DNA of 64,000 nucleotides, taken from positions 100,530,846 to 100,594,845 of the forward strand of contig CM068826.1 of the NCBI GenBank assembly GCA_028554795.2, given 5' to 3'. Of this stretch, positions 1-64,000 are shown in pieces. Each line of letters opens with the position of its first letter. Within the stretch, counting starts at the first letter, position 1. Both the position numbers and the translations under genes were made by a program. The notes under the pieces are model-generated. The model worked only from the letters and a program-made list of their open reading frames with translations, searched no databases and was not told the origin of the DNA. Source of the stretch: Sinohyriopsis cumingii (Eukaryota > Mollusca > Bivalvia > Unionida > Unionidae).

Positions 1-642
1 TTTGTATACAAATATGTCAAGAGAGCCATGGTTTATAGCTCTTTTTTTATTTCTTATAATTCAATTACTCTTCTGAAACAACAGCTTTAAATTTTGTAAT
101 CATGTCACAATACAGTGGACCAGTAAGAATTAAAGACCATACAAAATGCTGATGGTATCTGCATCCTGTAACTCCATGAAGTAAATAGATAAAAAACAAT
201 GATCACTGTTGTTTTGATGGTAGAACATTTGTCACCAATGTCTTGATTAAGTCAGCAAGCTCTTCAGTTTTCTCAAATGTCAAACTATCACACAAAAACT
301 GGTAGATCTACCTAAATAGTGATTCATTACACTGAAAAGTTTAAGCAATGTGAAGAACAAATTCCAACCTTGATTTAAAAAAAAGAATTTTTGTCTGCAA
401 TTATATCTTTCACTGTCATTTCCAAATAACATAGTTTACGTACTCATATTTCATCATGCCATATTGGCACATACCAAGAGTACATTCTGGACTATGTGCT
501 AGTAATAACAGGCCAAGAGGGAAAATGATGATCCAGTAAAGAGACCAGGTGGTAATGACAAGAAAGCAGTAATAAGGCAAACAAAAGCTCTTCTGGTCAA
601 TGATCAGCAGAACACAAAAAAAATACCCAAACATTTAATTAC

Positions 643-720
643 CGCTTTAACTGTATGGTCAGAACATTGGGTGCTTTGTGAATAGAAAATCTTTTCTGTG
701 CTGACACCTTTTGCTTGCAT
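643..720 (-). CDS. USP36: USP36-like gene, exon 8 (last one in the window)
   Basis: 78 nt with acceptor TTCTTTTCCAG and donor CG|GTAATT. It completes the second CxxC pair (CGKC with exon 7) and continues [18 protein letters not shown], the conserved strand before the family motif RFxNFxGGKI. No exon for that motif was found between 1 and 642, so the gene continues off the left edge. Confidence 0.9.
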
Positions 721-3700
721 CTGGAAAAGAATTTAATTCCATATTTGATAAAAAAATTTGATGGACAAATTATACAACCTTAATTTGTATTTTCTATATT
801 TTGGAATTTTTGAACAATGAAAACGTTTGTAACTTTCTCTGCGAGTATTAACCATATCAACCTATTTAAAAAAAGGCAGAAAAAGCTGACACAGAGGTAC
901 TCAACACTTTTCCGTCTCTGAATATACAATTCTACTATAAATTCCATCTCATTTCAATTCTTCAATTCAGTCTTTGGATTTGTCTTAAGAAAATGAATTT
1001 CTATTTAATTTGTAAGTTTCAACATAGTGTTACTAAATTATAAACCATCTAAATAACATTGTAAGTTGGATTTTCTCACCAATTTTAAACACAAAAATAT
1101 ATGTTTAAGCACATTCTTTGATGTAAAGCATTATTTTATCACTTAAATTAAGCTACTTACTTTCCACACATGTAAGCATTGTCGATGTCTAAAGTTTCTG
1201 GGTGTACAAATTTTTCAAAAGCCTTCTCAAGCGATGGAACATTCTAAAAAAAAAAGTATGCAACCACTAAACTTTTCATCTCAGCTAAGAATGTCTTTAT
1301 GTGTGTGATGTGTGTGTATGCATGCATGTATGTGTGCTAGTTACCACAAAGTTGTTATGTCACTAAATTATAAAGGCATAGTTGAGCTGATAACTTCAGC
1401 TGTTTGGCTGGATGAAATTTATATTTAATGTGAGAAAGATATCCAAATGCTTTATTTATGGAGTAAAAGACTTTGCAATAAAAGTGGTTTATCAAATGCT
1501 ATTTTTCTTACCTTGATGTCAAGGCTGATGTCCAAAAACGGATCATAGGTATTGGACCTTTCTTTGCATTGTAGGCAGAGCACCTGACTCCTTAAGAAAC
1601 CGCCAAAGATGCGATTCACGACTGTTGTCTCTTTGCTGAATTTGTCTAGCCTGAAGAAAGAGTTGGACAGATATTTAGTGACTGATGCCATAGAGAAATA
1701 GATGGGCAGATAATCACAAGGAAGATTACAGTTAAATATAGATATGACAGTGATGGCTCAATAGCTAAATGTATAAAAAAAAACAGATAATTAACATGCA
1801 TAGCTTGGCGCTGTTCTCATGAAACATACTCAGGGATCATCCTGGGCTTTGCCAATGTCGCAAATTGTGATTTTTTGGGCAACAACCTTTTTGACTGTTT
1901 AATGTGTACATACAATCATGGATTTGGAGTACATACAATCATAGATTTGGAGTGAAGACATTCAAAGGGACCATGAAAGGAAGCCACAAACTTGGACACA
2001 CAATGCAATGGAATCTATCTAATTCTTGGCAACATTTTTGCAAACTGGCAACAAAATATTGAGGTTGATGAATTTTTTAGTAACAACTTTTTAAAAGACA
2101 GGACCATCCCTGATACTTGGAACCAAGGGAATGCACCCTCAATATAGAGTAGACACCTACAAATGCAATTTAGAATTTTATTTTATTTTCATATAAACTC
2201 CTTGAGCAAAGACATATGCTTGTGCCATAGCTGAAGTACCTTGTATGTTAAAATGGAACAGCCTATGATGTGTTGTCACAGATTAAATTGATGATTCAAG
2301 GAAACTTAAACAAATTCAGCAATGAAACTTACTTTGTGTAGCCATTATGACAGGCTTTCTGCATGGCTTCTATCACAAAGCGCAGAAATTCATGAGCATC
2401 TTCCTGTCTACCCCAGCTCATCTGCCGAGCAATTACTGAAAGTAACAATGTATCTTTATTATTTTCCTCAGGTCAAAAGCAGGCTGGATAAAATATTTAC
2501 ATTTAAGGCAAAGGGCTGCCTTATCGTTAATGTCATCATTTTTAATTTGCAACAGAAAATAAGAAATCTGCATTACTCTTATGTTGATGATGCTTAAACT
2601 TTAATGCAAGAATCAAAACACTGTTTTTGGTTTTTCCCATGAAGTTAAATTTTGTGCTAAAACCATTTCGTTTTGCAGTGATTTACCACAGTCACTTAGA
2701 TTTTAGCATGTCTCAAATTAATTGTGAGGTAAAAGTCTTAAAATTAAAGAATTATGAACATATAAAAATGAGCAAAAAGCTACTTTTCTTGTTGAAATGA
2801 GAACATTAACTCAAGTGGTAATTGAAAACTAGCTGTATAACAAGCTAATGAGAATCAAAATATTAACTTGGCCACATTCCCCTACAATTGTCAATCATAA
2901 CACAGTAATGCAAAAGTTTTTTCTTCTTCTCCTTGGTTGGAGACATCTATTATCTTGTTCTTTGATTACAATAAGTTCAAAACCTCCTTTTTGGCCTCTG
3001 CCACATGATGTCATTGGCACATATTAAGACCTTCCATTTGATTTAATGACTGAGGGTAAATTGCCAAAGGGGAGGGATTCAGGGTAAGAGGACCTCCCCA
3101 AACTGGGATACAATTTTTTATTTTTTGAAGTAGCCAGGTGTAAAAGAAAAGCAGCCAGGTATATCACCCAACTCTCAGCTCATAAGGAAATCCCTGCATA
3201 ATGTACACACATTTCATATCATGCAACAATTTTGACAAATAATAATGTACACAATAGGTAAATAAAAACTTCACGTGGCAGGATAGGGAAACCTCAATTT
3301 GTTATGGAGTAAAATCTGTAACAAGGACTGATGCAAATCTTGTTAGCTTGAAATTAGATTTCTCTATCCTGCCAACATATAGAGAAGGTTCTTTTAGTCT
3401 TCAAAGGCATGAGCAAGATACAATATAAGCCACTTACATTTCAGCTTTTGCAGAATAGCCTGAGGTCGAATGGCACTGTTTGGTTGTTCCAAAGAGCGTC
3501 GGATGTGTCTCTGAAGTTCACAGAGCATACAAAAGCCAGCCTGTTTGCCTAAAAAGTATAAATGAAAATACATATAAAACAAAGAAATTCAAGACTTTTA
3601 CATTATTACCAAAACACATGACTGTAAAGACCTTAATGATCATGTTTTGGGAAGGGGCTACATACGAATTAAATGGACTAGGCTCAGTTACAATGGAATG

Positions 3701-6700
3701 TCTTCTCAAGTTCTATTAACTATAAAGTTACAGTATGTTATATAAAATACAAGTGTGTAACACTAACATTTATAAAGGTCTTATGTATCTTTTGGGTCAA
3801 GTATTCACCTGTTTATCAGTTAAGTATTTTTGTCAACAACTACACACATTATGTCAGAAACTGTCTTTACTTACATGTCTCATTATGCTCGCTGCTAAGA
3901 CAGTAGTTGACTAGTGGTGGGGTGTATGTCAGACACTGCAGAGTGGAATTCAAAAAGCAGGTATTCCCCAGATTCACTAGTCCAGCACCGACTTTGTGAA
4001 CCTTGCTCCATTCCAATTTGATCTTGTTTTCAGGATACAACATGATTTGGGGGGAAGGCAGACCTTCTCCACCATCTTGAGTACCATTCATTTTTGTACC
4101 TAATAATAATGAAAACAAAAATTATTATTCCAATCAAAATCTATTAAGTATGAAAGTATCCTCAATATGCATTTTAATCAAATGTTTAGGGATGCCTAGT
4201 CAAAATTTAATGTGAAAACTATCTGTATAATCATAATATTAATGTCCCCTACATTTGTCAATCATAACACAGTGCAATGATCAAGCCCCAAAAAGAGACT
4301 GCATCTGTCTTTTAAAATGGGACAATCTCTCTTGACAGAGATTAAACACTTGCATTACAAAGTTTGTGATGTTCTGCATCACTTGTTCAAGAGTGTGAAG
4401 AATTACTTGCAACCATTTGTCTCTGAAGACTTAATTTCCATTATCTCAGCTCTTAGTGAAGAACTCTGCAATCTGCCTTATCCATATTCATAAATAAACA
4501 CTATACAATATGGATGAGAGCTTTTCAAATGGACATGGTCAAGAAATTGGAATGCTAGAACCTGTCTATGCAAAAGGTACAGCAGGTGAGTGTAATGTTG
4601 TTACAGGTTTACTTTCACTTATAAAACAGTGAAGTTATCATCCCTGAATTGGGTGATTATTTGGCTTTCATTTTTCAAGGATCTGCACGAGCATGATTAG
4701 AATGTGTAGGATTATAACTATTTTTATATATAATTTCTCCAACTGATCATGCATTATCTATGCTGCAACAAGTTATGGAAATGCACAGATCATGCAATCA
4801 TGTGGCCTTGATGCAACACAGCAATGCCAGATAAACCTGGTGACTTGATAAACAATTATGTTTCTAACTGACTTTCACGTGATAGTTTTCATTCATGCCA
4901 TGATTAATGAGATGACAATGTAATGCTCCAAGTACCTATCAAGTTTTAGTACCTTTGGTTTTAAAAATATCAGTGATTATTTCAAATCTCAGATGATATA
5001 CAATGGAGCGTGGATTTCACAGTAAGTGGTTTGATGTGGCATTTTATGGCATGCAAATACAAGTAACTGATTTCATGAAGTGGCAGCTGAAGTGTAGTGT
5101 CTTGCCAAAGGACAAAACAGTAACCTGGGATGATCCAATGGTAGGATTCAAATCTGCACACTCCTGGTCCCAAGTCTGGCATGCTAGCCACTGAACCACC
5201 ATAAAGCCAGCCTCCAACATTGCATTTTATGATATGCAGGATGGCACATTGGCCCTATTCTCCAATCCTGAGCCAGAAGGAAGTATTAATAACAAAAGAA
5301 GATCAAAAGTGAAGGTCTTAGTTAAAACAAACTATAGTAGGTTAGGTAGCTGGTTTTCATAGTACTTTCAGGGATTATTTGGCTATTATGCTTTCTCAGA
5401 CACACTGAGACAGCTGACATGGGCAGGTATCAATCCAACGACCCTTTGAATACAAGTCCAAACTAATAAACCAAGCTATCAGAGCTTCCTAAGGCAAATT
5501 ACAGAGTAATCATAAAGCGTGGATCACTATCAACAGTCATAATCAATAACAAATAACCCCATTAAAATACAATATCATACGGTCTAAAAACCACCTCTAT
5601 ATATACTGCCTGGCATAAAATTTCATATCAATAACAGGGTTCACATTATATGAGGAATTTTAAATTTGACTTTTTCTGACAGATGTTGCATCGGTCTCAA
5701 TTAACCCTGATTTACCTATGGCATAAAAATTCTGTCTGAAAGACAGTATACAGAAGGATTAGAAACCACTCTGCTGGCCTAAATGGTTAGAGCATCTGCC
5801 TAAGATGCAGGATGTTGTGGGTTCAATCAATAGCCAAATCATAACAAAGATTCATAAAAATGGTACTAGCAGCTGCCTCACTTGGTGCTGAGCATTAAAA
5901 GGTTAGTTTTGGGACTGGTTGGCCTGAAAGTGATTGGGTGGGACACGATGTTACATGTTTGCAGCATGATGTCCCAGTGCTAGACATCACTATATACTGC
6001 CACACATCATAGCAATATAGCTTAAATTGTTAAAGCTATGTAAAAAATCCAAATCTAACACACACATATAAGTAGATGCTTAGATTGTTTTGCATTGTCT
6101 AATTGTTATTCCATTGTTCAAGATGTTTTAAAAAAAATATTTCAGGACAGTTCATATATTTTAGTTCAGTTCAAGTCAAAAAGCTTAAATAAAAGCCTTC
6201 AACCAATACTAAAACCAACTGCCTAAGAAACAAGAAACAAACAGTCTCCTCTGGATGACCATACTTTGAAGGTTTGAAGGAGCAGTCAGCAACCTTTTAA
6301 AAAAAGGTGATTCAAGGGAAGATCTTGACAAGAAAACAATTGACAGCCTGTGCAATTTTTATCTTTAATGACATTTAATTACAATTAATGTCATCAGCAA
6401 TCACCAGTCAGTGATTTTGTGAAGGAAACTAAAACTGCTCGTCAATTTTATTTGACAAAAATATCTTTGCAGTAAAGTATAAGATATAAACCTCTAATCT
6501 GTTATTGATTTGTCATATACTGACTTGTATTTAATTAATTAATCACCATGGCTCAAAGTACATTTTCTTTTCTGTCATGGTCTAAGAAATGACCTGCCAG
6601 TGATGATCATTCCAACTCTCAAGACTCCAAAGAAACAAACTATATAAAAATTCTGAGAAGAAAATGAATAAATCTCCTAAAACTGTAAGAAATCTTAAGC

Positions 6701-7571
6701 ATCAGTTTGTTCCACATGCAATGAACAATCCCAGCCATGAGCTCAGAACTCAATAACAAACGACTCTTCAGATTTCACTTTTGACTCTTGATATTCTGGT
6801 GTCAAAGGTCAAATGAATCTTCAGTTTTGAAATCAACTGACAACGCTGATAAATGGGCTATAACCTTCATTTCTTCTGTGTTGTCAGCAGAATGACAGTA
6901 ATTTTACCATCAACAACATTTTCCATATTTAATGTCCACATTTTCAATGATCCATACCATTACTTCAGTTGTGTTAATTTGACATATATTAAGACTTATT
7001 GCTTTCATTAGATCATAAGCCAGGTAAGTCACATGTAATGATGGTGACAATGTAAAATCTGGCAGTCTCAAAAAAGAAAAAGGATGATGCTGTGAATTAA
7101 ACTGCAGCTGCTGTATGTTTTTAGCATAAAACATGATATATCCTTGTAAACAGCAAAGTGCTGATGTCATGTTGTAGTTGCTGTATTGTGATTCTAAAGG
7201 TTGACATACAGCAACCTGTTGAACAGTGAAGGCAATTCTGAATTCTTAGTCAACGATGTAACTTGAAGTGCTGAGATGTAGTATACTGTTTTAAAAGCAA
7301 GAAAATACCCACCCTCTGTGGACTCATCACTAGCCCTACTTAGTGACTTCCTGAATCCATGTGATGGGTTGAGTGGGATATACTTGGACCGGAGAGTGTC
7401 AATCTGCAGAGAGTAGTGTTTCGCTGCAGGTGTGAACTCAATTTCATGCAAGAGAACTTTCTTGGTATGGGTGTAGAGATGGTCGTCTAGAGATCCACTT
7501 TGACCTCTTGAAATTGAGGCTTTTAAAGTCTCCTCTAAACGACCAAGACTATCAGATGCACTTGCTGGCAT
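643..7571 (-). CDS. USP36: USP36/USP42-type ubiquitin-specific protease, N-terminal part (gene overview)
   Basis: Cysteine protease of the USP/UCH family that removes ubiquitin from substrates. In animals USP36 is mainly nucleolar and linked to ribosome biogenesis and histone H2B. Seven coding exons were joined by eye: 7571-7313, 4099-3875, 3548-3438, 2435-2333, 1650-1512, 1243-1161 and 720-643. All have GT-AG borders and compatible phases, giving 998 nt (332 codons plus 2 nt). In order the protein shows a USP36-type leader ([10 protein letters not shown]), the catalytic Cys box ([10 protein letters not shown]), the QEDAHEF box, and two CxxC pairs of the USP zinc finger (CLQC and CGKC). It ends at an LKR motif where the family continues with the His/Asp catalytic boxes. 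These boxes and the C-terminal nucleolar region must lie left of position 1. USP42 is the alternative name. The leader favours USP36, but invertebrates often have a single common orthologue. Confidence 0.93.
1161..1243 (-). CDS. USP36: USP36-like gene, exon 7
   Basis: 83 nt, phase 0 in and phase 2 out (GGA AA|GTAAGT). It codes for [15 protein letters not shown] and ends DNAYMCGK, the start of the second CxxC pair. It was found by matching the expected family segment between the two finger cysteine pairs. Confidence 0.9.
1512..1650 (-). CDS. USP36: USP36-like gene, exon 6 (first zinc-finger CxxC)
   Basis: 139 nt with acceptor TTTCTTCAG and donor ATC AAG|GTAAGA. It codes for the [20 protein letters not shown] segment and then [11 protein letters not shown], the family signature containing the first Cys pair of the fingers subdomain. 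It starts by completing a lysine codon and ends in phase 0. Confidence 0.95.
2333..2435 (-). CDS. USP36: USP36-like gene, exon 5 (QEDAHEF box)
   Basis: 103 nt with acceptor TTACTTTCAG and donor ACA AA|GTAAGT. It codes for [20 protein letters not shown] followed by an EAMQKAC helix, the conserved family block that shapes the active site. The + strand open frame over the same bases is a shadow. Confidence 0.95.
2820..2912. repeat. Diverged repeat shared with 4200-4275
   Basis: A segment around CCCCTACAATTGTCAATCAT followed by AACACAGT recurs at 4245-4273, with a similar upstream AAAACTA.CTGTATAA motif at both sites. Both are in introns of the USP36-like gene. The class of the repeat is unknown. 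Confidence 0.5.
3438..3548 (-). CDS. USP36: USP36-like gene, exon 4
   Basis: 111 nt with acceptor ACTTTTTAG and donor AAA T|GTAAGT. It codes for the helical segment after the Cys box, beginning [12 protein letters not shown] and ending AILQKLK, which matches the GFCM(L/M)C...QxHI segment of USP36/42. Confidence 0.93.
3875..4099 (-). CDS. USP36: USP36-like gene, exon with catalytic cysteine
   Basis: 225 nt, entering in phase 1 after TTATTATTAG and leaving in phase 1 at ACA T|GTAAGT. It contains the cysteine box [20 protein letters not shown], whose Cys in GNTC is the expected nucleophile, followed by a PPLVNYCLS stretch close to vertebrate USP36/42. Active-site residues in this part are intact. 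Confidence 0.95.
5003..5215 (-). repeat. tRNA-derived SINE (family D) in a USP36 intron
   Basis: On the minus strand the unit begins with a tRNA-like head, with A box TGGTTCAGTGGCTAGC and B box GATTTGAATCC, and continues into the GTCTTGCC/AAGGACA-type body common in invertebrate tRNA SINEs. Terminal duplications were not resolved. An intact tRNA gene is unlikely because no full cloverleaf forms. Confidence 0.5.
5773..6066 (+). repeat. tRNA-derived SINE, family B, degraded full-length copy
   Basis: Head TGGCCTAAATGGTTAGAGCA, a body with GCTGCCTC...GGTGCTGAGCA, the CAGCATGATGTCCCAGTGCT segment, and the family tail with ACTGCCACAC...ATAGC and a terminal CA-rich run. It aligns along its length with the copy at 17724-18042 but is more decayed, so older. 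Confidence 0.75.
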
Positions 7572-7584
7572 ATCATTGGTTTCA
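7313..7584 (-). CDS. USP36: USP36-like gene, first coding exon
   Basis: The acceptor TTTATTTCAG precedes 7584 and the start ATG is at 7571-7569 with G at -3. It codes for 86 residues plus one base and ends GAG G|GTGGGT (phase 1). It carries the family leader, with [10 protein letters not shown] followed by [10 protein letters not shown], which aligns in register with the N-terminal conserved block of USP36. The serine-rich first 30 residues are variable in the family. No in-frame ATG was found upstream through the candidate first exon. Confidence 0.9.
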
Positions 7585-9072
7585 CTGAAATAAAAGTGAA
7601 GAATTTAGTTTGTGTGGACATGATTAATAATTTATCTTTCTTTTCTCCATATGAATTTCTCTATCAGTCTTCTTTTCAACATATTCTTGCGTTACAAGCT
7701 ACATGCAACTATCCTCAGACTTCTGCTTAATAGGAAGCACAGCCTGGTTGAGTTTGCTTAATGCACCTTTATGGTAATATGTATTTTCTGCACAGTGGTC
7801 CAGATGAGAAAAATGTCTCTGGTTTTTCACTTTAGGCTTCTTTGATTTACTCTGCAGGCATAATGAAGCAGAGAATGTAAAATACAAAGAAGAAAATGAA
7901 GGAACACAGAGAAGACTACTTTTGTCAAATTCATAACTTAAAATAATTCTTATTATTCACTGAAGCAGTTAATACTACATGTGACAAAACCCATGATGCT
8001 GGGGAAGAATGCAAAAATGCCACTTAGTAAAACATTCATACGATGTCACAAATACCGTTCTTGTTGTTTACAAGTATTCCTGCACTGTTAAGTTCATAAC
8101 TACTATGCACAAAATGCCAGCTAGACACTCTACTGATATGTTAATTTCTCTGCTGATGCTGCCATTTTAAGATCATTAAATGTAGAAAAGGGGATGTACA
8201 AGTCTCACAAAGTCTATATTGTAGCTGCATACTGTATGTTGACTTTTATGTATTCTATCTCCACTTTATCATTATCTTCAATGACTGGTTTTTAATATTG
8301 AAGACTGATCAACAGCCTAAATCTAATATGAACGGAAACTGCATTTGTAACCACGTGAGAACTTTTACTTTACTCTCGGACTTTAAATGCATCAATAAAG
8401 ATATATGCATGTAACAGCAGTAATACTCCAGGCATTTGTTTCTTTTCATGCAAGATGTCAAATACATAGTCATATCATTTTACCTTTGCATAAAATAACA
8501 TGGATTATATATAAGCTGAGGTGCCTGTTACTGAATACGTACCTATTGTGGAATAATATCACCCACACATTACTTGTTGTCATAACTATAACTGTAAACA
8601 ATCTTTAATTTTTGTTACCTTTATCCTTGATAAACTGTGTATGCTAATAAACATGCTGCAAAGGTGAAGAAACAAAACTTGACCAACAGTAAACGATCCA
8701 CCAATCTTCCTTTCTAAATTAGGTCAGACCAAAAACACTCATGGCTTAGGACTGTGCAATTATAAACAGTAACAATAAAAAGCAAACTATCATAAAAGCA
8801 CTTTTAAAAAATTAGAATGCAAACTCAACGCTACATTCACGAGACCGCTGGAAATTTCTGTAACCACATGTACCACAGCCCCATGATAAGCCATACTGCA
8901 TTGATCCTGCATTGTAAACTAAGCGGATCGGTACATGCGCTCTTTTAATAACGACTTCATAAAATTTTACAGCAAAAATAAAATGTATACAAACTTTAAG
9001 TGTACGTCCAGCTGTTTCTATGAAATATAAATGCCTCCGTCCAAGGAATTTTTACAAATTTGTAAGACTCAC

Positions 9073-9151
9073 CATTGAACACAACTTCCAAAGGTGGCTT
9101 CGAAAGCAACATACGGGTATTTCTGTTCTATTGTCCTACCTCACTTCCTGT
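9073..9151 (-). promoter_or_regulatory. Candidate promoter and non-coding first exon of the USP36-like gene
   Basis: Reading the minus strand, a strong donor (CAATG then GTGAGT) sits with its GT at 9072-9071. About 70 bases upstream of it is a consensus ETS site (ACAGGAAGTG, 9142-9151), typical of TATA-less housekeeping promoters. The first coding exon (7313-7584) has a good acceptor at 7585 and 13 untranslated bases before its ATG, so an upstream non-coding exon is required. This is the best candidate seen. The transcription start is not determined. Joining the two exons creates upstream AUGs (see findings). Confidence 0.45.
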
Positions 9152-11731
9152 TAACCAGCGAGACTGGTTTCCTAAATCTTTAACACTAATTTATGTTAGA
9201 CTTTAATTAGTCTAAATTAAGAAATAGTAAAGCAACTAGTCTGGTTCTTACAGGGAGCATAAAGTAACGAACCAGATACGTTGGTACGGAGGAGGATATT
9301 GAGCACACACACAAAAACAGCAGATCCGGATTGTATTGCATATTATTATATTGACTGTTAATTTATTAAACTTTATCTCAATGTAATTTTTGTATAAAAT
9401 CTTACATTTTTATATTGACACATACTTGTATGATTTAATGGATTGGTTACAGAGGTAAATATAGTAAAATCTGTAGATAATTACAAGATGCAAGCTGCAA
9501 TCCTTTCACGTCATATAATGTTCTGTTCAGCTTGGAATAAAAAGCGACTTTAGAAAAGAAAGAAAAAAATAGGAAAAAGCAGTGCAGTAAAACACAAGCC
9601 AATAATCAAATAAAGATGTCTAATGGTTTGACCATTTAATTTTATGGATGGTGGGGGTGAAAATCCTGTTTTGAACTAATTTTCTACATGTTTGTTAGTA
9701 AATAAGAATTACATCCATTGTATCGGGTGATTTTTTTTCTTCTCTCAATAATATTAAGGTAACATAAACAAATCATAGTTTCATATAAAAATCATCAACC
9801 CACCACATTAAAGTGTCGGTTCCTTAAACATTCTCGTTCAAAAAAAAAAAAACCGTTCACAAAATCACACTCGTTTATCTCAGTAAGTTAAGTAATCTGT
9901 AGAATGGCAGTTGTTTATCTAAGTCTTTAATTGTTTGCTTTCTTCACCTATATGACAGTATAAACTGCCCAGTGGTGATAGTTATCCATAAGCATCAAGC
10001 GTGAAGTTATGCGAATCATGTCTGTGTTCGGATTGATATGCACGTATGCGTGTAGTGGTTATCAGCACATCATTGCAAAAGAAGCTTTATGGTGACAACT
10101 AAACTTAAAATTCGAAAAAAAGAAAAATAAACAACTGTACAAAAACGCTATAAATACAAACCTTTCCAAATAATTTTGTAAGCATAAAGTACAACAAGAT
10201 AGACAACAAAGCAGACATATGTTAATTTTACTATTATGGTATATACACGTTAAAGTATCAAGGTAACGTTGATAAAGTTCTGTAAACATCTGGTCAAAAT
10301 GTGTTATACCAATATTTTTGTGAGGTGACACATCATTATATATTTCTTAGTTGAGTGTGCATCGAAATACTTCTGTCCCACAGGGTACAAATCGACAATA
10401 TGTGGCGGAGTGATCACGAAAGTGGTGATTTCCGCACATAAAATTGTGCATTATTTCCAACATTTATTTTTTGTTGTTTCTAAATGCAGGCAATTTCGAA
10501 ATGCCAATAGGAGCAATTAAGTTTGGTTTCGGAGTGTACAATGTTTGGTTTTAAGTCCTACGGACTACATCTCAGAGGATATTTGGCAATATATTAAAGA
10601 GACAGATTCTTTCGTATGAGATAACGCGATAGTTCGTTCGCCTCAACATAGAGGCTTTCTGACGGTGAAGTTCTAAATACATGTACACACAAAGTCAAAG
10701 TCAGTGACTCGGAATCGGATCAAGCACTCGGAACTAAGATGTTCAGGTTAACTCGAGCCATAGTCAAGCTAACATCTTTCTAATGACCTGAATAACCGGA
10801 GCAAGACCTTCCGATCTGCTCCCTAATCTGTGTTAGCCACTTTTCGTATTAAATCCAGGTCATTTTATCTTTAATTTGCCCCTCGGGTATTTAATTTGTG
10901 GAAGGAATGTCAGCTTACGATGGAAAGAAAAACCTTGAAATTTTGTCTTTCTCCAAAACAGGACTGAACTAACTATCAAATTAAAGATTGGGTTAACATG
11001 AATTTTCTGTAATCCACATAAGTGCAGCGAAACCGATTAGGTTTTTAAAATTTGGACCAGTTTTGTTCTGCTCATTTCTGAACACTATTTCGGCTTGCCT
11101 GTAGCTGACGTTCAATAGTTGGCGTACTCTTTCATCTATAGCAGATCATAAAGATTTCGACACACAACGAACAGACAGTCATTGGATTATGGTACTGCAT
11201 AAGTACTTTGAATTGTTATGATGAATAGAGTGATTAAAAATATGCCTCACTGAGTTACACCCATCTCTCTATGAGAACTTTCCAAAAGGATGACGCCTTT
11301 TTCCAAATTTTATATTTCTGACGTTTACAACTAATGGAGAGAGAGAGTTACGTATTCAGCCTAGTTTCAGTTTCTTTTGAATGGCAATTAATTAATTGAA
11401 CAATGTTTTAGATGCACAGTAGAAGATGCTTAAAAAAAACGAAGATTTATTCTGTTATATAGTCATCTACATATAAATTCAGAAGACTTGGATGAAATAA
11501 TTAACTAACTGCATCTTGGTAGTTGAGATTTAACATCAACACGTGCAGACCACTTCAACAGAGAAGAGGACGTATACGGAGTGGGGTAGTGATGAACATA
11601 GCAATTGAAGAAGTCAATATGTTTAAAGGAGAAGAAAAAAAATTTCAATAGAATTTGATGCATTCTCAGCACATATATGATACAATTTATAAAGCAAATA
11701 TTAACATAAGGATTCTGGAAAGATCATTTTT
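9152..11731. other. Intergenic DNA without recognised gene
   Basis: AT-rich sequence with short open frames only. I see no splice-supported exon, no tRNA fold and no transposon protein remnant. A 12-base A run at about 9841 is unremarkable. Confidence 0.6.
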
Positions 11732-11764
11732 ATGTGTATGTGTGTGTGCGCGCGTGCGCGTGTG

Positions 11765-11836
<72 letters not shown>
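11732..11836. repeat. Compound microsatellite TG/CG then TA
   Basis: Alternating purine-pyrimidine tract of TG and CG dinucleotides (to about 11771) running directly into about 32 TA units. Open frames over it are translation artefacts of the dinucleotide. Confidence 0.97.
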
Positions 11837-11839
<3 letters not shown>

Positions 11840-12159
11840 GTAAAGCAGTTTTCATCCACTGTAAACTGTTGTTGCTTATTTTCTTCAGGTTTTCAAAATG
11901 TTTTAATTATCACATAAACCGTTTCATTTCCCAACATTCTTATTCGAGCTGCAACCTTTATAAAGCACCCGTTTTTAACTTTTTTACTTCCAATAAAAAA
12001 ATATAACCCAATTTTAAAACCAAATTTGTTGGAACACCAAGCTAACAATAGGTTTTGAAATCTTACAAACTGGATTCTATTAATGACATTCAAATGGAAA
12101 AATTCAAGGCATATTGTTACCTTTGGCATATGAATTTGACTAGACAAAATGCACACAGT

Positions 12160-13510
<1,351 letters not shown>

Positions 13511-13790
13511 TGCATGCTTGATCGTGATGGAATATGGGCTGGTGTGTGCAGGCAAGACGATGGGTGCTATTTAAACGCGGATCTGGGTTCGAATCTCCGC
13601 TGAGCACGAATTAAAAAGTCTCTACCATGTACGATATTATTATTTGTAACCAACTCACGATGCCAATGGCATGAACGCCCATATATAGGTACATGCAACC
13701 TACTTTCCTTATTATACATCTTCTTTGTATCCTCCCGATTAGCACGTGCTTTTGAAGATGTTAAAATCACATTAAACACTGTCGGCAATC
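13511..13790 (+). repeat. Possible tRNA-derived SINE (family C)
   Basis: A B-box-like GGGTTCGAATC lies at about 13586 within a head resembling a decayed tRNA 3' half (CTGGGTTCGAATCTCCGCTG). About 200 bases of body follow, ending near CACATTAAACACTG. Only one copy is seen in the window, so the boundaries are uncertain. Confidence 0.35.
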
Positions 13791-13904
13791 GTTAGATTGC
13801 TGTCTTCGCGTGAATTGTGTTTTTAATAATAAAGGACAGTTCGTGATTGCTTATAATTCTTAGCATAAAATTTGAGTGAATAGAAAACCATCCAAAAGAA
13901 AATA

Positions 13905-13926
13905 CCCCCCCCCCCCCACACACACA
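13905..13926. repeat. Poly-C run followed by CA repeats
   Basis: Thirteen consecutive C bases followed by a short CA run. Confidence 0.95.
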
Positions 13927-14461
13927 AGAAAAATGCATCTGTGAACATACTCGTACCATGATTTGATTGTGAGAGTTGTGTTTTTCCCCCGTTAGTACTG
14001 CCAGTCTAACTTTATCATTAACTTACTTACTGTTACTTTAAATCAAGATTAGGGAGCGGTTCATATATACATGCAGGGTGGGTGCTTGGTATGATATTTT
14101 TGGCTAGGAACGTAAAATAAGCTTTGATTTTACGAAACGAAATAAAAACATAACTGTACAACAGAGTACGACATTTTATGTAATAGTTTTAGACTGTATA
14201 CATATTTATTTGTATTGTTTTCATAAAGACTTATGCATTATCATTTCACTCAAAACTAAATTCTGCTGCTTTTTTCATTAGCTGTGGTAAAATGAAAGGT
14301 CATATTCAGTATCGATTAGATTACAGACAAGGTTTGATGTCAAGAAATCGCTTACTAATACAGAAAATTAAACTCGGCTGATTAGATCATAACATAAACT
14401 GCATTTATCAAAAATTTTAATAATATAAATGCTAAAATAATATAATAGGTTCAAAATTTGA

Positions 14462-14576
14462 TGAGTAGCTTCTCGTGGGTAGGTGTTTTTTTCCGGGGTT
14501 TTCCTCCACCATTAATACTTGCCGCCATGTTTAGCTGAAAAATGGCGTTAAACCCTACAGCAACAATAACAACATA
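14462..14576 (+). repeat. SINE family A, 3' half only
   Basis: Begins inside the body (GTAGCTTCTCGTGGGTAGG) and runs through TCCACCATTAATACTTGCCG and AAAAATGGCGTTAAAC to a CAACAATAACAAC tail. The tRNA head is missing, so this is a 5'-truncated copy. Confidence 0.85.
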
Positions 14577-16556
14577 TTTTCTGCATTGTTTGTAACGTCG
14601 TTTGGTATTCTGTTTGTGACATAAATAACGCAATTTCATGGCTTCCTTTATTTCAGAGTTAAACTAGTCATGTTGCATAATTCTCTTAACCTTTTTGCGT
14701 TTGACTGGAACCTGCCGATTTAGGACTGCAGGAAAATGTGCACTCTAACTTGTACATCATTGTCGGCATTTATAAAAGTAGGTTAAAAACATGAAAGCAT
14801 ATTCTGAGTCGGCTCATTGGTTTTCCTTCTTTTCTATTGCTTAGCTTAAGACAATGGAGTCATATGCACACCAAAAAAAAATAACTTTTGTTATCACGGA
14901 TCTCATAACTGATAGGTTCATGATGGACGATAAGGAACATACAATTGGATTTGTTGATTGCTTTCGGTTCATGAGCCAAATCCCTATCGCTATTGTCTAA
15001 GAACTTAGACGATGACAAGTTCGTTGAGGCACTGAAACATTTTGTTGCAATGAAACCTACATTTTTATGAAAGACCAAATATAGCTTTGAAATGTGATGT
15101 CACACAATAGTCTTCAAACAATTAGGCAATCCACAAGACTATTACATTAAAAATATGCTTTACCGTTGTATGACATGTTAGAACAATTTAAAATTTTCAG
15201 AAAGAAAGATTATAAATATACTAAGTACATTGTTACAGAACAACAGGTTTAGCTCATGATGCGTCTGTAAACACGTCAGGAATCACATCAGAATGTTTGA
15301 CAGTTTAAACCATAATAATCGAGATCGGAATTCGCGGTTGAATTAGTATGATAGAACACAGACACCCAAAATCAAATACAGAATTCTTCACAAACGAAGA
15401 TGATAAGATACAAAATTGTTGTGATGCACAGGTCCTGCAAATCAGAGGTTGTACCGTCGTAGAGAGCAGTGAAGCTGAATATGATGAGATATCATTCATT
15501 AGGTACATATGCATCAATCATTTATACGACTGAGCCACTATACAAAGTCTACTGGTAATAATAAACGGGGGAAATTAAAATAGGCAGATGAAATTTTTTT
15601 TGTTGAACACCAGGTTTATATATATTTAATGTTTATTGTTTGTTGGCTTTTTCAATGATTATGTATTATGTACATTTGTTTTGTGTAATTAACCTTAGAC
15701 CAAAATGAAGTTAATGGTTTATCTGACCGGTGATATTAATTTTGTAAGCAACATAATACATAGCTAATATTTATCTATGATTATAAATTAAATATTCAGA
15801 TAATTTTTAACTGTAAACATGCTTACATTAGTCTGAGTTAAAGATACAGTCTTGATTCTGGCCTTAGAAATTTCCGGAAAAGAAATTTTTACATTATTTC
15901 AAGAAAATGGCATTTGCGATTTGGTCAAGTGGAGGGGTATATAAACTTGTTTACTTAAGGATTATTCATTTTTCCCTTAACATCTGAAGCGGAATCAGTC
16001 TTATCGTTGTGTTCAGTTTTAAATTTGGGTGGATTTATTTATTTAAATTGTTCACCGGAATTACAAAGTGCTCAATAATACTTGTTTGACTAAATCCTTT
16101 AACTTGGTACTATAGTGAATTCAGACAAGGGCATTTGTGATTAATTATTGTCATACATCAAGAGATTGTTAGCACATGGCCACAATCCACACCATTCGCA
16201 CAGTAGCGCATTAAAGGCTACATGCACATCAACAGTTTCGATATTGGAATTTAATTGGAACACAACTGGAATTCAGTTGAAATCTCATATATTGTGGACT
16301 TGTAACAACTTTTAGGATATTTGGGATTTAAATCATAATACTTTAATTTGTTTTAACTTTCACTTTTATTCTAGAGAAATAAATTATTTTTTGAATTATA
16401 GAAACCTTTTTGGTTTTAGCTCTTTTCTGTTACTTAGTTTAGGACAAAACAGTCGTAATACCTGATTATAGACATGACCAACAAGCCAACAGGACATCAA
16501 TCTATAAAGGGAACTTTTATTTTCAGTAATTTACAAACTTTCTTCAATCCCTTCAG

Positions 16557-16802
16557 GGGTCCCCTAGTGGCCGAGTGGTCTAAAGCGCTCTCCGTTACGG
16601 ATCACTGCCATCTCACCTCTGTCTGCGTGGGTTCGAGTCTAAGATTCGGCTAACGTGGGTATGTGAGAAAGCTAGCCAGTAGCTTCTCGTGGGTCGGTGG
16701 TTCTTCCCGGGGTTTTCCCGGGTTCTTCCGCCACCATTAATACTGGCCGCCATGTATAGCCTATCGTGTGCTAAAATATGGCGTTAAACCTCACAACAAC
16801 AA
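16557..16802 (+). repeat. SINE family A, full-length with target-site duplication
   Basis: tRNA-derived (Leu/Ser-type A box GTGGCCGAGTGGTCTAAAGC, B box GGGTTCGAGTC). The body contains TGTGAGAAAGCT and CCACCATTAATACTGGCCGC, and the end is GGCGTTAAACCTCACAACAAC. It is flanked by TCAATCCCTTCAG (16544-16556) and TCAATCCATTCAG (16803-16815), a 13-bp duplication with one mismatch. The layout resembles the MetaSINE-like elements of molluscs (from memory). Confidence 0.92.
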
Positions 16803-17290
16803 TCAATCCATTCAGACATGAATTATTTCAGATTCATGTCAACCTTTCCCATTCATGTTTTTGATTAAAAGACATTTACTTCATTTACTGAATCCCAATG
16901 TGCCGATTTAAAGCAAAGTTTGTTTTCCATAAGTTAGATAGCTGCTTAAGAGAAGTCGTTGTATGCCGATCGCGTGAAGTTTTACGAGATTTGCTACTTG
17001 CACTGTAAATTTAGCCAAATCCAAATCTGTATATTCATCAACATCACATGTATAATTTAATCTTTTTTGTACTGCACTGTTTTAACCATCTTGCTAGCAG
17101 GGTTGATGCTTCTTACCTCCATGCCGTGATAACTGAGTGCACTTTTTTAAATCCGCATCTTTTCTGAAATATTGCAGGATATCTATTTTCATGACAGAAA
17201 TAGACAAATCAACATTCTTATTCTCTAATAATTTATTTTGCAAAACAACTAGCTTTGACCATACTTTTACCTCTTCCAAAAGTGCGCGCG

Positions 17291-17610
17291 TGTGTGTGTG
17301 TGATCTGGATTTTTAATGAAGCTTTTAAAAAAATCAGTCATATCCCTACTATGTCTGTAGTGTTGCAGTTTATAGTGATGTCATGCAATGGGGCATCATC
17401 CGCAGACATGTACCACGATGTCCCACCCAGTCACATTATCCTGACACCAGGCCGACCAGTCCTAACAATAACTTCTTAATGCCGAGCGCTTAGCGAGGGA
17501 GCTGTAAATACCATTTTTATAAGCCTTTGGTAGGACTTGACCGGGGTTCGAACCCGCGACCTCCCGCATCCAAGGAGTACACTCTAAACACTAGGCCACT
17601 GGAGCGGTCC
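17291..17610 (-). repeat. SINE family B, minus-strand copy
   Basis: The head on the minus strand at the right end has CAGTGGCCTAGTGTTTAGAG and B box GGGTTCGAACCCC. Body and tail run leftwards to a GT-rich end at 17291-17302. It lies head to head with the plus copy that begins at 17724. Confidence 0.88.
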
Positions 17611-17723
17611 AAACTTATACAGATTATCACTTGACATATTTGTTCGCTTTTATGTTAAGCTCATTGAGCATTTATTGCAGCTCTCGGTGATTTTATAAAA
17701 ATTAAGAGTTTTGCTTCCTCTGC

Positions 17724-18042
17724 GTTCGGAGCGGTGGCCTAGTGGTTAGAGCGTCCGCCTCGGAAGTGGGAGGTCGTGGGTTCCATCCCCGGCCGAGTCA
17801 TACCAAAGACTTTAAAAAAATGGTACTAACAGCTGCCTCGCTTGGCGCTCAGCACTAAGAGGTTAGTGTTAGGACTGGTCGGACTGGTTTCAGGATAATG
17901 TGTCTGGATGGGACATCATGCTACATGTCTGCAGCATGATGCCCCAGTGCTAAACATCACTATAAACTGCCACACTGCAGACATCGTAGCGATATGACAG
18001 AAATATTTTTTAAAAGCTACGTTAAAAATTCTAATCACACAC
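17724..18042 (+). repeat. SINE family B, plus-strand full copy
   Basis: Head GGTGGCCTAGTGGTTAGAGC, B box GTGGGTTCCATCCCC. The body is shared with the copies at 5773, 17291 and 52424, and the tail is ACTGCCACACTGCAGACATC then GCTACGTTAAAAATTC and CACACAC. TCCTCTGC flanks it on both sides (17716-17723 and 18043-18050). Confidence 0.9.
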
Positions 18043-18079
18043 TCCTCTGCACTCAACAGTTATTATTTGTCTCGCTAAA

Positions 18080-18566
18080 TTGTGCAATCATAACATTCTT
18101 CCAGCAAATAGTAGTATACTTTCGATCTTCGATTTCATATGTAATGTTTTAATATCTTCTTATCTATGTGCTTATATACTCTTTTATACGTGTCTTCTGT
18201 GCATGCTAAATCTTTGTGTTGTCTACAGCTTTTGCCTTTATATTGTATCATACGTACCATCGCTCAGCAAGTTGTATTGTTTCGTTATTTTACGTCCATC
18301 TTATTTTGTGTTAAATACTGTTGTCCTGTGCAATTTCAAGAGTTGTCGTGTGCAGTTTCACGATTGTCAGTAAGCTTTGAAGAAAAGAAGAAAAAAAACT
18401 CCACATCAATATATGCTCGTAACATGTAGCATATATAATCGGTAAACAATATAGATTTGAGCCGATTTAAAACTGTCCTTGGGGCAGCTTAAACATAGAT
18501 CAGGTGTCAACAACCACCATTTCACATATTACTTAACTGGCTAACACTAACTAATGTTACGTGTTA
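18080..18566. repeat. Segmental repeat D1, copy 1
   Basis: About 460 bases align with 20036-20526. Shared blocks include CATCAATATATGC.CGTAA, TTTAAAACT.TCCTTGGGGC and AACAACCACCATTTCACA, and both copies end at GTGTTAAA. No protein or RNA function recognised. Confidence 0.8.
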
Positions 18567-18839
18567 AATACTTTGAGGTGAATTGCTTGACTAGAACTAG
18601 GGTGTCAATATTTGTAGTAATCAAGGTCCATATATTGTCGACCATAGGGATTTAAATAAATATCCTCATATAATAATAATATATAGTCTTAATAGTAATT
18701 ATCCTTAGGCCAGTACTTTGAGTAAAGTTACATTATTTCATTAAATAAATAAAACACAATTTGTTAGAAGTTATAGGTAAATCAAAGAGATGGTAGATGC
18801 GTGTTGGAGAACAAAGGTTATTACTTATCACTGCCTTCA

Positions 18840-19600
18840 ATGACAATGGTTAAGCCATCTGTAATAGAGAGTATGGCAAGCTTGTGAACAGTGGCAAAGT
18901 TTCTTTCAAGTCGTATTTACTCTATATATAAAATGAAAAGCATGATTATTTCAGTTGTTAGAGGAGTGTTCAAGTGTGATTAATTTTAAAAACCAATTTC
19001 GAAAGCAATAAACAATTAGCGAAGCACAGGAAAAATAAATTTAATAACTCATGATTAACGGAGGGAATATAATTCTCGGAAAATACTGCAAACAACATAT
19101 CGATATAAGTCAGTCTGGGGTGTACAGAATCCGCCTAAATAGGAACACTACGTGTAAAAATAGCAAGTTTTGCTGTCATAAGTTATACAAAAAGTCGCAA
19201 ACATTACAGTTACACAAAATGATCTCGTTTAAACATAGGTATACTGGTTCATCAAAGTGTAATAAAGAGAGGACTCCATATCACAATACATATTAACTGC
19301 AGTTTGACTCGTGTCAAAAATGCTGCTGGAGAGTTTCGTGGCAACTTTTTTTAAATGTACTGGTCAAAAGTTAACAAGATACAGCAAACTGACAATTTTA
19401 GATACATTTATCCTTTTCAGTTTCAAATTCGGTCTATTAGTCTGGCACTTCAGCAGTGATATGAATGCTACTAAACTTAACAACAATTATTCAAGTAAAA
19501 TAGGTTCCTTCGACAATACTTGCCCAATGATAATACAATAGGAGACCTACTACTAACTCACAAAATCCAGTTTTCCCTGGCTAAAGGTTTTCAGCTGTCT
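18840..19600. repeat. Segmental repeat D2, copy 1
   Basis: Two blocks (about 18840-18935 and 19435-19600) recur together at 24650-24940. They share AAGCCATCTGTAATA, AGTCGTATTTACTC, GTCTGGCACTTC and CCCTGGCTAAA. Copy 1 holds about 500 extra bases between the blocks. Confidence 0.75.
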
Positions 19601-20035
19601 GCAACGTTGGTATTTGGTATTCCTTTGTTCCATTTTGTTTGGTGATTTATCAGTACCAAAGTCATAGGATTTTGTCTACTGCATTTATTATAGTAGCAAG
19701 ATTTCAGTAGCATGACGGTAGGAAATTAAAGTGGACAACAAATTCGTCCCACTCGCCAGTGTTCTAGAAACAACTTTTCTAAACACTCTACTATCAAATT
19801 ATGGGTATAGATCATATCGATTATGGTATGTGATTGGAGTCCAGGGCATGGAATAAACTTGTACTAGATATGCAATCCGCTACCAACTTTCAATCATTAA
19901 GAAAGAAAAAAAAGTGTCCAATATACAAGACATTGAAGAGATTCATTTTAAAGTGTATGTCCTGTTATGAATGTAAATGGTGTAGCAATATTTAATACTC
20001 ATTATATACATATTTGTTTTATGTGATATATTTGA

Positions 20036-20526
20036 CACGTTATGTTTAAATTTCTTTTTCTGAGTGCTTATATCTTCTACCGTATGTTCTGTGTTTGGAG
20101 AATCGCTGTGTTGCATGCTGCTTTTACCGTTGCATTCCGTCGTACACACCTTTGCTATGTCTGTTTTTGTAACTGTTTCGCTATTTTACATCCATCATAT
20201 TTTGTGTTATGTATTATTGTCATATTTCACTAGTACATGTACATGTACATACCTGACATAACACGTGTCACGCTAAAAACGCAATTTTGTACACATTCTC
20301 CCCAATACGGTCTTGTTTTCGACACACGATTCCCGGTAATCTTAAAAAATAAAAAATACTACATCAATATATGCCCGTAATGTGTAGCATATATGATCGG
20401 TAAACACTACAGATTGGAGCGGATTTAAAACTATCCTTGGGGCAGTTTAAATAAAGGCCATGTGTAAACAACCACCATTTCACAAATTACTTACATGGCT
20501 AACAATAGCTAGAGTGATGTGTTAAA
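20036..20526. repeat. Segmental repeat D1, copy 2
   Basis: Diverged second copy of 18080-18566. It ends at the left duplication flank of the 1.39-kb insertion that starts at 20527. Confidence 0.8.
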
Positions 20527-21914
20527 GGAGACCAGAAATCAAACTTTTTCCATTTACGTATGTAACTCTCTACAGATTTCAATTCGACTGTAATGTTTAT
20601 AAATTAAATATCGTCAGCGGGTAGTGATTATATTGCGTGGAAGATATCACGATTCCGTAAATTGCCGAGTTTTTCCGAGTTTTGATGAGACGACAGATCG
20701 CGTGGTCCCCTGACGCAATACTCCAGTCCTCGAATACAGGTATCACGGTACCAATTGTTTTTCCATAGACCTTAATGTTAATATTTGGGTTAATAAATAT
20801 ATTTTCTATCCTACTTTAGCGTGCACGTCACACTTTTCTAGAGAGCAGTGTTAGATCGTCAATTTGACAAGGGCAAAACCATGTACTCCACTGCATTTAA
20901 GAGAGATAACTCTGCTGGAACTAGACAGGGGTAAGAGTTATCTAGTCACAACAGACACAGTTTCAGACACGTGTACCACATTTTAAAAAAAAATCAATAA
21001 AAAATATGATCTAGACAGGAATTAACATAATCTCGCATGTTCCGAACAGAAAGTACAACTCTTACATAATGCACCAATCACAGCTAGTTTTGTTGTTTAT
21101 TTCGAAATACAATGTTACCTACACCTTACGCACCGCCCACCGTTATACCTACATACATAAACATGGAGAGCGAGACTGACCTGAGACCAGATTTGAGTTG
21201 CACATTCAACAGTTGAATCTGCTGTTTGATATAAAAGTTTACGTACTGTACTGGTCATTTCTCAACAACAACAAAATTTTTTTTAGACACAGGCAACGGG
21301 ATAGCGACGACTTTACGGGGCTGGAGGTGGTAGCCTACTACCGAGCTCTGTAGCGTCATGGTCATGCATGATACACTAAAGTGAATGGTATTATAGAAAG
21401 GTAGACATATGTAGCTCTACAATGATACCAAATAATCTGGAATATCTAGCTGCACTACAAAATACAGATAGAAAAACCTCATTTTTTGGACCCGACTTCT
21501 TTTAATGCAAAATTCGCCCGTGGTCGGAATCCCATTTTGTGTCCGGATTTTAGACTTTTTGGTCTCATATCAAAGGCAAACCGGTATGAACTGCAAACAG
21601 ACAGATGAGCCTTTGCAAAAAGTAGGATAAAATGGGTGTTTGGAATAAAGAGTGGTCTCCATACAAGAATAATGGCTCCGTTTAGCAAAAAAAAAAAAAA
21701 AAAAAAAAAAAAATCCAACTTTTACCCTTATGCTCATGCGCGAGTCAAATAGCCAACGAAACATGATGTTTCTAACACAACTACTAAACTAGGCAGTATG
21801 TTGTTGAAATATGACCGGGGATTTGGTGTTTTCGAGTCTATTCAGAAATAGCTTTCAAAATGTGTTTCCTACTCGATTTTCAGGCAAAAATGGCAAAAAC
21901 CTCCAGGGGTTAAT
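20527..21914. mobile_element. 1.39-kb insertion with 10-bp target duplication, class uncertain
   Basis: Flanked by ATGTGTTAAA on the left (20517-20526) and again on the right (21913-21922). A 9-11-bp duplication would suit a Mutator-like element. The ends share only a weak inverted match (CTTTTTCCATTT against GTTTTTGCCATTT). No transposase frame survives. It contains a 27-base A run at 21687-21713. A related end (TAAAGGAGACCAGAA) occurs in inverted orientation at 24519-24533. Confidence 0.5.
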
Positions 21915-22128
21915 GTGTTAAATAAACTCAAGCCCTGGCTGAAATTCCACAAGTCCGGACAGTTGTTCATACCTGTCGCAGAGAAGTCCCGATCATTACA
22001 TTATGTCTGTCAATTTCCATTTCTCAGAAGATATAAAATAACAAAACCATACATAAATAGATATAACTTATGCAATCCACAGATGCCATATTCTATTTTA
22101 TCACTTATGAATATTGTAGTGATGAAAT

Positions 22129-22347
22129 CTGTGCCGGATTTAGGCATAAGCTAAACAAGCTACAGCTTAGGTCCCAACTGAAGGGGACTCACAATTTTAT
22201 TTTATACCAAATAGAGCCTCTACTGCTTCCCATAGCTTAGGGCCATGTTATGCCTAAACTGCCACACTGCAGACATCATAGCGATATGACTGAAAAATTG
22301 TCAAAGCGACATTAACAATCCAAATCACATGTCTAAATCCGGCACTG
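22129..22347. mobile_element. hAT-type MITE, 219 bp
   Basis: The termini CTGTGCCGGATTTAG (22129-22143) and the complement of CTAAATCCGGCACTG (22333-22347) are inverted repeats with one mismatch. They match the CAGTGCCGG-type end common in hAT elements. The flanks GATGAAAT (22121-22128) and GACGAAAT (22348-22355) form an 8-bp duplication with one mismatch, the size expected for hAT. There is no coding capacity. Confidence 0.8.
22257..22331 (+). repeat. SINE family B tail fragment inside the hAT MITE
   Basis: The tail segment ACTGCCACACTGCAGACATC, ATAGCGATATGACTG and CAAATCACA is present without head or body. It abuts the right inverted repeat of the MITE. Either it inserted into the MITE or the MITE captured it. 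Confidence 0.8.
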
Positions 22348-22965
22348 GACGAAATAATATCACATGACAGTTTTGTCTTCTTCAGTAAATAGCACATTCA
22401 GATTAAACATTGTTCATGTAAATTTCAGATGTTTTTAAACAACTACAACAGTACTATAGTAAAAAGAAATTAAAAGAATAAAATTGTCACCAATGAGCTT
22501 AAATGAATGATCACTGAGTGCTGTGAAATTTTCTCTGCAAACAAAACCATATCTCCATTTCCACCAAAGAAACTTGGCCAAACACCTGACATTCCTCTAC
22601 CTAATATGTAAAGTTTAATTACCATGATTACATTAAAACAAGGAATAAAGCAAAATATACCATGCAGCATATGTGCCCCCAAAGAACTAATTCAGAATAA
22701 ATATTTTATTCAGTAAACAGTGTTACATGCATTAAGACTTAAAGCTAGGGAAATAAGGTGGGGCATAAAATGTGGGAAAAACAGTTGCCACATATATGTG
22801 AACTTGTGACTGCAGGTTTTAACTCTTATAATGAAGTCTAGGCATCATAAGTTACAACAAAATAGGCATCGTTTATATGGCAATCAGTTGCTGGTGCTTA
22901 CATAAACAAACTGTCGAACATGGTTTGTTTTAAGTATGTCCAAAGGGCAGTCCTTTTCACAAGAT

Positions 22966-23201
22966 TGTTGTTGTTGCTGTTGTTGTAGGGTTTAACACCA
23001 TTTTTCAGCACACGATAGGCTATACCTGGCAGCCAGTATTAATGGTGGAGGAAAACCCCGGAAAGAACTACCGACCGACGAGAAGCTACTGGCAAGCTTT
23101 CTCACATAATCACATTGGCTGAATCCGAGACTCGAACCCACGCAGACAGAGGTGAGATGGCAGTGATCCGTAAAGGAGAGTGCTGTAGACCACTCGAGGC
23201 C
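22966..23201 (-). repeat. SINE family A, full-length with perfect 14-bp duplication
   Basis: Minus-strand copy. The GTT-rich tail is at the left, with GGTTTAACACCATTTTTCAG, and the tRNA head (CTCGAGTGGTCTACAGCACT) is at the right. CCTTTTCACAAGAT flanks both sides (22952-22965 and 23202-23215) without mismatch, so this copy is fairly young. Confidence 0.93.
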
Positions 23202-24649
23202 CCTTTTCACAAGATAAATGCAAGGGTAAGGACTTACTGTTAATTAGTCACACTGGCTATATTGTTTGCGTACTTAAATAAAAACTTTAGCTATTTTGCA
23301 GTTTAGCCAGAGCTGACCAGAATATGAAAAAGGGGCTTGTCCTAGGGGAATAATAAGGCATCACAGGGAGAAATGGCACATCCCATGGGCACTCACACAT
23401 TGGGGCAAGGGGGTTGGGTCAGTAATCTCCTCCCTCTAAAATCTATTGTCAGCCAGTTAATGTGAAACTTTGATCTCTTTTCTTTTAATTGCTGCTATTT
23501 AAACTGCCCAAGGGATAGTTCTACAATAAGTTCCAATCATTACAGATTACCGTTTATGCATACGACATGTAGCAGACATAGACTGAATTTTTTTTATATA
23601 ATTTTTATTTTTTTTAAAGATTACTGAAAATTGTGTTTTTTTTCGAAACACAACAGGTTTAGAATCTTAATTTTAGCAAAGCTTCCATTTGATTAAAATC
23701 GGATCTCAGTTTCGCCTAGGATAGTGGTGACTTGATTTAGATTGTGCCGTGTTAAGGCATGTATGTCAGCATCTTGATAATACATTTACTCATTTCACCA
23801 ACATGATCAAAGTTAACTCAGGCAAAAAATTTTTGATTCGTCAAGCCCAACAGGCACCTCAGTTTCAATACAGGATGGGCTCAAACTAAAATTAGAGGAG
23901 CCCTGGGTGTCGGGCTATCAATGTTTTTTTTTTAGCACTGCTGGTGTAGATAAAAGATATGTGAACTGACTGCTGCATTTTGTGGTCACTTACTCAGCCT
24001 TCTATTTTCGTAACTCACACATTTAAGACTTCCCAGGATTAAAATATCCAACGGTATGTCTGGAACAGCGCCAACTTTTACTCTAGGCCTAGCATTTGTG
24101 TATGCCAATTTTTCAGAATCCCTACAGTAACATTCCTTTGAGAAATGTAATGAGCACAGTGTGCTGTATGCTGTTGCTTTGAAATCGACTCACTTGTAAT
24201 ATTGTATCCTTTATGGAAAAGAAAAAAATATGTTGTCCATCAGGCTTTTTTTAATGTACTATTACACCCGTAAGCAACACAAAACGGTATTGTCGTTTAC
24301 TCTAGCAAGTCCCCCTTGGTATGCTGGAGTCACTACTATGATGTCACATCCTGAAAGTAACCAAATAAGCACAGAAATTTTGCATACGAGGTCACATAAA
24401 TTCAGCTCCTAGAAGATATGCCAATATTTAAATATTGGCATTACAGTCACAGATGATACTTAAGAATAAGTTTTCTTCTATAGTGCTTTTATTATTATTC
24501 TATATTTCCATTGGTTTCTGGTCTCCTTTAAGAACTCTGAGGACTGATGTGGGCGAGTCCATTGTGCTAATTTGCATAGATATAGTTCACAAAGTGAAAA
24601 CCCAATTCATTTTAAGGTCTTGAACAAAAGTTATTACATCTATTTGCCT

Positions 24650-24940
24650 TGATGAGACTGTTTAAGCCATCTGTAATAAAGAGTATAGATGGGTTTGTGG
24701 ACAGGGCCAACATTTCTCTGAAGTCGTATTTTACTCCATATATAAAATGCAAAGTCTGGCACTTCTACACTGATATGAATACTACTAAATTTGACAACCC
24801 CGAACCTCCTCCAATTATTCTAGTAAAGTAGGTTCCTTTGATAATGCTCGCCCAATCATTAATACCTTTTGAGACCTTCTACCATACTACTACCTTGCAA
24901 ACCCAGCTCTCCCTGGCTAAACTTTTCAGCTAAAAGAGCT
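24650..24940. repeat. Segmental repeat D2, copy 2
   Basis: Compact counterpart of 18840-19600, with blocks GTTTAAGCCATCTGTAATAA, AAGTCTGGCACTTC and AGTAGGTTCCTTTGATAATG, and CTCCCTGGCTAAA at the end. Confidence 0.75.
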
Positions 24941-25095
24941 AAAATTTACCTGCCAATATAGGTGGCAGTTAAATAGCGATCTCACTTAGATACCATGGCT
25001 GACAGGAAATTCTGTGAATACTTCAGTTGCTACAGGAGCTGAATTTGTGTTCTCTGGAAGGAAATAACTGCCAAGGGGCTAGGTGGGTGTATGTG

Positions 25096-25184
25096 TATTA
25101 TGATCGGATACATATTATCGAAGAAACACTTTACTAGAAAAACTAGTTTCATTTTTTTTTCAAATATGTTACCCGATCATAATA
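25096..25184. repeat. Inverted repeat, about 21-bp arms
   Basis: Left arm TATTATGATCGGATACATATT (25096-25116) and the complement of the right arm (25163-25184) agree at most positions. A smaller CTAG-AAAA-CTAG hairpin sits in the loop. Confidence 0.75.
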
Positions 25185-27347
25185 ACTTGACAGAATAGTT
25201 AGGAGGTAGAGGGAGTTACTTCCCATTACCATTGAGATGCCATGTCCTGTTGCCTTGGGTATGTGATGCAGCTTCTTGATAGATAACTGGCTTGAGAAGA
25301 CTCTGTATGCCGAGGTGCAGCTTAAATTAAACATGGAATTCTTCCCTCCTGCAAATCACTGATGTGAAGGAATTAACTGAGGGTGCTCAAAAAATATACT
25401 GATGATCTGGCATTTGGAAAGATATTTATCTCCCTTTTCTGGAGGATATTGATTTCTTGCAGTGGAATGTCTGCCTTCAGTGTGTCTTTGGGGACCTCTA
25501 TAGATAAAGGACACTGTACAATGTTACGTAGGAGGTGCACTGTACATAATATTGAGGCCCTATGAAACCAATTGACAGGTCCATTGATCAAAATGGCTAC
25601 TACTTTCCCATTCAGCAGCAAAAAATAGGAGCCCCATTGGAATATCTGGCAAAGGCAGTGTGAAAATGATGTCATTTCATGTTATTGGTAGGCTGACCTG
25701 GAAAGAAACTTAGATGAAAATAATTGCCTTCTCTCTACTTCCTGTCTGTATTTGTTCCTGAGAACCGTGGTCTTCAACTGGTATACCAGTAGGACTACTT
25801 GCATTCCTGTGTCATAGAGACATCCTTTCTGTCCTTTTGTTTATTCCCATGAAAATCCCTCCTGGGTCCCTGAGACTGGGTCAGAGGGAAATTTGTCACT
25901 TTGTTGGCTTGTTTACCATATATACTTGCTTATAAGATGAGCCCAACTGCAAATTTGACACCCAGATCTGCATTTGCATAATGGACTAGTAGATCTGGTT
26001 GTGTGCAGTCCTTTAGGAGAATTAAATTAAATACAACTACAATAAATAATATACATGCAATAGTATAAAGCAGATCAGGATCTGTTGCTTGCAATTTGTC
26101 TACACTTATAGGCAAGTATATATGGATGTATTTCATTGACGTTGCCATTCAAGAGAAGGTTAGAAGGAGAATGTCTGCAATTCAGATTTTAACAAGCAGT
26201 GGGCCAGAGAGCTCCCACCATGACACATAAATAAGAGGGTGGTAAAATAAAAGAGGAAATGCCATATTACAATATTTACCTAACACTTCAATATCCATCT
26301 TACTTCCTGCACCACTCTGTTAGAGCCCTATTGAAACAAAAATCTTGCCTCCAGCAGTATAAGTATTAATCTCTTCCTTCTGAGATTAATTTGTTCCTTA
26401 CCTATGCACGAATATTGTTCTGTGCTGAGAACCTCCTTTCACAGTCTGCCGTCTGAAGGTTTTATACATAGCTAGCTTAGCCACCTGGAACAAGTTTGTA
26501 AATTGTTCTTTATGGTTGTTAAGTACAATATTGAACAGCTCAGAGGTATTGTCTTTTGGGTACTTCTACTCCAAAATAAGTTTTTTTTTACTAATATAAG
26601 CTCTCTCAAAGCTACACTTGATTCAACTGATGCTACTTATAACTATATCAAGTTTACTATCTGCTCCATAATGCTGTGTTAGGATTTTAAGTACAAGATC
26701 CTACAGAGCTAAATTTCAGGTTCAAAATCACTCACTGGTATTCTCCATTAATATTTTCCCAGTTTCAATAACCTGATATACCTCATAACTTTAAAAATAA
26801 ATTGCCTTCAACACTATCATCAGCCAATATTTGCTGAATTAAGTCATCATCTGATGATGAACCATGCTGGGAATTAGGCTTTTTTGGTTTTTGTGCCATA
26901 ATTATAAACACACATTTGTAAAATTTCCTGGATGCATTGATCAAACTATGATAGAATGCTTATTCCAGGGCCCAATGTTCCAATCAAATTTAGTTTAACA
27001 ACCATTCATGTCAAGTCAAAAGAACTATCAAACCTCTACAGGCATGAAATATGTCACAACAAGCACTTTATGGGTGAATGGCTGAATAAAAATTGTACAC
27101 AACAGATAGTACATTTTCATATGTGCAACTTTAAACTAATTTTTGGGAATTCTTGTGCATCACTGTTTTTCAAGTGTGCAAATTCATTCAAGTTCAAATG
27201 TGTACCCCAGCAGCATCTCTGTGCAATCTTATTTTGGCTTTATGGCAGTCTTTGGGAAAGATGAAAATGGAGAACACTGCATACCTTTCCACCAGTTGCA
27301 GGTTACGCTGTCTCTGCCTACTCCTGGGGGTGTCTTTGCTCTATTAG

Positions 27348-27562
27348 ATTTAATGCCGTTTCTCAGTACAGGATAGGTTATACGTGGCAGCCAGTATAAC
27401 TAGTGGGGGAAAACTTGGTAAGAACCATCAACCCATGGGAAGCTACTAGCAAGCTTTCTCACATACCAACATTGGCCCAAGACTTGAACCCTCATCAACA
27501 GAGGTAATATGGCAGGGATTGGTTAAGGCAAGCGCTTCAGACCATTCGGCCAACCAGGCCCA
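27348..27562 (-). repeat. SINE family A, old degraded copy
   Basis: Recognisable blocks are GATTTAATGCCGTTTCTCAG, GGCAGCCAGTATAAC, GAAGCTACTAGCAAGC and a decayed tRNA head (GGCCGAATGGTCTGAAGCGC on the minus strand). It is more diverged than the other copies. Confidence 0.82.
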
Positions 27563-30232
27563 AGTGAAAATATGGATTGTGGATCCTATACAATATCCTA
27601 TTCAAATTTGATTAAAGATGTCATTGTGAGAAAAAGAGTTTGTTGACACTAGGATTTTGTAATTGTCTGTTTAAGCAACCTGAAAGGTCAGCAAATCGAC
27701 GAGACTGTGGTAGCAGTTTGAACATCAGTGTATTCTTCTTGAACAGTAAGTCTAAAGATGCTGGAACTTTAAACCTGGCTGTTTATGGAGGAGGAGGAAG
27801 ACAAAACTCCAGTGGCAACAATCAAAAGACTTCTTTGATTGATACCCAGAAGACAGTCTTCTCTTGTCAGAGTTAGATTAAGCAAAGACAATGGAGCTTG
27901 TAAGCATACCAAGTCATGACTAGGTGAATGTTGCAATGCTGATGTCTCTTGTGCTATCTGAAAAGTAGCTGGAGAAGATTGTCAAAAGAGGTGGCCCACC
28001 ATACTCACAGAATGTCTAGAATGAGATATCATCACTTTCATATGATAGCTCTGTGATCCCTTAGAGTGGCAAAGACCTGAAAATGGAGTTAATCTGCATA
28101 TGGACTGGGGTACTGAAATGGAAATACTGATCCATGAGAGTAGGTGTGTGGTGTGGTCAGACAAACTTGCCCAGTTTGTTATGTAAGGACAGGTTTAAAA
28201 ATAGTGGATTCACATAACTGGTCTGTACTTATGATGTGCAAGACTGTATCCGAGTTGGCTTGATTTGATCTCAGTCACACTCAAATGTGGCTAGTAAAGA
28301 CAACTGGCCATTGAGCTCAAACTGCATCAGGACTATTGGTTCTGCATAAAAAGTTTGTCATGTTGAGGCTGTGAGGGTGGAGCCAGAGCTGATGCTGTCA
28401 CTGATTGGGATTACTTAGATCCATGAGGCACATATCTAACATCAGTTCATGATGCTTCAACTGGAGAAAGTTAGATATCCCAAATGATTGTCATTCCTAT
28501 GTTTCAATGTTTGCATAGCCTATGCTATTTCCTACCCACGATTGTAAATCTGTAAGACAAAAATATAGACAACATGCATATATTGTAACCCAGCACATGT
28601 CTTGTTTTATGAATTTGGAGAGTGGCAGTACAGAGATACACATCAAGTAAAAATTTACCAGTAAGAAGTGCTCATGTAGTATTCTTAACAAACATTTTAG
28701 TTGAATATAACGTTTGCCATTGCTGGATCAGTCTCCAATTACACTTCTGAACATCTTAAATGCCTCTTCCAACTTGACAATATCAATACATGATCTTTTA
28801 AGACCCCTTACTGAAAATTGGTCTAACTTGTGGATAAAGACCGACTGCCTTACTAAGAAGGCCTTGTTAGAGTTTTAGAGTTGGCAGGTCTGTAAAAGTA
28901 CTTTCTGAGGAGTCATAATGGGCAAATGGTTAATAGTTATGGCAACCTGTACTATGTACATGTTAATTATGTAAGAGTTCAAATTAGGAGTATGGGTTAT
29001 TCATACGATTGAAATTTTAACTGATCCCTTGTCAAACAGGTGGTATGTTTGTGCCTTACCAACCAATCTTTGTGCTTTGCCAAAAAATTCAAGACATGTC
29101 TTTATGATAAGTTATGGGTAGGAAAAGGCATTTAATTTGATGACAACATTTTTAATGCAAATTTCTTTTCTAATTCATGGGAGGTCAATTATAGATGACA
29201 ATTTGCCATATCAAGATTGTTTTGCAGTTTATTGAGGCTCCTAAAGTTTCAACACTAAACAATACTAAGAAATGTTTATAAAATAATTATTTAACGAAAC
29301 ACTGGATAGGAAAATGTGTTTAGTGCCCAAATGAGATCTATCAGCATCTGTATTAGCAAACTGTAGATAGATACTGAAGTTGTCAGTAATATAAAATCCA
29401 TGCCATATTTTGAGATCTGACTACAACATTTCTGAAATACTACTTACTAGACATCTAGAATCAGTTTTATTTGAATATTTTAATTCTATTTTATCTGTAT
29501 CAGAGCTTATGTTCCAAGAGTATTATGGAATTAATCATGATTTTTTAAAATTTTGCTGTTGATTATATCACACATAAATAGTATTATTTACTGAGAAAAA
29601 AATAATTTCAGTACACATTAGACAACAAAAATCAAATCATATCATATCAAGGAATTTCTAATTAGGCAACCACAAAATTCTGTCTGACAACCCATTTTTT
29701 TAGAATGGTTGTTATTTGGGCAATTATGCTTTAGAAAAAAAGGTCACCACAGAATGTTTAACATCAAAACATGTTACGACTTTATGAAACATATCCATGC
29801 TATCAGGAGATGAAATTTGTTTCATGTATTTTCCAAAGAATCCAAAATATTGATATTCCATCCCATGGGTAATAATAAGGTCCACTGCAGCTCTTAGAGC
29901 GGGCACTTACTGCTGATGACTGATATGTCTCTTCTCCATTCATCATCTCTGAGGTACCAAAATTTCAGCATCATCATACAGGCAACATATACAAGCATCA
30001 TTTTTCAGTTACCGATATATTTTATCTTATCAAAATATCAGATAAGCTTAACTTTTGTGATCACCTTTTTGATGCAACATCCCTTGAAAAAGAAATCATT
30101 TGATACAAAACTGGTTTCCTCCCAAACCAATGTTTTTCCCCCTATTGCAACCATTTAAGAAGGCTGCAAAATTGGGCTCTTGACCTTAAGTTTTAATATC
30201 AAATTGTTCATCAGCTGCAATGTCCCATGCTA
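27563..30232. other. 3' flank of the C9orf78 gene, no other gene recognised
   Basis: Should include the 3' untranslated region of the C9orf78-like gene, which ends at 30233 on the minus strand. A minus-strand AATAAA is visible near 29467, but I cannot assign it as the polyadenylation signal. No further exon or transposon protein is recognised. Confidence 0.45.
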
Positions 30233-54476
<24,244 letters not shown>

Positions 54477-54582
54477 GGCTGTTGTTGCAATCGGAATGTC
54501 TTGGGCAATTTCTCAGCTAGGAACCCTGACCTCAAATGATGCCCGGCACACATCATGTAAGGCCAGAATACTAGGCCAGTCT
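54477..54582 (-). promoter_or_regulatory. 5' untranslated region and proximal promoter of the C9orf78-like gene
   Basis: Inferred from position. The region has no TATA box at a fixed distance and includes a possible acceptor (GGTTCCTAG near 54520), so a 5' untranslated intron cannot be excluded. The transcription start is not located. Confidence 0.3.
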
Positions 54583-54629
54583 CCCTGGATCGTCGGTTAA
54601 AAATTAGTGCCTTAACCGACGACCCAGGG
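54583..54629. repeat. Inverted repeat, 18-bp arms, 11-base loop
   Basis: CCCTGGATCGTCGGTTAA (54583-54600) pairs with TTAACCGACGACCCAGGG (54612-54629) with one mismatch. It lies about 110 bases upstream of the C9orf78 start codon. Confidence 0.95.
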
Positions 54630-54631
54630 TA

Positions 54632-54717
54632 CCCGGATGGTCATCTTCGCTAGCCAAACTCTGTCAAGATAGGATTAACATATCGGAATCTTGGCTTGCG
54701 AAGAAGCCGGATGATAA
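54632..54717. repeat. Second inverted repeat with nested direct repeat
   Basis: TCTTCGCTAGCCAA (54644-54657) pairs with TTGGCTTGCGAAGA (54691-54704) with one mismatch. CCGGATGGTCATC and CCGGATGATAATC form a direct repeat outside the arms. Confidence 0.8.
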
Positions 54718-54961
54718 TCTGCAATCCCATAATGTCTCACAGGACATTCGCATATACCTCTGCTATTTGGCAAGGTCAGTAGTATTTCTCACCCACGCGA
54801 CAAAGAAATCTGTTTTTCTAACCTTACTTTTCCTACCTCAGTCTAGTCATCTGAGACCAGTCGTCTCAGCCAAGGTGTCCACGCGTTCAGCACTACTTTA
54901 ACAAAAAAGAAACCCTTGTTTTGTTCTGTGCCTGACATAGTTGTTCTAAAATCAAACAACG

Positions 54962-54966
<5 letters not shown>

Positions 54967-55019
<53 letters not shown>
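54967..55019. repeat. TA microsatellite
   Basis: About 26 TA units, upstream flank of the C9orf78-like gene. Confidence 0.97.
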
Positions 55020-55025
<6 letters not shown>

Positions 55026-55183
55026 GGTAACTTAAGGTAAATCCATCATTGAGAACACACCATACAAAAACATTTCGAGAGAGACAAAGACACACGCATA
55101 CGATGTCGAACTTTTTGGTATTATGCTTGTTCCTTCCTCACAGCATGGTCAATTTTTTATGTGCAGGCCTAGCTCAATACATT

Positions 55184-55270
55184 TTAAGGTCAGCCTCATT
55201 AAATGTAGCTAAATACTTCGTGTGAAACAAATTATATACTGTTAGCTACATTTAATGACGCTGACCTGAA
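55184..55270. repeat. Hairpin-forming inverted repeat, 28-bp arms
   Basis: Arms 55184-55211 and 55243-55270 match at 26 of 28 positions, sharing TCATTAAATGTAGCTA, with a 31-base AT-rich loop. The size (87 bases) is that of a microRNA precursor or a small foldback MITE. No known microRNA seed is recognised. Confidence 0.88.
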
Positions 55271-56189
55271 AAATGACTGCTACAGATAGGATAAAATTCT
55301 CAATCTGTGTGAAATGAACTATGACAGAAAACACTGATCCATGCACACAGACTATAGACCTATACACTTCATAGCCTACCAACTCAGAAATGTGTTACGT
55401 TAAACATACTTTATTTTAATTTTGTTAAGCATCTCCATTAAGCCCCAGGTGAATCAAAAATATACCTATAATATTTAATGACAAATAATGCACTTACCAG
55501 CCAGAAGGAATCATTTATCCGTCAACACATTAATCCATAAGCAAATTTTACGGCAGCAGTTGCCATAATTCCAAGACAGAAAAATAAATTTTCCAAGAAT
55601 CCGTGAACTTGAAGGTTCAACACATGGTTATCCATTAAGGTCTGTATTTGGATGGTCTTTAAAACACGGGGGTAATTTTAAAGTCAATATTAAGGACAAC
55701 ACAAGTATGTCACTAAGAGTTCAACCTCCCCCAAAGAAAAGGAGAGTTATATACGATAGTGACACAGATCACTAATTACCCGTGAACAACCCAAGAACGG
55801 ACACTCATGCTTTATGTAACTGTTTAATTTAATAATAGCCAATACCTAGTTTCGTTTCATTATTTACAATATTTTTTCTAAATTGGAACTGATGAAAATG
55901 AAACATTTTCTTGTAATAAATATTAACTATTTAATGTTAATTTCATATAACATCCATATATTAAATGTGATAATACCTCAATACTATGCAACGTTTTATG
56001 TTGTTACTTTTTTGGGCTCATGCGTAAAAACTGTATACTTCAGATGACACGGTCACGACAAACCCTCATTAACATATTTGAATTAATGTACCGCATGTAA
56101 ACATGTAAACATTTGCTCGTGAACTATATCGCACAAGTGAGAAGTTCTTTTTAAAGGAAATTATTGGGTGAGAAAAGGAATCTACGTTA

Positions 56190-56315
56190 GCGTTTGGACA
56201 GAGACAAGGAAATCCCAGTCGCGGGTTTACATTATATCTCTCCCTCTCGGCAAGCCTAGTGGGGAGACAAATAATGTAACCCCTTGACTGGGATTTCCTT
56301 TTCTCGGACCAAACC
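56190..56315. repeat. Long foldback, about 55-bp arms, 126 bp in total
   Basis: The left arm has AAGGAAATCCCAGTC and GGTTTACATTAT. The right arm contains their complements (ATAATGTAACCCC, GACTGGGATTTCCTT), and pairing extends out to GTTTGG/CCAAAC. The loop is about 12 bases. It resembles a hairpin MITE. No clear duplication is seen. Confidence 0.88.
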
Positions 56316-56708
56316 CGAACATAAATTATATATGTATCAGAAGTATGTCATCGCAGTAATTCACAGAAAAATCACTCCAAATTTAACCGAAAGACAGCTA
56401 ATCTATTCGGACTGTTTTGGTTATTTCAACGATTGGAGTGACTTTAAGTTTGATGGTGCAAATGAAAATAAAAAAAGAAAAGAAATCGAGCATGCGTGAC
56501 TTCTCGGTCAATCGTTGTACCTTAAACAAATGAGATAGTCACAATGACAAATATTGACATGCATTCGCGCGATTGGAACATCGCTCGGCCATTTCCGTGA
56601 GACCGTGAAATAACCTCTTACGAAGTTACAGGAATACTATCAATTTGATATGTTTGGTGGTTTGGTGATTGGTACCACATTTGTTACAACAGCAAAGGCC
56701 GATATGTG

Positions 56709-56710
<2 letters not shown>

Positions 56711-56752
<42 letters not shown>
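56711..56752. repeat. CT microsatellite
   Basis: 21 CT units directly before the left end of the LINE remnant. Confidence 0.98.
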
Positions 56753-56755
<3 letters not shown>

Positions 56756-59659
56756 GGAATTCACCCACAAACTCTAAAAATGTCAACTTTATCAGTCTCA
56801 GAATTGTTGAAAGAAATAATTAACTGTAGTATCACTTTCTGTAAATTCCCGGAGTCATTGAAGTTAGCAAAAGTATTCGCAATCAATAAGGGAAACGAAA
56901 AGAATGACTAATCCAACTACTGACCCATATTTGTTCTATCTGTACTTTACAAAATTATTGAAAAACACGTAAGCAAACATATTTTCACATATCTTGACAA
57001 GTACCAACTCCTCCATAAATTAGAATCAGGTTCTCGACAGAATCATTCATGTCAAACTGTATTGATAGACCAATGGCTACCAGCAGTAGAATCAGGCGAA
57101 CTTACTGACACAATCTAATTAATTTGGTTGACCATTCGGTGCTAATTCAAATGCTCTCAGTCTACAAGTTTTCTCCAAACTCAGTTATCTGGTTCATGCC
57201 GTATCTCATTAACATACACCAGGTTGTTTGCACGTGTAAATACACTTCCGAACCAAGTGATATCATAAGTGGTGTTCCTCAAGGATCTATTTTAGAGTCT
57301 CTTCTTTTTCTACTATTTATCAATGCCATAGCCTTGTATCCAGCGTACTTTAACACATGTCTGTTTGCTGACATCTCTACATTGCATTTATCTGGTAAAT
57401 CTCTAGACTCCATTACATATAAACTTCAAATCGATCTCAACAATATATCAGTTAGGTGTTAACAAAACAAAATGCATATTAATCTATCTAAAACAAAATA
57501 TATGACAATCGGAACACGGCAGCTTCTATTAACTAAAATGGATTTACTTCTAACTCAAAATGGTTTAGACGTGTCTATTATCAAAAAATCAAAAACTTCT
57601 TGGTATCTACATTGATCAACATCTCAGGTGGAATGCATATATCGATCACTTATGTGCAATGGTAATCAAAAGAATAACTCTGTTAAAACTGCTTTAGAAA
57701 TTTCTACCTGCCCAATCACTTGAACTTTATTTTTCGGGACATATACTAACACTGGTAGATTACGGTTGTACCATAAGGGGAAACACATTCAATTATAGTC
57801 TATCCAGAATTGATAAACTTTCGAATAATACTGAAACTTCCTGTTATGGCTCCCTCAAATGTCCTGTTTTCACGTCTGCAAAGGCTACCTATACAAAAAC
57901 GTTTTCTTTATTTTAAAGGTATCATGACAAGTCTTTAAACGGTCTTTCGCCAGATTATATATCTAACCTAACTGAAATAAGATCATCAGATACCGAGTGT
58001 AATCTCCGATCGACGACTAACAACGATGTCACGTTATAAGTAAAGAACAAGAGCCAGATTGCAACATGTATATGCTAGACCCTGATGCTAATTATTCGCT
58101 TCATAAATGTTGCGAGTGTCAGCCTTGCGAACAATTAGTGTCAAAGCGATGCGTACACAGCTGGCCGGCCAGCTTATGTTACGATAGTGTAAGCCGACAT
58201 CAAAAGGACGGGTGGGAAACCATTTGTATATAACATGGCCATAGGAACTTGTTATTGGTGCCTTATTTGGCTGCGTGCGATTCACAGGTAAGTGGCATGA
58301 ATTGCCGCTGTTGGGCTCAAAGGAACATCAAGTGGGGGTCGTAAATCCACCCTTGACAGACTGCCGGGGAGGGGGCAATGTCTGCTAATTATGTAGACCA
58401 TGGGCGAATCGACATCCACTCGGAATTCAGCAAGGCATTGCCACCATTGGAATCGCAAGTTTAAATCTAGTGTCTTGAAACTAAACGTCAGTAGTCGCTA
58501 AATCATCTTGCGGGAATTACATAAGGAAGTTATAAACTACTTCGACGTCATTCGAAATTGGCGGGAAACATTGTTATTCTGGGAATTACAAAGGAGCTTC
58601 GGACAGGAAGCTTTTAATGACCGGAGGAGCTGTAGGAGACAGAGAAGGGAAATACCCTGGCACAGTTGGTCCCGAGTCTCTGAGAGACAAGAAAAGGAGA
58701 GAAGGGAAGTGGAGGAAGTGGAAGGGTGAAGGACGTGGTTTGATAGACTGAAGGGGTACTGGGCACCAGTCAAGAAATACTACAGATGAGTAGAAACACA
58801 GGACAGGAGGAAAACTTATCACAATAAGTCAGATGATGAAATGGGCCGTCCACTGGTCGAGTGAAAGACGAGTGATAGGGTTTGGAATATTGAATTTCAT
58901 TTGAGAAAGAACTATCTGTTATTGAATGGCATTAAATTTGTTGTTTATTTGAATTCCACTATTTGTGTATTCAGTAATTTAACTGTCGGCATCGCTGACT
59001 GGGAGCTCGGAGCTTTGCATCTATATCACTACTTTAATTTCTAACAAAAACGAGCCAGGGTGGGTCTTCTGTAATAATTAAAGATAATACTGGGAGCACC
59101 CCACCTCAACCTAAGGTAGTCTACGAGACCTTTACAAACGATCTCCAGATTCCGTGGTCGAAAACAAATCATTACAAAAGATCATTTACTGTATTAGCAC
59201 CTACTGCATGGAATTCCTTATCACTAGGATACGCAATTCAAATTCCCTTGCTTCTTTTAAAATATCTTTAATGAAATTCTTTCTTGACCAGCTGGCACGA
59301 CACATTAAAGGTTCTGAATAGAAAACTTTATCATTATATCCATAAATAATATGTCCAGATCTTATTCGATATACATAATACATAAGACTTATGCTGAAAT
59401 GTACGTATCTGTAAATATAATATTATTCCATGTGTGTATATATTTCCCAGTATAGTCACACATAGTCATTCATGTTAAATATGTATGAATGAGTGTGCGA
59501 CGATTCCTGAATATGTCCATGGTCTTGTATATTTTTATATTTTTTTTAACATAGCCAATTACAAAAGTGAGGACCACGTGGCAGATGGGTCAGTCATGAC
59601 CAAATGTGTTATCCTCGTTAAAGAAAGCCTATTATTATTATTATTATTATTATTATTTA
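56753..59659 (+). pseudogene. Dead L2/CR1-like LINE, reverse transcriptase remnant with ATT tail
   Basis: Fragments in shifting frames follow the order of a non-LTR reverse transcriptase. They include NGIHPQTLK, FCKFPESLKLAKVF, a DLVDHSVL-like fragment, the SGVPQGS box (57271-57288), FADIS where FADD is expected (57364-57378), a thumb/connection segment with KTKYMTIGTRQLLLTK, and the terminal APTAWNSL motif (about 59200). The second catalytic Asp is lost, and there are many stops and frameshifts. The 3' end (GAGGACCACGTGGCAGATG, TGTTATCCTCGTTAAAG) and an ATT-repeat tail at 59631-59659 are typical of the L2/CR1 group. The 5' half (endonuclease) is absent. Confidence 0.88.
58027..59136. mobile_element. 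Probable solo LTR, 1,110 bp, inside the LINE remnant
   Basis: Starts TGTCACGTTATAAGTAAAGA and ends ACGAGACCTTTACA (TG...CA). It is flanked by AACGA on both sides (58022-58026 and 59137-59141), the 5-bp duplication typical of LTR retrotransposons. The LINE frame stops at its left edge and resumes at its right edge. A TATA-like GTATATAA lies near 58227. No gag or pol domain is recognised in its open frames, hence a solo LTR or a deleted element. Confidence 0.8.
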
Positions 59660-60266
59660 TACAGTTTTCAAAAGGTTACGAATTAAATCCGAGGTTTTTT
59701 CCGACTTGAATAGGTTTCACCTCGAAGTTGCGAATGTAACTGTGAGAAGGTTTTGAAAAATACAAAACTTGTTAAGTTTGGCCATCGTGCAGTAATTTGC
59801 AGAAAAAAATAAGAAGAAAAAAATCCGCTTTTCACAAAAGACACTTAATCTATTAAGGCTACTTCTGCCTGCCATGTCTAGCATTGTATTGCCCGTATGA
59901 TTGACCAATAAAATGCGAATGAAAACAAAATGTTTATGGTGAGTAAATACGCATTTGATTAGCTCGGTTTTACAACATGAAATATTTCCGTAGGAGTCAA
60001 AAGTGTGTATGGAGAAATGATGTACGATGATGAGTTCTGCATGTTAGTATTATTTAAATCCTGCCCTATGCCACTGCATAATTTTCTGCAGCATATTTTT
60101 TCAAGATACATGGGTATGTCCCGAGGGGTCGGGTGTGAATACCATTTTACTAGACGATGTTCTAAGCAAGGTCTGGCTACGTCTTTTTATGTCGATGGTT
60201 TATTTGCAACAATAAAGCTTGACAGTTTGAAATAGGTTCAGGCCTAAAAACATTCGTGATTCTTAA

Positions 60267-60298
<32 letters not shown>

Positions 60299-60821
60299 AA
60301 TGATGATAATCTGCAGGCTGTATGTTGGATCCTCCTCTCCCATTTTCGTTTAAACCTGCCAATTACTGGATGCAATTGTGACAAGTCAGCAATTGCATAT
60401 TTTTTCAGGACGCTTGTGGTCTTATATATAGCTGTATGTCGTTTGTCTAATCTTTTCACATTTTCTGTTGGTTTACCTTTGATCAATTATAGATCTTACA
60501 ATTAATAAATACTGAAGTCTCCCCCACCATATCGAATAAACACAGCGTAAAACCTCTTTACAAAAGCAAGCAAATTCTTGCTTACGGAATTCCTCGGAAT
60601 TTACACGATTTTTTTTTGAACTAATCTGGCAGAAAATATAAAAATGATGTTTTTCATCATCTAAATGTAACAGACGTCGGTGCTGTCAATGTACAAATAT
60701 TAGAGAAAGTAACTATTTCGGTAGCTCCATAAGAAGTGTTAACTGTACGTTGAAACACTGATTGCGGATCAACATATGTACTTTATTTGATAACATGTAA
60801 AACATGCAACATAATACTTTA
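59660..60821. other. Spacer between LINE and virus-like block
   Basis: AT-rich, with an ATG/GAT trinucleotide tract (60267-60309). Several small hairpins lie in 60560-60660 (GCAAG-CTTGC; AATGATG-CATCATC). No gene recognised. The left border of the virus-like element may lie here. Confidence 0.5.
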
Positions 60822-61057
60822 AGCAGCAGAGAGACTGAGCCCACCAACTATTCGTTCCAACACAACCCTCTATCGAAAACACTCTTGATAGAAGGTCTTT
60901 ATTTCACAAAATAAACCCTCTATTCAGAAAACTATAATAAATAAGCCTTCTCTGCTGACCAGAAGAGTCATTTCATGAAAAATAACTAACTATAAAAATA
61001 CTTCTTGACGTAGGGAGACGTCCACGAAACACTTGGTGGCTCAGTCTCTCTGCTGCT
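60822..61057. repeat. Inverted repeat flanking the leader of the virus-like block
   Basis: The left arm AGCAGCAGAGAGACTGAGCC (60822-60841, continuing CACCAA) is the inverse of GGCTCAGTCTCTCTGCTGCT (61038-61057, preceded by TTGGT), with one extra C in the left arm. The arms are about 25 bp and the spacer is 185 bases. It ends 65 bases before the first viral start codon. Confidence 0.9.
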
Positions 61058-61122
61058 AGCGATGTAAATATTTTTAATCCTTCAGGATTTCTGTTGTGAA
61101 TTAAAAATTTAAGTTAACAATA

Positions 61123-62113
61123 ATGGCTAACATTGGAGAAGCACATTCTGCTAGACTAGCTCGAGAGCGACTAGAAGCAATAAAAAAATTTCTTCCTGTT
61201 CGTGATAGTGTCAGAGAAAAATTACAAGCGCGGCAGCAAGCACAAGTTGAATTTGCAACAGGTGCAGAAGAATTATTTAAACCTGTTACAACAGCTACTG
61301 AGAAGGCTGCGGCGGTCACCAAAGAAGCTTTATTGGGAGATGAAAAGGGTATTCTTCCAGTGTTAAAACAAACCGCTGAGCAAACTGAAAAGATTCTAGA
61401 AGAACCAAACAAACAAAAAAGATTTTACGAGATCTTCCAACTGATATCGTTGCAGCTCAACCTCCGCCCACCGTTGTAGCTCAACCTCCGCCCACCGCTG
61501 AAGTCGCCGAAGCTGCTGCACCCAAAGTAGCAAAGGAAATTGTTGAACTAACTGCAAAATTTGATCCGGGTTTTATTAAAGTCCTTAAAAACACACCAGA
61601 AGAAAAATTAGCTGAAGTGATATTAGCTGGTTTATATAGCAAAAAAAAAAAGTTTTAAACAAGAAATATGAGTCCACGACTAATGACAATTTTGCTAAAT
61701 GGGCGTATCGTGTATAATACGACAAAAAAGTGGTCAAATCTAACGATCCAGCATACGCAAAACTTGTAAATGCAATAAAGAAACTTGACAAAAGTAGACG
61801 ACAAGGACCTCCTCCTCCCTATTCACCGCCATCAGAGAATCGTCCAGATGAAAAAAATGTTGATGTTCTCGAAGATCTTGGCTCACTCTATGGGGCTACA
61901 GGTAGTGGTCTTGGTGGTCACATTACCTGTCCTGATAATGTTCTCAATGATGTATCACGGCTAGAAGTTCTCTTAGGAGGAAAACGAGCTGGAAATAACT
62001 CACCAGAAATAATTAATGAAGCGGCTGATATTTGTCAGCGACTATTTCGCGGCGGCATCATGGATACTCACATCTATCGAGAACTTATTGATGAACTCGT
62101 CGACAGCGATTAG
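61123..62113 (+). pseudogene. Broken virus-like gene: alanine/glutamate-rich helical protein with proline-rich C-terminal part
   Basis: It opens at ATG 61123 (MANIGEAHSARLARERL), followed by a Gln/Ala/Glu-rich, probably helical stretch. At the A6 run 61415-61420 the coding potential moves to another frame. That frame holds two copies of QPPPT and ends at TAA 61656-61658, just after an A11 run at 61641-61651. Potential then moves to the third frame, which has a TAA at 61715-61717 and continues to 62113. The last part contains PPPPYSPP (a PPxY-type motif) and an acidic C terminus. One gene with two homopolymer frameshifts and one stop is the simplest reading. Two separate genes is the alternative. 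No named family is recognised, and position suggests a minor virion protein. Confidence 0.6.
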
Positions 62114-62133
62114 AGAAATAACAATTAAATAGC

Positions 62134-62562
62134 ATGATAGTACACAATTCTCATCGTAGACCAGTCATGGTCAGGGTGGTAAATTCACGAGTACCCGTTT
62201 ACAAAATGACTTATGGAAATGGATTAGGCGATGTTGTTCAGAGTTTATTTGCGAGAATGGCACCTAAAGCAATACCGATCGCAAAACAATTATCGATGAA
62301 AGCCATTGATGTTATTAAAGATAAAGCTACTGGCGCTGTTGGTAGCGCTGCCGGTAAAGCATTCACGGCGATCAAGGACAGACTAGCACGATTAATACGC
62401 AGAAAACCTCCGCCGGTAAAATTATCAGCCACCGCAGACATGCCAGCAAATGTCGGCAAAGTAATAAATGAAGCCGCAAATCAAAAACTAGCAGCGCTGA
62501 TAAATCCTGAACAAATAAATACAAGTTTGATTGCGGGAAGTGGTCTTCGTTTTAGACGATAA
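62134..62562 (+). CDS. Small basic virion-like protein next to the capsid gene
   Basis: 142 residues, intact. The first 25 residues are basic (HNSHRRPVMVRVVNSR). A glycine motif (YGNGLGDVVQSLF) follows, then an amphipathic Ala/Lys-rich segment, a basic cluster (RLARLIRRKPPP), and a C terminus ending GSGLRFRR. The layout (basic, glycine-rich motif, amphipathic helix, placed beside a capsid gene) recalls the small core or minor capsid proteins of adenovirus-, Polinton- and adintovirus-like elements. This is inference from composition and position, not a domain match. It starts 20 bases after the preceding stop and ends 13 bases before the capsid ATG. Confidence 0.6.
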   Translation: MIVHNSHRRPVMVRVVNSRVPVYKMTYGNGLGDVVQSLFARMAPKAIPIAKQLSMKAIDVIKDKATGAVGSAAGKAFTAIKDRLARLIRRKPPPVKLSATADMPANVGKVINEAANQKLAALINPEQINTSLIAGSGLRFRR

Positions 62563-62575
62563 CTTCTATAATAAA

Positions 62576-63970
62576 ATGTTTAAACGGGAATCCGACCCAG
62601 CATTCGACATAGACGAACCGGTCCTTAAAAATGAATCAGTGCGTGATTATCAGTATTATTCTTATGACGCACGAGAACCAAACAGACGAGGACGAATTGA
62701 ACTTCAGGTTCAGGATACAAGTAGATATTTCCTGCCTGCTGAAGCATTTATTGAAATAGAAGGTGAAATTAAAAAAACAGATAACACAGACTACAATGCT
62801 GCATTTAAAATCGGTTTTGTCAATAACGGAATTATGGCCTTGTTTGATAGTGCTATCTACATGATTGATGGAAAAAATATTGAATCAGTTCAGAAGGATG
62901 TCGATGTTGCTACAACAATAATTAGTCTAGCGAGATATTCTGATGATTATACAAGATCAGCTGGTCCATCAATGATGTTTGCCAAGGACACTTCTAATCA
63001 TCCTAACGATGATCAGTACAATATTAGACGACCAAGAAATAATGCCAATCACGCTGACGCTGATGTGTGGCCGGTGGTTCATGATGCTAACGCAAATTTT
63101 AATTTAGGTTTCGCCGCGCGTAAATTAATGTTGAGCGGGGATAGTAGAAAATTTTCTTGTGCGATTCCGCTGTCTCATATCTTTGGATTTTGCCGAGATG
63201 TCAGAAAGGTAATTTTCGGAGCAAAACATACAGTCGTGCTTGTTAAAAAAGGGGACGACAATGATGCGCTATGGCGAGAAGCTGGTGCTGGTGCTGGTGA
63301 TGCTGGTAAAGTATTAATAACAAAACTATCACTGTGGATGCCGGTAATGACTCCTGCAATTGCCGAAGAACAGCGACTGCTTTCTTTTATGGATCAAGGT
63401 GGTAAAACACTGCTATCGTGGCTTACAACAACCACAGATAGTATTCAAAGTACCATCAATGGTTTATTCACATGGCATATAGCATCACAGCAGGAAGTTG
63501 CAGCGCCGCGACATATTTTCATTGCTCTTCAAAATACTGCACGAGTAAACTCACAAACACATTCGCATATGATATTTGATCAACTTGGTATCACTGACGT
63601 TTCTCTGAGAATAAACGGACATCAGGAACCATCCGAGAACATAATGCTAAATTTTGGTAATAATCATGTTGCACGTGCATATCAACGATTGACGAAATAT
63701 CTAGCGCGCGATCTAAACATCGACACTGGTTTGCAAATATCACAATTGGATTTTACCACTCGTTATCCAATCTATGACTTCTCGCTGCAGCATCTTGATT
63801 TAACCAGACAGTCTGTCGTTGACATTCACTTTCGGGCTATCGTGAATAGAGACGTAGGAGCTATAGCTAATTACAGAGCAATCGCGGTCATACTTTCCGA
63901 TAAAGCAATGTTACTTGAAGGTGCTGGCGGCCGAATGAGAGTCATCGATGTCCCAGTAGAAAACTTGTAG
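62576..63970 (+). CDS. Double-jelly-roll capsid-like protein of an endogenous viral element
   Basis: 464 residues, intronless and intact from ATG 62576 to TAG 63970. I chose this ATG over the upstream non-ATG extension because the overlap with the preceding gene then disappears. Near residues 200-235 it has the SHIFGFCRDVRKVIFGAKHT segment, then VVLVKKGDDNDALW. This resembles the (I/L)FGF..D..K(V/I)(I/L)(Y/F)G..HT(L/V).L.(R/K)....DA(I/L).R signature recalled from animal proteins annotated as double-jelly-roll-like. The N-terminal strands (RGRIELQVQDTSRYFLPAEA) and C-terminal jelly-roll-like beta pattern fit. The role would be the major capsid protein of a Polinton/adintovirus-like element. 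An intact frame suggests recent insertion or conservation. A structure search would settle it. Confidence 0.75.
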   Translation: MFKRESDPAFDIDEPVLKNESVRDYQYYSYDAREPNRRGRIELQVQDTSRYFLPAEAFIEIEGEIKKTDNTDYNAAFKIGFVNNGIMALFDSAIYMIDGKNIESVQKDVDVATTIISLARYSDDYTRSAGPSMMFAKDTSNHPNDDQYNIRRPRNNANHADADVWPVVHDANANFNLGFAARKLMLSGDSRKFSCAIPLSHIFGFCRDVRKVIFGAKHTVVLVKKGDDNDALWREAGAGAGDAGKVLITKLSLWMPVMTPAIAEEQRLLSFMDQGGKTLLSWLTTTTDSIQSTINGLFTWHIASQQEVAAPRHIFIALQNTARVNSQTHSHMIFDQLGITDVSLRINGHQEPSENIMLNFGNNHVARAYQRLTKYLARDLNIDTGLQISQLDFTTRYPIYDFSLQHLDLTRQSVVDIHFRAIVNRDVGAIANYRAIAVILSDKAMLLEGAGGRMRVIDVPVENL

Positions 63971-64000
63971 GTTTTCCGAAAATATGTAACAATTAGATCA
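63971..64000. other. Downstream of capsid gene, cut by the window edge
   Basis: Thirty bases without start codon or signal. The element probably continues. Confidence 0.5.

What the first reader, a model, noticed from the sequence alone, without database searches (positions are those of the whole stretch)
61123..63970. Endogenous virus-like gene block with an intact double-jelly-roll capsid-like gene
Three tightly packed, intronless plus-strand genes (gaps of 20 and 13 bases) sit next to intron-rich animal genes. The last is a 464-codon intact frame with the FGFCRDVRKVIFGAKHT segment typical of double-jelly-roll capsid-like proteins. Known Polintons and adintoviruses also carry polymerase B, integrase, packaging ATPase and protease genes. 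None is inside the window, so this is either the left part of a full element or a capsid-only relic. Gene content and order here (helical/PPxY protein, small basic protein, capsid) do not match an arrangement I can name with certainty.
Basis: partly seen in the sequence, partly recalled or inferred. Interest (0 to 1): 0.8.

Follow-up and report, generated by a model that had tools for sequence, protein, structure and literature searches.

The report
Integrated capsid-bearing virus element family
The finding is the left end of a virus-like DNA element about 16 kb long, present in many copies in a large animal genome; it carries a viral capsid gene and a fused polymerase-helicase of a kind described so far mainly from elements of single-celled organisms and giant viruses.

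Summary
The capsid observation is right: 62576-63970 is an open 464-codon double-jelly-roll capsid gene (Pfam PF21738 5.7e-21; fold matches PBCV-1, Sputnik, mavirus, PRD1, adenovirus hexon). It is neither a capsid-only relic nor a host gene: it lies in an integrated element whose left tip is 60822. Five copies read to both ends have 251-283 bp inverted repeats and 5-bp target duplications; four are 16.2-16.8 kb, while the window's copy spans 72,054 bp because about 55 kb of other DNA splits it. The copies encode capsid, adenain/S273R-type protease, fibre-like protein, rve integrase, phospholipase A2, A32-type ATPase and a ~1155-aa replicase (vOTU-like Cys/His, phi29-like palm with ATD for DTD, Pif1-like helicase, HNH-like end), i.e. 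the Tlr1 type (pPolB-S1H). None of the five copies has every gene open. Capsid copies show constraint (median dN/dS 0.31). Best reading: an animal lineage of Tlr1-type polinton-like viruses with a maturation protease; one survey I read in passages places all non-cnidarian animal capsid genes in the classical Maverick-Polinton cluster. Host species, virion production and copy number are not established.

The parts
60817..60821 (.). left copy of the 5-bp target duplication (cttta); the right copy follows C3:100663720
   Evidence: both flanks read; 5-bp duplications in 5 of 5 copies read to both ends
60822..61072 (+). left terminal inverted repeat (251 bp aligned)
   Evidence: 245 of 251 identical to the right end of the same element; left end shared with four other copies
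61123..61479 (+). ORF1, N-terminal part; broken in this copy
   Evidence: 97% to the C18 frame over its first 64 aligned residues, then the frame changes
61730..62113 (+).
   Evidence: aligned to residues 147-344 of ORF1 at 44%; PPxY in 2 of 5 copies
62134..62562 (+). small basic protein, 142 aa
   Evidence: 89% to the C18 frame, no stops; no Pfam family above cut-off
62576..63970 (+). [quoted passage not shown]
   Evidence: PF21738 5.7e-21; model pLDDT 84.9; PDB fold matches; dN/dS among 21 copies

Best explanation
The block is the left end of an integrated, virus-derived linear DNA element that belongs with polinton-like viruses carrying a Tlr1-type replicase (pPolB-S1H). Most likely cycle: a linear double-stranded genome with inverted-repeat ends is copied by the fused replicase, primed by an N-terminal domain that its vOTU-like protease releases and helped by its helicase; the A32-type ATPase packages the DNA into shells of the double-jelly-roll protein and a penton-like protein; the adenain/S273R-type protease matures the particle; fibre and phospholipase A2 serve attachment and membrane passage; the rve integrase inserts the ends with a 5-bp stagger. 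Shown here: gene content, ends, target duplication, capsid fold, replicase motifs and fold of its palm and helicase, a dispersed copy family, constraint on the capsid gene. Inferred: protein priming, cleavage, particle formation, infection, and integration by the encoded integrase.
Against: No copy of the five has every gene open; the replicase is one uninterrupted frame in 1 of 5 (the window's), the integrase in 1 of 5 (C18), the capsid and ATPase in 5 of 5. The penton-like protein found no PDB relative (best 0.28) and was not folded. The protease is below Pfam's cut-off (0.017). The phage-fibre match covers only about 50 residues. No relative was confirmed in IMG/VR with three queries. The two halves of the window's copy are 55 kb apart. 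No virion, transcript or host name is at hand.
Confidence: 0.85

Rival explanations
1. A classical Polinton/Maverick or adintovirus whose ordinary polymerase-B gene was missed or lost.
For: Same supergroup: DJR capsid, rve integrase, A32-type ATPase, Ulp1/adenain-type protease, inverted repeats. A classical polymerase-B frame lies within the 55 kb that splits the window's copy (L011). The palm model aligns to phi29 from residue 52 on, so part of an exonuclease-like region may persist.
Against: In the four uninterrupted copies the gaps between mapped genes are at most about 1.5 kb, little room for a further polymerase gene (Polinton size recalled, about 3 kb). The replicase carries a C-terminal SF1 helicase. 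Target duplications are 5 bp in 5 of 5, against 6 bp in intact vertebrate Mavericks (PMC8097293, passages).
Confidence: 0.08
2. A transposon that keeps capsid genes but spreads only by transposition inside the host genome, without particles.
For: Multicopy, dispersed, monophyletic within this genome (21 of 21 copies in one clade, support only 0.555); no relatives confirmed among viral contigs.
Against: Capsid copies keep open frames (56 of 91) and median dN/dS 0.31, expected if the capsid protein was used during spread. No neutral control was computed.
Confidence: 0.3
3. A domesticated host capsid-like gene or capsid-only relic.
For: The capsid frame is open and intronless.
Against: It sits in an element with both ends, a target duplication, many dispersed copies and partly decayed neighbouring genes.
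Confidence: 0.02
4. The two halves of the window's copy are an assembly join in TA repeats and not one insertion.
For: Both boundaries of the 55 kb lie in TA microsatellites; no inverted repeat other than TA links them.
Against: The far end repeat is the best match in the genome to the near one (98%; the next scored match 95%) and the flanks carry the same five bases. Even so, the other four complete copies stand on their own.
Confidence: 0.15

Closest known systems
Tlr elements of Tetrahymena thermophila (Tlr1-type polinton-like viruses)
   Same: rve integrase, packaging ATPase, DJR capsid protein, and a large replicase with vOTU-like Cys/His, palm lacking the first Asp of DTD, C-terminal SF1 helicase and a homing-nuclease end (PMC11071308 passages; PMC4028283 passages)
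   Different: Tlr lacks the adenovirus-like protease; here one is present, with phospholipase A2. Animal genome instead of ciliate. HNH-like instead of GIY-YIG end.
Polintons/Mavericks
   Same: size, inverted repeats, rve integrase, DJR capsid, ATPase, protease (PMC4028283 and PMC8097293 passages)
   Different: polymerase-helicase fusion instead of plain protein-primed polymerase B; 5-bp instead of 6-bp duplications; AGC tip repeats instead of the AG or AGT repeats of vertebrate Mavericks
Polinton-like viruses of cryptophytes and other protists
   Same: rve integrase in some clusters, short duplications (5-6 bp quoted), phage-like fibres, SF1 helicase fused to a homing nuclease in some, an adenovirus-type protease co-expressed with capsid in one annotated transcript group (PMC12220804 passages)
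   Different: lipase genes reported absent there; host is an animal here; no direct sequence comparison was possible
OmPLV of Oxyrrhis marina
   Same: SF1 helicase fused to protein-primed polymerase B (PMC12721341 abstract and passages)
   Different: there the helicase is N-terminal and the exonuclease is kept, with tyrosine recombinase; here the helicase is C-terminal with rve integrase
Adintoviruses
   Same: DJR hexon, integrase, protease, ATPase in animal genomes (PMC11071296 passages)
   Different: adintoviruses carry an OTU-bearing polymerase B and an integrase with chromodomain; the reference proteins were not at hand for a sequence test

Membership tests
Tlr1-type polinton-like virus (pPolB-S1H) | replicase with vOTU-like Cys and His, palm with the first Asp of DTD missing, C-terminal SF1 helicase | tested here: met
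   Cys in 32 of 33 (one gap), His252 in 33, palm A Asp 33, ATD 33 of 33 for Ala and Asp, Walker A Lys 33; Pif1 and phi29 fold matches on a close relative's model. The vOTU fold itself was not tested.
Tlr1-type polinton-like virus (pPolB-S1H) | rve integrase and packaging ATPase | tested here: met
   rve 3.6e-8 and Pox_A32 1.7e-13 in copy C18; rve 8.2e-8 and Pox_A32 3e-15 in the window's copy
Tlr1-type polinton-like virus (pPolB-S1H) | DJR major capsid protein | tested here: met
Tlr1-type polinton-like virus (pPolB-S1H) | single-jelly-roll penton (minor capsid protein) | tested here: inconclusive
   conserved penton-like protein with 15 relatives, no PDB match better than E 0.28, not folded
Tlr1-type polinton-like virus (pPolB-S1H) | phylogenetic position with Tlr1 and transpoviron replicases | not tested
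   no Tlr1 or transpoviron reference sequence was at hand
Polinton/Maverick | stand-alone protein-primed polymerase B with exonuclease, no fused helicase | tested here: not met
   the replicase carries an SF1 helicase; no room for another polymerase gene seen in four copies. Presence of an exonuclease remnant: inconclusive.
Polinton/Maverick | 6-bp target duplication (vertebrate Mavericks) | tested here: not met
   5 bp in 5 of 5 copies; a 6-bp reading fits 2 of 5 by eye
Polinton/Maverick | inverted repeats, rve integrase, DJR capsid, ATPase, Ulp1/adenain-type protease | tested here: met
   (protease: S273R 6.7e-5, adenain 0.096)
Adintovirus | hexon and OTU-bearing polymerase B reciprocally recognisable by BLASTp; integrase with chromodomain (definition from PMC11071296 passages) | not tested
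   no adintovirus reference proteins were compared by sequence; one Adintovirus entry is among the fold matches at 13% identity

The most novel reading that the evidence does not exclude
A so far undescribed animal-infecting family of Tlr1-type polinton-like viruses, with maturation protease and lipase, that has entered a mollusc genome many times and may still form particles: a link between protist polinton-like viruses and animal Mavericks.
Probability: 0.35. Interest if true: 0.8.

Novelty: new variant of a known kind. Interest (0 to 1): 0.6.

Why it matters
Passages I read place non-cnidarian animal capsid genes of this supergroup in the classical Maverick-Polinton cluster (PMC10120064) and describe Tlr1-like replicases from protist elements and transpovirons (PMC11071308). 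A set of Tlr1-type replicase, rve integrase, maturation protease, lipase and capsid in an animal genome would show that this replication system also works in animals, and that protease and replicase type are combined independently of each other. The many open capsid copies make the old question of whether such elements produce particles in animals testable in a living host.

Tried and rejected
Truncated copy: I first read the window's copy as cut off at L010:~624. The end-repeat search and the fetched right end corrected this. Capsid-only relic and host gene: rejected (see rivals). SLATT name for the 197-aa membrane protein: only a weak NCBIfam hit (0.011), so not claimed. IMG/VR: three scans (capsid, capsid alignment, replicase alignment) gave no confirmed relative; phage records gave none for the capsid; genome contigs gave 1 confirmed locus of 20 pattern matches, a 3.1-kb archaeal-MAG contig 43% identical to the replicase, which I take to be misbinned. 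A family missing from the listed VIA rows is not excluded by that. Papers: nine searches; two papers that may bear on novelty are not held (Krupovic 2016; Starrett 2021), so 'undescribed' is not claimed beyond those searches. Naming the host by its COX1 gene failed because the genome search did not complete. A larger sample of complete copies was not obtained, so statements on complete copies rest on five, of at least 91 capsid matches; four of the five were taken from the top nine of the ranking, the fifth is the window's own.

Full report

The block is not three intact genes. The first gene is open at 61123-61479 and again at 61730-62113. In copies C16 and C18 the same stretch aligns in one frame; in C12 and C4 it runs across the end of a fetched piece and has no stop.

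A repeat family. The window lies at G000:C3:100530846-100594845 of an unnamed 2.90-Gb genome. The capsid protein has 91 scored matches there, 84-100% identical. The 35,318 in that table are first-look candidates, not matches, and the tool calls such counts lower bounds. By my count of the table 56 of 91 have no stop inside. Four other copies and the window's right flank were fetched. All share the left end at window 60822. The four other copies are 16,161-16,772 bp long; the inverted repeats align over 251-283 bp at 91.1-97.6% in the five copies. Tips are AGCAGCAG and CTGCTGCT, and the five copies have 5-bp duplications gcttg, cattt, tttgt, gatgc and cttta. In C4 the boundary is ambiguous by one base because the flank continues the CAG repeat. 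I checked a 6-bp reading by eye; it fits 2 of 5.

The window's own copy. Its left half runs to about C3:100602469 and ends in a TA microsatellite. The best partner of its left end repeat among the 40 scored matches is 72 kb away on the same chromosome (98%; the next is 95%). There the right half resumes at about C3:100657797 and ends at 100663720, followed by cttta, the same five bases that precede the left end. So the element appears whole but split by about 55 kb, bounded on both sides by TA repeats. That DNA contains frames matching viral polymerase B (2.3e-16) and a BIR domain (2.2e-12). Whether it is a nested insertion, a rearrangement or an assembly join is not settled.

Genes. In order: ORF1; a basic 142-148-aa protein; capsid; a ~154-aa protein with a hydrophobic stretch; protease (ASFV S273R 6.7e-5 and adenain 0.096; Peptidase_C5 0.017 below cut-off); fibre-like protein (phage tail fibre family 1.8e-7 over about 50 residues); a 197-aa membrane protein (topology judged by eye); penton-like protein; then on the minus strand a 176-aa protein, an HNH protein (2.4e-14) and a small Cys-rich protein; the replicase (+); integrase (-; rve 3.6e-8); phospholipase A2 (-; 6.6e-12, in C18 in one frame with DUF5679 1.7e-13); ATPase (+; Pox_A32 1.7e-13).

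Gene state in the five copies. Capsid and ATPase are one stop-free frame in 5 of 5. In the window's copy the replicase, protease (153 of 162 residues), basic protein, ~154-aa protein, membrane protein, 176-aa protein and Cys-rich protein are also stop-free; ORF1 and integrase change frame; fibre and penton-like genes have one stop each in the aligned stretch; phospholipase is broken in its N-terminal part; the HNH gene lies across two fetched pieces. The replicase is one uninterrupted frame only in the window's copy (in C16 the frame holds to residue 1080 of 1155), the integrase only in C18. None of the five has every gene open. In the four uninterrupted copies no gap between mapped genes exceeds about 1.5 kb.

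Selection. Over 21 capsid copies (window, 7 search loci, C12, 12 fetched; 19 of 21 stop-free), 210 pairs give median dN/dS 0.31 (range 0.17-0.54) and median dS 0.21. This argues that the capsid protein was used while the family spread. It is pairwise and includes the time since insertion, so it may understate constraint; the preference for stop-free copies may bias it downward; no neutral control was computed.

Relatives. The capsid has 44 relatives at E <= 0.001 among 7,996 scored candidates. Named ones are Sinanodonta woodiana (56% over 62% of the query) and Potamilus streckersoni (57% over 43%), both freshwater mussels, and Hydra (28-31%). The replicase part has 107 among 7,994, with names from Sinanodonta, Elysia, Desmophyllum, several glomeromycete fungi and symbiont MAGs. 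The penton-like protein has 15 among 4,304, including Sinanodonta and Potamilus. I infer a mollusc, probably bivalve, host; this is not proven. One capsid relative (P0022) and one replicase relative (P0071) report the same longest contig length (37,906), which suggests but does not show linkage elsewhere. In a FastTree of 65 capsid sequences the 21 own copies form one clade with weak support (0.555).

Comparison. Tlr elements share integrase, ATPase, capsids and helicase but lack the adenovirus-like protease (PMC4028283, passages). Polintons have a plain protein-primed polymerase; intact vertebrate Mavericks have 6-bp duplications and AG or AGT end repeats (PMC8097293, passages). The 2015 polinton-like viruses had no protease and, with one exception, no rve integrase (PMC4642659, passages). 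Later work on cryptophyte polinton-like viruses quotes 5-6-bp duplications, finds an adenovirus-type protease on a capsid transcript, phage-like fibres and SF1 helicases with a homing nuclease (PMC12220804, passages), so single traits of the present element have precedents in protists. A survey found cnidarian capsid genes to be the only animal ones outside the Maverick-Polinton cluster (PMC10120064, passages). I therefore call this a new variant: it works like a Tlr1-type polinton-like virus and fails two tested Polinton features. The listings showed no paper that I recognised as describing an animal or mollusc case, but I read only the passages cited, and key papers are not held.

Mechanism. 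Shown: ends, duplication, gene set, folds of the capsid and of the replicase's palm and helicase, constraint. Inferred: terminal-protein priming, vOTU cleavage, packaging, maturation, lipase-aided entry, integration by the encoded integrase. Main open point: whether particles are made.

Noticed in passing
L010:~576 to L040:~1264 (C3:~100602421-100657764); L011:694-3757 minus: About 55 kb of other DNA between the halves of the window's copy holds frames matching viral polymerase B and a BIR (inhibitor of apoptosis) domain, perhaps a classical Polinton-type element; origin of the insert not resolved.
   Followed up: partly
window 60822-60847 and 61033-61057: The 26-base tip of the end repeat occurs again inverted about 200 bases inside (96%), so each end could fold as a hairpin or behave like a short inverted-repeat unit.
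   Followed up: no
C17:110202800-110219365 and C17:110415429-110431994: Two end-repeat pairs with the same spacing (16,566 bp) and equal scores, about 213 kb apart; looks like a segmental duplication carrying an element.
   Followed up: no
window 61479-61730 region and the same stretch of other copies: ORF1 exists in two diverged middle variants: a PPxY type (window, C4) and a type without it (C16, C18, C12).
   Followed up: partly
P0053, P0097, P0107-P0109, P0113, P0115, P0131, P0137 and others: Relatives of the replicase occur in arbuscular mycorrhizal fungi (Diversispora, Racocetra, Cetraspora, Gigaspora, Ambispora, Rhizophagus), and in Elysia and a coral.
   Followed up: no
P0095, P0139; L041: Replicase relatives carried by MAGs named Candidatus Thiodiazotropha (clam symbionts) and a Diapherotrites archaeon; probably DNA of eukaryote elements misbinned into prokaryote MAGs.
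   Followed up: no
window 57109-57459 plus; about 1455-4121 minus: By eye: a LINE-type reverse transcriptase fragment left of the element, and exons resembling a USP36/42-type deubiquitinase.
   Followed up: no
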